Source: Pseudoxanthomonas sp. CF385
Lineage (GTDB): Bacteria > Pseudomonadota > Gammaproteobacteria > Xanthomonadales > Xanthomonadaceae
DNA: 64,000 nt
NCBI RefSeq assembly: GCF_900104255.1
Contig: NZ_FNKZ01000001.1
Coordinates: 1,766,001-1,830,000, forward strand
Reading direction: 5' to 3'
This document shows positions 1 to 64,000 of the stretch, one piece after another (within the stretch, counting starts at the first letter, position 1; each line of letters begins with the position of its first letter). The notes beneath the pieces are model-generated. The model worked only from the letters and a program-made list of their open reading frames with translations, had not been told where the DNA came from and did no database searches. A program made the position numbers and the translations under genes.

Positions 1-704
1 GAGACTTCACCCAGCTTGAGCGCGCGCGTCCACAGCATGTGGCCGCCGGTGCCGAGCACGCCGGCGGCGACCACCCAGACCCAGGTGATGCCTTGCGGCC
101 ATTCCCACACGGCCAGCGCGGGGAACAGCGACATCGGCACCCACAGCAGGGTGGTGTAGATGACGATGCGGTCGGCCGGTTCGGTGTTGGACAGTTGCTT
201 GATCTGGATGGCGACCAGCGCGCTCATCACCGCGGCAAGCACCGCGATCAGCGCATCCACCGTGAATTCGGTGGTGCCCGGCCGCACGATCACCAGCACG
301 CCGATGAAGCCGAGCCCCACTGCCGTCCAGCGGCGCGCACGCACCTGCTCGTTGAGCATCGCCGCGGCGGCGAGGGTGACGAACAGCGGTGTGGAGTACG
401 ACAGCGACACGGCCTGCGCCAGCGGCAGGTGGCCGATCGCCCAGAAGCCGGCCAGCATCGAGCAGATGCCGATCAGGCAGCGGAACAGGTAGCGCGGGAA
501 TTGGGTGGTCTTCAGGAATCCCGGGCCATGCCGCAGGATCAGCGGCGCGGCGGCGAGCAGGCCGAAGAAATTGCGGAAGAAGGCGATCTCGAACGTGTGC
601 AGGGTCGCCGAGGCGAGTCGGATCGCCACCACCATCAGGGCGAACAGCACCGTGCTGCCCAGCATCAGCGAGGCGGCGCGGAAGTGGGCGGGAACGGTGG
701 GCAT
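1..704 (-). CDS. EamA/DMT-family membrane transporter (3' end outside window)
   Basis: Multi-spanning inner-membrane protein of the drug/metabolite transporter superfamily, probably exporting a small metabolite; the substrate is unknown. About 234 codons are visible, reading off the left edge. Hydrophobic segments recur every 20-30 residues, and the family's two EamA repeats are recognisable: the first begins near LMLGSTVLFALMVVAIRLAS, the second near LIAVLAAVMSALVAIQIKQL. The ATG at 704 lies 14 bases after the murB stop, so it is probably the last gene of a DUF4190-pyrD-murB run. No good Shine-Dalgarno precedes the ATG; a second in-frame ATG at 665 is possible. The family call is firm, the substrate is not inferable. 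Confidence 0.85.
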   Translation of the reverse strand, partial: MPTVPAHFRAASLMLGSTVLFALMVVAIRLASATLHTFEIAFFRNFFGLLAAAPLILRHGPGFLKTTQFPRYLFRCLIGICSMLAGFWAIGHLPLAQAVSLSYSTPLFVTLAAAAMLNEQVRARRWTAVGLGFIGVLVIVRPGTTEFTVDALIAVLAAVMSALVAIQIKQLSNTEPADRIVIYTTLLWVPMSLFPALAVWEWPQGITWVWVVAAGVLGTGGHMLWTRALKLGEV

Positions 705-718
705 AGGAGGTGCGGCGG

Positions 719-1759
719 CTACCAGCGCGCGCCGATGATCTTCGGTTCGGGCTCGATCGCGACGCCGAAGCGTGCGTGCACCGAGTCGGCGATGCGCCGC
801 GCGATCGAGAGCAGCTGCGCGCCCGTGGCCAGTCCATGGTTCACCAGCACCAGCGCGTGCGCGGCGGACACGCCGGCATCGCCGTCGCGATGGCCCTTCC
901 ACCCGCAGGCCTCGATCATCCACGCGGCGGACAGCTTGCGGTTGTGCTCGGCATCGCCGCGGAACACGGGCAGGGTGGGGTAGTCGACCTGCAGCGCGTC
1001 GGCCTGCGCCTGCGAGAGGATGGGGTTCTTGAAGAAGCTGCCGGCATTGCCGACGACCGCCGGGTCCGGCAGCTTGCGCTGGCGGATGCGGACGACGGCG
1101 TCGCCCACGTCGCGTGCGGTCGGCGCGCCGACGCCCATCGCGACCAGTTCCTCACGGATGCCGGCGTAATCCAGGCGCAGTTGCGGCGTGCGCGGCAGCA
1201 CGAACTCCACCGCCGTCACCAGGTAGCGGTCCGCTTCACGCTTGAAGACGCTGTCGCGATAGGCGAACGCGCAGGCCTCGCGGTCCAGCCGCACCATCGT
1301 GCCGCTGCGGCGGTCGAGCGCTTCGACCACGCTGATGAACTCGCCGACTTCGGTTCCGTACGCGCCGATGTTCTGGATCGGCGATGCGCCCGCGGTGCCG
1401 GGGATCAGCGCCAGGTTCTCGAGGCCGCACAGGCCCTGTTCCAGCGTCCACATCACCAGCGGATGCCACGCGACGCCGGCATCGGCGCGTACCCGCGCCT
1501 GCTGGCCATCGTCGGACAGCAGCTGCAGCCCACGCGTGGCCATCGTGATGACGGCGCCCGGCGCATCGCCGGCGAACAGCAGGTTGCTGCCACCGCCGAT
1601 CACCAGACTGTCGCTGCCGACGACCTGCGGCAGCGCAAGGACGTCGGCCAGGGCCGAGGCGTCGTCCACTTCGATCAGCCACGGCGCCATCGCCGGCACG
1701 CCGAACGTGTTGCGGTCCCGCAGGGACGCATTGGCGGTGAGGCGGTACCCCTGGGTCAT
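719..1759 (-). CDS. murB: UDP-N-acetylenolpyruvoylglucosamine reductase
   Basis: Cytoplasmic FAD/NADPH enzyme that reduces UDP-GlcNAc-enolpyruvate to UDP-N-acetylmuramate, the second committed step of peptidoglycan synthesis. The 346-residue length fits the E. coli-type MurB (about 342). Visible landmarks are the FAD-binding stretch [10 protein letters not shown] near residue 57, [17 protein letters not shown] in the FAD domain, the YRDSVFK insertion segment, and NAGSFFKNP carrying the catalytic serine. The ATG at 1759 overlaps the pyrD stop by four bases (ATGA), which fixes the start and implies translational coupling; an upstream in-frame ATG would lie inside pyrD. There is no sign of truncation. 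Confidence 0.96.
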
Positions 1760-2811
1760 TCGGGTGCTACCGGCCCACGGCTCGGCGCTTCGCGGCGACG
1801 GCGGATCGCTTCCACGCATTCGCGGACCAGCTCCGGTCCGCGGTAGACCAGACCGGTGTAGCACTGCACGAGCGACGCGCCGGCGGACATCTTCGCCACC
1901 GCATCGGCCCCGGACAGGATGCCGCCCACGCCGATCAGCGGGATCGTGTCCGGCAGGCGCGTGCGCATGCGGCGCAGCACCAGGGTGGCCTGGCCCATCA
2001 GCGGCGCGCCGGACAGGCCGCCGGTCTCGCGTGCGTGCCGGTGCTCCTGCACGCTCAGGCGCGAGACCGTGGTGTTGGTGGCGATCACGCCGTCCACCTG
2101 CATGTCGCCCAGTACACGGGCGACCGCGTCGATGTCGCTGTCGGTCAGGTCGGGCGCGATCTTCACCAGCATCGGCACGCGCTTGCCGTGCTGGGCCGCC
2201 AGGTCTTCCTGAGCGTCGCGCAGCGTGCCGATCAGCTGGCGCAGCGCCTGTTCTTCCTGCAGTTCGCGCAGGCCGGCCGTGTTGGGCGACGATATGTTGA
2301 TGGTGATGTAGTCGGCCAGCCGGTAGATGCGCTCGAGGCAGTACAGGTAGTCGGACGCAGCGCGCTCGTTGGAGGTGTCCTTGTTCTTGCCGATGTTGAT
2401 GCCGAGCAGGCCGCGGTCGCGGCGCGCGGCTTCGACGTTGCGCACGAGCGCATCGACGCCTTCGTTGTTGAAGCCCAGCCGGTTGATGACGGCCTGGTGC
2501 TGCGGCAGGCGGAACATGCGCGGTTTCGGATTGCCCGCCTGCGGCTTGGGCGTGACCGTGCCGATTTCGACGAAGCCGAAGCCCAGGGCGAACAGCGCAT
2601 CGATGTGCGCGCCGTTCTTGTCCATGCCGGCGGCCAGGCCCACCGGGTTCGGGAAGGTCAGCCCCATCACCTTGGTCGGCATCGGCGTGATCGGCCGGGC
2701 CACCAGCGGCGTGGTGCCGGTGCGGTAGGAGACGTCGAGGGCCTTCAGACCCAGGCCGTGGGCGGTTTCGGCATCCAGGCCGAACAGGAAAGGTCGGGCG
2801 AGGGGATACAT
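1756..2811 (-). CDS. pyrD: Dihydroorotate dehydrogenase (quinone), class 2
   Basis: FMN flavoprotein that oxidises dihydroorotate to orotate and passes electrons to the quinone pool; fourth step of UMP synthesis, attached to the inner membrane. The 351-residue protein has the class 2 N-terminal amphipathic extension ([19 protein letters not shown]), the FMN-binding start [13 protein letters not shown], and [14 protein letters not shown] with the serine base typical of class 2. The phosphate-binding [11 protein letters not shown] follows near the C-terminus. The start at 2811 (MYPLARPF) is chosen by family alignment; longer upstream reading runs into the DUF4190 gene. It lies 14 bases after that gene and overlaps murB by four bases. 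Confidence 0.96.
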
Positions 2812-2825
2812 GGACGCGGGCGGGC

Positions 2826-3104
2826 TCAGTTCAGCGTCGCCAGCCAGGCCAGCCCGCCCAGGAACATGAAGATCACCACCAGGCCCACGATCCACACCAG
2901 CGCCGACAGCCAGCCCAGGATCAGGCCGCCGATGGCCAGGCCGTCGCCATCCAAGGCGCCCGCGCTGCGGCGGATCTCGCCGCGCGCCATGTGGCCGGTG
3001 ACGATGGCGACGAGCGTGCCGATGAAGGGCAGCAGCGTCCAACCGAGGATGCCGGAGACGAGGCTGGCGATGGCGAGGCTGCTGGTGGTGCGGGCTTGGT
3101 TCAT
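2826..3104 (-). CDS. DUF4190-type small membrane protein
   Basis: Protein of 92 residues with no assigned biochemical role. Two hydrophobic hairpins are visible: [20 protein letters not shown] and, after the conserved [11 protein letters not shown] segment, [20 protein letters not shown] running into VVIFMFLGG. The pattern 'TM, GHxAxGxIRRS, [13 protein letters not shown]' is characteristic of DUF4190. The ATG at 3104 has GGAG eight bases upstream, preferred over a longer reading from 3161. It is probably the first gene of the pyrD-murB-EamA run. It may be a membrane scaffold, but nothing here proves a function. Confidence 0.85.
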
Positions 3105-3166
3105 CAGGAGCTCCGTGCAGGGGTCAGGGAGGCGCGATGGCGCTGGATCGGGCCGGCGCAAACACG

Positions 3167-3190
3167 CGCGCCACCCCGGAGGGTGGCGCG
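3167..3190 (-). terminator. Candidate terminator hairpin after the aldehyde dehydrogenase gene
   Basis: A perfect 10-bp inverted repeat (CGCGCCACCC / GGGTGGCGCG) with a CGGA tetraloop lies between the aldehyde dehydrogenase stop and the DUF4190 start. The stem is very GC-rich, but no clear U-run follows on the minus strand. Termination is therefore an inference. Confidence 0.45.
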
Positions 3191-3253
3191 ATTATCCCAG
3201 AACGCGAGGCCCCGCGGGGCCGCCGGCACGCATGCGCACCGGTCGCGACGACC

Positions 3254-4786
<1,533 letters not shown>

Positions 4787-5006
4787 GAAGTGCTCCAGGG
4801 ATCGAATGCAGGGGATGCGGCCGAAGGGGTGCATCGCGGGGGCATGATTCTACCAGAGCGGCCGCGGCCGACCTGCTGGAAACCCTGTGTATTTCAATCG
4901 GTTACGGCGCCGTTGATTCGCTGTCGGCGTCTGTTCGGATTGCCGAGCCGGAACTGGCGTTGTCGGCGATCTGCCGATGCGGCGCGGAGCCCGCAAGACG
5001 AGGGAG

Positions 5007-5083
5007 TGGTGGCCCCGACACGATTCGAACGTGCGACCTGTCCCTTAGGAGGGGACCGCTCTATCCAGCTGAGCTACGGGGCC
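5007..5083 (-). tRNA. tRNA-Arg (anticodon CCT)
   Basis: Complete 77-nt cloverleaf on the minus strand. It has a 7-bp acceptor stem GGCCCCG/CGGGGCC, D-arm GCTC..GAGC, anticodon stem GTCCC/GGGAC around loop CTCCTAA (anticodon CCT, reading AGG), T-loop TTCGAAT, discriminator A and an encoded CCA. A TATCCT -10-like hexamer lies upstream at 5095-5100 on the same strand. Nothing suggests that an element has inserted at its 3' end. Confidence 0.97.
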
Positions 5084-5200
5084 AAGACGGCGGAAGGATA
5101 GCGCATGGCCGCGACGCCTCCCAGAAATCCAACGCCACTGCGATGCGGAGGGACGCGTTTTGCGTTACATCTTGTCCGACACCGGGGATGGGGGCGATGC

Positions 5201-6343
5201 ATGCGGCGATGGGGGATGGTCCTGATGATGGTGCTGCTGGCCGGGTGTTCGGAGCGCCCTGACGGCATGCCGGGTCCCAATCCTGGTCTGTTCGCCGGTT
5301 TCAAGGAAGGCTGCCCGGACCTGCGGGGCACCTACACCTTCAACCACGCCGAGGGGCGTCGGCAGCGGTTCCTCGGCAAGGCGATGGAAGGCGCGCTGGA
5401 CCGGGTGCCCGATCGCTATGGCGTCTGGAGCATCGACGCCATCGACGAGGAGCGGATCGTCCTCAGCAGCTGGAGCAGCACGGAAGACACGCACGAGGCG
5501 TTCGAGGAATGGCGTCGCGAAGAGCCGTACCAGTACGCCCTGTGGGCCGGATCGCTGGTGGCGCGCCAGGCCGTGGGTGGGCTGCGCCTGGAGCGTGATC
5601 CCCGCAAGGTGCGCGTGCCGCCGCCGATGCTGACGCAGCGACTCACCACCTCGATCAGCAACATGGCCTATGCCTGCGAGAAAGGATGGGTGGTCTTCAG
5701 CGGCGACGAGCTCCCGTCTTCCGATCATATGGACCTTGGCGAAGTCAGGATGACGCGGGCCCAGGACGGGGGCCTGGTGGCGGTCGTGCGCTACAAGGTC
5801 CAGCAGAGCTTATCTGTCTGGTGCGGCGACAGCTGCAAACCCGACATCGATCTGGGGGAAGGCGAGCGCGAGTACTGGTGGCACGCCGCACCCGCGCCGG
5901 CCGCCGAGATCGCGCCGATCGACTGGGCGAAGTGGGTGGCCAACGACGATCGGCCGCTGGCGGTGCGTGAGATGTACCAGGACGGCGTCTTCATGCCGTA
6001 CCAGACCCAGGAGCAGCGGGACGCCCGCCTGCTGGCCAAGAAATACCTCAGCGGCGCCATGGACGAAGTACCGGCCCCCGCGCCCGACGCCAGCGTCGCG
6101 ATGTGTGCCCCGCTGATCCGAAAACTGGGCGAGCACGTGGGCGGGCTGCTGGATATCACCCGCGTGCACTGCACCGCGCGGCGCTGCACGCTGGAAGGTC
6201 GCGCCGACACGCGATCCCTGGTGTCCGATGCCATGCGGGCGATGGACCATGGCGGCGTCAAGGGCGTGGACCTGGCGGTGCTCGAACAGGCGCGCGCGGG
6301 ACAGCGCTTCGTCTTGAACCTGGACCACGACTGCGCCGAATGA
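5201..6343 (+). CDS. Uncharacterised lipoprotein
   Basis: I do not recognise a family for this 380-residue protein. It begins [20 protein letters not shown], a lipoprotein signal with lipobox LLAG|C, so the mature protein should be lipid-anchored. The body has many charged residues, a central WWHAAP segment, and several cysteines ([29 protein letters not shown]) that could form disulphides in the periplasm. An ATG at 5105 adds 32 residues before the signal peptide and is unlikely. Its stop overlaps the following acetyltransferase start (ATGA), so the two are co-translated. Location is well supported, function unknown. Confidence 0.75.
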
Positions 6344-6810
6344 GCCTGGACGCCATGGACCTCCGCCTCGACGACCTCCGCCATCCCGCCGTGATCGCGC
6401 TGCTGAAGGAACACCTGGACTGGATGCATCGCATCTCGCCGCCCGAAAGCGTGCATGCGCTCGATCTGGACGCGCTGCGACGCCCCGACATCACCTTCTG
6501 GACGCTCTGGGACGGCGAAGCGCTGGCGGGCTGCGGTGCGCTGCGCGAACTGGCGCAAGGGCAGGGCGAAGTGAAGTCGATGCGCACGGCGCAGACACAC
6601 CTGCGGCGTGGGGTAGCGGCGCGGATGCTTGGGCACATCCTGGCCGAGGCGCGCCGACGCGGATACGCGCGCCTCAGTCTCGAGACCGGCTCGATGGACT
6701 ACTTCGCGCCGGCGCGCGCGCTGTACGCACGTGCCGGCTTCCGTGTCTGCGGGCCGTTCGGCGATTACGTGGACGACCCGAACAGCGTCTTCATGACCCG
6801 CACGTTGTAA
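6340..6810 (+). CDS. GNAT-family N-acetyltransferase
   Basis: Small cytoplasmic acyl-CoA N-acyltransferase of 156 residues. The acetyl-CoA-binding region reads VKSMRTAQTHLRRGVAARML followed by GHILAEARRRGYARLSLETG, the usual R/Q-x-x-G-x-G/A motif A, here with RRGVAA. The C-terminal FAPARALYARAGFRVCGPFG is the typical motif B ending. The start at 6340 overlaps the lipoprotein stop (ATGA); a second in-frame ATG lies at 6355. It resembles short GNATs annotated near YafP/YsnE, but the substrate cannot be told from sequence. Confidence 0.88.
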   Translation: MSLDAMDLRLDDLRHPAVIALLKEHLDWMHRISPPESVHALDLDALRRPDITFWTLWDGEALAGCGALRELAQGQGEVKSMRTAQTHLRRGVAARMLGHILAEARRRGYARLSLETGSMDYFAPARALYARAGFRVCGPFGDYVDDPNSVFMTRTL

Positions 6811-6821
6811 GCGCGACGGAT

Positions 6822-6849
6822 TGGTTTCAGTTGCATCCAACTGAAATCA
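6822..6849 (+). terminator. Hairpin after the lipoprotein-acetyltransferase pair
   Basis: Inverted repeat TGGTTTCAGTTG - CATC - CAACTGAAATCA forms a 12-bp stem with one G-T pair, 11 bases after the acetyltransferase stop. The T-containing stretch TTGGCTTTGTT follows. The stem is AT-richer than its surroundings. It is a possible terminator separating this pair from the thr operon. Confidence 0.45.
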
Positions 6850-6909
6850 TTGGCTTTGTTGCGTCGCAACGCTTGACAGCCCCCGGGGGTGCCGTGGTTT
6901 TCTTCACCC

Positions 6910-7050
6910 ATGCGCTCCCTTGCCCACGCGTCTGCGAATTCGATCCCGGCCCCGATGCCGGTGTCGGCGCGCGCATCCGGTGGACGCACGGCCCTGATTA
7001 CGACCATTACCACCCTGACTCGTCGGGTGCGGCTGGTCGTGTTCGCGTAA
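6910..7050 (+). CDS. thrL: thr operon leader peptide (Thr/Ile-rich)
   Basis: Short ORF of 46 codons ending 91 bases before thrA. Codons 30-37 (6997-7020) read I-T-T-I-T-T-L-T: five Thr and two Ile codons in eight, the same control-codon logic as the E. coli thr leader. This is the expected signal for attenuation by charged tRNA-Thr and tRNA-Ile ahead of a threonine operon. No convincing Shine-Dalgarno precedes the ATG at 6910. A TTGACA box at 6873-6878 places a possible transcription start close to this ATG, so translation could be leaderless. Later in-frame starts (ATG 6955, GTG 6961) are alternatives and would keep the control codons. Confidence 0.8.
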   Translation: MRSLAHASANSIPAPMPVSARASGGRTALITTITTLTRRVRLVVFA

Positions 7051-7131
7051 CTCGCAAACCACGGCCCCGCACCCGGATCAGGATGCAGGGCGACCCCGAT
7101 TCCTGATGCGTGCCGGGCCTCCTAACCGAGG
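7024..7131 (+). promoter_or_regulatory. Putative thr attenuator: alternative helices between leader and thrA
   Basis: Two competing pairings are visible. CGGGTGCGG (7024-7032), just after the control codons, is perfectly complementary to CCGCACCCG (7067-7075). Alternatively CCCGG-ATCAGGA (7072-7083) can pair with TCCTGAT (7101-7107) and CCGGG (7113-7117) around a 5-base bulge. The two share 7072-7075, so they exclude each other. No U-run follows the second helix, so a classical terminator is not seen. A small CCTC/GAGG hairpin (7118-7131) covers the likely thrA ribosome-binding site, so control of thrA translation is an alternative. Confidence 0.5.
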
Positions 7132-7141
7132 TTCCTGACCC

Positions 7142-9634
7142 ATGTCGTCCCGCAGCGCCGAAGTCGAACACGCCAAACCCCGCACCGTCGTCCACAAGTT
7201 TGGCGGCACGTCCGTCGCCGATGCCGAACGCTATCGGCATGTCGCCAAGCTGCTGCTGGCACGCGACGAGGAGGTGCAGGTCACGGTCGTGTCGGCCATG
7301 AAGGGCGTCACCGATGCGCTGATCGAATTGTGCGAACTGGCCGCCGCCAACCGCCCGGAGTGGCACGAAAGCTGGCATGCCCTGCGCGCGCGGCATCGCG
7401 GCGCGGCGGTGGCGTTGCTGGGCGAAGAGGCCGGGCCGGTGATCGAATGGGTCGACGAGCGCTTCCAGCGGCTGGAGGAGATCCTCAACGCGCTGATCGT
7501 CATCGGTGGTCTGCCGGAAGTGGTGCTGCAGCGCGTGCAGGGGCTGGGCGAAGTCTGTTCGGCGCGCCTGCTGGGTGAGTACCTGAAGCTGCAGGGCGAA
7601 GATTGCGCCGTGCTGGACGCCCGCGACGTGCTCCGCGTCGACCACGGTGAACTCGGCGTGGTGGTCGACTGGGAAGACAGCGCGCAGCGCCTCGCGACGT
7701 GGCGTGCCGCGCACCCAGAGCGCCGCGTGGTGGTCACCGGTTTCGTCGCGCGCGACCGCGAAGGCCGCTTCACGACACTGGGCCGCAACGGCAGCGACTA
7801 CTCCGGCGCCATCTTCGCCGCCCTGTACGACGCAGCCGAACTGCATATCTGGACCGACGTGGATGGCGTGCTGTCGGCCGACCCGCGGGTGGTGCCGGAG
7901 GCCGTGCAACTCGGTGCCCTGAGCTACGACGAAGCCTGCGAACTTGCCTACTTCGGTGCCAAGGTCGTGCATCCGCAGACCATGTCGCCGGCGATGGAGC
8001 GGGGGTTGCCCATCATCATCCGCAACACCTTCCACCCGGAACACCCGGGCACGCGCATCACCGCCGAGCGCGACGCCGTCGGCCCGGTGAAGGGACTGAC
8101 GCTGAGCGCCGACCTGGCCCTGCTGAACCTCGAAGGCACTGGCCTGATCGGGGTACCCGGTACGGCCGAGCGCGTGTTCGCCGCGTTGCGCAATGCGCAC
8201 GTGTCGGTGGTGATGATTTCGCAAGGGTCGTCCGAGCATTCGATCTGCTGCGTGGTCAAGGCCAGCGAAGCGGCGAAGGGACAGGCTGCGCTGCTGGACG
8301 CGTTCGCCCACGAACTCGATACCCGCCAGATCCAGCGCGTCCAGCGCCGCGACGGCGTCAGCGTATTGGCCGCGGTCGGCGACGGCATGGCCGGCACGCC
8401 GGGCGTATCGGCGCGCCTGTTCGGCGCGCTGGGCCGTGCGCAGGTGAACATCCTGGCGATCGCCCAGGGCTCGTCGGAGCGGAACATCTCGGTGGCTATC
8501 AACAGTGGCGATGCGACCAAGGCCCTGCGTGCCGCGCACGCCGGGTTCTGGCTGTCGCCGCAGACGTTCGCGATCGGCGTGATCGGCCCGGGCAACGTGG
8601 GCGCGGCGCTGATCGAACAGCTGCGTGCGGCGCAACCGCAACTGCTGGCCAAGGCCAACCTCGACCTGCGCCTGCGCGCGGTCGCCTCGAGCCGCAGGAT
8701 GCTGCTGGACGAGCGTTCGCTGGGTGACGACTGGCGCGCGCGCTTCGACGCCAGCGCGCAGGCCACCGATCTCGACCGCTTCACCCAGCACCTCTTGTCG
8801 GCGCACATGCCGCACGCAGTGATCGTGGACTGCAGCGCGAGCCCCGTCGTGGCGGACCGGTACGCCGAATGGCTCGCCGCCGGCATCCACGTGGTCACCC
8901 CGAACAAGCAGGCCGGTGCCGGCGCGCTCGAGCGCTACCACGCCATCCGCGAGGCCGCGTCGGCCAGCGGCGCGCGCTTCCGTTACGAGGCGACGGTCGG
9001 CGCTGGCTTGCCCGTCATTTCCACGCTGCGCGACCTGCTGGATACCGGCGATGTGGTGGTGTCGGTGGAAGGCATCTTCTCCGGCACGCTGGCCTGGCTG
9101 TTCAACAAATACGACGGCAGCGTGCCGTTCTCGCAACTGGTCACCGAGGCGCGCGGCCTGGGCTATACCGAGCCGGATCCCCGCGACGACCTGTCCGGCA
9201 CGGACGTGGCCCGCAAGCTGGTGATCCTGGCCCGCGAAGCCGGCCGCGAACTCGCCCTGGACGATGTGCAGGTGGAAAGTCTGGTGCCGGAATCCTTGCG
9301 GCAGGCCAGCGTGGACGATTTCATGGCGCGCCTGGGCGAAGTGGACGCGGCCTTCGCTGAGCGTTTGGCGCATGCGCGCGCGGACGGCAACGTGCTGCGT
9401 TACGTGGCCCGATTGGATGCTGAAGGCCGGGCCCGCGTCGGCCTGGTGGAACTGCCCGCGGCGCACGCCTTCGCCAACCTGCGCCTGACCGACAACATCG
9501 TCCAGTTCACCACCCGGCGTTACTGCGACAATCCGCTGATCGTGCAGGGCCCGGGCGCCGGGCCGGAAGTGACCGCCGCCGGCGTGTTCGCCGACGTGCT
9601 GCGCGTGGCGGCCGGGCAGGGCGCGAAGCTGTGA
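7142..9634 (+). CDS. thrA: Bifunctional aspartokinase / homoserine dehydrogenase
   Basis: Catalyses the first step (aspartate to aspartyl phosphate) and third step (aspartate semialdehyde to homoserine) of the threonine/methionine branch. The 830 residues match ThrA (about 820). The N-terminal kinase starts [20 protein letters not shown] and contains [19 protein letters not shown] and the IWTDVDG substrate site. Two ACT-type regulatory segments follow ([40 protein letters not shown]). The C-terminal dehydrogenase begins near 475 with the Rossmann motif [17 protein letters not shown] and includes [13 protein letters not shown]. The ATG at 7142 has GAGG about ten bases upstream. Threonine feedback is known for the family and not shown by the DNA. 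Confidence 0.97.
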
Positions 9635-9665
9635 GGCGGGATCTGGGCAGGCCATCGGGAGCGTC

Positions 9666-10601
9666 GTGGGCATGAGGCAGCAGGCAAGTGCGTTCTCACC
9701 GGCGTCGGTGGGCAACGTGGGCGTGGGGTTCGACATCCTGGGCCACGTGATCGAAGGAGCGGGCGATACGGTGACCGTGCGGCGCATCGACGCGCCGGAG
9801 GTGCGCATCGCGTCCATCAGCGGCGCCACCGTGGACCTGCCGCTGGATGCGCCGGGCAATACCGCGGGGGCGGCGCTGATCTCGCTGCGTGAAGCGCTCG
9901 GCCTGCCGTTCGGCTTCGAGGTGGAGATCGAGAAAGGCATTCCCCTGGGATCGGGCATGGGCGGCTCCGCCGCGTCCTGCGTAGCGGCGCTGGTCGCCGC
10001 GAATGCGCTGCTCGATGCGCCGCTGCCGCGCGAACAGTTGTATCCGCATGCGCTGGTGGGCGAGGCCGTCGCCAGCGGCGGCAAGCACGGCGACAACCTC
10101 GGCCCGATGCTGCTGGGCGGCCTGGTGCTCGCCACGGCCGAGCACCTGGTGCGCATTCCCGTGCCGGAGGCCTGGCACAGCGTGCTGGTGCATCCCGACG
10201 CGATTCTGGAAACGCGTCGCGCGCGCGCGGCGCTGCAGGGCGACTACGCGCTGAAGGATTTCGTCGCCCAGAGCGCGAACCTGGCCCTGGTGCTGGCCGG
10301 GTGCCATGCCGGCGATGCGTCGCTGGTCCGCGCGGGCTTGCAGGACATCCTGGTGGAGCCGCGCCGCGCGCCGTTGATCGTCGGCTTCGATGCCGCGAAA
10401 CAGGCCGCGCTCGAGGCCGGCGCGATGGGCGCCAGCATTTCCGGCGCCGGCCCCAGCGTGTTCGCGTGGTTCGAATCGCGCGCCGAGGCCGAAGCGGCCG
10501 CGCCGGCCGTGCAGGCCGCGTTCGCCGCCGCCGGTTTCGACAGCCAGGCCTGGGTGTCGCCGATCAATGCCACGGGCGCGCAGCTCGTGTCCGCCTCCTG
10601 A
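9666..10601 (+). CDS. thrB: Homoserine kinase
   Basis: GHMP-family kinase that phosphorylates L-homoserine with ATP, second-last step to threonine. The 311 residues agree with E. coli ThrB (310). The ATP-binding GHMP motif is [13 protein letters not shown] near residue 97, and the C-terminal [18 protein letters not shown] is the conserved glycine-rich motif 3. The start is a GTG at 9666 with GGGAG seven bases upstream; an ATG two codons later (9672) is the alternative. It sits 31 bases after thrA and 12 before thrC, so it is part of the same transcript. Confidence 0.96.
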
Positions 10602-10613
10602 CTCTTACTGCTC

Positions 10614-11909
10614 ATGAATTTCATCTCGACCCGCAACGCCGCGCCTGCCGCCACCCTCAGCCAGGCCATCGCCGCCGGATTGGCGCCCGACGGCGGCCTG
10701 TATGTGCCCGAAGCGTTGCCCGCGCCGCGCGAGCTCGCGCCGGGCCGCGACATCGCCGAGACCGCGGCGACGCTGTTGGCCCCGTTCTTCGTCGATGACG
10801 GGCTGGAAGGCGAACTGGCGGCGATCTGCCGCGAAGCCTTCGATTTCCCCGCACCGCTGCGTGCGCTCGGCACGCCGGGCGACCATGTGCTCGAGCTGTT
10901 CCATGGGCCGACCGCCGCCTTCAAGGATTTCGGCGCGCGCTTCCTGGCGGCCAGCATGGCGCGGCTGCGTCGCAGCGAAGCCAAGCCGCTGACGATCCTG
11001 GTGGCGACCTCGGGCGATACCGGAGCGGCGGTCGCAGCGGCATTCCACCGTCAGCCGGGTCTGCGCGTGATCGTGCTGTATCCCGATGGCCGCGTGTCGC
11101 CGCGACAGGCGCACCAGTTGGGATGCTTCGGCGACAACATCACCGCGCTGCGGGTAGCCGGGTCGTTCGACGACTGCCAGGCGCTCGTGAAGCGCGCGCT
11201 CAACCACGTCGACCTGCAGGCGCAGGCGCCGCTCAGTTCCGCCAACAGCATCAGCTTGGGTCGCCTGCTGCCGCAGATGAGCTACTACGCCCACGCGGCA
11301 CTGACCCACCGCGCGGCCACCGGCCGGTCGTTGAACCTGGTCGTTCCGACCGGCAACCTCGGCAATGCGCTCGCCGCGATCCTGGCACGCGCGCTGGGCG
11401 TACCGCTGGGCCGCATCGCGCTGGCGACCAACGCCAACCCGGTGCTGCCGGACTTCTTCGCCGGCAACGACTACGCGCCCGCCGCCAGCGTGCCGACCCT
11501 GGCCAATGCGATGGACGTAGGGGCGCCGAGCAATTTCGAACGCCTGCGTTGGTTGTATGCCGGCGACGATGCGGCGCTGCGTGCGGGGTTCACCGCCACG
11601 CGCGTCGACGACGCCACCATCCGCGAGGCGATCGCGCGGCGCTACCGCGACCACGGCGAGATGCATTGCCCGCACACCGCCACCGCGATAAAGGTGCTGG
11701 AAGACCTGCGTGCAAAGGGCGAGGCCGGCGACTGGGCCGTGGCCGCCACCGCGCATCCGGCCAAGTTCGAGAGCGTCGTGGAGCCGCTGATCGGGCGCAC
11801 GGTGGAGGTGCCGCCCGCGTTGGCCGACCTGCTGGCCCGGCCCGCCCACGCCGCGCCGGTGCCCAACGCGTACGCGGCGCTGCGCGATGCGGTGCTGGCC
11901 GGCGTGTAA
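10614..11909 (+). CDS. thrC: Threonine synthase
   Basis: PLP enzyme converting O-phosphohomoserine to threonine and phosphate. The protein has 431 residues. The N-terminal MNFISTRNAAPAATLSQAI is typical of threonine synthases; the Schiff-base lysine is in FHGPTAAFKDFGARFL near residue 106, followed by the phosphate-binding ATSGDTGAAVAAA. NLVVPTGNLGNALAA is the conserved cofactor-ring region. The ATG at 10614 is 12 bases after thrB, completing a canonical thrABC order downstream of the leader. Confidence 0.97.
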   Translation: MNFISTRNAAPAATLSQAIAAGLAPDGGLYVPEALPAPRELAPGRDIAETAATLLAPFFVDDGLEGELAAICREAFDFPAPLRALGTPGDHVLELFHGPTAAFKDFGARFLAASMARLRRSEAKPLTILVATSGDTGAAVAAAFHRQPGLRVIVLYPDGRVSPRQAHQLGCFGDNITALRVAGSFDDCQALVKRALNHVDLQAQAPLSSANSISLGRLLPQMSYYAHAALTHRAATGRSLNLVVPTGNLGNALAAILARALGVPLGRIALATNANPVLPDFFAGNDYAPAASVPTLANAMDVGAPSNFERLRWLYAGDDAALRAGFTATRVDDATIREAIARRYRDHGEMHCPHTATAIKVLEDLRAKGEAGDWAVAATAHPAKFESVVEPLIGRTVEVPPALADLLARPAHAAPVPNAYAALRDAVLAGV

Positions 11910-11918
11910 GCTGGGCGC

Positions 11919-12968
11919 ATGCCCCGACCCCTGACGCTGCTCGCCTTCGCCTGCTTGCTGGCCTTCGCCGTGCCCGCATGGGCGCAGACGAAGCCCGCCA
12001 CGGCCACCGCCGTCTCCACGCCCGATGTCCGTGCACTGAAGCCGGGCGAGTTCCTCTGGTATCCGCAGATCGCCCCGGATGGTCCGGTGGTGCTGGTCGT
12101 CAGCCTCGACGAGCAGCGCGCCTACGTGTACCGCAACGGCATCGCCATCGGCGTGTCGACGATCAGTTCGGGCAAGGAAGGCAAGGAAACACCGACCGGT
12201 GTCTTCACCATTCTGCAGAAGAACAAGGACCACCGGTCCAACCTCTACAACAACGCGCCGATGCCCTTCATGCAGCGGCTCACCTGGGACGGCATCGCCC
12301 TGCATGGCGGCAGCCTGCCCGGATATCCCGCTTCGCATGGTTGCGTGCGCCTGCCGCAGGCGTTCGCGGAAAAACTGTTCGGCATCACCCGCTTCGGCGA
12401 CTCGGTGGTGGTGGCCAACGCCAAGGCCTCGCCGGCGAGCATCGTGCATCCGGCGGTGCTGGCGCCGGTGACGTCCGGCGGACAGGCCGCGCATCCGTCG
12501 CTGTCGGCGTACGAGGTCTACTGGAACGAAGCCGCCTCGCCCGAGGGGCCGGTGAGCATCCTCGTCAGCCTGTACGACCAGCGCGTCTCGGTGCTGCGCA
12601 ATGGCGTGCTGATCGGTTCGGCGCCGCTGCAGATGGTCCAGGACTTCGCGCTGAACGGCACGGTGTTGTTGGTCATGACCACGGAAACGGAGGACATTCC
12701 CAGTCTTCTGGATCCGCGGCAGAAGGAATACCGCTGGGTCGCCCACCGCGTGCTGGGCGCGGCGGATGCGCCGATGCCGCCGTTGCGCCGGCTGGGCGAA
12801 TCGTTCTGGATCCCGCAGGATTTCGCCCGCCGGCTGTACGGCATCCTGACCCCGGGTACCACCGTGCTGTTGTCGGACCTGCCGGGCGTTCATGCAACGC
12901 CGGCCGAACAGGCGCCCGTCCCGGTCTTGGAATCGGACGAGGCGGCCCCCACAACGGCCGTACGCTGA
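11919..12968 (+). CDS. Periplasmic L,D-transpeptidase (YkuD domain)
   Basis: Secreted protein of 349 residues with an N-terminal signal peptide (PLTLLAFACLLAFAVPAWAQ). The YkuD catalytic core is near residues 55-165: VVSLDEQRAYVYRNGIAIGV, then SSGKEGKETPTGVFTI, then the catalytic IALHGG...SHGCVRLP, with His and Cys of the HGx(n)SHGCVRL signature. A second, degenerate repeat follows (ILVSLYDQRVSVLRNGVLIG) without the cysteine motif. Such enzymes form 3-3 peptidoglycan cross-links or attach proteins to peptidoglycan; the exact activity is not predictable. It follows thrC by nine bases and could be carried on that transcript. Confidence 0.9.
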   Translation: MPRPLTLLAFACLLAFAVPAWAQTKPATATAVSTPDVRALKPGEFLWYPQIAPDGPVVLVVSLDEQRAYVYRNGIAIGVSTISSGKEGKETPTGVFTILQKNKDHRSNLYNNAPMPFMQRLTWDGIALHGGSLPGYPASHGCVRLPQAFAEKLFGITRFGDSVVVANAKASPASIVHPAVLAPVTSGGQAAHPSLSAYEVYWNEAASPEGPVSILVSLYDQRVSVLRNGVLIGSAPLQMVQDFALNGTVLLVMTTETEDIPSLLDPRQKEYRWVAHRVLGAADAPMPPLRRLGESFWIPQDFARRLYGILTPGTTVLLSDLPGVHATPAEQAPVPVLESDEAAPTTAVR

Positions 12969-13018
12969 GTCGCGGACGGAATCGGGAGATCGGCGTTGGT
13001 CCCCAAGGTCTGTGCGCC

Positions 13019-13762
13019 ATGAATCTCCGCCCGATGTCGTCCCTGCGTCGCCTGTCCCTCGTCGCCCTGTGCCCGATGGTGTTCGCCGTGCCCGCGATGG
13101 CCGCCGCGCCGGGCGACACCACCGAACGCCTGGTCGATACGCTCCACCGTGCGGCCCCGGCACTGGACCGCAACGTGCTGTCGATGGCGGCACGCGCGAT
13201 GGCCTGCTCGATCAAGCGCGGCGGGCCGGTGCCTTCGCAGCGGCTCAGCGTGATCGACTACTCGCGCCCGTCCACGCAGCCGCGGCTGTGGGTGTTCGAC
13301 CTGGAGCGCCAGCGCCTGCTGTTCGAGGAGTGGGTGGCGCACGGCCGCAACACCGGCGAGAACCTCGCGCGGAAGTTCTCCAACGCCAATGGCAGCTACA
13401 TGTCGAGCCTGGGCGCCTTCGTGACCCAGGAGTCGTACAGCGGGTCGAACGGCTATTCGCTGCGCCTGCAGGGCCTGGAACCGGGCTTCAACGACAATGC
13501 CCGCGAGCGCGCGATCGTCATCCACGGCGCGCCCTACGTGAGCGATGCGCTTATCCGCGCGCAGGGTCGCCTGGGCCGCAGCCTGGGCTGTCCTGCCGTG
13601 CGCACGGCGGTCGCGCGCCCGCTGATCGACACGATCCGCGGCGGCTCGTTCGTGTTCGCGTATTACCCGGACGCCGAATGGCTGAAGCGCTCGTCGTTGC
13701 TGAGCGTCGATTGCGGCGAGGGCGTGGCCGCGCACCCCGCGGCGGCGGGTGCAGGCGGCTGA
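13019..13762 (+). CDS. Murein L,D-transpeptidase catalytic-domain family protein (YkuD_2 type)
   Basis: Predicted secreted protein of 247 residues with signal peptide SLRRLSLVALCPMVFAVPA. The catalytic region contains IVIHGAPYVSDA and SLGCPAVRTA, the shortened His and Cys motif (SxGCPAV) of the second YkuD-like family. Further landmarks are VIDYSRPSTQPRLWVFDLE and VAHGRNTGENLARKFSN, also typical. The start at 13019 has AAGG about ten bases upstream; ATG 13034 is a possible alternative. It lies 50 bases after the first L,D-transpeptidase, so two unrelated-type transpeptidases are in tandem, and it converges on the next gene with seven bases between stops. Confidence 0.87.
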   Translation: MNLRPMSSLRRLSLVALCPMVFAVPAMAAAPGDTTERLVDTLHRAAPALDRNVLSMAARAMACSIKRGGPVPSQRLSVIDYSRPSTQPRLWVFDLERQRLLFEEWVAHGRNTGENLARKFSNANGSYMSSLGAFVTQESYSGSNGYSLRLQGLEPGFNDNARERAIVIHGAPYVSDALIRAQGRLGRSLGCPAVRTAVARPLIDTIRGGSFVFAYYPDAEWLKRSSLLSVDCGEGVAAHPAAAGAGG

Positions 13763-13769
13763 GCGCCGC

Positions 13770-14630
13770 TCAGACCTTGAGCGGGATCTTCAGGTACCGG
13801 CGCCCATTGCCTTCCGGGTCCGGCAGGCGGCCGGCGCGGATATTCACCTGCAGCGCGGGCAGCAACAGCACCGGCGCCGACAGCGTGGCATCGCGCGCTT
13901 CGCGCATGGCGACGAAGCTGGCCTCGTCCACGCCGCCGCCGACGTGCACGTTGCGCGCCTTCTCGTCGGCCACCGTGGTTTCCCATGCGAAGTGGTCGCG
14001 TCCGGGCGCCTTGTAGTCGTGGCACAGGTAGAGCCGAGTCTCGCCCGGCAAGGCAAGCAGCTTCTGGATCGAGCGGTACAGGGTGCGTGCGTCGCCGCCG
14101 GGAAAGTCCGCGCGCGCCGTGCCGTAGTCCGGCATGAACAGGGTGTCGCCGACGAACACCGCATCGCCGATGCGGTAAGAGACGCAGGCTGGCGTATGGC
14201 CGGGCGTGTGGATCACCTCGACCCGCAGATCGCCTAGCGGAAACGCGTCGCCGTCGCGGAACAGACGGTCGAACTCGCGACCGTCGCCGCTGACGTCGTC
14301 CATGCCGAAGACCGGCGCGAAGGTGCGCTGCACGTCGGTGATGTGTTCGCCGATGCCGATGGGCGCGCCGGTTTTTTCCTTCAGGTAGGGCGCGGCGCTG
14401 AGGTGATCGGCATGCGCATGCGTTTCAAGGATCCAGGCGACGGACAGCCCCTGGTCCGCGACGAAGCCGAGCAAGGCGTCCGCCGATCGGTAAGCGGCGC
14501 GGCCGGCGCGATGGTCGTAGTCGAGCACCGGATCGATGATCGCGGCCTGGCGCGTGGCCGCATCCCAGACCACGTAGCTGACGGTGTTGGTCGCGTCGTC
14601 GAACTGGGCGTGCAGGGCGGGGATGGCCAT
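13770..14630 (-). CDS. Metallo-beta-lactamase-fold hydrolase, persulfide dioxygenase/Blh-like
   Basis: Cytoplasmic 286-residue protein with the metallo-beta-lactamase fold. Metal ligands are visible in ETHAHADHLSAAP (HxHxDH near 72), HTPGHTPACVSY and VGDTLFMPDYGTARADFPGG. The GTARxDFPGGDA segment is characteristic of the ETHE1/Blh group that handles glutathione persulfide or related sulfur species, rather than glyoxalase II. The start at 14630 gives MAIPALHAQFDDATNTVSYV, common for the group. The divergent neighbour encodes an OsmC peroxidase, so a thiol/sulfide stress role for the pair is reasonable but inferred. Confidence 0.88.
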   Translation of the reverse strand: MAIPALHAQFDDATNTVSYVVWDAATRQAAIIDPVLDYDHRAGRAAYRSADALLGFVADQGLSVAWILETHAHADHLSAAPYLKEKTGAPIGIGEHITDVQRTFAPVFGMDDVSGDGREFDRLFRDGDAFPLGDLRVEVIHTPGHTPACVSYRIGDAVFVGDTLFMPDYGTARADFPGGDARTLYRSIQKLLALPGETRLYLCHDYKAPGRDHFAWETTVADEKARNVHVGGGVDEASFVAMREARDATLSAPVLLLPALQVNIRAGRLPDPEGNGRRYLKIPLKV

Positions 14631-14741
14631 ACGGCCTCCGGCAACGGGAAGCGGCCATTCTAAGGCTTCGCGCCGTCACCGACGCCGCGGGCAGGCGCGT
14701 GGGATGATGGGCGCCGACGCCGACCGTTCCAGGACACCGCC

Positions 14742-15218
14742 ATGAGCGACACCCAGCGCATCCGCCTGACCCTGGAGCAGGAGGACGACTACGCCTTCCG
14801 CATCCGGTTCGATGACACCACCATCGCCGATCTGATGACCGACGAATCACCGCCGCTGGGCCAGGGCGAAGGACCGAACCCGACGCGCCTGCTGCTGTCC
14901 GCCGTGGCCAATTGCCTGTCCGCCAGCCTGCTGTTCGCGTTGCGCAAGTTCAAGAACACGCCCGGCAAGCTGGTGACCCACGCCACCGCGGAACTGGTGC
15001 GCAACGAACAGGGCCGGCTGCGCGTGGGCCATATCCATGCCGACATCCGCCTGGCGGAGGCGGGCGCGGCGCACGCGTCGCTGGAGCGCATCCTGGCCCA
15101 GTTCGAGAACTTCTGCGTGGTGACGGAGAGCGTCCGCCACGGCATCGATGTCTCCGTGAGCATTACCGACCGTGACGGTGTGCAGCTGCACGGCACGGCG
15201 CGTACGCCCGATGCCTGA
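14742..15218 (+). CDS. OsmC-family protein
   Basis: Small cytoplasmic protein of 158 residues in the OsmC/Ohr fold, usually a thiol-dependent peroxidase reducing organic hydroperoxides. Both expected cysteines are present: one in LLSAVANCLSASLLFALR near residue 64, the other in FENFCVVTESVRHGI near 124. The start ATG at 14742 follows GACACCGCC with no strong Shine-Dalgarno. It is divergent from the metallo-beta-lactamase gene across a 111-base gap. It could also be a YhfA-type OsmC without peroxidase activity; the sequence does not decide. Confidence 0.88.
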   Translation: MSDTQRIRLTLEQEDDYAFRIRFDDTTIADLMTDESPPLGQGEGPNPTRLLLSAVANCLSASLLFALRKFKNTPGKLVTHATAELVRNEQGRLRVGHIHADIRLAEAGAAHASLERILAQFENFCVVTESVRHGIDVSVSITDRDGVQLHGTARTPDA

Positions 15219-15308
15219 GCGCTGGGACCGCTTCCACCGGGCCGGGATGAAGCTCCGGCGGGGGCGTGTCATCATCGGGGCTCCTGCCGCCCGTTTCCGA
15301 ACCTGTCC

Positions 15309-16346
15309 GTGATCGCGCCCATCAAGGGAAAGGCCACCTCGCTGGACATCGCCCATCTGGCGGGTGTGTCCCAGCCCACCGTGTCGCGCGCGCTGCGCGG
15401 CAGCCCGATGGTCAATGAGGAGACGCGCAAGCGCATCCTGGCGATCGCGGAGCAGCTGAACTACAAGGTCGACAAGAACGCCTCCAACCTGCGCCGGCAG
15501 CATTCGGGCACGCTGGCCCTGCTGTTCTTCGAGGACCCGACCCCGGACGAATCGGCGATCAATCCGTTCTTCCTGTCGATGCTGGGCAGCATCACCCGCG
15601 CGTGTGCGTTGCGCGGCTACGACCTGTTGATCTCGTTCCAGCAGCTGTCCAACGACTGGCAGGCGGATTACGAGGACAGCAAGAAGGCCGATGGCATCAT
15701 CCTGCTCGGCTATGGCGACTACCTGGAATCGCGCAGCCGGCTGGAGCGCCTGGTGGAGCAGGGCACCCATTTCGTGCGCTGGGGCGCGGTGCAGCCGGAT
15801 ACGCCCGGCGTGTCGATCGGCTGCGACAACACCCAGGGCGGGCACGACATCACCGCGCACCTGATCGCGCAGGGCCGTCGCCGCATCGCGTTTCTCGGCC
15901 ACGCGTCGAACCACTATCCGGAGTTCTTCGAGCGCTACCTCGGTCACCGCCAGGCACTGGAGGCCGCGGGCCTAACGGCCGATCCGTTGCTGCAGGTCGA
16001 TGCGATCACCACCGAGCAATCCGGCCACGAAGCCGCCTGCGAACTGCTGGCCAGAGGCGAGGCCTTCGATGCGATCTTCGCCGCCAGCGACCTGATCGCC
16101 GCCGGCGCGATGAAGGCGCTGCTGGAGCGTGGCCTGCGCGTGCCGGAGGACGTCGCCGTCGCCGGCTTCGACGACATTCCGCTGGCCAGCTTCGTCAACC
16201 CTGGCCTGTCCACCGTGCAGCAGGACACCAAGCGCGCAGGCGCGCTGTTGGTGGAAACGCTGCTGGCGCTGATCAACGGCGAGCCTGCCGAGAGCCAGAC
16301 GATCCCGGTCAGGTTGGCGCTGCGGGGATCCACCGCAGCGAAGTGA
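15309..16346 (+). CDS. LacI-family transcriptional regulator, probable regulator of the maltose/oligosaccharide locus
   Basis: DNA-binding repressor of 345 residues. The N-terminal helix-turn-helix reads SLDIAHLAGVSQPTVSRAL (residues 11-29) with hinge YKVDKNASNLRRQHSGTLAL. The periplasmic-binding-protein-like sensor follows, ending AGFDDIPLASFVNPGLSTVQ, typical of the LacI/GalR group. The start is GTG at 15309. It lies convergent to the amylase gene (seven bases between stops), beside a transporter, alpha-glucosidase and TonB receptor, so a sugar-responsive repressor of these genes is the natural inference. Candidate operators are the shared 17-mer at 19668 and 22465. Confidence 0.9.
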   Translation: MIAPIKGKATSLDIAHLAGVSQPTVSRALRGSPMVNEETRKRILAIAEQLNYKVDKNASNLRRQHSGTLALLFFEDPTPDESAINPFFLSMLGSITRACALRGYDLLISFQQLSNDWQADYEDSKKADGIILLGYGDYLESRSRLERLVEQGTHFVRWGAVQPDTPGVSIGCDNTQGGHDITAHLIAQGRRRIAFLGHASNHYPEFFERYLGHRQALEAAGLTADPLLQVDAITTEQSGHEAACELLARGEAFDAIFAASDLIAAGAMKALLERGLRVPEDVAVAGFDDIPLASFVNPGLSTVQQDTKRAGALLVETLLALINGEPAESQTIPVRLALRGSTAAK

Positions 16347-16353
16347 TCCGCGC

Positions 16354-18030
16354 TCAGTCGGCTTTCGGCGCCTTACGGGCCATCAGTTCGGCCAGGCGTG
16401 CACGGGTATCGGCGCGGGTAATCGGCGCATCGAGCAGGAATACGCGCACGCCGTGCGCCGGCACCTCGGCCTGCAGGCGGTTGCGCACGCGCTGCTGCTT
16501 GCCGGTGAAGGCATCGCGCCATTGGCCCGCCTGCAGGTGGTCGGACACGGACACCTTCGCCGGCGCATCCGCCTTGTTCAGCAGCACCAGCGCGGTCTGG
16601 TTGACGCCCTCGTGCTGGAGTACGCGATAGAAGATGGCCTGGTCGCCTTTCATGCGGACATTGAGCTGCAGGCCGCGCTGAAGGGCGGGCGTGTCGCGGC
16701 GCAGGTGGGCGATCCGCTTCAGCGGGGCGAAGATGGGGCTCTTCGGCGCGGCGTCGACGCGTTCCTGGCCGAAGTAGTTGCGGTTCCCCGCGTGCTCGGC
16801 ACGGCCGCGTTCGAACCCGATCTCCGAGCCGTAGTAGACCACCGGGATGCCGCGCGCGGTGAACAACCAGTTGTGCGCGTCGATGAAGCCCGCGTCGCTG
16901 GCGTTCATGCGCGCCATGTCGTGGTTGTCGTAGAACGTCATCAGCTCGTACGGATTGGCGTACGGACCATCCTCGAGGTACAGGGCCTTGCCGATCTCCT
17001 CGTAGCTGGTGCCGGGCTTCTCGAACACCTCGGTCAGTTTCCCCTTCAGCGGGAAGTCGAGCACGCTGTAGTTGCCGTTGCGGGACCAGGTGTGGCCGGC
17101 GATGCTGGCGGCGTCGTAGTTGAAGTTCTCGCCGAACATGAAGAAGCCGGGCTTCTTAACGCGGATGCGGTCGGCGAATTCCTTCCAGAACGCGTGCGGC
17201 ATCCACGCGATGGTGTCCACGCGGAACGCCGCGGCGCCCTGGTCGATCCACTGCTCGTAGGCGCCGACCAGGTACTCCATCACCGCCGGGTTGTTCTCGT
17301 TGAAGTCCGACAGCTGGGCGAGTCCGCCGCCGGTGTTGTAGAACGCATGCAGCGGCTTGCCACGTGGGTCCAGCTTGTCCGGGTCGAGGTTCTGGTGGTC
17401 GGCGACCAGCGTCCCGTCCTTGTCCCAGACCTTGCCATACTGCGCCTGCTTCTTCGGCATGGAGTACGCCGGTGAGCCGTGGTTGCCGACGATATCCAGC
17501 ACCACGTCGAGCTTCTGCTCTTTCATGGCGCGCGTGAAGCCGGCGAAGTCCAGCCCTTCGCTGGGCAGGTGTTCGTCGAGCTTGTAGAAGTTGATGCCCC
17601 AGTAGCCGTGGTAGCCGGTCTTGCCGCGGTCGGTGAACATGCCGGCCCACTTCACCTCTTCGCCACCGGTGAAGGCTTCATCCGGGTTGTCGATGATGGG
17701 CGTGATCCATACCGAGGTGAAACCGAGGTCGCGGATATAGCCCGCGTTCTCCAGCACGCCCTTGAAGTCGCCACCGAGGTAGCCGACGTTGTCGGTCTGG
17801 CCTGCGGGGGCTCCGGGCGTGGGGCGATCGAACGTACGGTTCGCGCCGCCCTGGTCGCGGTGGTCGTTGGACGGGTCGCCGTTGACGAAGCGGTCCGTCA
17901 GTACGAAGTAGACCGCTTCCTTCGCGAAGGGCTCGGTGGTGCCGTAGACATCATCCGCGGCCAGCGCAAGAGCGGGTGCGCCGAGCAGGGCGGCCAGGGC
18001 GTTGGTGAGGGCGTGGCGGGCGAGCTTCAT
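16354..18030 (-). CDS. Secreted GH13 alpha-amylase-family glycosidase
   Basis: Predicted exported starch/maltodextrin-active enzyme of 558 residues with signal peptide ARHALTNALAALLGAPALAL. The four GH13 regions are visible: DIVGNH, AFRVDTIAW (nucleophile Asp), MFGENF (acid/base Glu), and TFYDNHD. An early FVLTDRFVNGDPSND is typical of cyclomaltodextrinase/CGTase-like amylases, and a C-terminal beta domain follows. The ATG at 18030 shares one base with the upstream transporter stop (TGATG), so the two genes are coupled. It is probably induced together with the transporter by maltooligosaccharides. Amylase versus glucanotransferase cannot be settled here. Confidence 0.92.
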   Translation of the reverse strand: MKLARHALTNALAALLGAPALALAADDVYGTTEPFAKEAVYFVLTDRFVNGDPSNDHRDQGGANRTFDRPTPGAPAGQTDNVGYLGGDFKGVLENAGYIRDLGFTSVWITPIIDNPDEAFTGGEEVKWAGMFTDRGKTGYHGYWGINFYKLDEHLPSEGLDFAGFTRAMKEQKLDVVLDIVGNHGSPAYSMPKKQAQYGKVWDKDGTLVADHQNLDPDKLDPRGKPLHAFYNTGGGLAQLSDFNENNPAVMEYLVGAYEQWIDQGAAAFRVDTIAWMPHAFWKEFADRIRVKKPGFFMFGENFNYDAASIAGHTWSRNGNYSVLDFPLKGKLTEVFEKPGTSYEEIGKALYLEDGPYANPYELMTFYDNHDMARMNASDAGFIDAHNWLFTARGIPVVYYGSEIGFERGRAEHAGNRNYFGQERVDAAPKSPIFAPLKRIAHLRRDTPALQRGLQLNVRMKGDQAIFYRVLQHEGVNQTALVLLNKADAPAKVSVSDHLQAGQWRDAFTGKQQRVRNRLQAEVPAHGVRVFLLDAPITRADTRARLAELMARKAPKAD

Positions 18031-19415
18031 CAATGAGCCTGCGAGGGAAGGGAGGCGGGAGCACCGGAGGGTTCGTGCACGCGAAACAGGGCCAGTGCAG
18101 CGAGCAGCAGGCTCGCACCGCTGATGACCAAGGCGAAGATGGCCTGGTTCGCGAAGAAAGCGCGCAGCGCCGGGCCCAGCAGCGTGGCAGCGACGATCTG
18201 CGGGACCACGATGAACATGTTGAAGATGCCCATGTAGATGCCCATTCTCTCGGCAGGCACATGGCTCGAAAGCAAGGCATAAGGCATCGACAGGATGCTG
18301 GCCCAGGCGACGCCGACCAGGGCGAAGGAACCGATCAGCCAGGCCGGATGCGGCACGAACACCATCGACAGGAAGCCGATGCCGCCCAAGACCAGCGAGC
18401 CGGCATGCACCGCCTTGCGGTTGAGCGGTAAACGCGCCGCATAGAAGCTCAACAGGAGCGCTACCAGCATCGACGACAGGCCGTAGTAGCCCATGTAGGA
18501 GCCGACCAGGTCGGCCGCATCCTGGAACGCGGCATTCGCCGACTGGAAGGCGGCGGCTTGTGCAGGCACGGCCATGTCGAACGCGGCAGGGTCTGGTGCG
18601 GGAGCCTTGAACACATGCTCGGTCAGGCCCGGCGTGGCCATGCTCCACATGGCGAAGAACGCCAGCCAGCTGAAGAACTGCACCAGCCCAAGGCGGCGCA
18701 TCTGCGCCGGCATGTGGACTACATGGTGGACGATCTCGCCGGCGAAGTTGCCGCGGCGCTTCTGTTCGTCGCGGAAGCGCTGCAGGTCCTCCGGCGGATA
18801 CTCGGGCGTGGTGAGGATGGTCACCAGGATGCTTGCCATGAAGACGAAGGCGCCGATAGCGAAGGCCACCTTCACCGAGGGCGGCACCACGCCCGGTCCG
18901 GCTTCGTTCGGCACGCCGAGCTGGGTGATGAACCAGGGCAGGTTGCTCGCCACCCACGTGCCCACACCGATGATCAGCGTCTGCAGCACGAAGCCGAAGG
19001 AGCGTTGCTCTTCGGGCAGCTTGTCGGCCACCAGCGCCCGGAACGGCTCCATGCTGATGTTGATGCTCGCATCCAGCACCCACAGCAGGCCCGCGGCGAT
19101 CCAAAGCGTGGGCGAGTGGGGCATGAACACCAGCGCGATCGAACTGAGGATGGCGCCGATCAGGAAGAACGGCCGGCGACGGCCGAGGCGCGGATGCCAG
19201 GTGCGGTCGCTGAGGTAACCAATGATGGGTTGCACCAGCAGGCCGGTGAGCGGCGCGGCGATCCACAGCAGCGGCAGGGCATCCTTTTCCGCACCGAGCG
19301 TCTGGAAGATGCGGGACATGAAGCCGCCCTGCAGCGCGAAGCCGAACTGGATGCCGAGGAAACCGAACGACATGTTCCAGATCTGCCAGAAGGACAGGCG
19401 CGGCTTGGCGGTCAT
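18030..19415 (-). CDS. SLC45-type MFS sugar transporter
   Basis: Inner-membrane major facilitator of 461 residues and about 12 membrane spans. The N-terminus FWQIWNMSFGFLGIQFGFAL and the loop GYLSDRTWHPRLGRRRPFF are hallmarks of the SLC45 group, which includes maltose and sucrose importers of Caulobacter and Xanthomonas. The start at 19415 is selected because an SD-like GGGAA lies upstream and family proteins begin at this point; an upstream in-frame ATG at 19544 would add a non-hydrophobic tail. It leads a two-gene minus-strand unit with the secreted amylase. Maltose or maltodextrin is the inferred substrate. Confidence 0.9.
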   Translation of the reverse strand: MTAKPRLSFWQIWNMSFGFLGIQFGFALQGGFMSRIFQTLGAEKDALPLLWIAAPLTGLLVQPIIGYLSDRTWHPRLGRRRPFFLIGAILSSIALVFMPHSPTLWIAAGLLWVLDASINISMEPFRALVADKLPEEQRSFGFVLQTLIIGVGTWVASNLPWFITQLGVPNEAGPGVVPPSVKVAFAIGAFVFMASILVTILTTPEYPPEDLQRFRDEQKRRGNFAGEIVHHVVHMPAQMRRLGLVQFFSWLAFFAMWSMATPGLTEHVFKAPAPDPAAFDMAVPAQAAAFQSANAAFQDAADLVGSYMGYYGLSSMLVALLLSFYAARLPLNRKAVHAGSLVLGGIGFLSMVFVPHPAWLIGSFALVGVAWASILSMPYALLSSHVPAERMGIYMGIFNMFIVVPQIVAATLLGPALRAFFANQAIFALVISGASLLLAALALFRVHEPSGAPASLPSQAH

Positions 19416-19787
19416 GCAGGGTTCCCGGTGGTGCGTGGACGGAAGGCGGCGCGCGGACGCCGCGGACGTGGCGGCATCTTGAAGGCAAGCGCGGGCGTTT
19501 CCATGCTGCACCGCAAACAATGCGGACGCGGAGGACCCCATCACTCATGGCCAGTCCTCGTCTTGATAGAAGCCCGAAAAGCCTTGTGCTGATTGGGTTT
19601 CGGCAGGCCATTTCGTCTGGTCCTGCTGTGATGGACGCATCGCTGGCGGGCGGGTACGCACGACGCATGCATACGTATTCATGCGTGTGCATGGCGCCTT
19701 GCGCCCACGCGCCCCGATGGCTCGTGGAATAGTGGCGCCCGCCGTGCGCACCGGAGGGGTGCGCCATGCATGCGAGCTGGTGTTGCA
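19416..19787 (+). other. Divergent regulatory gap between transporter and alpha-glucosidase
   Basis: This 372-base gap holds the LacI-type operator candidate at 19664-19685, about 100 bases before the alpha-glucosidase and about 250 bases before the transporter start on the other strand. I see no convincing -35/-10 pair, no RNA gene and no short ORF with codon character like its neighbours. Confidence 0.6.
19664..19685 (+). promoter_or_regulatory. LacI-type operator candidate (site A)
   Basis: Perfect inverted repeat CGCATG / CATGCG around the 10-base centre CATACGTATT. Its core TGCATACGTATTCATGC (19668-19684) recurs identically, on the opposite strand, before the TonB-dependent receptor at 22465-22481. 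Dyad symmetry, position and reuse make it the likely binding site of the LacI protein at 15309, or of another regulator of this locus. Confidence 0.7.
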
Positions 19788-21404
19788 ATGAAGAAGAACA
19801 ATTGGTGGCGCGGCGCGGTGATCTACCAGATCTACCCCCGCAGCTTCCTGGATACCAACGGGGACGGCGTCGGCGACCTGCCGGGCATCGTCGAGAAGCT
19901 CGATTACATCGCGGGCCTGGGCGTGGACGCGATCTGGATATCGCCGTTCTTCAAGTCGCCGATGGCCGATTTCGGCTACGACATCGCCGACTACCGCGAC
20001 GTGGATCCGCTGTTCGGCACGCTGTCCGACTTCGACCGCCTGCTGGCGAAGGCGCATGCGCTGGGCATCAAGGTCATGATCGACCAGGTGCTGAGCCATT
20101 GTTCGGTGGAGCACGCCTGGTTCAAGGAGAGCCGCGAGAGCCGCGACAACCCGAAGGCCGACTGGTACGTGTGGGCGGACCCGAAGGAGGACGGCACCCC
20201 GCCGAACAACTGGATGTCGCTGTTCGGTGGCGTGGCCTGGCGCTGGGAGCCGCGCCGCGAGCAGTACTACCTGCACAACTTCCTGGCCAGCCAGCCCGAC
20301 CTGAACTTCCACAACCCTGCCGTGCAGGACGCGACGCTGGACAACGTGAAATTCTGGCTCGACAAGGGCGTCGACGGCCTGCGCCTGGATGCGATCAACT
20401 TCTGCTTCCACGATGCGCAATTGCGCGACAACCCGCCCAAGCCGAAGGAAAAGCGGGTGGGGCGCGGCTTCAGTCCGGACAACCCGTACGCGTACCAGTA
20501 CCACTACCACAACAATACGCAGCCGGAGAACATCGGCTTCCTCGAGCGCCTGCGTGGCCTGCTGGACCAGTATCCCGACGCGGGGGCGCTGGGCGAGATC
20601 TCGTCGGAGGATTCGCTGGCGACCACCGCCGAGTACGTCACCGACGAGCGCCTGCACATGGGCTACAGCTTCGAGCTGTTGACCGATGACGGCACCGCCG
20701 CCTACATCCGCGACACCGTCGAACGCCTCGAGGCCGCCATGGTCGAAGGCTGGCCCTGCTGGGCGATCTCCAATCACGACGTGCAGCGTGCCGTGACACG
20801 CTGGGGGCGTGGCGATCATTCGCCGGCGCTGGCCGCCCAACTGGTCGCGCTGGTCTGCTCGCTGCGCGGCTCGGTCTGCCTGTACCAGGGCGAAGAGCTG
20901 GGGCTGCCCGAGGCCGACGTGCCTTACGAAGCCCTGCAGGATCCCTACGGCAAGACGTTCTGGCCCAACTTCAAGGGCCGCGACGGCTGCCGCACGCCGA
21001 TGCCGTGGCAGGACGGCGAACAGGCGGGTTTCAGCAACGGCGTTCCATGGCTGCCGATCCCGGCCGAACACCGTGCGATCAACGTCGCTGTGCAGGACGC
21101 CGCCGCCGACTCGATCCTCAACCAGGTGCGGCGGTTCCTGGCGTGGCGGCGTACCCAGCCGGCCTTGCGGGTAGGCAGCATCCGCTTCCTCGACGCGCCC
21201 GAGCCGGTGCTCGCCTTCGTACGCGAGGTCGAAGGGGTCTCCTTGCTCGTCGTGTTCAACCTGTCGCCGCAGGACGCCCGCTGGACGCTGCCGGCCGGTA
21301 TGTCGCCGCGTCCGTTGGACGGCCCCGGCCTGCCATCGGGCACGGTGCAGGAAGGCACGCTCGTGTTGCCGGCCCGTGGCGTGTACTACGCCCTCATCGA
21401 CTGA
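19788..21404 (+). CDS. Alpha-glucosidase, XgtA-like (GH13)
   Basis: Cytoplasmic retaining alpha-glucosidase of 538 residues that should hydrolyse maltose and maltooligosaccharides and may transglucosylate, like XgtA of Xanthomonas campestris, which I recall as the same length. The start reads WWRGAVIYQIYPRSFLDTNG. GH13 regions: VMIDQVLSH, GLRLDAINF (nucleophile), ALGEISSED (acid/base), AISNHDVQR. The ATG at 19788 is chosen by family alignment; an in-frame ATG at 19770 has a better Shine-Dalgarno (GGAGGGG) and would add six residues. The gene is divergent from the transporter-amylase unit and followed by an esterase after 16 bases. Confidence 0.94.
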   Translation: MKKNNWWRGAVIYQIYPRSFLDTNGDGVGDLPGIVEKLDYIAGLGVDAIWISPFFKSPMADFGYDIADYRDVDPLFGTLSDFDRLLAKAHALGIKVMIDQVLSHCSVEHAWFKESRESRDNPKADWYVWADPKEDGTPPNNWMSLFGGVAWRWEPRREQYYLHNFLASQPDLNFHNPAVQDATLDNVKFWLDKGVDGLRLDAINFCFHDAQLRDNPPKPKEKRVGRGFSPDNPYAYQYHYHNNTQPENIGFLERLRGLLDQYPDAGALGEISSEDSLATTAEYVTDERLHMGYSFELLTDDGTAAYIRDTVERLEAAMVEGWPCWAISNHDVQRAVTRWGRGDHSPALAAQLVALVCSLRGSVCLYQGEELGLPEADVPYEALQDPYGKTFWPNFKGRDGCRTPMPWQDGEQAGFSNGVPWLPIPAEHRAINVAVQDAAADSILNQVRRFLAWRRTQPALRVGSIRFLDAPEPVLAFVREVEGVSLLVVFNLSPQDARWTLPAGMSPRPLDGPGLPSGTVQEGTLVLPARGVYYALID

Positions 21405-21420
21405 GCGACGAGGCACGAAG

Positions 21421-22344
21421 ATGGGCATCCGCATGGGCACCTTCTGCGTCGCGCTGCTGATGCTCGCCGCGGCATCCGCGCAAGCGCAGTCGAAGCCAGC
21501 GTCCGCGCACGTCGCCCAGGCAGTGACCGGCGACGGTGTGACCGGCACACTGCTGCGTCATGCGCAGTTCCCCTCGCGTCACGTGGCCGCGCGGAACGTG
21601 GACGTCTGGTTGCCGCCCGGCTACGCGGAGGCGGCGGGCACGCGTTACCCGGTGCTTTACATGCACGACGGACAGAACGTGTTCGATCCGTCGACGTCGT
21701 ACACGAAGGTGGACTGGGGCGTGGACGAGGCGATGACCCGGCTGATCGCCAACGGGCACGCGCGCGCAGCCATCGTCGTTGCGGTGTGGAACACGCCCAA
21801 GCGCTTGCAGGAGTACATGCCGCGCAAGGCGATCACGGGCGAAACGTTCATCCCGACGCCGGGTGATCCGCCCTTCCCGACGGGCGAGATCGTCGCCGAC
21901 GACTATCTCGCTTTCCTTGTTACCGAGCTGAAGCCGTTCATCGATGCGCACTACCGCACGTTGACCGGCCCGGAAGATACGTTCGTGATGGGCTCCAGCA
22001 TGGGCGGACTGATCTCCGCCTACGCGGTGCTGGAGTACCCGCAGGTCTTCGGCGGGGCAGGGTGCGTGTCCACGCACTGGCCGATCGCCGGCGGCATCGT
22101 CGAGGGCTACCTCGCGGAGCATCTGCCCGCGCCCGGCATCAACCGCTTCTACTTCGACTACGGCACCGAAGCCATCGATGCCATGTACGAGCCCTATCAG
22201 CAGCGCATTGATGCGCTGATGCGCACGCGCGGTTATCGGCCGGGCGCCGATCTGTTGAGCCATCGCTACCTGGGCGCCACCCACAACGAGGCCGCGTGGC
22301 GCGACAGGATCGAAGTGCCCCTGATGTTCCTGCTGCGACCCTAG
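21421..22344 (+). CDS. Secreted alpha/beta-hydrolase, esterase-D-like
   Basis: Predicted exported hydrolase of 307 residues with signal peptide GTFCVALLMLAAASAQAQ. The putative esterase (PF00756-like) fold shows VDVWLPPGYAEAAG, YPVLYMHDGQNVFDP and the nucleophile serine in FVMGSSMGGLISAYA; the catalytic His is probably in GATHNEAAW. The start at 21421 is 16 bases after the alpha-glucosidase stop and has GAGG nearby, so the two are likely co-transcribed. Enzymes of this family next to glycosidases often remove acyl groups from carbohydrates, but the substrate here is unknown. Confidence 0.86.
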   Translation: MGIRMGTFCVALLMLAAASAQAQSKPASAHVAQAVTGDGVTGTLLRHAQFPSRHVAARNVDVWLPPGYAEAAGTRYPVLYMHDGQNVFDPSTSYTKVDWGVDEAMTRLIANGHARAAIVVAVWNTPKRLQEYMPRKAITGETFIPTPGDPPFPTGEIVADDYLAFLVTELKPFIDAHYRTLTGPEDTFVMGSSMGGLISAYAVLEYPQVFGGAGCVSTHWPIAGGIVEGYLAEHLPAPGINRFYFDYGTEAIDAMYEPYQQRIDALMRTRGYRPGADLLSHRYLGATHNEAAWRDRIEVPLMFLLRP

Positions 22345-22415
22345 ATCGGCCGCCGCGCGGGCCATCCCGAGCACGTAACTGAACCGCGTCGCGCATCGTT
22401 GCGGCGTGGATACGC

Positions 22416-22431
22416 ACGCCTGCGCAGGCGT
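22416..22431. repeat. Perfect 16-bp palindrome in the gap before the TonB-dependent receptor
   Basis: ACGCCTGCGCAGGCGT equals its own reverse complement. It sits 71 bases after the esterase stop and 34 bases before operator site B. It may be a second regulatory site or part of a transcription-end hairpin. No U-run follows. Confidence 0.4.
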
Positions 22432-22464
22432 ACGGAACGCGTGTTACGCCGCTGCGCGGAATAT

Positions 22465-22481
22465 GCATGAATACGTATGCA
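22465..22481 (-). promoter_or_regulatory. LacI-type operator candidate (site B)
   Basis: On the minus strand this reads TGCATACGTATTCATGC, identical over 17 bases to the core of site A. It lies 138 bases before the TonB-dependent receptor start. Exact conservation of a 17-mer between two non-coding gaps in one locus is unlikely by chance. Confidence 0.7.
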
Positions 22482-22618
22482 GGCCCGTTTGTGCAACTGC
22501 ACGCGCCACTACCATGGCCGCACGTTTCGGGGCCCCGTGCCCCAACGTGTAAGACCCGGGCGATCGCGCTGCGCGACGCACCCGGTTCGTCGCATACAAC
22601 GTCCTTGGAGAGGGGAAC

Positions 22619-25381
22619 ATGCAACTCAAGCGCAACCTGCTGAGCGCGGCGTTGGCGTCTGCCATCGCGCTCACCGCGACCGGCGTGAACGCCCAGACGG
22701 CCCAGCCCGCCGAACAAACGAACGAACAGGCCGAAGCCACCGAGCTGGACACGGTGGTCGTCACCGGCATCCGCCGCGGCATCGAGAGCGCGATCTCGGT
22801 CAAGCGCGATTCCACCTCCATCGTCGAAGCGGTGTCCGCCGAAGACATCGGCAAGCTGCCGGATGTCAGCATCGGTGAATCGATCGGTCGCCTGCCCGGC
22901 CTGGCGGCGCAGCGCGTCGCGGGTCGTGCGCAGGTGATCAGCGTCCGCGGCCTGTCGCCCGACTTCTCCACCACGACGCTCAATGGCCGCGAGATGGTCA
23001 GCACCGGCGACAACCGCAGCGTCGAGTTCGACCAGTACCCGTCCGAGCTGGTCGCCGGCGTCACGGTGTACAAGACACCGGATGCCGGTCTCATCGGCCA
23101 GGGCCTGTCGGGCACGATCGACATGCAGACCGTGCGTCCGCTGAGTTTCGATGCCCCGGTGGGCACGGTAGGCGTGCGCGGCCAGCGCAATTCACTGGGC
23201 GCCGCGGCGGATGCGTCCGCCTACGGCGAACGCGTCAACGCCAGCTATATCACCCAGAACGAGGCGCGGACGTTCGGTTTCTCGATCGGTTACTCGCATA
23301 CCACCACGCCGATCCAGGAAAACCAGGTCGGCCTGTACGAGCCGTGGCAGGCGATCGGCGACAACTGGCGCCCGGGCGTGCCTGCGGGCACGTTCTACTC
23401 CGACGGCATCAAGGCCCTGCGCCGTACCGGTGAAACCAAGCGCGACGGCGTGATGGCGACGCTGCAGTTTCGTCCGTCGAATGCCTGGACCAGCACGCTG
23501 GACCTGTTCCATTCCGAGGCCGAGCAGGTCGATACCGCCAATCAGCTCGAAGTGCACATCGGCGACTACAACGGCGGTTATGGTCGTCTGCAGGTCACCA
23601 ATCCGTCCATCAACGGCAGCAACACGTTCACCGGCGGCACGGTCGGCAACGTGTACCCGCTGGTGCGCGGCATGTACAACAATCGCGAAGACGAGATCAA
23701 CGCATTCGGTTGGAACAACGAGTTCACCGTCGGCCAGGCGCGCATCATCGCCGACATCGGCTGGTCGCGCGCCAAGCGCGACGAGCTCAACCTCGAGAAC
23801 AACACGCAGATGCTGCCGGCGCCGCAGTTGGACACGCTGCAGTTGCAGATCCGCAACAACGGCTTCTCCCAGATCAATCCCGGTCGCGACTACTCGGATC
23901 CGAGTTCGTTGTATCTCACCGGCACGATCTACGGGTCGGGCTACGGCAAAGTGCCGAACGTCGTCGACGAGCTGCGCACGGGCAAGCTGGCAGCCTCGTT
24001 CCCGGCGCCAGGCTTTCTGTCCTGGATGTCGGATATCGATGTCGGTCTGAACTACGCCGATCGTGAAAAGAACAAGCGCCAACCCGAGGGCAACATCAAC
24101 CTCGGCGCGCAGGGCATCACCACGATCGCGTCGGACCTGCAGTACCGGCCGGTGGACCTGAGCTTCGCGGGCGTCGGCTTCATCCCGTCCTGGAACGTGC
24201 CGGGTGCGGTGGCGCGCTACATGACGTTCGAACCGAGCGACAGCGCGTTCCCGTACCTCGTCGCCAAGGCGTGGGACGTGCGCGAGAAGACCACCACCGC
24301 CTATGTCCGCGGCAACGTCGACACCGAGTGGGGTAATGTCAGCGTGCGCGGTAACGCCGGTGTGCAGGTGCAGCGCGTCGATCAATCCTCCGATGCGATC
24401 CGGCTCAGCGGCGGCGCCGATCCGCAGCCCATCCACATGGGCAAGACCTTCACCGATGTGCTGCCGAGCATGAACCTGGCGTTCGGCTTCGAGAACGACC
24501 AGACCCTGCGCGTTGCGCTGGCCAAACAGGTGGCGCGTCCGCGCGTCGACCAGCTGCGTGCCTCGCTGGAAGTGACGGCGTCCGACGGTCCCGACCAGGA
24601 CAACGGTCTGCGCAACAGTTTCGCCAGCGGTGGCAATCCGCTGCTGGACCCGTGGCGTGCCTACGCGTTCGACATCTCCTACGAGAAGTACTTCGGCACC
24701 AAGGCCTATGTGGCGGCGGCGTACTTCTACAAGGATCTGCAGACCTACATCTACACCCAGACCGATCCGTTCTACGACCTGTCCGACTACACGCCTGACA
24801 TCCCGCCGAACGCTAACTATCCGGGCGTGGGCGTCGATCCGACCGGCAGCTATTCGCGTCCGGTGAACGGCGAGGGCGGTACGTTGCAGGGTCTGGAACT
24901 GACAGCGTCGCTGCCGTTCGAGATGTTCAGCGATGCGCTGCAGGGTTTCGGTGCGGTGGCCAGTGCCACCTTCAACGACAGCAACATCCAGATCCGCGAT
25001 CCGGAAAGCGCATCCAGCGTCGGCGCCGGCGACATCGACCTGCCGGGCCTGTCCAAGCGGGTCTACAACCTGACGGTGTATTTCGAGAAGAACGGTTTCG
25101 AGGCGCGCGTCAACCAGCGTCGTCGTTCGGACTTCATCGGCGAGATCGGCAACTTCAACGGCAACCGCACGCTGCGCTACGTGGTCGGCGAGAACATCAC
25201 CGACGCGCAGGTCAGCTATTCGTTCCCGGAAGGACATGCCCTCAGTGGCCTGAGCGTGCTGTTCCAGGCCAGCAACCTGACCGACGAGGCCTACCAGACC
25301 TACGCCGGCACCAAGGACCGTCCGCTGGAATACGTCGAATGGGGCCGCAGCTACCTGCTGGGCGTCAGCTACAAGTTCTGA
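22619..25381 (+). CDS. TonB-dependent receptor, probable maltooligosaccharide importer
   Basis: Outer-membrane gated barrel of 920 residues with a signal peptide (LLSAALASAIALTATGVNAQ) and a TonB box near LDTVVVTG (residues 42-49). The plug domain has ISVRGLSPDFSTTTLNGREM and the barrel ends in aromatic VEWGRSYLLGVSYKF, the normal C-terminal signature. The form is that of Xanthomonas/Caulobacter oligosaccharide receptors such as MalA. GGAGAGGGG lies just upstream of the ATG. Operator site B upstream ties it to the alpha-glucosidase/transporter genes, so uptake of maltodextrins through the outer membrane is the inferred role. A strong terminator follows. Confidence 0.94.
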   Translation: MQLKRNLLSAALASAIALTATGVNAQTAQPAEQTNEQAEATELDTVVVTGIRRGIESAISVKRDSTSIVEAVSAEDIGKLPDVSIGESIGRLPGLAAQRVAGRAQVISVRGLSPDFSTTTLNGREMVSTGDNRSVEFDQYPSELVAGVTVYKTPDAGLIGQGLSGTIDMQTVRPLSFDAPVGTVGVRGQRNSLGAAADASAYGERVNASYITQNEARTFGFSIGYSHTTTPIQENQVGLYEPWQAIGDNWRPGVPAGTFYSDGIKALRRTGETKRDGVMATLQFRPSNAWTSTLDLFHSEAEQVDTANQLEVHIGDYNGGYGRLQVTNPSINGSNTFTGGTVGNVYPLVRGMYNNREDEINAFGWNNEFTVGQARIIADIGWSRAKRDELNLENNTQMLPAPQLDTLQLQIRNNGFSQINPGRDYSDPSSLYLTGTIYGSGYGKVPNVVDELRTGKLAASFPAPGFLSWMSDIDVGLNYADREKNKRQPEGNINLGAQGITTIASDLQYRPVDLSFAGVGFIPSWNVPGAVARYMTFEPSDSAFPYLVAKAWDVREKTTTAYVRGNVDTEWGNVSVRGNAGVQVQRVDQSSDAIRLSGGADPQPIHMGKTFTDVLPSMNLAFGFENDQTLRVALAKQVARPRVDQLRASLEVTASDGPDQDNGLRNSFASGGNPLLDPWRAYAFDISYEKYFGTKAYVAAAYFYKDLQTYIYTQTDPFYDLSDYTPDIPPNANYPGVGVDPTGSYSRPVNGEGGTLQGLELTASLPFEMFSDALQGFGAVASATFNDSNIQIRDPESASSVGAGDIDLPGLSKRVYNLTVYFEKNGFEARVNQRRRSDFIGEIGNFNGNRTLRYVVGENITDAQVSYSFPEGHALSGLSVLFQASNLTDEAYQTYAGTKDRPLEYVEWGRSYLLGVSYKF

Positions 25382-25404
25382 TCCACGCGTTACCTTGCTC
25401 TCCC

Positions 25405-25439
25405 AGCCCGTCGGCGTCCTGCCGACGGGCTTTTTCTTT
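25405..25439 (+). terminator. Rho-independent terminator of the TonB-dependent receptor
   Basis: Perfect 11-bp stem AGCCCGTCGGC / GCCGACGGGCT with loop GTCCT, followed by TTTTCTTTG, 24 bases after the receptor stop. Confidence 0.93.
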
Positions 25440-25460
25440 GGGAGGCCGAGGATGGCGCAA

Positions 25461-25490
25461 AGAAAAAGGCCAGGCATTCGCCTGGCCTTT
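25461..25490 (-). terminator. Rho-independent terminator of tRNA-Ala
   Basis: Perfect 11-bp stem AAAGGCCAGGC / GCCTGGCCTTT with loop ATTC. On the minus strand the stem is followed by TTTTTCTTT, and it lies ten bases beyond the tRNA-Ala 3' end. It could also back up the receptor terminator on the plus strand. Confidence 0.88.
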
Positions 25491-25499
25491 CGTGTTGAT

Positions 25500-25575
<76 letters not shown>

Positions 25576-25589
25576 ACATGAGCGGCGCC

Positions 25590-25619
25590 ATTCTAGCCCG
25601 CAGGGGCTGGCTGTGCCAA
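25590..25619 (-). promoter_or_regulatory. Promoter of tRNA-Ala
   Basis: On the minus strand TTGGCA (25619-25614) and TAGAAT (25595-25590) are separated by 18 bases, with the tRNA 5' end 15 bases past the -10 box. The promoter is embedded in the end of the rnd gene. Confidence 0.75.
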
Positions 25620-26702
25620 GCCTGCGCCGTCCAGCACGGGGGTCAGGACGGGCTCCAGTTCGCGCCGTCGCCAGCCGCCGAGGGCGGCGGGCCACTGCCC
25701 GGCGTCCAGCAGTCCTTCCAGGTAACGGCGCGAGGCGAGCACGCCGTCGGGCAGGCCGAGTTCGCTGCTGCGCTGGGCGACGGCATCCTGCAGGCGTTTG
25801 AGGCGCGCCTTGTCGCCGTCGGTCGCGTTGCGCGCCACCGGCATGTCGGCCTCGTCGTTCAGCGGGGTGTCCAGCGCCTGCCAGATCGCGTCCGCCAGCT
25901 TGCGCGGGGCCTTGGGCTGGGTGTCGAAGAAGCGCAACAGCGCGGCCTTGTCGATGGGCGGGGTACGCGCCAGCGCCACCGCCAGCTCGTTGTCGAGGAT
26001 CCAGCTACGCGGTTTGTCGCTGGCGCGCGCCTGCACCTCCCGCCAGCGCAGCAGGCGCACGAGCCGATGCTGCGCGTCGATGTCGAGGAACTGCGCGCTG
26101 CGCATCGACAGGTGCGGCCAGCGCTCGCCTTCGTCCTGCGCGGCATTCTCGACGAAGCGCGCGCAGTCTTCCTCCAGCCAGCCCAGACGGTCGGCGGAGA
26201 CCAGTTCGGTCCTCAGCGCGTCGTGCACGGCGAACAGGTAGCGCACATCGTCGGCGGCGTAGTGCAGCTGCGACTCGCTTAGCGGACGGCGCAGCCAGTC
26301 CGAACGCGTCTCGCCCTTCGGCAGCACCACGCCGGTGACGCGTTCGACCAGCTTCTGGTAACCGATACCGGCCGCCACGCCGGCCAGCGCGGCCGCGATC
26401 TGGGTGTCGAACAGCGGCGTCGGCAGCACGCCACAGGACACCTTGAACGCCACCAGGTCCTCGCTGGCGCTGTGCATCACCTTGGTGATCGACGGATCGG
26501 ACAGCCAGGGACGCAGGGCATCGGTCATGCCCGGTGCCAGCGGGTCGACGAGCAGGACGTCCTCGTCGAGGGCGATCTGCACCAGCGCGAGCTGGGGCCA
26601 GAACGTGCGTTCGCGGACGAACTCGGTATCCAGGCCGATCCGCGTCGGGCGGCGCTGCAGGTGCGCGTCCAGCGCGGCGGGGGTGTCAATCCAGTGGGGC
26701 AA
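25593..26702 (-). CDS. rnd: Ribonuclease D
   Basis: 3'-5' exoribonuclease that trims tRNA precursors and other structured RNAs. The 369-residue protein has the DEDD exonuclease motifs: IGLDTEFVRE (motif I), MHSASEDLVAFK (II) and YAADDVRYLFAVHD (III). An HRDC domain follows in the C-terminal half (about 210-290). The start is assigned to TTG at 26702 (LPHWIDTPAAL): GGAG lies seven bases upstream and the protein then matches family N-termini. The upstream ATG at 26785 lacks a ribosome-binding site. Its 3' end overlaps the tRNA-Ala promoter. Confidence 0.92.
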   Translation of the reverse strand: MPHWIDTPAALDAHLQRRPTRIGLDTEFVRERTFWPQLALVQIALDEDVLLVDPLAPGMTDALRPWLSDPSITKVMHSASEDLVAFKVSCGVLPTPLFDTQIAAALAGVAAGIGYQKLVERVTGVVLPKGETRSDWLRRPLSESQLHYAADDVRYLFAVHDALRTELVSADRLGWLEEDCARFVENAAQDEGERWPHLSMRSAQFLDIDAQHRLVRLLRWREVQARASDKPRSWILDNELAVALARTPPIDKAALLRFFDTQPKAPRKLADAIWQALDTPLNDEADMPVARNATDGDKARLKRLQDAVAQRSSELGLPDGVLASRRYLEGLLDAGQWPAALGGWRRRELEPVLTPVLDGAGLAQPAPAG

Positions 26703-26792
26703 CGTAATCTCCGCGTGATGCGTCGTTTGCTCAGTCGGGGGACAATAACCTAAGGTCCCGGCTCTGCCGGTATCGTCTGCCGGCATTCTCTC

Positions 26793-28664
26793 ATGGGGGC
26801 CGGTCGCTCCCTTCACGGAGGATGTTTGCGCGCGCTCCTTGTCGCCTTGTTGATCTCGCTGTCCGGGTTGGCCGCATGCTCGCGCGACGACGGCGCGCCG
26901 CAGGACGGCCAGGCCGCCGGCGACAACGTGCGCATGCCGCGTGTCACCGTCAGCGGCGACGACAGCAGCATGGACGAACTGACCTGGCGGGCGCCCACGG
27001 TGACACTCGTTGGAGAAGATGTGGCCGACGCACGCCAGCGTGCCGCGCGCGCGCTGGCCGAGGACCGCCTGTTCGACGGGCCCGACGATGCCATCCCGTT
27101 GTACCTGGCGCTGCAGCGCCTGGATCCCGCCGATGCGCGCGCCAAGGCCGGCCTGGAACGCAGCCTGGATGCGCTGCTGGCGCAGGGCGCGCAAGCGCTC
27201 CGCCACGCCGAGGACCGTACCGAATCCCTGCGCCGCGCCCGCCAGATCGCCGCGGTGGCGCGCACGCTGGCGCCGGCCGATCCGGCCGTGACCGCGTATC
27301 TGGCGCGGGTCGACGATGCCGACCAGCTGACCCGCCTGAACGTCGCCGCCGAGCGTGCGCTGCGCGAGGACCGGCTGGGCGAGGATGGCGGTGGCGCGCT
27401 GGCGGGGTTCCGCGAGGTGCTGAAATGGAAGCCGGGCCAGCCCCGCGCGATGCAGGGCGTGGCGGCGGTGGAGAGCGCGCTCATCCGTCGTGCCGAAGAC
27501 GCGGCGCACGCCAGCGATTTCGACACCGCCCGGCGCTGGCTGGAGGCGGCCGCGCAGGTGCGTGAAGACGCGCAGACCGTGGCGGATGCGCGCGTACGGG
27601 TGGAAGCGATCCGCATCGCGCGCATCGTCGACCTTCGCGACGCGGGCGTGCGCGACATCGCCACGCCGCAGGGCATCAAGGACGCCCGGGTGAAGCTGGC
27701 CGAGGTGCTCCGCATCGCCGAGCCCGGCAACCGGGTCGCGGCCGACCTTCGCCAGCGCATCGACCTGGCCACCTACTACGGCTTGTTCCGCCCGGGCCAA
27801 GCATTCACCGACGCGCTGCACCACGGGGGGCGGGGGCCGGAAATGGTGGTCGTGCCGCACGGTGGCTTCCTGATGGGGGCCACGGAGGACGAGGCCGACG
27901 CCGCCGATGCCGAGAAGCCCGCGCATTACGTGCGCTTCGACCGCGGGTTCGCCATGGCACGCCACGCGGTGACCGTGGGCGAGTTCCGCCGCTTCGTCCA
28001 GGCCACCCAGTACCGGCCGCGCGCCACCCGTCGCGGCCACTCCATCGTTTACGACGAACGCAGCGGCAATTTCGTCCGCCGCAGCGGGGTGGACTGGCAG
28101 TCCGATTACGCCGGCGATCCGGCCAGCGACGACATGCCGGTGCTGCATGTCAGCGTGTACGACGCCGAGGCCTACGCCGAGTGGCTGGCGGGACAGACCG
28201 GCCATGGTTACCGCCTGCCCAGCGAAGCCGAGTACGAATACGCGCAGCGCGGTGGCCAGCAGGGCCGCTATCCGTGGGGCAACGGCCAGCCCCCGCGCGG
28301 GGTGGCCAACCTGACCGGCGGCAACGACCGCTCCCCCAGCGGCCGCAACTGGAACAACGCCTTCATCGCCTACGGGGACGGTTACTGGGGTCCGGCGCCG
28401 GTGGGGCGCTTCCGCGCCAATGCCTTCGGCCTGAAGGACCTCGAGGGCAACACCAGCGAATGGGTCGGCGACTGCTGGCACGCCAGCTACCGGCGCGCGC
28501 CGGCGGACGGGGCGGCGTGGTTCAATCCCGGCTGCCGGTCGCGGGTGGTGCGTGGTGGCTCCTGGGCCAGTTCGCCGGCGCAGGCGCGCGCGGCGTGGCG
28601 TTCGTCATCGGATTCGGATATGACTAATGCGCGGGTGGGCTTCCGCGTCGTTCGCGGCATCTAG
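26793..28664 (+). CDS. SUMF1/formylglycine-generating-enzyme-domain lipoprotein
   Basis: Predicted lipoprotein of 623 residues. The signal LRALLVALLISLSGLAACSRD has lipobox LAA|C. Residues about 60-330 are an Ala/Arg/Asp-rich helical region with repeat-like segments (ALAEDRLFDGPDDAIPLY, AERALREDRLGEDGGGALAG). The C-terminal 280 residues form the SUMF1-like fold: MVVVPHGGFLMGATEDEADA, MPVLHVSVYDAEAYAEWLAG, YRLPSEAEYEYAQRGG, DLEGNTSEWVGDCW, RVVRGGSWASSP, GFRVVRG. The sulfatase-activating cysteines are not obvious, so a binding or regulatory domain is more likely than true FGE activity. A TTG at 26826, preceded by GGAG, is an alternative start directly before the signal peptide. Confidence 0.85.
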   Translation: MGAGRSLHGGCLRALLVALLISLSGLAACSRDDGAPQDGQAAGDNVRMPRVTVSGDDSSMDELTWRAPTVTLVGEDVADARQRAARALAEDRLFDGPDDAIPLYLALQRLDPADARAKAGLERSLDALLAQGAQALRHAEDRTESLRRARQIAAVARTLAPADPAVTAYLARVDDADQLTRLNVAAERALREDRLGEDGGGALAGFREVLKWKPGQPRAMQGVAAVESALIRRAEDAAHASDFDTARRWLEAAAQVREDAQTVADARVRVEAIRIARIVDLRDAGVRDIATPQGIKDARVKLAEVLRIAEPGNRVAADLRQRIDLATYYGLFRPGQAFTDALHHGGRGPEMVVVPHGGFLMGATEDEADAADAEKPAHYVRFDRGFAMARHAVTVGEFRRFVQATQYRPRATRRGHSIVYDERSGNFVRRSGVDWQSDYAGDPASDDMPVLHVSVYDAEAYAEWLAGQTGHGYRLPSEAEYEYAQRGGQQGRYPWGNGQPPRGVANLTGGNDRSPSGRNWNNAFIAYGDGYWGPAPVGRFRANAFGLKDLEGNTSEWVGDCWHASYRRAPADGAAWFNPGCRSRVVRGGSWASSPAQARAAWRSSSDSDMTNARVGFRVVRGI

Positions 28665-28682
28665 GCCGCCAGGGAGAGGGTA

Positions 28683-29594
28683 ATGAGGCAAGATCCTTAC
28701 GGGCGCTCGCAGTACGGGCAGGGCGGCGGACGGCGGGGCGGCGGACTGGGCAACCTGCGCTGGCTAATCCTGCTGGGCTTCCTGGTCTATGGCGGCTGCT
28801 ACTACCTGAACAACCGCGTCGTCGATCCCTACACCGGCGAGAAGGTGCTGATCGACAACTCGATCGGCGTGGAAGAAGAGAAGGCCCTCGGCCTGCAGGC
28901 CTACGAGGAAATCCTGCAGCAGGAGCAGCCCGTCGATCCCAATTCGCAGATCGCCCAGCAGGTGCGCACCATCGCCCAGCGGCTGATCGCCAGGATTCCC
29001 GAAGTCGAGGCCGCCATCGCCGCCGAGAAGGGCACCCAGCCCAGCGGCAACTGGAAGTCCTTCGAGTGGGACGTGAACGTCATCCAGTCCGACCAGGCCA
29101 ACGCTTTCTGCCTGCCGGGCGGCAAGATGGCCGTGTACACGGGCCTGATCCCGGTGGCGCAGAACGCCGACGCCGTTGCCGTGGTGATGGGCCACGAGAT
29201 CGCCCACGCACTGTTGCGCCACGGCGCCCAGCGCATGTCGCAGCAGAAGCTCACCCAGATCGGCCAGATGGCCGGCGCGATGAGCGGCATGGACCCGCAG
29301 CAGCAGCAGATGGTGATGGCCGCGATGGGCTACGGCTATCTGCTGCCCTATGCGCGCGAGCACGAGACGCAGGCGGACGAAGTCGGCCTGATGCTCGCCG
29401 CGGCCGCCTGCTTCAACCCGGAAGAAGCCGTGCCGCTCTGGCAGCGCATGAGCGAAGCCAGTGGCGGGCAGGCGCCCCCCGAATTCTCGTCCACCCACCC
29501 GAATCCCGGCACGCGCATCCAGAACCTCACCGCGCTGATGCCCAAGGCGATGGCCTACCGCCAGAAGTTCTGCCCACAAGGCGCGGCGAAGTGA
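28683..29594 (+). CDS. M48-family zinc metallopeptidase (LoiP/YggG-like)
   Basis: Membrane-anchored 303-residue peptidase. A Gly/Arg-rich N-terminus precedes one hydrophobic segment (LRWLILLGFLVYGGCYYL). The zinc site is VVMGHEIAHALLRHGAQ (HExxH near 176), with the third ligand Glu in REHETQADEVGLML; SSTHPNPGTRI near the C-terminus is typical of the family. It probably acts in quality control of envelope proteins. GGAGAGGG precedes the ATG. Its last bases overlap the GTG of the next gene. Confidence 0.92.
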   Translation: MRQDPYGRSQYGQGGGRRGGGLGNLRWLILLGFLVYGGCYYLNNRVVDPYTGEKVLIDNSIGVEEEKALGLQAYEEILQQEQPVDPNSQIAQQVRTIAQRLIARIPEVEAAIAAEKGTQPSGNWKSFEWDVNVIQSDQANAFCLPGGKMAVYTGLIPVAQNADAVAVVMGHEIAHALLRHGAQRMSQQKLTQIGQMAGAMSGMDPQQQQMVMAAMGYGYLLPYAREHETQADEVGLMLAAAACFNPEEAVPLWQRMSEASGGQAPPEFSSTHPNPGTRIQNLTALMPKAMAYRQKFCPQGAAK

Positions 29595-30133
29595 AGGCGC
29601 TGGCCGGCGTCGCGATCCTGATCGCCGGGGCGCTGGCGTTGCCGGCACAGGCGGCGGTCAAGGACGCGCAGCCGAACGGCTTCACCGTCGAGAATTCCGA
29701 GTGGGTGCTGGTTTCACCGCAGGTGGCGTACACCGCGCTGGTCCACGACGTAAGCCGCTGGTGGCCCGCCGATCACACCTGGTGGGGTGATGCCTCCAAG
29801 CTTTCCATCAGCGACAAGGCCGGCGGTTGCTTCTGCGAAATCAACGGCGCGCAACAGGCCTGGCACATGACGGTGACCTTCACCGATCCGGGCAAGCTCA
29901 TGCGCATGACCGGCGGCCTCGGGCCGCTGCAGGGCATGGGCCTGCACGGCGCGCTGGAATGGCGCTTCGCCGAAGAGAAGGGCGGCACCCGCATCACCCT
30001 GTGGTACCGCGCCGGCGGCTACACGCCGGACGACATGAGCACGTTCGCGCCCGTCGTGGACAAGGTGCAGGGCCTTCAGCTGGCTGGCCTGGCCGCGTTC
30101 CTGCGCAAGGACGCCGACGGCGCACCGCGCTGA
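29591..30133 (+). CDS. Secreted SRPBCC-fold protein
   Basis: Protein of 180 residues with a signal peptide (KALAGVAILIAGALALPAQA) and an SRPBCC/AHSA1-like domain: FTVENSEWVLVSPQVAYTAL, VHDVSRWWPADHTWWGDASK, and a C-terminal helix VDKVQGLQLAGLAAFLRK. The start is GTG 29591, overlapping the peptidase stop (GTGA); reading further upstream would run through the peptidase gene in another frame. Such domains bind hydrophobic ligands, and export to the periplasm is less common. Ligand and role are unknown. Confidence 0.82.
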   Translation: MKALAGVAILIAGALALPAQAAVKDAQPNGFTVENSEWVLVSPQVAYTALVHDVSRWWPADHTWWGDASKLSISDKAGGCFCEINGAQQAWHMTVTFTDPGKLMRMTGGLGPLQGMGLHGALEWRFAEEKGGTRITLWYRAGGYTPDDMSTFAPVVDKVQGLQLAGLAAFLRKDADGAPR

Positions 30134-30167
30134 CAATCACTCCAACGTTCGAGGAAAGGAAGACCGC

Positions 30168-30407
30168 ATGAGCATTCGTTTGTCGGAAAAGGACAGTGGC
30201 CGCACGCTGGGCAGCATCTCGGAGGCGGACTTCCAGATGCTGGTGGATTACATGGAAGAGGAGTCCTCCAAGGATCAGGATTACTACGTCGAACACACCG
30301 CCATCGATGCGCTGGAGAGCCTCGGTGCCAGTGCCGATTTCGTCGCGCTGCTGCGCACGGCGGTCGGTGAGTCGGAAGGCGTGGATGTGGTGTGGGCGGC
30401 AGAGTAG
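30168..30407 (+). CDS. Small conserved-looking protein of unknown function
   Basis: Acidic cytoplasmic protein of 79 residues beginning MSIRLSEKDSGRTLGSISEA. It has the charged helix FQMLVDYMEEESSKDQDYYV and the ending VGESEGVDVVWAAE. I recall similar unnamed proteins in xanthomonads but no function. A good Shine-Dalgarno (GAGGAAAGGAAG) precedes the ATG, and codon use fits neighbouring genes, so it is probably a real gene. Confidence 0.75.
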   Translation: MSIRLSEKDSGRTLGSISEADFQMLVDYMEEESSKDQDYYVEHTAIDALESLGASADFVALLRTAVGESEGVDVVWAAE

Positions 30408-30429
30408 GGCTGCGCCGGACCGAATCCTC

Positions 30430-30780
30430 ATGTCCCACATCATCCCCATGCAGCCCGTCCGCCATCTGCCGCGGGCGATCACGTTCTACGAGCAGCTGGG
30501 CTTCGCGGTGGAGGATCGCCGCGACGACTGGGGCTGGGCGAAGCTGCGCTGGGGCGACTGCCGGGTGATGTTGGATCAGTCGATCAACGTGAACCCCGAT
30601 GCGCCCCGTGGCGCCGTGCTGTATCTGTATCCCGACGACATCGAGGCCTTCCACGCCCAGGCGCGTGCGAAGGGCGTGGACGTCCCCGATCTGGACACGA
30701 CGTTCTACGGCATGCGCGAGTTCCGGATCGACGATCCCGACGGCAACCGCCTGTGGATCGGACAGGCGATGGCGGGCTGA
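30430..30780 (+). CDS. VOC-family (glyoxalase/bleomycin-resistance-like) protein
   Basis: Single-domain protein of 116 residues with the beta-alpha-beta-beta-beta repeat of the vicinal-oxygen-chelate fold. It starts SHIIPMQPVRHLPRAITFYE QLGF, continues with LRWGDCRVMLDQS, and ends FRIDDPDGNRLWIGQ, the usual second metal-ligand strand. Substrate unknown. The ATG at 30430 gives a start typical of the family; upstream reading in this frame overlaps the preceding small gene. Confidence 0.86.
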   Translation: MSHIIPMQPVRHLPRAITFYEQLGFAVEDRRDDWGWAKLRWGDCRVMLDQSINVNPDAPRGAVLYLYPDDIEAFHAQARAKGVDVPDLDTTFYGMREFRIDDPDGNRLWIGQAMAG

Positions 30781-30859
30781 CCTCTGCGCGCGTAGGACCG
30801 CGTTGGAAGAGAGTGTGCCCACGCACGGGCATGCCTCCCTTCCCACATGGAACCTGCCC

Positions 30860-31300
30860 ATGCCCGTACAACGTGATCGCCCGTATGCCGGAATGAACTT
30901 CCACGTCGACCTCGGCCTCGGCGACGGACCCGATGCGGGCGTGGCCGAGGTGCTGTTCCCCGAAGCGCGCCTGCAGGTCAACGAGTACCGCAACGGCAAC
31001 GACAAGGTGCCGGAGGCGACGAAGCTCTCCACGCTGACCCACTACGACAATCTGGTCCTGCGGCGGGGCGTGATCGGTTCGCTGGCCTGGTACCAGTGGT
31101 GGGACGAGGCGCGCAACGGGGGCGACGCACGACGCACCGTCGCCATTACGTTGCTGGACGAGCAGGGCAATCCGGTGATGCGCTGGCGTTTTCTGCGGGC
31201 GCGGCCCGCGGCGTACACGCCTTCGCCGATGGACGCGGCGGTGGGCGACACGCTGTTCGAAACGTTGGAGATCGCGTTCGAGCGTTTCGAGATGGAGTGA
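30860..31300 (+). CDS. Phage tail-tube-like protein (gp19 family), orphan
   Basis: Protein of 146 residues resembling the T4 gp19-type tube protein used by contractile tails and extracellular contractile injection systems. Landmarks are the N-terminal DRPYAGMNFHVDLGLGDGPD, VAEVLFPEARLQVNEYRNGN, LVLRRGVIGSLAWYQWWDEA, and the ending ETLEIAFERFEME. These match the family's G-x-I-G-x-x-x-x-Y-x-W-W core and its LE-E-R-x-E-x-E tail. No sheath, baseplate, tape-measure or AAA+ gene lies nearby, and codon use is like the host. It may be an isolated remnant or a domesticated tube protein. Confidence 0.8.
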   Translation: MPVQRDRPYAGMNFHVDLGLGDGPDAGVAEVLFPEARLQVNEYRNGNDKVPEATKLSTLTHYDNLVLRRGVIGSLAWYQWWDEARNGGDARRTVAITLLDEQGNPVMRWRFLRARPAAYTPSPMDAAVGDTLFETLEIAFERFEME

Positions 31301-31337
31301 AGCTGACGCTAACGGGCGTGCGGTGTCCCACATGCCC

Positions 31338-31362
31338 GCTCCCGACGATCTACGTCGGGAGC
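31338..31362. terminator. Hairpin between convergent genes
   Basis: Perfect 9-bp inverted repeat GCTCCCGAC / GTCGGGAGC with loop GATCTAC, between the convergent tail-tube-like gene and the small membrane-protein gene. No U-run on either strand. It could be a weak bidirectional terminator or a short palindromic repeat. Confidence 0.4.
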
Positions 31363-31375
31363 ATGGCGCGCGCCG

Positions 31376-31546
31376 TCAGAGCTTGCTGAAGACCGTCGCG
31401 GCGACCAGCAGGCCGAAGCCGCCGACCACCAGCCAGAACGCGTGCGGCGCCAGCACCGGCACGTAACCGAACTTGGCGGCGATGCCGCCGCCGCCGAGCA
31501 GCAGGGCGATCAGCCAGACGCCGAAGGTGGGAGGGGTGAGTTTCAT
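31376..31546 (-). CDS. Small two-helix membrane protein
   Basis: Protein of 56 residues, not assigned to a family. It starts MKLTPPTFGVWLIALLLGG and has two hydrophobic segments, GVWLIALLLGGGGIA and FWLVVGGFGLLVAATVF, separated by a short turn containing KFGYVP. A GAGG Shine-Dalgarno lies about eight bases before the ATG at 31546. The hydrophobic pattern and ribosome-binding site support a real gene. It lies 53 bases after the adjacent reductase gene ends, on the same strand. Confidence 0.65.
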   Translation of the reverse strand: MKLTPPTFGVWLIALLLGGGGIAAKFGYVPVLAPHAFWLVVGGFGLLVAATVFSKL

Positions 31547-31599
31547 CGGGGAGCCTCGTGAGGGTTCGTAAGGGTGTCGCGGCGCGACCGGGAATCCGG

Positions 31600-32340
31600 T
31601 CAGAAGCTCATGAACAGGCCGCCATTGACCGGCAGGTTGGCGCCGGTGATGTAGCCCGCGTCGTCGGCGGTGAGGAAGGCCACGGCGCGCGCGATGTCGT
31701 CGGGCTGGCCGATGCGGCCCACCGGCACGGCGGCCACGGTGCGGTCGCGGACGTCTTCGGGCATCGCCCGCGTCATCGGGGTTTCAACGTAACCCGGCGA
31801 AACGCTGTTGACGGTGACGCCCTTGCGCGCGACTTCGCGCGCCAGCGACATCGAGAAGCCGTGCAGACCCGCCTTCGCCGCGGCGTAGTTCACCTGGCCG
31901 AAGTTGCCGGTCTGGCCGCTCACCGAGCTGATGTTGACGATGCGGCCGAAACCGCGCGCCTGCATGCCGTCCACGGCGTGGCGGCAGAGGTTGAACACGC
32001 TGTCCAGGTTCACCCCGATGACGGCGTCCCACTGCGCCTTGTCCATCTTGCGCAGGGTGGCGTCGCGGGTGATGCCGGCGTTGTTCACCAGGATGTCCAG
32101 CGCGCCATGCTGGGCCTCAACGCCCTGCACGAACGCGGCGCAGGCCTCGAAGTCGGCGACGTCGACCACGGCGGTCTCGATGTCGAGCGTGGCCGTGTGC
32201 GCGCGGAAGTGCGCCAGCTGTTCGGGGGAGGGGGACAGGTCGGCGGCGATCACCTTGCGGCCGGCACGGGCCAGCGTCTGGCTGATGGCCAGACCCAGGC
32301 CGCCCAGGCCACCGGTCACCACGGCGATGCGTTGCGTCAT
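31600..32340 (-). CDS. Short-chain dehydrogenase, acetoacetyl-CoA reductase-like
   Basis: NAD(P)H-dependent oxidoreductase of 246 residues. The Rossmann glycine motif is TGGLGGLGLAI (residues 9-19), with LVNNAGITRDATL and catalytic Ser/Tyr/Lys in NISSVSGQTGNFGQVNYAAAK. The substrate loop VNSVSPGYVETPMT and the NNAGITRD stretch are typical of PhaB, which makes 3-hydroxybutyryl-CoA for polyhydroxyalkanoate. It lies after PhaR and its terminator and probably has its own promoter in the gap. A second, closer PhaB homologue is 0.8 kb away, so this one may prefer a different acyl chain. Confidence 0.9.
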   Translation of the reverse strand: MTQRIAVVTGGLGGLGLAISQTLARAGRKVIAADLSPSPEQLAHFRAHTATLDIETAVVDVADFEACAAFVQGVEAQHGALDILVNNAGITRDATLRKMDKAQWDAVIGVNLDSVFNLCRHAVDGMQARGFGRIVNISSVSGQTGNFGQVNYAAAKAGLHGFSMSLAREVARKGVTVNSVSPGYVETPMTRAMPEDVRDRTVAAVPVGRIGQPDDIARAVAFLTADDAGYITGANLPVNGGLFMSF

Positions 32341-32362
32341 GTGGAATTCCTGTGTTGCGGGC

Positions 32363-32393
32363 TAAAAAAAGGCCCGCGCAAGCTGCGCGGGCC
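32363..32393 (-). terminator. Rho-independent terminator of phaR
   Basis: Perfect 10-bp stem GGCCCGCGCA / TGCGCGGGCC with a 3-base loop. On the minus strand it is followed by seven consecutive T residues. It lies 20 bases past the phaR stop, before the next reductase gene. Confidence 0.93.
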
Positions 32394-32413
32394 GGGTTTC
32401 ACTACGTGTGTTC

Positions 32414-32917
32414 TCAGCGTGCGCGCGTCTTGGGCGTCTCGCGCGGCGGTTCTTTCGGCTTGACCGTCGTCGGCCGGCCCAGGCCACCGCTGAGGTTGCG
32501 CTGGAATTCCTGCCACAGCTCGAGATTGCGCTCGGTCAGCTGGTTCATCATGGTCCAGGGGGTCTGGCCCAGCAGGTTGCCCATCTGGCTGCGGAACTGC
32601 TGCTGCTGTTCCATGAACAACTGCATGCTGCGCTCCAGGTAGTTGCCCATGAAGCCCTGCAGGGAATCGCCGTAGAAGCGGATGATCTGGCTCAGCAGCT
32701 GCGTGGACAGCACCGGCTCGCCGTCCTGTTCCTGCTCGCTGATGATCTGCAGCAGCACGGTGCGGGTCAGGTCGTTGCCGGTCTTGGCGTCGCGGACTTC
32801 GAAATCCTCGCCATCGACGATCAGCTGGCGCACGTCCTCGATGGTGATGTAGCTGGAGATCTCGGTGTCGTAGAGGCGACGGTTGGGGTACTTCTTGATG
32901 ATGCGGATCGCAGCCAT
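32414..32917 (-). CDS. phaR: Polyhydroxyalkanoate synthesis regulator PhaR
   Basis: DNA- and PHA-binding repressor of 167 residues that couples granule formation to expression of phasins and synthesis genes. The N-terminal IRIIKKYPNRRLYDTEISSY and ITIEDVRQLIVDGEDFEV form the PhaR DNA-binding domain. The middle helical accumulation-regulator domain contains LSQIIRFYGDSLQGFMGNYL, followed by a Gln-rich helix and a basic tail. No PHA synthase (phaC) is in this window. The gene is flanked on both sides by PhaB-like reductases on the same strand and ends in a strong terminator. Confidence 0.94.
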   Translation of the reverse strand: MAAIRIIKKYPNRRLYDTEISSYITIEDVRQLIVDGEDFEVRDAKTGNDLTRTVLLQIISEQEQDGEPVLSTQLLSQIIRFYGDSLQGFMGNYLERSMQLFMEQQQQFRSQMGNLLGQTPWTMMNQLTERNLELWQEFQRNLSGGLGRPTTVKPKEPPRETPKTRAR

Positions 32918-33011
32918 TGAGTCTTCGCTCTAAACGCGTATGACCGCAGCATGACGCAGCGCAACAGCCCTTGCAACAGGCCTCATGGCACGGAAGCCCT
33001 GTTCAGCCAAG

Positions 33012-33062
33012 GAAAAATGCTGCGCAGCATCCGAACGGACGACGCCCCTTGCGGGGCGTCGT
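33012..33062 (-). terminator. Tandem hairpins after the phbB gene
   Basis: A perfect 10-bp stem ACGACGCCCC / GGGGCGTCGT (33039-33062, loop TTGC) is followed on the minus strand by the palindrome ATGCTGCGCAGCAT and then TTTTTCC. The second hairpin with its U-run is the more likely terminator. Confidence 0.7.
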
Positions 33063-33103
33063 GAGGTGCGTGAGTCGGCGCCGGTGGCGCCGCGCCGGCC
33101 CCA

Positions 33104-33844
33104 TCACCAGCCCATGTGGTGGCCGCCGTTGATGTCCAGGTTGGAGCCGGTGATCCAGCTGGCCTGTTCGTCCACCAGGAATGCGACCGCATAGGCGATC
33201 TCTTCCGGCTTGCCGAGGCGGCCGGTCGGGATGTCGGCGGCGATCTTGGCGCGAACCTCTTCCGGCACCGCCATCACCATGTCGGTCGCCACGTAGCCGG
33301 GCGAGACGGTGTTGACGGTGATGCCGAGCTTGGCGTTCTCGCGCGCCAGCGAAATGGTGAAGCCGTGCATGCCGGCCTTCGCGGCGGCGTAGTTGGCCTG
33401 GCCGTACTGGCCCTTCAGGCCGTTGATCGAACTGATCTGGATGATGCGGCCCCACTTGCGGTCGCGCATGCCGTCGATCACCGGACGGGTGACGTTGAAC
33501 ACCGAGTTGAGGTTGGTGTTGATGACGTCGCCCCACTGGGTGGCCGACATCTTGTGGAAGGTGCCGTCCCGGGTGATGCCGGCGTTGTTGACCAGCACTT
33601 CGACCGGTCCCAGGTTTTGCTCGACTTCCTTCACCATCGCCTGCGCTTCGTCGGGCGAGGTCACGTCGCCCTTGACCAGCGCGATGTCGTAGCCGTCGGC
33701 CTTCATCTGCGCCTGCCACGCGCGCGCCTTCTCTTCGTTGCGGTAGTTGGTGGCGACCTTGTGGCCCATGTCGGCCAGCTTCTTGCAGATGGCGGTACCG
33801 ATACCTCCGGTGCCGCCGGTGACCAGGGCGACGCGCGATGTCAT
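33104..33844 (-). CDS. phbB: Acetoacetyl-CoA reductase
   Basis: NADPH-dependent short-chain dehydrogenase of 246 residues that reduces acetoacetyl-CoA to (R)-3-hydroxybutyryl-CoA. The cofactor motif is TGGTGGIGTAICKKLADMG, with VLVNNAGITRDGTFHKM and catalytic ISSINGLKGQYGQANYAAAK. The C-terminal ITGSNLDINGGHHMGW is strongly typical of PhaB/PhbB. The ATG at 33844 (MTSRVALVTGG) has AAGGAG eight bases upstream; the upstream ATG at 33871 has no support. It precedes phaR on the same strand, with hairpins between them. Together they suggest polyhydroxybutyrate metabolism, with the polymerase elsewhere. Confidence 0.93.
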   Translation of the reverse strand: MTSRVALVTGGTGGIGTAICKKLADMGHKVATNYRNEEKARAWQAQMKADGYDIALVKGDVTSPDEAQAMVKEVEQNLGPVEVLVNNAGITRDGTFHKMSATQWGDVINTNLNSVFNVTRPVIDGMRDRKWGRIIQISSINGLKGQYGQANYAAAKAGMHGFTISLARENAKLGITVNTVSPGYVATDMVMAVPEEVRAKIAADIPTGRLGKPEEIAYAVAFLVDEQASWITGSNLDINGGHHMGW

Positions 33845-33889
33845 GTGGGGAATCTCCTTGGACCGCCGCAAGCCGACGGCCCCTCGATT

Positions 33890-34810
33890 CTAGACAGCGC
33901 CTGCGACAGGTTTGTTGTGCGCTGCAGCGAATGTCGCGTGAGGCGCTTTCTGCAGCGATCCCGGCTGGAAATGCCGTCGTGCGGCCGCCAGGGCGAGGGG
34001 CACGGACGGCGCGTCGGCCAGCGCGCTGGCGGGCTGGCCCAGCGCGGCCCACGCGGCACGCAGTGCCGGCAGCGGGGCATCGCCGTCGATCGGCAGCGCG
34101 GCCATCGACTTGGACAGCTTCTGGCCTTCCGCATCGACGATCAGCGGCAGGTGCAGGTAGCGCGGCGTGGGCAGGCCGAGCGCGCGCTGGAGGAGGATCT
34201 GCCGCGGGGTGGAATCCAGCAGGTCCGCGCCGCGCACGACATCGGTGATGCCCTGCTCGGCGTCGTCGACCACGACCGCCAGTTGGTAGGCCCAGAAGCC
34301 GTCCGCGCGCCGCAGGACGACGTCGCCGACGTCGCGATCCACCGCCTGTTCCACCTTCCCCTGCAGGCCGTCTGCGAAGCCCACGCGGCTGCCGTCAGCC
34401 ACGCGCAGGCGGAACGCCGGTGGGCGCGCGGGATCGCGGGCGATGCAGGCGCGGTGGATGCCGCCGGCGGCGGCCAGGTCGGTGCGGCTGCAGCGGCACT
34501 CGAAGGCGAGGCCGTCGGACAGCAGCTGATCCAGTGCCTGCGCGTACCGATCATGGCGCCGGCTTTGCCAGACGACGGGAAGATCGGATGTCATGCCGAA
34601 CGCCGCCAGCGTCGCGAGCTGCGCGTCCGCGGCACCGGGCACCTCGCGCGGCGGGTCGAGATCTTCCACGCGGACCAGCCACTCACCGTCGTGATGGCGC
34701 GCCAGCAACCAGCTGCCCAGCGCCGCCACCAGCGAGCCGAAATGCAGGCGGCCGGTGGGCGAGGGCGCGAAGCGGCCGCGATAGCGAAGGTGGGGATCGG
34801 TCCCGGTCAT
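33890..34810 (-). CDS. gluQ: Glutamyl-Q tRNA(Asp) synthetase
   Basis: Truncated GluRS paralogue of 306 residues that attaches glutamate to queuosine in the anticodon of tRNA-Asp. Class I signatures are [20 protein letters not shown] (HIGH variant) and [11 protein letters not shown] (KMSKS variant). The enzyme lacks the anticodon-binding half of GluRS, as the length shows. A cysteine pair in CRCSRTDL together with later residues fits the zinc site. The start is taken as ATG 34810 ([12 protein letters not shown]); ATG 34840 is an alternative. It is divergent from htpX. Confidence 0.93.
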
Positions 34811-34930
34811 TCGTCGGAAAGGTGAGGAAAGCTGAACCATGCAGTCAGGCAGTTGCTTGAATTCACGCGCGCGCAGCCGCAATTCTGCGTCCGTATACCT
34901 TCGCACATCCCCACTCCCGGAGCTTCTGTC

Positions 34931-35812
34931 GTGTTCACGCGTGTCGCGCTGTTCCTTGCCACCAACCTCGCCGTGCTGGTCCTGGCGGGCATCGTCATGT
35001 CCCTGCTGGGCGTCAATCCGAACCAGATGGGCGGCCTGCTGGTGATGGCCGCGGTGTTCGGTTTCGGTGGCTCGCTGATCTCCCTGCTGACCTCCAAGTG
35101 GATGGCCAAGCGCGCCACCGGCGCGCAAGTGATCGAGCAGCCGCGCAACGACGCAGAGCGCTGGCTGGTGACCACCGTGCAGCGCCAGGCGCAGGCGGCC
35201 GGCATCGGCATGCCCGAGGTCGCCATCTACGACGCACCGGAGATCAACGCCTTCGCCACCGGCGCCAACCGCAACAACGCGTTGGTGGCGGTGTCCACCG
35301 GCCTGTTGCGCTCGATGAGCCGCGACGAGGCTGAAGCCGTGCTCGGCCACGAAGTCAGCCACGTCGCCAATGGCGACATGGTCACCATGGCCTTGCTGCA
35401 GGGCGTGCTGAATACCTTCGTCATCGTGCTGGCCCGCGTGGTGGGCGGCATCGTCGACGGTTTCCTCTCCGGCAACCGCGAAGGCGGCGGCCGCGGCTTC
35501 GGCTACTACATCATCGTGATGGTGCTGGAAGTGGTGTTCGGCCTGTTCGCCACGATGATCGCGATGTGGTTCTCGCGTCGTCGCGAGTTCCGCGCCGACC
35601 ACGGCGGCGCATCGCTGGCCGGCCGCCAGAAGATGATCTCCGCGCTGGAACGCCTGTCGCAGCAGCAGCGTCCCAGCACGCTGCCGGCCCAGGTCGAGGC
35701 GTTCGGCATCGCCGGCGGCATCGGCCAGGGCATGAAGAAGCTGTTCCTGAGCCACCCGCCGCTGGAAGAGCGCATCGCCGCGCTGCGTGCGCAGCAGGGT
35801 ACCTTCGCCTGA
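34931..35812 (+). CDS. htpX: Heat-shock zinc metalloprotease HtpX
   Basis: Inner-membrane M48B protease of 293 residues, the same length as E. coli HtpX, acting with FtsH on misfolded membrane proteins. Two N-terminal membrane spans are visible ([40 protein letters not shown]). The zinc motif [12 protein letters not shown] lies near 140, with further hydrophobic segments at [16 protein letters not shown] and [20 protein letters not shown]. The start is a GTG at 34931 (GTG-TTC-ACG) with GGAG eight bases upstream; the in-frame ATG at 34853 adds an atypical polar tail. A strong terminator follows. Confidence 0.95.
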
Positions 35813-35837
35813 GCCGCTTCATCGGCCTGATCAACGA

Positions 35838-35868
35838 GAAACCCGCCTTCCGGCGGGTTTCTTTTTTT
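35838..35868 (+). terminator. Rho-independent terminator of htpX
   Basis: 10-bp stem GAAACCCGCC / GGCGGGTTTC with loop TTCC, followed by seven T residues, 25 bases after the htpX stop. Confidence 0.94.
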
Positions 35869-35885
35869 CAGGCAGTGCGCCAGGC

Positions 35886-37961
35886 TCAGCCGAAGTCGTA
35901 GTTCATCGCCGGTCCCGGCGTGGCGAGGAAGTTGCCTTCCACGTAATCCACGCCCGTGGTGAACAGGAAGGCCATGGTGGCCGCGTCCTGGACGTGCTCG
36001 GCCACGGTGAGGATGCCCAGTGCCTGTGCGCGCTCGGCGATCTCGCGGATCTTCTGCTGGTGTTCCGCCGTCTTGCCCAGTTCTTCGCTGAAGACGCGGT
36101 CGATCTTGAGGAAGGTCGGCTGGAAGTGGGAAAGCAGCTGGAACGAATCCAGGCCCGCGCCGAAGTGCTCCAGGCCCACCTGGCACCCGAGCTTCGCCGC
36201 GGCGGCCTGGAAGGCCTGCGCATGCCGCAGGTGGGTGAACACCTTGGCTTCCGGCGTCTGCAGCCAGAGACGGTCGCCGGGCACGTCGAGCGCCGCCAGC
36301 TGGCGGGCGATCAGGTCGAGCAGCCGGTTGTCGGCGAACGATGCCGGGCTGACCTTCACCACCATGCGGGTGTCGTGGCCGGCGCGCTTGCGTTCGGCCA
36401 GCACTTCAATGGCACGGTTCACGACCCAGCGATCGATGTCGTCCAGCAGGCCGTTGTCCTCGGCGATGCCGATGAAGGACTGCGGCAGCACGACCTCGCC
36501 GTTGGACTCCAGCCGCAGCAGGGCCTCGTACACCTCGCCAGGCTCGCCCTGAAGGCTGACCACGGGCTGGAAGTAGAGGCGGAAGCTGCCGTCCTGCAGC
36601 GCTTCCTGGATCCGCTGGACCCAGTTCTGCACGCGCTCTTCCTCGGCGCGGTCCACGGCGCCGGGGTCGAAGATCTCGATGCGGTTGCCGCCCAGGTTGG
36701 TGGCGGCCTGCAGGCAGTCGGTCGCGCGCGTCAGCACCTGGCCGACGCTGGCGATCTTCTCGCCGATCTGCACGCCGCCGATGCTGGTGGTCACCGACGC
36801 CGAGCGTTCGCCCACGTTGAACACGTGCGAGGCATACGCCGCACGCAGCTTGTCGGCCAGCGCGGCGGTATGCGCATGGTTGCCGCGCAGGAGCACGGCG
36901 AAGGTGCGCTCGCCGAAGCGGGCGGCGGTGCAGGCGTCGTCGAGTTTTTCCGACAGGCGGGCCGCGAGCGCGGCCGCCAAGGCGTCGGCCGAGTCGATGC
37001 CGATGTCCTGCAGCAGGCGCTGGTAGTGGTCGGGTTCCAGCAGCAGCAGGGCGTACTGGTCCTCGCCGCGCGCGACTTGGGCCACGGCGGTCTCCAGCTC
37101 GCGCAGGAAGGTGGCGCGGTTCATCAGGCCGGTGACCATGTCGCGCTGGCGCAGGTCCTCGACCTCGCGCGCCAGCTCCGGATCGAACTCTTCGCGGCGG
37201 CGGAACACCACCTGCACGCAGGGCTCGCCCTCGTAGGTGGCGGTGGCGAACTCCAGCGTGGCCGGGAAACTGTCGCCGTCGATGCTGCGGGCCTCCAGCT
37301 CGAAGCGCGGCGGCGGCGGTTCGCCCTTGCTGAGCTTCTTCAGCAGGGCCTTGAAGTCGTTGACGTACTGCGGACCCACCAGGTCCAGCAGGGACAGGCC
37401 TTCGACGTCCTCGAAGGATTCGAAGCCGAACATTTCCAGGTAAGCGTCGTTCGCCCGGATGTGCATGCCTTCATGGATGTAGGCGATCGGGTCGCGCGAG
37501 GACGAGATCAGCGCATCGCAGCGGCGTTCGGTCTCGCGCAGTTGGCCTTCCAGGCGGCGCTGGGAGCGGCGCGCGTCCAGGTCGCCCCATTCGCGGCGCA
37601 GCACCGTCAGCACGTGGTCGAAGCGCCCGCGCAAGGCGCTGGCACGCGCGCCGGCGGCCTGGTCGGCGAGCAGGTCGGCCTCGGCCAGGCCGTCGGCCAG
37701 CACGATCACCGGGATGTCCTTGCCGCTGGCATCCACTTGCGAGAGCACGGTGGCCAGCGGAATGCCCTTGGCCGAGCGCGAGGCCAGCAGCAGGTCCATC
37801 GGCTGGGAGGCGACCATCTGCGCCAGTTCGGCCGGGTCCACCGGGCGGAGCGGGCGGACGGCGATGCCGCCGTTGCGCAGCGCGGAGACGATCGCCTCGG
37901 CGTCCTCGGCGCTGTCGTCCACGAGGGTCAATCGAAGGGTGGTGTCTTTGCCGATCTGCAT
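35886..37961 (-). CDS. FimX-like REC-PAS-GGDEF-EAL protein with degenerate catalytic sites
   Basis: Cytoplasmic 691-residue protein, the length I recall for Pseudomonas FimX, a c-di-GMP receptor controlling type IV pili. Order: receiver-like domain (about 8-125), PAS (about 150-255, IAYIHEGMHIRANDAYLEMF), GGDEF (about 270-420), EAL (about 430-690). The GGDEF site reads GERTF, so cyclase activity is unlikely. In the EAL domain VYEALLRLES is kept, but the metal-binding DDFGTG position is EHFGAG and VNLS is VKVS, so hydrolysis is also unlikely. KIDR remains. A c-di-GMP-binding effector is the best inference. No pilus genes are adjacent. Confidence 0.86.
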   Translation of the reverse strand: MQIGKDTTLRLTLVDDSAEDAEAIVSALRNGGIAVRPLRPVDPAELAQMVASQPMDLLLASRSAKGIPLATVLSQVDASGKDIPVIVLADGLAEADLLADQAAGARASALRGRFDHVLTVLRREWGDLDARRSQRRLEGQLRETERRCDALISSSRDPIAYIHEGMHIRANDAYLEMFGFESFEDVEGLSLLDLVGPQYVNDFKALLKKLSKGEPPPPRFELEARSIDGDSFPATLEFATATYEGEPCVQVVFRRREEFDPELAREVEDLRQRDMVTGLMNRATFLRELETAVAQVARGEDQYALLLLEPDHYQRLLQDIGIDSADALAAALAARLSEKLDDACTAARFGERTFAVLLRGNHAHTAALADKLRAAYASHVFNVGERSASVTTSIGGVQIGEKIASVGQVLTRATDCLQAATNLGGNRIEIFDPGAVDRAEEERVQNWVQRIQEALQDGSFRLYFQPVVSLQGEPGEVYEALLRLESNGEVVLPQSFIGIAEDNGLLDDIDRWVVNRAIEVLAERKRAGHDTRMVVKVSPASFADNRLLDLIARQLAALDVPGDRLWLQTPEAKVFTHLRHAQAFQAAAAKLGCQVGLEHFGAGLDSFQLLSHFQPTFLKIDRVFSEELGKTAEHQQKIREIAERAQALGILTVAEHVQDAATMAFLFTTGVDYVEGNFLATPGPAMNYDFG

Positions 37962-38060
37962 GCAGCGGGTCCGCCAGGGGTGCGGGTTTAATACACGAAG
38001 GGGCGCGGAGCGTCCAATGCGGGCGTCGCAGATGCGGCGCGCCGTCGCAGGTTGCGCGGC

Positions 38061-39080
38061 CTAGAGCGGGCGCTTGCCGGTGTCGCCGGGGACTTCGCGC
38101 ACCAGCCGGGGCACCAGGTAGCCGGACAGGCGTGAGGCGAGCGCGGCATGCAGGGCGCGCGCCTGCGCATCGTCGACTTCGAAGTGGGCCACGCCGGCGA
38201 CGCGGTCGAGCTGGTGCAGGTAGTACGGCAGCACGCCGGCCGCGAACCCGCGTTCGCTCAATGCGGCCAGCGCGTCCACGCTGTCGTTCACGCCCCTGAG
38301 CAGGACGGCCTGGTTCAGCAGGTGCACGCCGGCTCCGCGCAGTCGGCCCAGCGCGGCGTCGACGGCCGTGTCGAATTCGTTCGCATGGTTGGCATGCACC
38401 ACCAGGGCGACCGGCCAGGGCAGGGCGGCCAGCCAAGCCAATAGGCCATCGTCGATGCGTTCGGGCAGGACGATGGGCAGGCGGCTGTGGATGCGCAGGC
38501 GGCGCAGGTGCGGGATGGCGGCCAGGGCGTCGGTCAGTTCGGCCAGCTTGCCGTTGGACAGCGACAGCGGATCGCCCCCGGACAGCAGCACTTCCTCGAT
38601 CGTCGGGTCGTGGCGGATCAGGTCCACGGCCTCGCGCCAGCCATCGCGGGCCGCCGTCTCGTCCGCGTACGGGAAATGGCGCCGGAAACAGTAGCGGCAG
38701 TTGATCGCGCAACTGCCGGTGGCGACCAGCAGGGCGCGCCCACGGTATTTCTGGATGACGCCGGTCCCGGTCCGGGCCGCGCCGTCGCCGACCGCGTCCA
38801 GGCCGTAGCCGGAGGCCGGTGTCATCTCGTCGTCCAGCGGCAGTACCTGCCGCAGCAGCGGATCGTGCGGATCGCCATGTCGCATGCGCGCCACGAAGCC
38901 TAGTGGCACGCGCAGGGGGAACTGCGCCGCGGCGGCGTCCGACAGGCGCGGCGCCAGGGACGCCAGTCCCAGCAGGCCCAGCAGCTCGCGCGGATCGCGC
39001 ACGGCCTCCCTCAGGGCCTGCTGCCAGCGGGCGGGCTGCAGCGCGGCAGGCTGTCGGGGGTCGGGGGCTGCGGTTATCAT
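38061..39080 (-). CDS. epmB: EF-P beta-lysylation protein (radical SAM lysine 2,3-aminomutase-like)
   Basis: Radical-SAM/PLP enzyme of 339 residues that converts (S)-alpha-lysine to (R)-beta-lysine for attachment to elongation factor P. The cluster motif is [15 protein letters not shown] (CxxxCxxC near 115), preceded by [32 protein letters not shown] is typical of the family, and the PLP lysine is expected near the C-terminus. The ATG at 39080 is chosen by length (E. coli EpmB 342); ATG 39170 would extend into the efp promoter region. It is divergent from efp, its functional partner, with about 100 bases between them. Confidence 0.94.
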
Positions 39081-39181
39081 GTCGGGTCTGGAAACAAGCA
39101 CCCGCCGGGTCCGGCGGGCTCCCCATTCTATCCGGCCGGCCGTGTTCCGCGGCGGGTTTGTCTTACCCAAGGAGTTTACCC

Positions 39182-39748
39182 ATGGCCAGTTACGGCATGA
39201 ACGACGTCAAGAACGGGATGAAGATCCTGATCAACAACGACCCGGCGGTCATCAGCGACACCGAGTACGTCAAGCCGGGCAAGGGCCAGGCCTTCACCCG
39301 CGTGAAGTACCGCCTGATCAAGAGCGGTCGCGTGCAGGAAATCACCATGAAGAGCACCGACTCGGTCGAGGCGGCGGACGTGGTGGACACCGACATGCAG
39401 TACCTCTACTCCGATGGCGAGTACTGGCACTTCATGCAGCAGGAGACCTTCGAGCAGGTGCAGGCCGACAAGGCCGGCATGGGCGGCGCCGAGAAGTGGC
39501 TGAAGGGCGAAGAGGACTGCGTGGTCACGCTGTGGAACGGCAACCCGATCCAGGTGACCCCGCCGAACTTCGTCGAACTGAAGATCACCGAGACCGACCC
39601 GGGCGTGAAGGGCGACACCGCCGGCACCGGCGGCAAGCCGGCCACGCTGGAAACCGGCGCCGTCGTGCGCGTGCCGCTGTTCGTCGGCCAGGACGAGGTC
39701 ATCAAGGTCGACACCCGCACCGGCGAATACGTCAGCCGCGTGAAGTGA
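39182..39748 (+). CDS. efp: Elongation factor P
   Basis: Translation factor of 188 residues that relieves ribosome stalling at polyproline stretches. Three beta-barrel domains are seen: KOW-like N-domain ([20 protein letters not shown]), middle OB domain and C-terminal OB domain ([20 protein letters not shown]). The loop [11 protein letters not shown] places K34, the target of EpmA/EpmB beta-lysylation, so the divergent epmB gene supports this modification. AAGGAG lies eight bases before the ATG at 39182. Its stop shares one base with the next start (TGATG). Confidence 0.97.
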
Positions 39749-39957
39749 TGGAACAGCTCGCGCTCTATCTCGGCGTCTGGGCCATCGGCGTATTGATCGC
39801 CGGGCTGGGTGTGATGCTGTGCTGGAACGCGACCCTGCCGCGGCTGTTCCCCAGCGTGCCGCGGCTGGGCTATGGACGTGCCCTGGCCCTGATGCTGCTG
39901 TGCTGGCTGCTGTTCGGCGCCGGCGCCATCGGCCTGAGCTACACGCTGGGATTCTGA
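39748..39957 (+). CDS. Small two-span membrane protein coupled to efp
   Basis: Protein of 69 residues with two hydrophobic helices, LALYLGVWAIGVLIAGLGVM and ALALMLLCWLLFGAGAIGLS, joined by a short polar loop with RLFPSVPRLGYGR. Family unknown to me. The ATG at 39748 overlaps the efp stop (TGATG), so it is translated with efp and depends on its promoter. The next gene starts 11 bases later. Confidence 0.8.
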   Translation: MEQLALYLGVWAIGVLIAGLGVMLCWNATLPRLFPSVPRLGYGRALALMLLCWLLFGAGAIGLSYTLGF

Positions 39958-39968
39958 GCCGAGGCCCC

Positions 39969-41309
39969 ATGAGCGACCGCACCCCCGAAGCCTGCGACCT
40001 GTTGATCGAAGCCGGCTTCGTGGTGCCGGTCGTCCCGCACGGGGTCGTGCTGGAAGACCATGCGGTCGCCGTCACCGGTGGCCGCATCGTGGCGATCCTG
40101 CCGCTGCAGGACGCGCGGCTTCGCTTCGCGCCTCGCGAGACGGTGTCGCGCCCGGATGCTGCACTGATTCCCGGACTGGTGAATGCGCACACGCACAATC
40201 CGATGACGCTGTTGCGCGGCGTCGCCGACGACCTGCCGTTGAAGGTGTGGCTGCAGCAGCACATCTGGCCGATCGAAGGCGCGGTGATCGGTCCCGATTT
40301 CGTGGCCGACGGCATCACCCTGGCGATCGCGGAAATGCTCCGCGGCGGCACCACCTGCGTCAACGAGAACTACTTCTTCCCGGATGTGCAGGCGGCCACG
40401 TACAAGCGCTACGGGTTCCGTGCGCGTGTCGGCCTGCCGGTGATCGACTTTCCCACCGCGTGGGCGACCTCGGACGACGAGTACTTCGAGAAGGCCGGCG
40501 AGGTGCACGACCAGTGGCGCGACGATGCCCTGATCGCCACCGCCTTCGCTCCGCATGCGCCGTACACCGTCAACGACGCCAACTTCGAACGCGTGCGGAT
40601 GCTGGCCGACCAGTTGGACGTGCCGGTGCACCTGCACCTGCACGAGACGGCGCAGGAAGTCGAACAGTCCATCGAGCAGTACGGGCAGCGCCCGATCGCG
40701 CGCTTGGACCGGCTGGGCCTGTTCAACGACCGCCTGATCGCGATCCACATGACCCAGCTCACCGAAGCTGAAATCCACCTGTGCGCCGAGCGCGGCGTCA
40801 GCGTGGTGCATTGCCCCGAATCCAACCTCAAGCTCGCGTCCGGTTTCTGCCCGGCCTGCGCGCTGGAGCGCGCCGGCGTGAACCTGGCCGTCGGCACCGA
40901 CGGCTGCGCCAGCAACAACGACCTGGACATGTTCAGCGAGACCCGCACGGCCGCGTTGCTGGCCAAGGCAGTGGCGCAGGATGCCGCCGCGCTGGATGCC
41001 TTTTCCGCGCTGCGTGCGGCCACGTTGGGTGGCGCGAAGGCGATCGGTTTCGACGACCAGGTGGGCTCCATCGAACCGGGCAAGCAGGCCGATCTGGTCT
41101 GCGTCGACCTGTCCGCACTGGAAACCCAGCCGCTCCATCACGTGGTGTCGCAGCTGATCTACGCGACCGGTCGCCAGCAGGTCAGCGACGTCTGGATCGC
41201 CGGCAGGGCCAAGTTGCTGCAGCGCACGCTGGTGGATATCGACATCGACGGCGTGATCGCCAACGCGCGCCAGTGGCGCGAGCGGATCGCCGGCATCCGC
41301 CTGTCCTGA
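39969..41309 (+). CDS. TRZ/ATZ-family amidohydrolase (S-adenosylhomocysteine/methylthioadenosine deaminase type)
   Basis: Cytoplasmic metal-dependent hydrolase of 446 residues in the amidohydrolase superfamily. Metal and catalytic residues are visible in [20 protein letters not shown] (HxH near 67), [35 protein letters not shown] and [20 protein letters not shown]. The order and spacing match the MTA/SAH deaminase (MtaD) and TRZ/ATZ group, which deaminate 5'-methylthioadenosine or S-adenosylhomocysteine. Position just upstream of the SAM-using ubiG is compatible with SAH turnover but is not evidence for it. The ATG at 39969 has GAGG nearby. Confidence 0.9.
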
Positions 41310-41343
41310 GCCGTGCGTGACGGCGTCATGGCCGGGTCCGATC

Positions 41344-41349
41344 TACAAT
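41344..41349 (+). promoter_or_regulatory. -10 box candidate before ubiG
   Basis: TACAAT lies seven bases upstream of the ubiG ATG at 41356. No good -35 box is seen at 16-18 bases. If used, transcription would start at or beside the ATG, giving a leaderless message; no Shine-Dalgarno is present either. Confidence 0.45.
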
Positions 41350-41355
41350 GACCCC

Positions 41356-42075
41356 ATGACGACCACGACTGCGCCCCGCGACGACAATTTCAGCCAGGCC
41401 GAGCTCGACAAGTTCGGCGCGCTCGCCAACCGCTGGTGGGACCCCGATGGTCCCCAGAAGGCGCTGCATGCGCTCAACCCGGTCCGCGTGCAGTACGTGC
41501 GCGACCGCGCCCGTCTAGCCGGCGCCACCGCCCTCGACGTGGGCTGCGGCGGCGGGTTGCTGAGCGAAGCGCTGGCGCGGGAAGGCGCGCAGGTCACCGC
41601 GATCGACCTGGCGCCCGAACTGGTGAAGGTGGCGCGACTGCACCGCCTGGAATCCGGCGTGCAGGTCGATTACCAGTTGCGTTCGGTGGAATCGCTGGCC
41701 GAAGAGCGACCCGGCAGCTTCGACATCGTCACCTGCATGGAAATGCTGGAGCACGTGCCGGATCCGGCGTCGATCATCCGCGCCTGCCATGCGCTGCTGA
41801 AGCCCGGCGGCCGGCTGTTCCTCTCCACGCTCAACCGCACGCCTGCCGCGTTTGCGCTGGCGATCGTCGGTGCGGAGTACATCGCGCGCCTGCTGCCCAA
41901 GGGGACGCACCACTACCAGGAGTTCATCCGCCCCTCCGAACTCGCCGCCTGGCTGCGTGAAGCGGGGTTCCAGCTCGAGCATGTCACGGGACTGGCCTAT
42001 GAGCCGTGGCGCCACCGCGCGCGGCTGTCGTCGCGCACCGATGTGAATTACCTCGCCAGCGCGGTGAAGGCGTGA
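41356..42075 (+). CDS. ubiG: Ubiquinone biosynthesis O-methyltransferase
   Basis: SAM-dependent methyltransferase of 239 residues that performs both O-methylations in ubiquinone synthesis. Motif I is [19 protein letters not shown] near 62; other family marks are [37 protein letters not shown] and the membrane-interacting [20 protein letters not shown]. The ATG at 41356 is chosen; the GTG at 41317 lies before the likely -10 box. The stop overlaps the next start (GTGA), so ubiG and gph are co-translated. Confidence 0.96.
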
Positions 42076-42767
42076 CCGCCGTGGGGTTCCCGCGCGCGGC
42101 GCTGTTCGACCTGGACGGCACGTTGCTGGACAGCGCGCCGGACATGCTGGCCACCGCCAACCGCATGCGTGCATCGCGCGCGGTCGGGCCGATGACGCTG
42201 GAGGTCCTGCGACCGCACGTATCCAAGGGCGCGCGGGCCATGCTCGCCGCCGCGTTTCCGGAGATGGAGCAGGGAGCCCGCGAGGCGATGGTTCCCGAGT
42301 TCCTGGCGATCTACCAGGAAGAGCTGGGTCGCCACAGCGTTTTGTTCGACGGCGTCGCCGAGATGCTGGCCGCGCTGGAGGGAGCGGGCAGCACTTGGGG
42401 CATCGTCACCAACAAGCCCGAGTACCTGGCGCGCGACATCCTGCCGCAGTTGGACTGGCAGACACGCTGCGCCGTGCTGATCGGCGGCGACACGCTCGCC
42501 GAGAAGAAGCCGCATCCGCTGCCGCTGCAGGTCGCGGCCGAGCGCATCGGCATCGCCATCGGCGACTGCGTGTACGTGGGCGACGACGAGCGCGACATCC
42601 AGTCCGCGCGTGCCGCCGGTATGCCGTCCATCGCGGCGTTGTGGGGGTATCGGCAGGCGCATGAGGAGCCTGCGCTCTGGTTGGCAGACGTGATGGTCGA
42701 GGTGCCTGGGGCCCTCATCGAGCCGTCGGCATGGCCTGCGCAAAGACGTGTTGTGGGAGCGACGTAA
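42072..42767 (+). CDS. gph: HAD-family phosphatase, phosphoglycolate/MurNAc-6-P phosphatase type
   Basis: Cytoplasmic HAD hydrolase of 231 residues. Motif I is [18 protein letters not shown], motif [14 protein letters not shown], motif III lysine in [16 protein letters not shown], motif [20 protein letters not shown]. Homologues after ubiG are annotated Gph, but in Pseudomonas the same-position gene is MupP, the N-acetylmuramate-6-phosphate phosphatase of cell-wall recycling, so either substrate is possible. The start is GTG 42072, overlapping the ubiG stop. The last residues VGAT and the stop codon come from a palindromic repeat (see 42752), so the original C-terminus has probably been altered. 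Confidence 0.92.
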
Positions 42768-42843
42768 GTCGCGAACCCCGCAACCGCAGTCCTCCGTTGG
42801 CTGCGAGCACCCGTACACGGTCGCGACTGACGTCGCTCCCACA
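42752..42843. repeat. REP-like palindromic repeat pair (copy 1)
   Basis: Two 23-base arms, 42752-42774 and 42821-42843, are inverted copies matching at 22 of 23 positions. Each begins or ends with the GTGGGAGCGACGT core and has an internal small dyad (GCGAC..GTCGC). They enclose 46 unrelated bases. The left arm supplies the end of the gph reading frame. The same unit occurs at 44626-44689. Confidence 0.88.
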
Positions 42844-42855
42844 GAGCCCCACCGC

Positions 42856-43563
42856 ATGTCCGATTCCGCCGCCCTCGACAGCTTCCTGGAAAAATGGCGC
42901 GTGCGCTGGCCGGAATGGACGGTGGCGGAGGTGTTCGTCGCGCCGTCGCGCCGGGACGTGGCCGTGGCCTGGTTCGCGCTGTTGCAGGAGTTCGACGATG
43001 TGCTGAACATCGCGGGCGATCCGCTGCCGGCGGATGCCAAGCTGGCATGGTGGGGCGAGGAACTGCGCGGTTGGGCCACGCAGCGCTCGCGCCATCCGCT
43101 GGGGCGTCGCCTCGAGCCCGTGCGTGCCGACTGGGCGCGGTTGGCCGACGCGCTGCCGACGCTGACCGATGCGCGCGCGCGCGCTGTGAGTGCGGATGCG
43201 GCCTTCGGTTCCCTTTCGCATTACGGGGAGGCGGTCGCGGCGGTGGAGGCTGGCGTACTCGGACGTGCGCCTGTATCACAGGCGATCGTGGCCCAGATGT
43301 TGGCTGCGCGACTCACCGAAGTGGGACCGGCCGCGGTTCCGACGGACGTCCAGCAGGGCAGGAGCGACGCCGACAGCCTGCGCGCATGGTCTGTGTCGCT
43401 CAGCGAAGGGTGGCCGCCTGGCCGGGGCGCCCGCGAGCGTCGCCTGTTGTCGGCCTACGCACAGGGGCGCTTGCATCGCTTCGCCCGCCGCGGCGAACCC
43501 GCGCCGCTGCCATCGCGGGCCGCCCTGCTGTTTACCGGCTGGCGTGCCGCACGCGGCGACTGA
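42856..43563 (+). CDS. Squalene/phytoene synthase-family protein
   Basis: Protein of 235 residues in the all-helical squalene/phytoene synthase superfamily. FVAPSRRDVAVAWFALLQEF and DDVLNIAGDPLPADAKLAWW are the family's N-terminal helix and first Asp-rich area; SHYGEAVAAVEAGVL and the C-terminal RGARERRLLSAYAQGRLHRF are later helices. The second Asp-rich motif is weak and the protein is shorter than true synthases (about 280-300), so enzymatic activity is uncertain; it may be like the NDUFAF6-type assembly proteins of this superfamily. No carotenoid or hopanoid gene is nearby. The start ATG 42856 is 13 bases after the repeat. Confidence 0.78.
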   Translation: MSDSAALDSFLEKWRVRWPEWTVAEVFVAPSRRDVAVAWFALLQEFDDVLNIAGDPLPADAKLAWWGEELRGWATQRSRHPLGRRLEPVRADWARLADALPTLTDARARAVSADAAFGSLSHYGEAVAAVEAGVLGRAPVSQAIVAQMLAARLTEVGPAAVPTDVQQGRSDADSLRAWSVSLSEGWPPGRGARERRLLSAYAQGRLHRFARRGEPAPLPSRAALLFTGWRAARGD

Positions 43564-43640
43564 AAGCGCCGCCTATCGTCGCGATAGCCTGCGGAATGCA
43601 TCGTAACGGACTGTTTCATCTGGCGATTCGGGGCAGGGGG

Positions 43641-43646
43641 TACAAT
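43641..43646 (+). promoter_or_regulatory. -10 box candidate before folE2
   Basis: TACAAT lies 24 bases upstream of the folE2 ATG, in a gap of about 100 bases. No strong -35 hexamer is visible at the usual spacing. Confidence 0.45.
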
Positions 43647-43669
43647 GCGCGGCATCCACTCCCCCGTGC

Positions 43670-44608
43670 ATGACGATGACTTCCTCGCTCCCCGTGGCGC
43701 CTCGCGCCGACCTGCCTGACGTCGCACACCAGCGCGTGCCGCTGGCGCGCCCGCTGGACTGGGTCGGCATGGAGAACATCGCGTTGCCGGTCCGCATGCC
43801 GGACGGGCAGGGTGGGCAGCTGCAGGTGGCGGCCAGCGTCGACCTGTCGGTGAACCTGGCCAACGCCGATGCGCGCGGTATCCACATGTCGCGGCTCTAC
43901 CTGGAGCTGCAGGACGGCTTGGCGCGCGAAGCCATCACTCCCGCGGGCCTGCGCCACCTGCTGCAGACCAGCGTCGATTCCCAGGCAGGCTTGGCGACGC
44001 AGGCCCGCCTGCGCATCCGTTACGAGGCGCTGCTGCAACGCAAGGCCTTGGAGAGCGACTACGCCGGCTGGAAGCGGTACCCGGTCGAGATCGAGGCGAC
44101 GTTGGCCGACGGCCATCTCGTGCTCGCGCTGTCGTTCGCGGTCGAATATTCCAGCACCTGCCCGGCGTCCGCCGCGCTGTCGCGCCAGGCCAATGCCGAG
44201 CGGTTCGCGGAGGACTTCGCGGCGGCGCATCCGCTGTCGGTCAACGTGGTGCACGATTGGCTCGCTTCCGAGCGCGGCCTGGCCGCCACGCCGCATGCGC
44301 AGCGCAGCCGGGCCAGCGTGCGCGTCGAGTTGCGACCGCAGTTCGACGAACTCCCGCTGGTGGCGCTGGTCGATGCCCTCGAGGCCGCACTGGCCACGCC
44401 GGTACAGACCGCGGTGAAGCGCGTGGACGAGCAGGCCTTCGCCCGGCTCAATGCCGAAAACCTGATGTTCTGCGAAGACGCTGCCCGGCGCGTGGCGTCG
44501 GTGCTCGCCGGCGATCCGCGCATCGCCCGTTACGACGCCACCGTGGCGCACTACGAGAGCCTCCACCCGCACGACGCGGTTGCCCGTGTGAGCGGTTGCA
44601 ACGACTGA
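43670..44608 (+). CDS. folE2: GTP cyclohydrolase FolE2 (type IB)
   Basis: Cytoplasmic metalloenzyme of 312 residues that converts GTP to dihydroneopterin triphosphate, entry to folate (and queuosine) synthesis. Family marks are MENIALPVRMPDG, MSRLYLELQDGL, the metal-ligand cysteine in VEYSSTCPASAALSR, and the late RLNAENLMFCEDAARRV. FolE2 is the non-zinc-specific alternative to FolE and is often induced on zinc limitation; no Zur-like site is evident upstream. ATG 43670 is used; ATG 43676 is two codons inside. A REP-like repeat follows 17 bases after the stop. Confidence 0.95.
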   Translation: MTMTSSLPVAPRADLPDVAHQRVPLARPLDWVGMENIALPVRMPDGQGGQLQVAASVDLSVNLANADARGIHMSRLYLELQDGLAREAITPAGLRHLLQTSVDSQAGLATQARLRIRYEALLQRKALESDYAGWKRYPVEIEATLADGHLVLALSFAVEYSSTCPASAALSRQANAERFAEDFAAAHPLSVNVVHDWLASERGLAATPHAQRSRASVRVELRPQFDELPLVALVDALEAALATPVQTAVKRVDEQAFARLNAENLMFCEDAARRVASVLAGDPRIARYDATVAHYESLHPHDAVARVSGCND

Positions 44609-44625
44609 GGCCTCGGTTGCCGGAT

Positions 44626-44689
44626 GTGGGAGCGACGTGAGTCGCGATCGCTCTCAAAGCCAAAGCTTCGCGACTCACGTCGCTCCCAC
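44626..44689. repeat. REP-like palindromic repeat pair (copy 2)
   Basis: Two 22-base arms, 44626-44647 and 44668-44689, are perfect inverted copies beginning or ending with the GTGGGAGCGACGT core, around a 20-base spacer. The unit is the same as copy 1 at 42752, with GTGAGTCGC in place of GTAAGTCGC. It directly follows folE2 and precedes a decayed gene remnant. Confidence 0.92.
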
Positions 44690-44703
44690 GACAGCAGGGT
44701 GGG

Positions 44704-44763
44704 TCATCTCCCGCGTTCGAGCACAAGCAGCGGGTCGATGCGCACGTCGAACCGCGCCCACCA
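44704..44763 (-). pseudogene. Remnant of an M23 peptidase gene (3' end only)
   Basis: Reading the minus strand, the last 19 codons before a TGA spell WARFDVRIDPLLVLERGR, preceded by in-frame TGC and TGA. The complete M23 gene 60 bases away ends WFDTRIDPLLVLERGK. DNA identity is also high over about 45 bases, starting at CCGCGTTCGAG in both. The rest of the gene is missing. This is best read as the surviving tail of a duplicated or replaced neighbouring gene. It lies 14 bases from the REP-like repeat. Confidence 0.75.
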
Positions 44764-44826
44764 GCATCAGAAGCGTCATGGGCCATCAACGCGCCGCAGC
44801 GCGTCCGTGGGGCGAACAACGGGTTT

Positions 44827-45690
44827 CTACTTCCCGCGTTCGAGAACGAGCAGGGGGTCGATGCGGGTATCGAACCAGTTCATCCCCCAATGCAGATGCG
44901 GCCCCGTCGCGCGGCCCGTGGCGCCGACGGCGCCGATCACCTGTCCGGGTTCGATGCGGTCGCCCACCTTCACGTCGATGCGCGACAGGTGCAGGAAGTT
45001 CGAACTGATGCCATACCCGTGGTCGAGCAACACCGTGCCCCCCGTCAGGTAGAGGTCCGGCGCCGCGAACGTCACGACGCCACCGGCCGGCGCCTTCACC
45101 GGCGTGCCGGTCGGCGCGGCGATGTCCATCCCGGAGTGGCCGGCGCCGGGCTGCCCGTTGTAGACGCGCGCATTGCCGAACCGACCGCTGATGCGGCCTT
45201 CCACGGGCCATTGGAACGGCACCGCGAAGTCGGTGCGTTCGTCATCGCGCAGGCGCGCGGCGGTCACCAGCGCCTGTTCACGCTCGATCCGGGCGGCGAT
45301 CTCGGGCGGTGGATTGACGGTCTTCGGCGGCACGCCATTGACGTGCTCGACGGGCCAATCACGCGGGGTGACGGTGATTTCGGCGACAAGCTCCGCGACA
45401 TCGTGGCGGGGAGGGCCAGGGAGGATCACGCCGATCCGTATGGGTCCCTGTTCGTCGCGACCGACACCGAATACGACGGTGCCATAGCCGCTGACCCGCA
45501 GCGTCCGTGCTCCATAGTGCACGGAGCTGCCGGGCGGCACCTTGCCGAAGACCAACGCTCCTTGGGACACGCTAGTAGGGAAGATCACGCGTTGGTCGGT
45601 CGCCGGCGCGATCAAGGCGTCCTGCGCCGCCACGCGCGGCATGCCGCCCATGCAGATCGCGGCGAGCAGCGCCGCGACCGCCGCCTTCAA
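44827..45690 (-). CDS. Periplasmic M23 (LytM-type) metallopeptidase
   Basis: Exported protein of 287 residues with a signal peptide (KAAVAALLAAICMGGMPRVA). The peptidase domain is in the last 130 residues: QWPVEGRISGRFGNARVYNG, zinc-ligand HSGMDIAAPTG, VLLDHGYGISSNFLHLSR, and the C-terminal ATGRATGPHLHWGMNWF (HxH). The N-terminal half is a beta-rich region that may bind peptidoglycan. It probably cleaves peptide cross-bridges during growth or separation. The start overlaps the pyrC stop by four bases (ATGA), so it is translated with pyrC although the pathways differ. Confidence 0.93.
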   Translation of the reverse strand: MKAAVAALLAAICMGGMPRVAAQDALIAPATDQRVIFPTSVSQGALVFGKVPPGSSVHYGARTLRVSGYGTVVFGVGRDEQGPIRIGVILPGPPRHDVAELVAEITVTPRDWPVEHVNGVPPKTVNPPPEIAARIEREQALVTAARLRDDERTDFAVPFQWPVEGRISGRFGNARVYNGQPGAGHSGMDIAAPTGTPVKAPAGGVVTFAAPDLYLTGGTVLLDHGYGISSNFLHLSRIDVKVGDRIEPGQVIGAVGATGRATGPHLHWGMNWFDTRIDPLLVLERGK

Positions 45691-47033
45691 CGTGCGAACT
45701 CCAGGCGCTGGCCGTTCGGCGTGCCGACCAGATGCTCGCCATTCCAGACCATGCGGCCGTTGACCCAGGTAGCGCCGATCCGCGAATGGAAGGTGCGGCC
45801 CTCGAACGGCGACCAGCCCACCTTGGACAGCACGTCTTCGCGCTTCACGGTGAACGGCTCGTCATCGATCAGGACCAGGTCAGCGAAATAGCCTTCGCGC
45901 AGGTAGCCGCGTTCCTTCACGTCGAACAGCTGCGCGGGCGCGTGGGCGAACTTCTGCACGACGCGGGTGACGTCCATGCGCTTCTCGTGCACCAGCTCCA
46001 GCGCGGCGACCAGCGCGTACTGCACCAGCGGCAGGCCGGACGGTGCCTGCACGTAGGGCTTTTCCTTCTCTTCCAGCGTATGCGGCGCATGGTCGGTGGC
46101 GAGCACGTCGATCACGTCGTCCACCAGCGCCTTAATCAGCGCCTCGCGGTCGCTGGCGTCCTTGATGGCGGGGTTGCACTTGATCAGGTTGCCCAGCGCC
46201 GCATAGTCCGCGCGGTCGAAGCGCAGGAAGTGGATGCAGGTTTCCGCGGTGATCCGCTTGCGCGCGCCATCCGCGTGCACCAGCGGGCCGGGCGTGAACA
46301 GCGCCAGCTCGTCGGCGGTGGAGATGTGCAGCACGTGCAGGCGGGTGCCGTGTTTGCGCGCCAGCGACATCGCCAGGCGGGTGGACTTGATGCACGCCTC
46401 GCGGCTGCGGATGTCCGGGTGGTGCTCGGCACTGAGCGCATCGCCGTACCTGGCCTGGAACGCCGCCAGGTTGGCGTCGATCATCGGCGTGTCTTCGCAG
46501 TGGGTGATGATTGGCGTCGGCGCCTCACGGAAGATCGCGTCCAGCGTGTCGGGGTTGTCGACCAGCATGTTGCCGGTGGAGGCGCCCATGAACACCTTGA
46601 TGCCCGGCGCGGTCTTCGGGTCCAGCGTGCGGATCGCTTCCAGGTTGTCGTTGCTGGCGCCCATGTAGAAGCCGTAGTTGCCCCAGGCGCGGCCCTTGGC
46701 CCGCTGGTACTTGTCCTCCAGCGCCGCGGCGTCCAGCGTCGGCGGGCTGGTGTTGGGCATGTCCATGAACGTGGTCAGGCCGCCGGCCACGGCGGCGGCC
46801 GATTCGGTGGCCATATCGCCCTTGTGGGGCATGCCCGGTTCGCGGAAATGCACTTGGTCGTCGATCATCCCCGGCAGCAGCAGGCGTCCGGCCGCGTCGA
46901 TCACGGTGTCCTCGCCCTGGGGCCGGATCTCGGCGGCGATGCGGGCGATGCGGCCGTTCTCGATCCGCAGGTCACCCTCGGTGACGCGGCCTTCGTTGAC
47001 CAGGCGGGCGTTGACGATGACGGTGGCGGGCAT
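45687..47033 (-). CDS. pyrC: Dihydroorotase (type I)
   Basis: Zinc amidohydrolase of 448 residues that cyclises carbamoyl-aspartate to dihydroorotate, third step of pyrimidine synthesis. Metal ligands are in GMIDDQVHFREPGMPHKGD (HxR form with D between) and RLHVLHISTADELALF; NPAIKDASDREALIKALVDD and IDVLATDHAPHTLEEKEKPY are the usual late motifs with the catalytic Asp. The length and DQVHFREPG place it in the longer, COG0044 group. The start at 47033 shares one base with the yidD stop (TGATG). A second pyrimidine gene, pyrD, is at the other end of the window. Confidence 0.95.
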   Translation of the reverse strand: MPATVIVNARLVNEGRVTEGDLRIENGRIARIAAEIRPQGEDTVIDAAGRLLLPGMIDDQVHFREPGMPHKGDMATESAAAVAGGLTTFMDMPNTSPPTLDAAALEDKYQRAKGRAWGNYGFYMGASNDNLEAIRTLDPKTAPGIKVFMGASTGNMLVDNPDTLDAIFREAPTPIITHCEDTPMIDANLAAFQARYGDALSAEHHPDIRSREACIKSTRLAMSLARKHGTRLHVLHISTADELALFTPGPLVHADGARKRITAETCIHFLRFDRADYAALGNLIKCNPAIKDASDREALIKALVDDVIDVLATDHAPHTLEEKEKPYVQAPSGLPLVQYALVAALELVHEKRMDVTRVVQKFAHAPAQLFDVKERGYLREGYFADLVLIDDEPFTVKREDVLSKVGWSPFEGRTFHSRIGATWVNGRMVWNGEHLVGTPNGQRLEFAR

Positions 47034-47296
47034 CAGGGGTTCCTGGAAGGGCGGGGGGAGGGGGCGTGCGCGTGGCCGCACGACGACGGTACAGGATCGT
47101 GGCCGCCGGGGTGGAGCGGATGGCAGCGGCCGATCCGGCGGATCGCCAGCCAGCCGCCTTTCAGCGGACCGAACCGGCCGATCGCCTCCATGGCGTACTC
47201 CGAACAGGAGGGCACGAAGCGGCAGCGAGGGCCCAGCAGCGGGCTGATGAAGCGCTTGTATCCCTTCAGCAACAGGATGAGCAGGCGGGAGAGCAT
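47033..47296 (-). CDS. yidD: Membrane protein insertion efficiency factor YidD
   Basis: Small membrane-associated protein of 87 residues that assists YidC-mediated insertion. It shows the diagnostic sequence [19 protein letters not shown], then [20 protein letters not shown] and the conserved [17 protein letters not shown]. The C-terminal tail is Pro/Ser-rich. It leads the yidD-pyrC-M23 minus-strand run. It normally sits beside rnpA/yidC in other bacteria; here it is away from them. Confidence 0.95.
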
Positions 47297-47319
47297 GTGC
47301 CCGATGATACCCCGTCGGG

Positions 47320-47348
47320 TTGCCGCTGCCTCCCGGGTAGGCTATAAA
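47320..47348 (+). promoter_or_regulatory. Promoter of dksA
   Basis: TTGCCG (47320-47325) and TATAAA (47343-47348) with exactly 17 bases between them form a sigma-70-type promoter. The expected start is near 47355, about 38 bases before the GTG initiation codon of dksA. Confidence 0.75.
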
Positions 47349-47392
47349 AGCGCGCTTTCCCGATGCTCGGGAAGAACAAGGAAGCGCTGTTC

Positions 47393-48493
47393 GTGGCTGC
47401 AAAGAAACCTGCGAAGAAGGCCGCCAAGGCCGCCAAGAAACCCGCTCAGACCGTCGCCAAGAAGCCTGTCGTGAAGAAGGCTGCTGCCAAGAAACCGGCC
47501 CCGAAGCCGGCGGCCAAGAAGGCGGCTCCCAAGCCTGTCGCCAAGAAGCCTGTCGCCAAGAAGGCGGCGGCACCGGTGAAGAAGCCGGCTGCCAAGCCGG
47601 TGGCGAAGAAGGCCGCACCGGTCAAGAAAGCGGCGGCCAAGCCCGCACCCGCCAAGAAGCCCGTACCGGCCGCCAAGGCGCCCGTCGCCAAGGCTGCGCC
47701 CGTGAAGGCGCCGGCGAAAGCCACGAAGCCCGCTCCTGCCAAGCCCGCACCGAAGCCTGCCGCCAAGCCGGCTCCGGCAAAGTCCGCCCCCACCGCGGCT
47801 GCGACCAAGTCCCCCGCTCCGGCGCCTGCCCCCAAGGCAGCTGCCGTGGCTCCGGTTCCCGCCGCCAAGGTTCCGTCCCCCCCGAAGCCTGTGCCAGTCC
47901 CGAAATCAACTAGCAAATCCGCCAAAGCGCCGACCCCCGCCGCAGCTCCCGTGAGCACCCGTCCCGCCGTCACTCCTCGCCCCGTGGGCAAGGTCGCGGT
48001 GGCCGTGGCCGCCAAGCCTGCCGCGCCGGTCGTGCGCGGCAAGGTGAAAGAAGTGCCCTACAAGACCGACGAAGCCACCGGTCGCCCGATCGTGCCGACC
48101 GGCTACAAGCCCTCGCCCGAAGAGGAGTACATGAGCGCGTTGCAGCTCGAGTACTTCCGCCAGCGCCTGCTCCAGTGGCGTGGCGACCTGGTCGAGGAAT
48201 CCAAGCAGACCATCGAGAACCTCAAGGATGAAGTCCGCGACATCGGCGACGAAGCCGAGCGCGCGACCCGCGAGACCGAGAACTCGCTGGAACTGCGTAC
48301 CCGCGACCGCTACCGCAAGCTGATCGGCAAGATCGACAGCACGCTGAAGCGCCTGGAAGGTGGCGACTACGGCTACTGCGTCGACACCGGTGAAGAAATC
48401 GGCCTGGATCGCCTCGAAGCGCGCCTGACCGCCGAGCGCACCATCGACGCCCAGGAGCGTTGGGAACACCTGCAGAAGCAGCAGGGCGACTGA
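47393..48493 (+). CDS. dksA: DksA-family RNA polymerase-binding protein with long Ala/Lys/Pro N-terminus
   Basis: Transcription factor of 366 residues acting with ppGpp in the RNA polymerase secondary channel. Residues 1 to about 215 are a low-complexity Ala-Lys-Pro tail like histone H1, likely disordered and able to bind DNA. The DksA core follows: YMSALQLEYFRQRLLQWRGD coiled coil, tip IGDEAERATRETENSLELRT and the globular end. The usual four zinc cysteines are C329, T332, T350, A353, so only one remains, as in zinc-independent DksA forms. The tip reads D-x-x-E-x-A where E. coli has D-x-x-D-x-A. The start is GTG 47393 with AAGGAAG upstream; ATG 47363 is too close to the promoter start. Confidence 0.92.
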   Translation: MAAKKPAKKAAKAAKKPAQTVAKKPVVKKAAAKKPAPKPAAKKAAPKPVAKKPVAKKAAAPVKKPAAKPVAKKAAPVKKAAAKPAPAKKPVPAAKAPVAKAAPVKAPAKATKPAPAKPAPKPAAKPAPAKSAPTAAATKSPAPAPAPKAAAVAPVPAAKVPSPPKPVPVPKSTSKSAKAPTPAAAPVSTRPAVTPRPVGKVAVAVAAKPAAPVVRGKVKEVPYKTDEATGRPIVPTGYKPSPEEEYMSALQLEYFRQRLLQWRGDLVEESKQTIENLKDEVRDIGDEAERATRETENSLELRTRDRYRKLIGKIDSTLKRLEGGDYGYCVDTGEEIGLDRLEARLTAERTIDAQERWEHLQKQQGD

Positions 48494-48515
48494 GTTCCGC
48501 GTTCTCCTGATATGG

Positions 48516-48546
48516 AAAACCCCGCCTCGGCGGGGTTTTTCTTTTT
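48516..48546 (+). terminator. Rho-independent terminator of dksA
   Basis: Stem AAAACCCCG / CGGGGTTTT with loop CCTCGG, followed by TCTTTTT, 22 bases after the dksA stop. The A-rich 5' flank could also support termination from the minus strand. Confidence 0.92.
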
Positions 48547-48564
48547 CCGGATACGGCTTGCCGG

Positions 48565-49806
48565 CTACTGGAGCTCGCGCAGGTCGAGGCGTCGCAGGCG
48601 AGGCGCCTTCCATGCCGTGACGCCGGCAACGGACAGGATCGCAAAGCCCCCGATGATGACCGCGGGTACCAGGCCGAGCAGCTTGGCCATCGTGCCGGCG
48701 TAGAACGCGCCGAGTTCGTTCGACGAACTGACGAAGATGCCGTTGATCGACGACACGCGCCCCCGCATCTCGTCCGGCGTGGACAGCTGCAGGATGGTCG
48801 AGCGGACGACCACCGACACGCCATCGCACATGCCGTAGAACAACAGGATGCCCGCCGACAACCAGAAGCTGCGCGACAGGCCGAACGCGATCACGCTCAG
48901 GCCGAAACCCATCACCGCGAACAACAGGACGCGGCCGGCGTGTTTCTGCAGCGGGTGGCGCGCCAGCCACAGGCCCACGCAGACCGAGCCGGCTGCCGGC
49001 ATCGCGCGGAGGATGCCCAGGCCTTCCGGGCCGTAGTGGAGGATGTCGTGGATGAAGGCGGGCAGCATGGCCACCACGCCGCCGAGCAGCACGGAAAACA
49101 TGTCCAGCGCCATGGCGCCGAGCATGATCTGGTTGCTCAGCACGAAGCGCGCGCCCTGCGCGATGCTCGCGAACACCGGCAGGCTCACGGCGGGCGGCCC
49201 GGGCTCTTCCACCTTCAGCCGGGCCAGCACGGTGGCGGCCAGCAGGGCGAACACCACGGCGATGGCGTACGACAGCGTCTTGCCGCCGAACCCCACCAGC
49301 ACGCCGCCCAGCGCCGGCCCGGTGACGAGTGCGGCCTGGAAGATCACGCTGCCCAGACCGGCTGCGCGCACGAAATCCTCGCGAGGCAGCACCTTGGCGA
49401 ACAGCGCGTTGTAGACGGGACTGAGGAACGAGCGCGCCATGCCGGTCAGCGCGATCGCCGCATAGATCGGCCACGTCCCGTTGAAAGGCAGCCAGCCGGC
49501 GGACACGGCCACCAGGATCACGGCGGTGGTCGCCAGCGCGGCGCACGCCACCATGCCTACGCGCCGCCGCGGCAGATGGTCGACCAGATAGCCGGCAAAC
49601 GGTGCGACGCAGAAGAACGGCAGGACTTCGGCCAGGCCCACCAGGCCGAGCGAGAAGGTGTCGCGGGTCAGTTCGTAGATATGCCAACCGACGGTGACGG
49701 CGACGATCTGGTACGACAGCAGCGCGCAGATGCGGTACGCCAGCACCGCCGCATAGCCGCGGTTACGCAGCAGCGAGAAGGCGGAAGGGGTCGGGCCGTC
49801 GTTCAC
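48565..49806 (-). CDS. MFS exporter, EntS-like
   Basis: Inner-membrane protein of 413 residues with about 12 hydrophobic spans. The N-terminal LLRNRGYAAVLAYRICALLS, the loop GYLVDHLPRRRVGMVACAAL, and VLPREDFVRAAGLGSVIFQA are typical of the enterobactin-exporter (EntS) group of MFS drug-like efflux proteins. No siderophore gene is adjacent, so the substrate is unknown. The start overlaps the sufE stop by four bases (ATGA), a coupling that need not mean shared function. The gene runs convergent with dksA. Confidence 0.88.
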   Translation of the reverse strand: MNDGPTPSAFSLLRNRGYAAVLAYRICALLSYQIVAVTVGWHIYELTRDTFSLGLVGLAEVLPFFCVAPFAGYLVDHLPRRRVGMVACAALATTAVILVAVSAGWLPFNGTWPIYAAIALTGMARSFLSPVYNALFAKVLPREDFVRAAGLGSVIFQAALVTGPALGGVLVGFGGKTLSYAIAVVFALLAATVLARLKVEEPGPPAVSLPVFASIAQGARFVLSNQIMLGAMALDMFSVLLGGVVAMLPAFIHDILHYGPEGLGILRAMPAAGSVCVGLWLARHPLQKHAGRVLLFAVMGFGLSVIAFGLSRSFWLSAGILLFYGMCDGVSVVVRSTILQLSTPDEMRGRVSSINGIFVSSSNELGAFYAGTMAKLLGLVPAVIIGGFAILSVAGVTAWKAPRLRRLDLRELQ

Positions 49807-50240
49807 TTTGCGTTGGCGGCCGTCTCGCGGATGAAGGCCAGCAGCGAGGCCAGGCCGTTGCTGCGGGTGGGCGAGAGGTGCTTGGCCAGGCCGATGTCGG
49901 CGATGTAGTCCGGCGTGGTCTCCAGGATCTCCGCGGCCGAGCGACCCGAATACACGCGCAGGGCGAGAAAGATCAGTCCGGAGACGATCGCCGAATCGCT
50001 GACGGCATGGAAATCCAGCTTTGCCGCATCGCCTTCGGGCACGATCCAGACCATCGACTGGCAGCCGAGCAGGCGGTGCTCCTCGCGTTTCCAGTCGTCC
50101 GGAAACGTCGGCAGCTTGCGACCCAGGTCGATCAGGTACTGATAGCGTTCGGACCAGTCGCCGAAGAAGGCGAATTCGTCCTTGATGGCCGCCTGCGCAT
50201 CGGCGGCGGTCGGTTCGAGCGGGAAGATCGTGTCGGTCAT
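49803..50240 (-). CDS. sufE: SufE-family sulfur acceptor
   Basis: Cytoplasmic protein of 145 residues that accepts persulfide sulfur from a SufS-type cysteine desulfurase for Fe-S cluster assembly. The active cysteine lies in HRLLGCQSMVWIVPEG near residue 60; FAFFGDWSERYQYLIDLGRK and AIVSGLIFLALRVYSGRSAA are family landmarks. The C-terminal LSPTRSNGLASLLAFI is conserved in SufE/CsdE. Its partner desulfurase is not in this window. The next gene upstream on this strand is cysS, 46 bases away. Confidence 0.94.
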   Translation of the reverse strand: MTDTIFPLEPTAADAQAAIKDEFAFFGDWSERYQYLIDLGRKLPTFPDDWKREEHRLLGCQSMVWIVPEGDAAKLDFHAVSDSAIVSGLIFLALRVYSGRSAAEILETTPDYIADIGLAKHLSPTRSNGLASLLAFIRETAANAK

Positions 50241-50286
50241 GGGGGTTCCGGGAGCGCGGCGTCGCCGGCTCCCTGATGGGGATGGA

Positions 50287-51678
50287 TCAGGCGCGCTTCC
50301 AGCGTACGCCCTGCGGCGTGTCTTCCAGCAGGATGCCTTCGGCCGCCAGCTGGTCGCGGATCGCGTCGGAACGGGCGAAGTCGCGCGACTGCTTCGCGGC
50401 GGCGCGCTCGTCGATCAGGCCCTGGATACGGGCATCGTCGTCGCTGGACGTGCCGCGGGCGAACCAGGCGGCGGGATCCTGCTCGAGCAGGCCCAGCACG
50501 CGCCCAGCACCGAGCAGTTCGCCCTTCAGGCGCTCACGGTCCTGCGCCGTCGTCGCCTTGCGGGCGTCGGCGGCGATGCGGGCGATCTCCGCCAACGCCA
50601 GCGGCGTGTTGAGGTCGTCGTCCAGCGCATCCTCGATGGCCTGCGGCGTCTGCGCCGGTGCGGCGACATCACCCAGATCGCGCAGGGTGCCGTACAACCG
50701 GTCCAGCGTGTTCTTCGACTGCTCCACCAGCGCCTCCGACCAGTCCAGCGGCTGCCGGTAGTGCGCGGAGAGCAGGGCGTAACGCAGCGCTTCGGGCGGA
50801 TGTTGCTGAAGGAGATCGTGGACCTTCTCGATGTTGCCCAGCGACTTGCTCATCTTGGCGCCGCCGAAGTTCAGCATGCCGTTGTGCAGCCAGAAGCGGG
50901 CGAAGGTCTTGTGTGAGCCGTCGGCGTGCTTGTGCGCGCATTCGCTCTGCGCCACTTCGTTCTCGTGGTGCGGGAACTGCAGGTCCACGCCACCGGCGTG
51001 GATGTCGATGGTCTCGCCGAGGTGCGCGGCAGCCATCGCCGAGCACTCGATGTGCCAGCCCGGGCGGCCGAGGCCCCAGGGCGAGTCCCAGCCCGGCAGG
51101 TCGGGCGTGGAGGGCTTCCACAGCACGAAGTCGCCGGGATCGCGCTTGTAAGGCGCCACCTCGACGCGGGCACCGGCCAGCATTTCGTCCGGATCGCGGC
51201 GCGAGAGCTTGCCGTACTCGGCGAAGCTGCCCACCGCGAACAGCACGTGGCCTTCGGCGGCATAGGCGTGCCCGCCGGCGATCAGCTGCTCGATCATCGC
51301 GATGATGTGCGGAATGTGGGCGGTCGCGGCCGGTTCGATGTCCGGGGAGAATTCGTCCGTCACGCCCAGCCCGGCCATGTCTTCGCGGTACGCCGCCGCA
51401 TAGCGGTCGGTGATGGCGGAGATCGCCACGCCCAGCTCCTTGGCCGCCGCGTTGATCTTGTCGTCCACGTCCGTGATGTTGCGCGCGTAGCGCAGCCGGC
51501 CGTAGCGCCGCCGCAGGAGGGCGGCCAGCACGCCGAACACCACGGGGCCGCGCGCGTTGCCGATGTGGACGTAGTTGTAGACGGTGGGCCCGCAGACGTA
51601 CATCGTCGGGCAGGCAGGATCGAGCGGCGCGAACGGCTCGACCCGGCGCGTCAGGTTGTTGTGCAGGCGCAGGGTCAT
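50287..51678 (-). CDS. cysS: Cysteinyl-tRNA synthetase
   Basis: Class I aminoacyl-tRNA synthetase of 463 residues charging tRNA-Cys. The N-terminal [20 protein letters not shown] and [20 protein letters not shown] carry the HIGH motif and the zinc-ligand cysteine. Others are [28 protein letters not shown] and the KMSKSLGN loop. The C-terminal tail [20 protein letters not shown] is the expected anticodon-side helix. ATG 51678 is clear and the length matches E. coli CysS (461). Confidence 0.97.
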
Positions 51679-51817
51679 GGGCGTGGGGCAGGGGATACCC
51701 GGTCGATTCTACCGTCTGCGCTCCCTGCGGACACCGGGTCGGTCCGGCGCCCGATGTTCAGCCCCACTCAAGGCGCGATGCCTACACTGTGACACCGGGA
51801 TACCACTTACAGGCCAC

Positions 51818-52318
51818 ATGCACCGCTTCCGCGCCGCCCTTTTCCTGTCCTGCCTGCTGGCCTGCGCCCCGTTGTTGGCGCAGGAGCGGGTGATCCCGAC
51901 GGAGAACGTGCGGCTCGATTACGCCCAGGTGCTCAGCGTGGAGCCGGTGTACCAGACCCTCAGGGCCACCCGCACCGAGCAGCGCTGCGACGAGGTGCCC
52001 GCGGTCAAGCCCGAGCCGGCGACCCGCGAGGAAGAAAGCCGCTGGTCGAAGATGGTCAGTTCGGTGAAAGGCTGGTTCGGGAGTGATGAGGCCTCCGCCC
52101 CGCCAGTGGCGCCGCCGGCCAGCACGGTCCGGACCAATTGCAGGGCCGTGCCGGTGGAACGTGAGTTCCAGCGGCCCATCGCCTACGACGTGGACTACAT
52201 CTACAAGGGCGTGAAGTACCGCTCCCGCCTGGCCGAGGATCCCGGCAACCGCCTGCGGATCCGTGTGTCGGTGGTGCCCTACGTCACCCCGATGCAGCCC
52301 GCCGCCAGCACGCCCTGA
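51818..52318 (+). CDS. Exported protein of unknown function
   Basis: Protein of 166 residues with signal peptide RFRAALFLSCLLACAPLLAQ. The mature part has two cysteines (RCDEVP, TNCRAVP) and a C-terminal strand-rich region YDVDYIYKGVKYRSRLAEDP followed by RLRIRVSVVPYV. This tail resembles the end of glycine-zipper 2TM outer-membrane proteins (the YDVTYxYxG...RLPYDPG type), but the glycine zipper itself is absent, replaced by an acidic/Ser segment with VKGWFGSDEAS. A relict or variant of that family is likely. The ATG at 51818 is chosen for the signal peptide. Confidence 0.72.
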   Translation: MHRFRAALFLSCLLACAPLLAQERVIPTENVRLDYAQVLSVEPVYQTLRATRTEQRCDEVPAVKPEPATREEESRWSKMVSSVKGWFGSDEASAPPVAPPASTVRTNCRAVPVEREFQRPIAYDVDYIYKGVKYRSRLAEDPGNRLRIRVSVVPYVTPMQPAASTP

Positions 52319-52343
52319 GTGCTGCCACCCTCCGAAGGTAGCC

Positions 52344-52372
52344 TTGCGCTGCGCCGCAGCACATGCGAGCAT
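52344..52372 (+). promoter_or_regulatory. Weak promoter candidate before the arg leader
   Basis: TTGCGC (52344-52349) and GAGCAT (52367-52372) are 17 bases apart. The -10 match is poor (3 of 6). If correct, transcription would start next to the leader ATG at 52381, so the leader peptide would be translated from a leaderless message. Confidence 0.3.
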
Positions 52373-52380
52373 TCGCGGCC

Positions 52381-52473
52381 ATGAAGATGAACGCACACGC
52401 CCATGCAGCCAGCGCGGCCTCCCAGGCCTCGAGCATGACGTCGCGTGCCCGTCGACCGGAATCCTGCATCTAG
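52381..52473 (+). CDS. Putative arginine-sensing leader peptide
   Basis: ORF of 30 codons ending in TAG, 106 bases before argF'. It starts MKMNAHAHAASAASQ and contains R-A-R-R at codons 22-25 (CGT, GCC, CGT, CGA; 52444-52455), then P-E-S-C-I and stop. Three Arg codons in four, placed just before competing RNA helices and a terminator, are what an arginine attenuator needs. The stop codon sits exactly at the first base of the antiterminator arm. No clear Shine-Dalgarno is present; a second in-frame ATG is at 52387. Attenuation is an inference, but the geometry is precise. Confidence 0.7.
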   Translation: MKMNAHAHAASAASQASSMTSRARRPESCI

Positions 52474-52515
52474 CTGGGTACCCCGGACGTCGTCGCTTGT
52501 TCACCGGAACCCAGC
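52450..52515 (+). promoter_or_regulatory. Putative attenuator switch (pause and antiterminator helices) before argF'
   Basis: Three segments compete. Region 2 (GCTGGGT at 52473-52479 and CCGG at 52483-52486) can pair with region 3 (CCGG at 52504-52507 and ACCCAGC at 52509-52515), forming an antiterminator. Region 1 (52450-52459, covering the last two Arg codons) can pair with 52483-52492 at 8 of 10 positions. Region 3 is also the 5' arm of the terminator at 52508. A ribosome stalled at the Arg codons would leave region 2 free; one at the stop codon would cover it. Confidence 0.7.
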
Positions 52516-52533
52516 CAGAGGCTGGGTTTTTTC
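52508..52533 (+). terminator. Rho-independent terminator/attenuator upstream of argF'
   Basis: Stem AACCCAGCC / GGCTGGGTT with loop AGA, followed by TTTTC. It lies between the leader ORF and argF', 47 bases before the argF' start. A strong intrinsic terminator directly before a biosynthetic gene, with no complete gene to terminate, points to attenuation. Confidence 0.88.
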
Positions 52534-52579
52534 GTTTCTGACCTCCGCAATGCCACATTCCCGAAACCAGGATGCCGTA

Positions 52580-53584
52580 ATGAAGCACTTCTTGAACACG
52601 CAGGACTGGAGCCGCAGCGAACTGGACGCCTTGCTCACGCAGGCGGCCCTCTACAAGCAGCACAAGCTGGGTGATGCGCTGAAAGGCAAGTCGATCGCGC
52701 TGGTGTTCTTCAATCCTTCGATGCGTACCCGTACCAGCTTCGAGCTGGGCGCGTTCCAACTGGGCGGCCACGCGGTCGTGCTGCAGCCGGGCAAGGACGC
52801 ATGGCCCATCGAGTTCAACCTGGGCACGGTGATGGATGGCGACACCGAGGAGCACATCGCCGAGGTGGCCAAGGTGCTCGGCCGCTACGTGGACCTGATC
52901 GGCGTGCGCGCATTCCCGAAGTTCGTCGACTGGGCCTACGACCGCGAAGACATCGTCCTGAAGTCCTTCGCCAAGTACTCGCCGGTGCCGGTGATCAACA
53001 TGGAGACGATCACCCATCCCTGCCAGGAGCTGGCGCATGCGCTGGCGCTGCAGGAGCACTTCGGCACGTCCGACCTGCGCGGCAAGAAGTACGTGCTCAC
53101 CTGGACCTACCATCCCAAGCCGCTGAACACCGCGGTCGCCAATTCCGCGCTGACCATCGCCACCCGCCTGGGCATGGACGTGACCCTGCTGTGCCCGACC
53201 CCGGACTATGTGCTGGATGAGCGCTACATGGGCTGGGCCGAGCAGAACGTTGCCGAGAGCGGCGGCTCGCTGCGCGTCAGCCACGACATCGAGAGCGCCT
53301 ACCGCGGTGCCGACGTCGTCTACGCCAAGAGCTGGGGCGCCTTGCCGTTCTTCGGCAACTGGGAGCCCGAGAAGCCGATCCGCGACCAGTACAAGCACTT
53401 CATCGTCGACGAAGCCAAGATGGCGCTCACCAACAACGGCGTCTTCAGCCACTGCCTGCCATTGCGCCGCAACGTGAAGGCCACCGACGGCGTGATGGAC
53501 TCGCCGCAGTGCATCGCCATCGACGAAGCCGAGAACCGCCTGCACGTGCAGAAGGCCATCATGGCCGCACTGATGCAGCAGTAA
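52580..53584 (+). CDS. argF': N-acetylornithine carbamoyltransferase
   Basis: Cytoplasmic transcarbamylase of 334 residues that converts N-acetylornithine and carbamoyl phosphate to N-acetylcitrulline, the xanthomonad/Bacteroidetes variant of the arginine pathway. The carbamoyl-phosphate loop is NPSMRTRTSFELGAF; the HPCQELAHAL motif follows, and the late HCLPLRRNVKATDGVMD replaces the HCLP-x-G-x-E form of ordinary OTCases. The lysine in RRNVKATD is the residue known to be carbamylated in the X. campestris enzyme. The start is ATG 52580 (MKHFLNTQDW). It is the first structural gene after the attenuator. Confidence 0.95.
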   Translation: MKHFLNTQDWSRSELDALLTQAALYKQHKLGDALKGKSIALVFFNPSMRTRTSFELGAFQLGGHAVVLQPGKDAWPIEFNLGTVMDGDTEEHIAEVAKVLGRYVDLIGVRAFPKFVDWAYDREDIVLKSFAKYSPVPVINMETITHPCQELAHALALQEHFGTSDLRGKKYVLTWTYHPKPLNTAVANSALTIATRLGMDVTLLCPTPDYVLDERYMGWAEQNVAESGGSLRVSHDIESAYRGADVVYAKSWGALPFFGNWEPEKPIRDQYKHFIVDEAKMALTNNGVFSHCLPLRRNVKATDGVMDSPQCIAIDEAENRLHVQKAIMAALMQQ

Positions 53585-53614
53585 TCCCACCGAACCCGAA
53601 CAGAACGCACCCCC

Positions 53615-54811
53615 ATGAACCAGTCCAAAGACATCGTCCTCGCCTTCTCCGGCGGCCTCGACACCAGCTTCTGCGTACCTTATCTGAAGGAGCGCGGCTG
53701 GAACGTGCACACCGTGTTCGCCGACACCGGCGGCGTGGATGCCGAAGAACGCGCCTACATCGAACAGCGCGCCGCCGACCTGGGCGTGGCCAGCCACGTC
53801 ACCGTCGATGGCGGTCCCGCGATCTGGGACGGCTTCGTCAAGCCGTTCGTGTGGGCGGGCGAGGGCTACCAGGGCCAGTACCCGCTGCTGGTGTCCGACC
53901 GCTACCTGATCGTCGACGCCGCGCTGAAGCGTGCGGCCGAGCTGGGCACGAACGCGATCGCGCACGGTTGCACCGGCATGGGCAACGACCAGGTGCGCTT
54001 CGACCTCGCCGTGAAGGCCAGTGGCGATTACCGCATCGTGGCGCCGATCCGCGAGATCCAGAAGGAACACACGCAGACCCGTGCCTACGAACAGGCCTAC
54101 CTGGAAGAGCGCGGCTTCGGCGTTCGCGCCAAGCAGAAGAGCTACACCATCAACGAGAACCTGCTGGGCCTGACCATGTCCGGCGGCGAGATCGACAAAT
54201 GGGAAGCGCCGGGCGAGGGTGCCCGCGGCTGGTGCGCGCCGCGCGCCGAATGGCCGGTGGAGCCGCTGCGCGTCAAGGTCGGCTTCAAGAACGGCGAAGC
54301 TGTCAGCCTGGACGGGCAGGCCATCGGCGGCGCCGCGCTGCTGGCGAAGTTGAATGCGCTGTTCGCGCCGTACGGCGTGGGCCGCGGCGTATACACGGGC
54401 GACACCGTGATCGGCCTGAAGGGCCGCATCGTGTTCGAGGCGCCCGGCCTGGTGTCGTTGCTGGCCGCGCACCGCGCGCTGGAAGAGACCGTGCTGACCA
54501 AGCAGCAGAACCGCTTCAAGCCCGAGATCGCGCGCAAGTGGGTCGAGCTGGTGTACGAAGGCTTCTACCACGATCCGCTGAAGGCCGACCTGGAGGCGTT
54601 CCTGCAGTCCTCGCAGGCCACCGTCAACGGCGAGGTGGTACTGGAGACCCGCGGTGGCCGCGTCGATGCCGTGGCCGTGACCTCGCCGCACATCCTCAAT
54701 GCCAAGGGCGCGACGTATGCACAGTCCGCCGACTGGGGCGTGGAGGAAGCGGAAGGCTTCATCAAGCTGTTCGGCATGAGCTCGACCCTGTGGGCCGAGA
54801 TCAACCGCTGA
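53615..54811 (+). CDS. argG: Argininosuccinate synthase
   Basis: ATP-dependent enzyme of 398 residues joining citrulline and aspartate. The P-loop-like pyrophosphatase motif is [16 protein letters not shown] at residue 9; [20 protein letters not shown] and [20 protein letters not shown] are conserved. The citrulline/aspartate-site region ([20 protein letters not shown]) is intact. In this pathway citrulline is delivered by the deacetylase two genes downstream. The gap from argF' is 30 bases and 13 bases separate it from the following acetyltransferase. Confidence 0.97.
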
Positions 54812-54824
54812 CCGGAACGCCACG

Positions 54825-55265
54825 ATGAGCGCCCTGCGCATCAGCACGGACAAGGCGGAGCTGGATCTGCCGCTGATCCATCGTTTCCTCTCGACCCAGG
54901 CCTACTGGAGCCAGGGCATCCCCGAGGAGACGGTGGCGCGCGCGGTCGCGGGCTCGCTGTGCTTCGGCGGTTATGTCGAAGGCGTGGGACAGGTGGCGTT
55001 CGCGCGGGTCGTCTCCGACTTCGCGACGTTCGCCTATCTGGCCGACGTGTTCGTGCTGCCGGAGCATCGCGGTCGCGGCTACAGCAAGGCCCTGGTGGCC
55101 GAGGTCATGGCGCACCCGCAGTTGCAGGGGCTGCGCCGTTTCATGCTGGCCACGTCCGATGCGCACGGGTTGTACACGCAGTACGGCTTCGCCACGCCGG
55201 CCAAGCCGCAGACGCTGATGGAAGTGTCCAAGCCGGACATCTACACCGAGGCCAACACCGCATGA
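54825..55265 (+). CDS. GNAT-family acetyltransferase within the arg cluster
   Basis: Protein of 146 residues with the GNAT core: FARVVSDFATFAYLADVFVL, acetyl-CoA loop PEHRGRGYSKALVAEVMAH, and FMLATSDAHGLYTQYGFATP. It is translationally coupled to argE' (ATGA overlap). Its position in all likelihood reflects a role connected to acetylated pathway intermediates or just co-regulation; the substrate is not predictable. True NAGS activity is covered by the fused argB product. A start at 54825 is clear, with a GGAAC Shine-Dalgarno-like segment before it. Confidence 0.9.
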   Translation: MSALRISTDKAELDLPLIHRFLSTQAYWSQGIPEETVARAVAGSLCFGGYVEGVGQVAFARVVSDFATFAYLADVFVLPEHRGRGYSKALVAEVMAHPQLQGLRRFMLATSDAHGLYTQYGFATPAKPQTLMEVSKPDIYTEANTA

Positions 55266-56350
55266 CCTTGCTCGCGACCACGCTCAAGCACCTCGAAGCG
55301 CTGGTGTCGTTCGACACCCGCAACCCGCCGCGCGACATCGGCACCGGCGGCATCTTCGACTATCTGCGCGCCCAATTGCCGGACTTCCAGGTCGAGGTCA
55401 TCGACCATGGCGCCGGCGCGGTGACCCTGTTCGCCGTGCGCGGTCAGCCCCGGCGCGTGTTCAACGTGCATCTGGATACGGTGCCATCTTCGCCCGCGTG
55501 GAGCGCCGATCCGCACACCCTGCGCATCGAGGGCGACCGCGCCATCGGCCTGGGTGCCTGCGACATCAAGGGTGCGGCGGCGGCGCTGGTGGCCGCGGCG
55601 CAGGTGACCCAGGGCGATGCGGCGTTCCTGTTCACGACCGACGAGGAGGCGAACGACGCGCGCTGCATTGCCGCCTTCCTCGCCCGCGACCATGGCTTCA
55701 GCGAAGCGATCATCGCCGAGCCGACCCAGTGCCAGGCGGTGCTCGCGCATCGTGGCATCAGCGCCGTCCGCATGGCGTTCAAGGGCCAGGCCGGGCACGC
55801 GTCCGCCGAGAACGCCCTCACGCTCAGCGCGCTGCACAACGCGATGCGCTGGGGCACGTCAGCGCTGGATTTCGTCCAGGCCCAGCACCACCTGCGTTTC
55901 GGCGGACTGACCGGCCTGCGCTTCAACATCGGCCGGGTGGAAGGCGGCATCAAGGCGAACATGATCGCGCCCAGCGCGGAAGTCCGCTTCGGTTTCCGTC
56001 CGCTGCCCTCGCAGGATCCCGCCGAACTGCACGCCACGTTCCACGGCTTCGCCAACACCGATGCGCTGGCCGAGTACGAAGAGACCTTCCGCGGCCCTTC
56101 GTTGCCGTCCGGTGACGTCGCCCGCGCCGAAGAGCGTCGGCTGGCTGCGCGCGACCTGGCCGACGAACTCGGCCTGCCGATCGGCAATGCCGTCGACTTC
56201 TGGACCGAGGCGTCGCTGTTCTCCGCCGCCGGGCTGACCGCCTTCGTCTACGGCCCCGGCGACATCGCCCAGGCGCACACCGCCGATGAGTGGGTCGCCC
56301 TGGACCAACTTAAGCGGTACGCCGAGAGCGTCGCCCGCATCCTCGCCTGA
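55262..56350 (+). CDS. argE': N-acetylcitrulline deacetylase (ArgE-like)
   Basis: M20-family zinc peptidase of 362 residues that removes the acetyl group of N-acetylcitrulline to give citrulline. Metal ligands are in [30 protein letters not shown] and [18 protein letters not shown]; the dimerisation insert begins near [18 protein letters not shown]. The ArgE family normally hydrolyses N-acetylornithine; context (argF' encodes the acetylornithine carbamoyltransferase) decides the citrulline substrate. The start overlaps the previous gene stop (ATGA), and 34 bases separate it from argB. Confidence 0.93.
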
Positions 56351-56384
56351 TCCACGTACCCCGAACACGCATCGAAACGACACG

Positions 56385-57704
56385 ATGGAATCCAACAAGC
56401 AAACCCGTCAGACCATCATCCGTCTGCTGTCCAGCATGGCCAGCGCGAAGGAGATATCGCAGTACGTCAAGCGTTTCTCCCAGCTGGACGCCAAGCGCTT
56501 CGCCGTGGTCAAGGTCGGCGGTGCGGTGCTGCGCGACGATCTCGATGCGCTGACGTCCTCGCTGACGTTCCTGCAGGAAGTCGGCCTGACACCGATCGTC
56601 GTGCACGGTGCAGGACCGCAGCTGGACGAAGAGATGACCGCCGCGGGCATCACCAAGCAGACCGTCAACGGCCTGCGCGTGACGACGCCCGAAGTGCTGG
56701 CCATCGTGCGCAAGGTGTTCCTGCAACAGAACCTCGCCTTGGTCGAGGCATTGCAGCAGGTGGGTGCGCGCGCGACCTCGATCGTGTCCGGCGTGTTCGA
56801 GGCCGAGTTCAAGGACCAGGCCACCTACGGACTGGTAGGCGACGTCACCCGGATCAACCAGGCGCCGATCGAGGCCAGCCTGAAGGCGGGTTCCATTCCG
56901 GTGATCGCCAGCATGGGCGAAACCGTGGGCGGGCAGATCCTCAACATCAACGCCGACTTCGCCGCCAACGAGCTGGTGCAGGTCCTGCAGCCGTACAAGA
57001 TCATCTTCCTCACCGGTACCGGCGGCCTGCTGGACGCGGAAGGACGCGTGCTCGATTCGATCAACCTGTCGACCGAGTACGACGAGCTGATGGCGCAGCC
57101 GTGGATCAATGGCGGCATGCGGGTGAAGATCGAGCAGATCAAGGATCTGCTGGACCGGCTGCCGCTGACCTCCTCGGTGTCCATCACCAAGCCGGCGGAA
57201 CTGGCCAAGGAGCTGTTCACGCACCGCGGTTCCGGCACGCTCGTGCGCAAGGGTGAACGCGTACTGCGCTTCGAAGGTGGTTGGGAAGGCGTGGACCTGC
57301 CGCGACTGAAGACGCTGATCGAATCCAGCTTCGGCCGCACGCTGTTGCCGGACTATTTCGAGCGCACCACGCCATACCGCGTCTACATCAGCGAGAACTA
57401 CCGCACCGCCCTGATCCTCACGCAGGAGGAAGGGTTCGCCTATCTGGACAAGTTTGCCGTACTCGACGACGCGCAGGGCGAGGGCCTCGGCCGCGCCGTG
57501 TGGCATGTGATGCGCGAAGAGAATCCGCAGCTGTTCTGGCGTTCGCGCCACAACAACCAGGTCAACATCTTCTACTACGCCGAGTCCGACGGCTGCTACA
57601 AGCAGGAGAAGTGGAAGGTGTTCTGGTACGGCATCGAGGATTTCGCCGACATCGAACGCTGCGTCGCGCACTGCCGCACGCGCCTGCCCACGTTGAAGGA
57701 CTGA
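56385..57704 (+). CDS. argB: Bifunctional N-acetylglutamate synthase/kinase
   Basis: Fusion of 439 residues catalysing the first two steps of arginine synthesis. The amino-acid kinase domain covers about 20-280: [60 protein letters not shown]. The last about 150 residues are a vertebrate-type NAT domain: [40 protein letters not shown] and [20 protein letters not shown]. This NAGS-K architecture is known from xanthomonads and is usually inhibited by arginine. The start is ATG 56385 ([10 protein letters not shown]). It ends one base before the next gene begins. Confidence 0.96.
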
Positions 57705-57705
57705 C

Positions 57706-58322
57706 ATGGCCGCCGCACTCCCCACTGCCTGGCAGCAGGTACCGGTCCTGACGGGGCGTCATGCGCGCCTCGAACCGATGTCGTCCGACCATGTCGAGGG
57801 CCTGCGCGCCGCCTTGGCGGGCGATGAACTGGCTGCGCTGTGGTTCACGCAGGTGCCGAAGGCCGCCGATGCGGCGGACTACGTGGACGCGGTGCTGGCG
57901 GCGCAGGCCGACGGCCGCGTGCTGCCGTTCGTGGTGCGGGATGCCGCTGGCCGTGTCGTCGGCAGTACCCGGTTCTACGGGCTGGAAGCGGACGTGCCCA
58001 AGCTCAGCATCGGTTACACCTGGTACGCGCCCAACGTGCAGCGCACCGGCATCAATACCGAGACCAAGCTGTTGTTGCTTACGCATGCGTTCGAGACGCT
58101 GGGCTGCATCAGCGTGGTGTTCGAGACCAGCTGGTTCAACTACCGCTCGCGCGCGGCGATCGCCCGGCTCGGGGCGAAGCAGGACGGTGTGCTGCGCAAC
58201 CACAAACGCCATACCGACGGCTCGCCGCGCGACACCGTCGTCTTCTCTATCATCGACGGCGAGTGGCCGGCGGTGAAACGCAACCTGCTGGCGAAGCTCG
58301 CCCGGCACGATCAGGACGTCCC

Positions 58323-58326
<4 letters not shown>
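57706..58326 (+). CDS. GNAT-family acetyltransferase (RimJ/RimL-like)
   Basis: Protein of 206 residues, longer than the first GNAT in the cluster and of a different subfamily. It begins with a RimJ/RimL-type segment ([20 protein letters not shown]), followed by [20 protein letters not shown], then [20 protein letters not shown] and [20 protein letters not shown]. Coupled to argC by a four-base overlap. The substrate is unknown: protein or small-amine acetylation are both possible. No obvious requirement for arginine synthesis is known, so its place in the operon is unexplained. Confidence 0.9.
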
Positions 58327-59281
<955 letters not shown>

Positions 59282-59285
<4 letters not shown>

Positions 59286-60574
59286 GCGACCTGTTGTGGC
59301 AGAAGCCGGGCGTAGCAGTGGACGCGGAGATCCAGCGTTTCCTGGCCGGCGACGACGTGGTGCTGGACCGCGAGTTCTTCCTGCACGACATCCAGGCCAG
59401 CACCGCGCACGCGGAAGGCCTGCAGCGCATCGGCATCCTCTCGGGCGACGAGCTGGCCGGCCTGAAGCGCGAACTGGCGGTGCTGGCGGACGACTTCCGT
59501 CGCGGCGATTTCGTCCTGGACGAGCGCTTCGAAGACGGGCACTCGGCCATCGAGGCGCGCCTGACCGAGCGCCTGGGCGATGCCGGGCGCAAGATCCACA
59601 CCGGGCGCAGCCGGAACGACCAGATCCTCGTCGCCACCCGGTTGTGGCTGAAGGAGAAGCTCGCGCGCGTGGCCGTGCTGTCGCGCGAAGTGGCCAAGGT
59701 CGCGCTGGACCGTGCGCTCGCCGAACGCGATCTGCCGATTCCCGGCTACACGCACATCCAGCGCGCCGTGGTGTCGTCCGCCGGCATGTGGTGGGCGGGC
59801 TGGGCGGAAGCCTTCATCGACAACACGGTGCGCGCCCGCGATACGCTGAAACTGGTGGACGCCAATCCATTGGGCACGGCCGCCGGCTACGGCGTCAACC
59901 TCAAGCTGGACCGCGAACACACGACCGCGGCACTCGGTTTCTCGCGCATGCAGGTCAGCCCGATCTATGCGCAGCTCTCGCGGGGCAAGTTCGAACTGGC
60001 TGCACTCGAAGCGCTCGGTGGCGCGACCCTGGACCTGCGCCGCATCGCCTGGGACCTGTCGCTGTTCACCAGCGCGGAATTCGGTTTCGTCGCGTTGCCC
60101 GCTCAGTACACCACGGGCAGTTCCATCATGCCGAACAAGCGCAATCCCGACGTCATCGAGCTGATGCGCGCCACCCACGCCAGCGTCGCGGCTGCGCGGA
60201 TGGAGATCGAACAGCTGCTGTCGCTGCCGTCCGGCTACCACCGCGACCTGCAGGCCAGCAAGGGCGCGATCTTTCATGGTTTCGGCCGCGGCTTGCCGGC
60301 GCTCGAACTGCTGCCCGCGCTGCTGGCGAACCTGGAGTGGCGCGAAGACCGCCTGCGTGCGGCGATCGATTCGGGCATGTACGCCACCGACGTGGCCGTG
60401 GAAGCGGCCGTGGCCGGCGTGCCGTTCCGCGAGGCCTACAAGGCCGCGGCGGCATCCGCGGACAGCGCGGGGCAGGGCCGCACGCCCGAGGGCAGCCTGG
60501 CGGCGCGGGTGTCGCCGGGTGCCGGTGCCGACCTCCGCCTGGATGCACTGGCGGCGCGCTGGAATGCGCTATGA
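59282..60574 (+). CDS. argH: Argininosuccinate lyase
   Basis: Final enzyme of arginine synthesis, cleaving argininosuccinate to arginine and fumarate; a cytoplasmic tetramer of 430-residue subunits. The fumarase-superfamily signature is [20 protein letters not shown] (GSSxMPxKxNP) near 280; others are [38 protein letters not shown] and [18 protein letters not shown]. It is somewhat shorter than E. coli ArgH (457). Its start and stop both overlap neighbours by four bases. Confidence 0.96.
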
Positions 60575-60828
60575 GGCGCTACCTCGTCATGGCGATGCGT
60601 CGACCCACGTTCGACGAGGGCGTGGTCGCCCCGCACCTGGCGTTCCTCGACGAACTGCGTGCCAGCGGACACCTGGAGATGACCGGGGGTTTCAGCGACA
60701 AGACCGGCGGCGCCTACGTGCTCGTCAACGTCGACTCGCTGGAGCAGGCCCGTGCGATCGCGGCACGCGATCCCCTCGCGACCCAGGGCACGTCCGACCT
60801 CACCGTCTACGAATGGAACACACGCTGA
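60571..60828 (+). CDS. YciI-family protein
   Basis: Protein of 85 residues with the ferredoxin-like YciI/DGPF fold: [60 protein letters not shown] and the end [11 protein letters not shown] conserved His/Asp pair (HLAFLDEL) is retained. Function is unknown; YciI proteins have been proposed as small hydrolases or oxygenase partners. Coupled to argH by ATGA overlap, and followed ten bases later by proB. Confidence 0.88.
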
Positions 60829-60837
60829 GCTGATCCC

Positions 60838-61986
60838 ATGACCCACGCCGCGCCGCTCCCGTTCGAAGAACAACCGCTGCCGGCGTGGCGCCGCGCCGTG
60901 CTGAAGGTCGGCAGCAGCCTGCTGGCGGGCGGCGATGAGGGACTGACGCCGCGCCACGCACTGAGCCTGGCGCAGTTCGTCTCTTCCAGCATTGCGGCAG
61001 GCAAGGAAGTGGTGATCGTCTCGTCCGGCGCAGTCGCGGCCGGACGTGGCCTGCTGCACCGTAAGCCGCAGGCAGGCGCGGCCATGGCCGAACGCCAGGC
61101 GCTGGCGGCGCTGGGCCAGGCCCAATTGATCGCGCTGTGGCAGCGTTTCTTCGATCGACCGGTCGCGCAGGTGCTGTTGACCCATGACGACCTGCGCAAC
61201 CGCCGGCGCTACCTCAATGCGCGCGCGACCCTGCAGGAACTGCTGTCGCTCGGCGCGCTGCCGGTGGTGAACGAGAACGACACGGTCTCGGTCGACGAAC
61301 TCAAGCTCGGCGACAACGACAACCTCGCGGCCGTCGTCGCCGCGCTGATCGACGCCGATGCGTTGTTCATCGCTACCGACATCGATGGCTTCTACACCGC
61401 CAACCCGCGCACGCATGCCGATGCGCAGCCGATCCTGGACGTCGAAGCGCTGACGCCCGCGTTTTACGCGATGGCCGGCGGCGCGGGCAGCGGCGTCGGC
61501 ACCGGTGGCATGCATACCAAGCTGGAGGCCGCGGCCAAGGCGGCCGCGGCGGGCATCGAGACCTTCCTGTTCAACGGTACCCGCGCAGGCACGGTGTCGG
61601 CGCTCGCCCACGGGGGCCTCGTTGGCACGCGATTCCGGCCGGCGCAGAACCGCCTCGCCGCACGCAAGTACTGGTTGCGCAACGTGCCGGTAGAGGCGGG
61701 CGCGATCATCGTCGACACCGGCGCCGCTGGCGCGATGGCGGGGAAGGGCGCGTCCTTGCTGCCGGGTGGCGTGACCACCGCCGAAGGCGATTTCCGCCGC
61801 GGCGACATGGTCGAGGTGGTGCTGCGCGATGGCGAGGGTGATCGCACGGTGGCGCGCGGCGTGAGCCAGTACTCGGCAGTGGACATCCGCCGCATCGCGC
61901 GCCGCCACTCGCGCGACATCGAAGGCATCCTCGGTTATACCTACGGCGAGAACGTCGTGCATCGCGACGATCTGGTCCTTCTCTGA
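60838..61986 (+). CDS. proB: Glutamate 5-kinase
   Basis: ATP-dependent kinase of 382 residues for the first step of proline synthesis. The amino-acid kinase domain has [60 protein letters not shown] and [22 protein letters not shown]-terminal PUA domain (about 285-380) is present: [20 protein letters not shown] and the end [17 protein letters not shown]. Proline feedback is known for the family. Following the arg genes without a gap, it could be carried on the same transcript. Confidence 0.96.
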
Positions 61987-62005
61987 CGCCTCCCCCGGAG
62001 TCCGC

Positions 62006-63268
<1,263 letters not shown>

Positions 63269-63277
63269 CCGCTGGCC

Positions 63278-63733
63278 TCAGGCGGACTCGGTCAGCGCGG
63301 TGAAGTCCTGTGGGCGGGCGTCCTCGCCCATATGCAGGACGGTCACCTTCCCCAGCACCAGGGCGCGCGCGACGGCCGGCGGCGCGCCCAGGGAATCGGC
63401 CACTTCCGTCAACGTTGCGCTGCGCGGCTGGCTGCGCCTGTCCACGCGACTGAACCGGAACCGGTTGTACTCGGCCCACGCGATCAGCAGCAATGCGCAC
63501 GCGACGGCCAGCACCGGGAGCGTGAACAGCAGGAACGGCTCGATGGTGTGCTCGCGCACGTAGAGTTCGAAGAACGCCGTGCGGATGCCGAGCAGCCACA
63601 GGATCAGGGTGACCAGCGGCGTCCACAGGTAGACGTACACCATCCAGAAGCCCAGGGTGACGAAGCCCCATGCTGCGCGTTGCAGGCGCGGCTGCTTCAT
63701 GGGCTTGCGGATCAAGCGCGAATCGAATTTCAT
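63278..63733 (-). CDS. pgaD: Poly-N-acetylglucosamine synthesis protein PgaD
   Basis: Inner-membrane accessory protein of 151 residues that works with the PgaC glycosyltransferase in poly-beta-1,6-GlcNAc (biofilm polysaccharide) synthesis. Two membrane spans are clear: GFVTLGFWMVYVYLWTPLVT and PFLLFTLPVLAVACALLLIA; a cytoplasmic tail follows with EYNRFRFSRVDRRSQPRS. The start is coupled to the pgaC stop (ATGA overlap). In E. coli PgaCD are activated by c-di-GMP, which would fit the FimX-like protein elsewhere in the window only in a general sense. Confidence 0.9.
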   Translation of the reverse strand: MKFDSRLIRKPMKQPRLQRAAWGFVTLGFWMVYVYLWTPLVTLILWLLGIRTAFFELYVREHTIEPFLLFTLPVLAVACALLLIAWAEYNRFRFSRVDRRSQPRSATLTEVADSLGAPPAVARALVLGKVTVLHMGEDARPQDFTALTESA

Positions 63734-64000
63734 CGTATCCCCCGGTCAGGGCTGACCCATGTGGCGCGTCCGCGCCGGCGACGCATCAGCGTCTTCGGCA
63801 CCGCCACGACGGTGGTGAACAGGCTCAGCATCCAGTACGCCATCGGGTACCAGATCATCCAGAAATAGTTGCGGCCCACCGCGGTCTCGTAACGGCGGTC
63901 GATGACGATGCTGCTGGCGAACTGCAGCATGCAGATCAGGGCCAGGATCACGCCGTGCCAGGACGGCAGCAGGGTGTGCACGTACAGCCCGGGCGGCATC
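63730..64000 (-). CDS. pgaC: Poly-N-acetylglucosamine synthase PgaC, C-terminal part (5' end outside window)
   Basis: Only the last about 90 residues lie inside the window. They contain two membrane spans (GVILALICMLQFASSIVI and MIWYPMAYWMLSLFTTVVAV) separated by DRRYETAVGRNYF, then a basic tail KTLMRRRRGRATWVSPDRG, which agrees with the C-terminus of PgaC/HmsR processive glycosyltransferases. Identification is aided by the coupled pgaD. The catalytic GT2 domain is off the right edge. Confidence 0.86.
   Translation of the reverse strand, partial: MPPGLYVHTLLPSWHGVILALICMLQFASSIVIDRRYETAVGRNYFWMIWYPMAYWMLSLFTTVVAVPKTLMRRRRGRATWVSPDRGIR

Follow-up and report, generated by a model that had tools for sequence, protein, structure and literature searches.

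A probable arginine-specific transcription attenuator with a conserved leader peptide core before the arginine-proline cluster of Pseudoxanthomonas sp. CF385 and its relatives

The short leader upstream of argF' in Pseudoxanthomonas sp. CF385 is very probably a ribosome-mediated, arginine-specific transcription attenuator standing before the whole arginine (and proline) cluster. The evidence lies in the sequence of the 64,000-nt stretch of DNA that was analysed (the window) and of its relatives, namely the leader and its codons, two mutually exclusive and covarying hairpins, the spacing of their arms, the distribution among relatives and the lack of PF01316 (ArgR) matches in searches of the window's family. 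The original prediction had described a 30-codon ORF with three Arg codons at 52444-52455, the segments GCTGGGT, ACCCAGC and GCTGGGT and a U-run, all of whose coordinates were confirmed on re-reading (Table 1), and its interpretation of the element as an arginine-type attenuator and a member of the amino-acid leader class is supported. Beyond that prediction, we found that a core peptide is conserved, that distant families have another type of leader and that a promoter-like pair lies near the leader ATG.

Table 1. Positions of the leader, its hairpins and the downstream genes in the window
Feature	Positions	Strand	Basis
-35-like hexamer TTGCGC	52344..52349	+	read from sequence
-10-like hexamer GAGCAT, 17 nt 3' of the -35-like hexamer	52367..52372	+	read from sequence
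Leader ORF MKMNAHAHAASAASQASSMTSRARRPESCI and stop TAG, 30 codons	52381..52473	+	read from sequence
Core codons MTSRARR, peptide-level constraint	52435..52455	+	pN/pS 0.007, 59 distinct argF'-selected sequences
Control codons CGT GCC CGT CGA (Arg Ala Arg Arg)	52444..52455	+	read from sequence
Possible 1:2 (anti-antiterminator) hairpin, 52456-52464 with 52476-52486, overlapping the antiterminator arm	52456..52486	+	fold; weak
Antiterminator 5' arm GCTGGGT, pairing with 52509-52515 and sharing one base with the leader stop codon	52473..52479	+	covariation, spacing
Terminator 5' arm, containing ACCCAGC (52509-52515) common to the antiterminator	52506..52516	+	terminator scan, covariation, folding
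Terminator 3' arm GGCTGGGTTTT, with the second GCTGGGT at 52521-52527	52520..52530	+	terminator scan, covariation, folding
T-run of the intrinsic terminator, six T	52527..52532	+	read from sequence
argF', N-acetylornithine carbamoyltransferase, first in the cluster presumed to be controlled	52580..53584	+	NF003384 equivalog, 640 bits, cut-off 288
argG, GNAT-like, argE', argB, GNAT-like, argC, argH, small ORF, proB, proA	53615..63268	+	NCBIfam matches: argG, argE, argB, argC, argH, proB, proA

The cluster comprises ten genes (52580 to 63268), with argininosuccinate synthase, acetylornithine deacetylase and acetylglutamate kinase among their products, and gene order and spacing suggest that they are co-transcribed. 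The start codon of argF' was corrected to the ATG at 52580; the gene is 99% identical to the copy of P. mexicana, the closest named locus among the best 80 of 581. The argF' reading frame is open backwards through the terminator to a GTG at 52445, and automatic annotation could stretch argF' over the attenuator (52445-52580). Neither of the two GNAT-like proteins has an NCBIfam match, and their names are our own reading. The small ORF between argH and proB (60571-60828) presumably resembles YCII-type proteins. On the other side, the leader is preceded by an ORF (51584-52318) with the motif YDVDYIYKG..YRSRL..DPGNRLRIRVSVVPYV, which has counterparts at the same place in loci L154, L155, L158 and L164.

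The promoter-like pair is located between the end of this preceding ORF and the leader, which begins 8 nt after the -10-like hexamer. The pattern TTGC, 16-18 nt, NANNAT and a start codon 6-12 nt further on is present in 81/81 rows (the window and the best 80 of 581 loci) against a mean of 0.0 in mono-nucleotide shuffles, the pattern having been derived from the same related rows on which it was counted. A sigma-70 consensus scan called no promoter at the leader. If the pair is used, the transcript would start about 1-3 nt before the leader ATG and the leader mRNA would be near-leaderless. In family f12 (probably Rhodanobacteraceae), the start codon lies further downstream of the promoter-like pair than in the window's family, where leaderless translation of the leader is possible (window 52344-52381). 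The conservation of frame and the substitution pattern suggest that the leader ORF is translated. An open in-frame ATG or GTG is found 16-22 codons 5' of the core ATG in all 143 distinct relatives (151 sequences before identical ones were removed); ATG alone, 15-22 codons 5' of the core, is found in 137 of them, compared with 27 and 2 in the other two frames. With this upstream start and with Ala-12 and Ala-9 (numbered from the last control Arg as 0) invariant despite synonymous variation, a leader of 12 residues that begins at the core ATG (52435) is unlikely.

Both hairpins of the proposed switch are stable when folded alone, the terminator of the window reaching -17.1 kcal/mol (z = -4.1) and the antiterminator -18.8 kcal/mol (z = -2.1). 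Among 51 representatives, an intrinsic terminator between the ORF and argF' has a mean z of -4.51, with z below -1 in 51/51. The arms of the antiterminator region are paired in 51/51 folds, with a mean z of -2.48 and z below -1 in 48/51, on a region whose ends were picked by complementarity, which favours paired arms. When up to 3 mismatches are allowed, the terminator with its T-run has a single occurrence in the window and appears in 0/100 shuffles. A generic terminator scan over 2 kb performed at chance (1 found vs. 1.1 expected), and the full 160 nt fold with only modest stability (z = -1.42, 14/200 shuffles equally good).

The original prediction also held that antiterminator and terminator exclude each other, which is borne out by the shared ACCCAGC arm and by covariation of both hairpins. 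In an arm alignment of 51 representatives (at most 86% alike), the matched seven-base triplets are GCCGGGT/ACCCGGC/GCCGGGT in 16 rows, GCTGGGT/GCCCAGC/GCTGGGC in 8 and GCTGGGT/ACCCAGC/GCTGGGT in 7, the remainder being minor types. The antiterminator has 94.5% of its cells paired and a covariation score of 0.200 vs. 0.153 (reached by 0/500 shuffles), and the terminator 99.3% and 0.245 vs. 0.127 (0/500); both scores exceed every slid version, and kinship among sequences can itself push covariation above such shuffles. Pairs changed on both sides number just 2 in the antiterminator (402/500 shuffles reach this) and 3 in the terminator (21/500), and the number of pair types lies within that of shuffles (433/500 and 500/500, respectively), so that the covariation is carried by few columns. 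Two slid versions of the antiterminator carry 3 pairs changed on both sides. These results point to mutually exclusive and covarying hairpins, on few changing columns. Taken singly, the antiterminator arm beats 95% of shuffles in 101/140 distinct regions and does not in the other 39; the 140 regions exclude L050, L155, L167, L172 and L157, and include L174 though its site was misplaced. Misfits are L154 and L158, with an A-C mismatch in the antiterminator, and L166, which has no convincing arm.

The spacing between control codons and arm is nearly constant. The arm begins 17-18 nt 3' of the last Arg codon in 117 of the 133 distinct core-type sequences, and the leader stop codon follows that codon by 3 to 27 nt (1 to 9 codons). 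With the last Arg codon in the A site, the ribosome footprint extends roughly 13-15 nt onward, counted from the codon's first base, and because the arm is 17-18 nt away it would be free during a pause there. A ribosome at the stop codon would cover the arm in most lineages. The geometry agrees with an operon that is released when arginine runs short. From these features we infer how the ribosome would pause, in which direction the element would respond, where the transcript would start and what part the nascent chain may play. RNA polymerase would start about at the leader's own ATG, followed by a ribosome. When Arg-tRNA is short, the ribosome would pause on CGN-GCN-CGN-CGA with its front edge just short of the GCTGGGT arm, which would then be free to pair with ACCCAGC; the terminator would not form and transcription would continue into argF' and onward. 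When Arg-tRNA is plentiful, the ribosome would run on to the stop codon, which overlaps the arm or directly precedes it, and would cover the arm; the terminator would form, and transcription would end near 52532. In families of the Xanthomonadaceae type, the pause is probably strengthened or tuned by the nascent chain that is synthesised just ahead of the Arg codons and on them.

Classical attenuators have in addition a 1:2 helix that holds the arm closed after ribosome release. The 1:2 pairing originally proposed, with the Arg codons themselves, was not recovered: the window folds instead with 52456-52464 against 52476-52486, at -12.1 kcal/mol and no better than shuffles (z = -0.04), and over the 51 representatives the stability of the 1:2 region equals that of shuffles (mean z = -0.27). 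This speaks against the attenuator, as does the presence of only three Arg codons, where most textbook leaders carry more than three control codons; the conserved non-Arg residues described below are not predicted by pure codon sensing.

Both the Arg codons and the paired segments named in the original prediction proved to be conserved. Among loci fetched by argF' alone (best 80 of 581), 80/80 have TSRARRP in the upstream ORF and keep the three Arg codons; the paired segments covary among the 51 representatives. The leader is also present in 11/11 further chosen genomes of the window's own family (f1), f2, f3 and f12, in one locus (L157) only further upstream, with small changes: the core reads MASRARRP, or MTSRARR with L, R, N, C or T as the next residue. 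A search of the order with the core pattern found matches in 157/299 genomes, by hand count 75/79 in f1, 74/75 in f12, 2/3 in f2 and 3/10 in f3. It missed nine of the 11 further genomes, and of the remaining two, G022 had a stray match only and G003 was outside the search. One of the 75 matches in f1, that of G022, is not at argF'. Three matches in f7/f9 are apparently spurious, one (G045) being on another contig than argF' and the other two judged by codons only. In 70/70 pattern loci fetched (L083-L152), argF' lies 127-311 nt 3' of the core and on its strand; these loci were picked by a pattern that contains the core, and the argF'-selected loci alone are free of that bias. In the class, the strict pattern was found in 5/369 genomes, all five in this order (0/364 outside). 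One record titled Bacillus subtilis SK7B5 (L058, JAHREJ010000037.1) has a Stenotrophomonas-like argF' and leader and is probably mislabelled or contaminated.

More distant families of the order have a different leader. The argF' loci of 30 chosen genomes include 11 of f1, f12, f2 and f3, 11 of f4-f9 and five of f11, together with three f8 genomes without a close argF'. In f4-f9, 9/11 loci have a leader that resembles the core type in its Arg-codon run only (RRRR, RRRRR, RRARRTRRP, RRLRRPR, RRRSRRP or RRRP), mostly followed by an arm of the GGCTGGGT type and a terminator. The Arg density of these nine leaders is matched by 10, 1, 9, 0, 11, 3, 7, 8 and 54 of 300 same-DNA shuffles, the ninth not being significant alone. 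In the other two loci (L164 and L171), whose genomes gave no PF01316 match, no leader was found within 400 nt, and none was found at the five f11 argF' loci. At L167, the Arg-rich stretch of the leader, without the terminator, is in a tandem duplicate with one N between the copies, by duplication or an assembly fault.

The original prediction named ArgR as the regulator of most arginine genes in studied gamma-proteobacteria. All five f11 genomes searched carry a PF01316 match, about 1.2 kb from argF, and these five are the only matches among 46 genomes of the order (0/41 outside f11); in the window's family, profile searches gave 0/40, the window's own genome included. The same searches matched named controls in 9/14, both times. 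Control of the cluster by a PF01316 ArgR was rejected, the repressor not having been found in the 40 family genomes. Pseudomonas has arginine regulators of the AraC type. A T-box or other Rfam leader was likewise rejected, as only two tRNAs reach the gathering score in the window, and so was the speF-leader peptide (DUF2618, PF10940), as three leader peptides matched 0 Pfam families up to E 1.

The leader peptide itself appears to be under strong constraint around the control codons. Among 59 distinct argF'-selected sequences (81 before identical ones were removed), pN/pS is 0.007 for MTSRARR and 0.010 when only its M, T, S and A are counted, compared with 0.17 for argF' (60 codons). It rises to 0.42 in the seven codons before the core, 0.91 in the nine before those and 1.38 in the three after the following Pro, the N- and C-terminal values being computed at fixed offsets on ungapped sequences, a procedure that raises pN. 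In 123 distinct sequences (161 before identical ones were removed), Ala-12, Ala-9 and Ala-2 occur in 123/123 and Thr-5 in 122/123, each with three or four codons used. Ser-4 is TCG and the last control Arg is CGA in 120/123 each, although CGA is rare in the ten cluster genes (6/244 Arg codons); because the third base is nearly fixed at these two sites, a constraint at the RNA or codon level is added there. Pro follows the core in 114/123 sequences, with Leu, Arg, Asn, Cys or another residue in the others, and proline sensing was rejected on account of this variation.

Since the conserved stretch is of about tunnel length and ends at the control codons, the nascent chain is implicated, and these results suggest that it matters for leader function beyond codon sensing; peptide-level conservation, an arrest-peptide criterion, is present beside the presumed stall site. 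The same genomes yielded no leader of another amino acid for comparison: among 40 family genomes, Rfam Thr_leader matched in 15, none over the cut-off, and His_leader in 0. At 28 hisG loci (30 genomes), no upstream ORF has four close His codons, and under looser criteria two loci yielded three short ORFs that have three His within eight codons, not leader-like by eye. These hisG loci (L207-L234; own copy G000:C1:1841383-1841949) have no His-run leader ORF upstream.

We consider as a serious possibility, falling just short of even probability, that nascent chain and Arg codons act jointly, the core slowing the ribosome to the point where only three control codons would suffice for a long pause when Arg-tRNA is modestly short. 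This would extend the attenuator and is consistent with the peptide-level constraint at and before the control codons and with the near-invariant rare CGA in last place. Because the distance from core to stop varies from 1 to 9 codons, the core would come to a fixed place in the tunnel only with the ribosome on the Arg codons. A constraint on codon pairs or RNA at TCG and CGA, however, is inseparable from such a role with the third base nearly fixed, and the lack of a comparison leader in the same genomes also counts against it. Joint action is favoured over a sensor of free arginine of the fungal type, because a pause on Arg codons at a biosynthetic cluster must mean shortage. Such a sensor, in which the leader would be an arrest peptide responding to free arginine in the exit tunnel with tRNA charging of minor importance, is unlikely, even though the constraint spans residues -12 to 0, roughly as long as the upper tunnel, with Ala-12, Ala-9, Ala-2 and Thr-5 conserved and the non-Arg codons of the core at such low pN/pS. 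Distant families keep Arg runs without the core, the position of the stop codon is unconstrained here, unlike in fungal-type arrest at the stop, and a stall on Arg codons at high arginine would free the arm, which is the wrong sign for a biosynthetic cluster.

The peptide-level constraint could also reflect a peptide that acts in trans after release, its conservation unrelated to attenuation, as described for the S. meliloti trp leader peptide peTrpL (PMC7298713). We regard this as very unlikely: a free functional peptide would not be expected to have an N-terminus and a C-terminus that look unconstrained (0.91 and 1.38), and the core sits exactly at the control codons. That an ordinary terminator of the upstream gene, plausible there since that gene ends at 52318 and consistent with the generic scan at chance, merely follows a chance ORF with no regulation is rejected as scarcely credible, given the promoter-like pair in 81/81 rows, the covarying antiterminator and the conservation of frame and peptide.

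Ribosome-mediated leaders in proteobacteria are known for his, trp, thr, ilv, leu and phe. The window element is like them in having an ORF with codons for the product of the pathway, a choice between antiterminator and terminator, an intrinsic terminator and a position before the pathway's first gene. It differs from them in the amino acid, arginine, in having three control codons in the core clade and a weak or absent 1:2 helix, in matching no Rfam leader (such as His_leader or Thr_leader) at the gathering score and perhaps in its strongly conserved peptide core. The fungal arginine attenuator peptide stalls at high arginine, at the stop codon. This peptide, encoded by the CPA1/arg-2 uORF, is likewise a short leader peptide with conserved residues that is described as tuning arginine biosynthesis (PMC9648851). 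It belongs to eukaryotic translation control, whereas the window element would act on transcription, with the opposite predicted condition for pausing. T-boxes bind tRNA directly, without a leader peptide. Arginine T-box leaders share with the window element the control of arginine genes at the RNA level (PMC1262725), and no T-box match was found in the window. The carAB leader of P. aeruginosa also encodes a leader peptide and may attenuate an arginine/pyrimidine gene; that attenuation is ascribed to pyrimidines, and arginine acts at the transcriptional level (PMC4997734). Among bacteria, the closest earlier case of leader Arg codons is orf34 upstream of speF in Salmonella, a conserved leader peptide in which two consecutive Arg codons are described as reading arginine supply through ribosome pausing; it controls ornithine decarboxylase (polyamine synthesis) via Rho, occlusion of the ribosome-binding site and translation, and RNase G and mRNA decay (PMC6386406). 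The window element, by comparison, is concerned with arginine synthesis and has an intrinsic terminator.

A 2004 survey of attenuation in proteobacteria is not known to include an arginine example. Among the matches listed in the open-licence literature, no arginine-biosynthetic attenuator in proteobacteria was found, and the words arginine and argF are absent from the main text of a premature-terminator survey (PMC2965389). The available parts of a study of Actinobacteria give no arginine element there and cite T-boxes for arginine elsewhere (PMC1262725), those of a regulon survey handle arginine via ArgR (PMC5343134), and those of a 2021 motif survey give a carA motif and, upstream of cysS, a leader with cysteine codons, and no arginine-codon leader (PMC8632094). 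The suggestion that attenuation by Arg codons would be new is narrowed: it stands for arginine synthesis, for which none was found in these texts, and not for leader Arg codons as such, of which Salmonella orf34 uses two (PMC6386406). It is likely that an arginine-biosynthetic attenuator has not been reported before.

Taken over the order, a tentative history, which we hold somewhat less than evenly probable, is that control by ArgR was replaced by leaders with Arg runs, and that one large clade (including Xanthomonas, Stenotrophomonas and Lysobacter) shortened the run to RARR and fixed a tunnel peptide, A..A.GMTSRARR, that would hold the ribosome on the rare CGA, codon supply and nascent chain jointly sensing arginine. 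The leader would be a specific answer to arginine control in a large order where ArgR was found only in f11, and among the genomes examined the two control devices are mutually exclusive, with ArgR in f11 and the leader elsewhere. Through this leader, arginine would join the amino acids that are read by ribosome-mediated attenuation, and the constraint on its peptide may make the leader more than another amino-acid leader. The leaders form a natural series, with long Arg runs at one end and a short run with a conserved peptide at the other, along which the contributions of codon supply and nascent chain to pausing could be measured.
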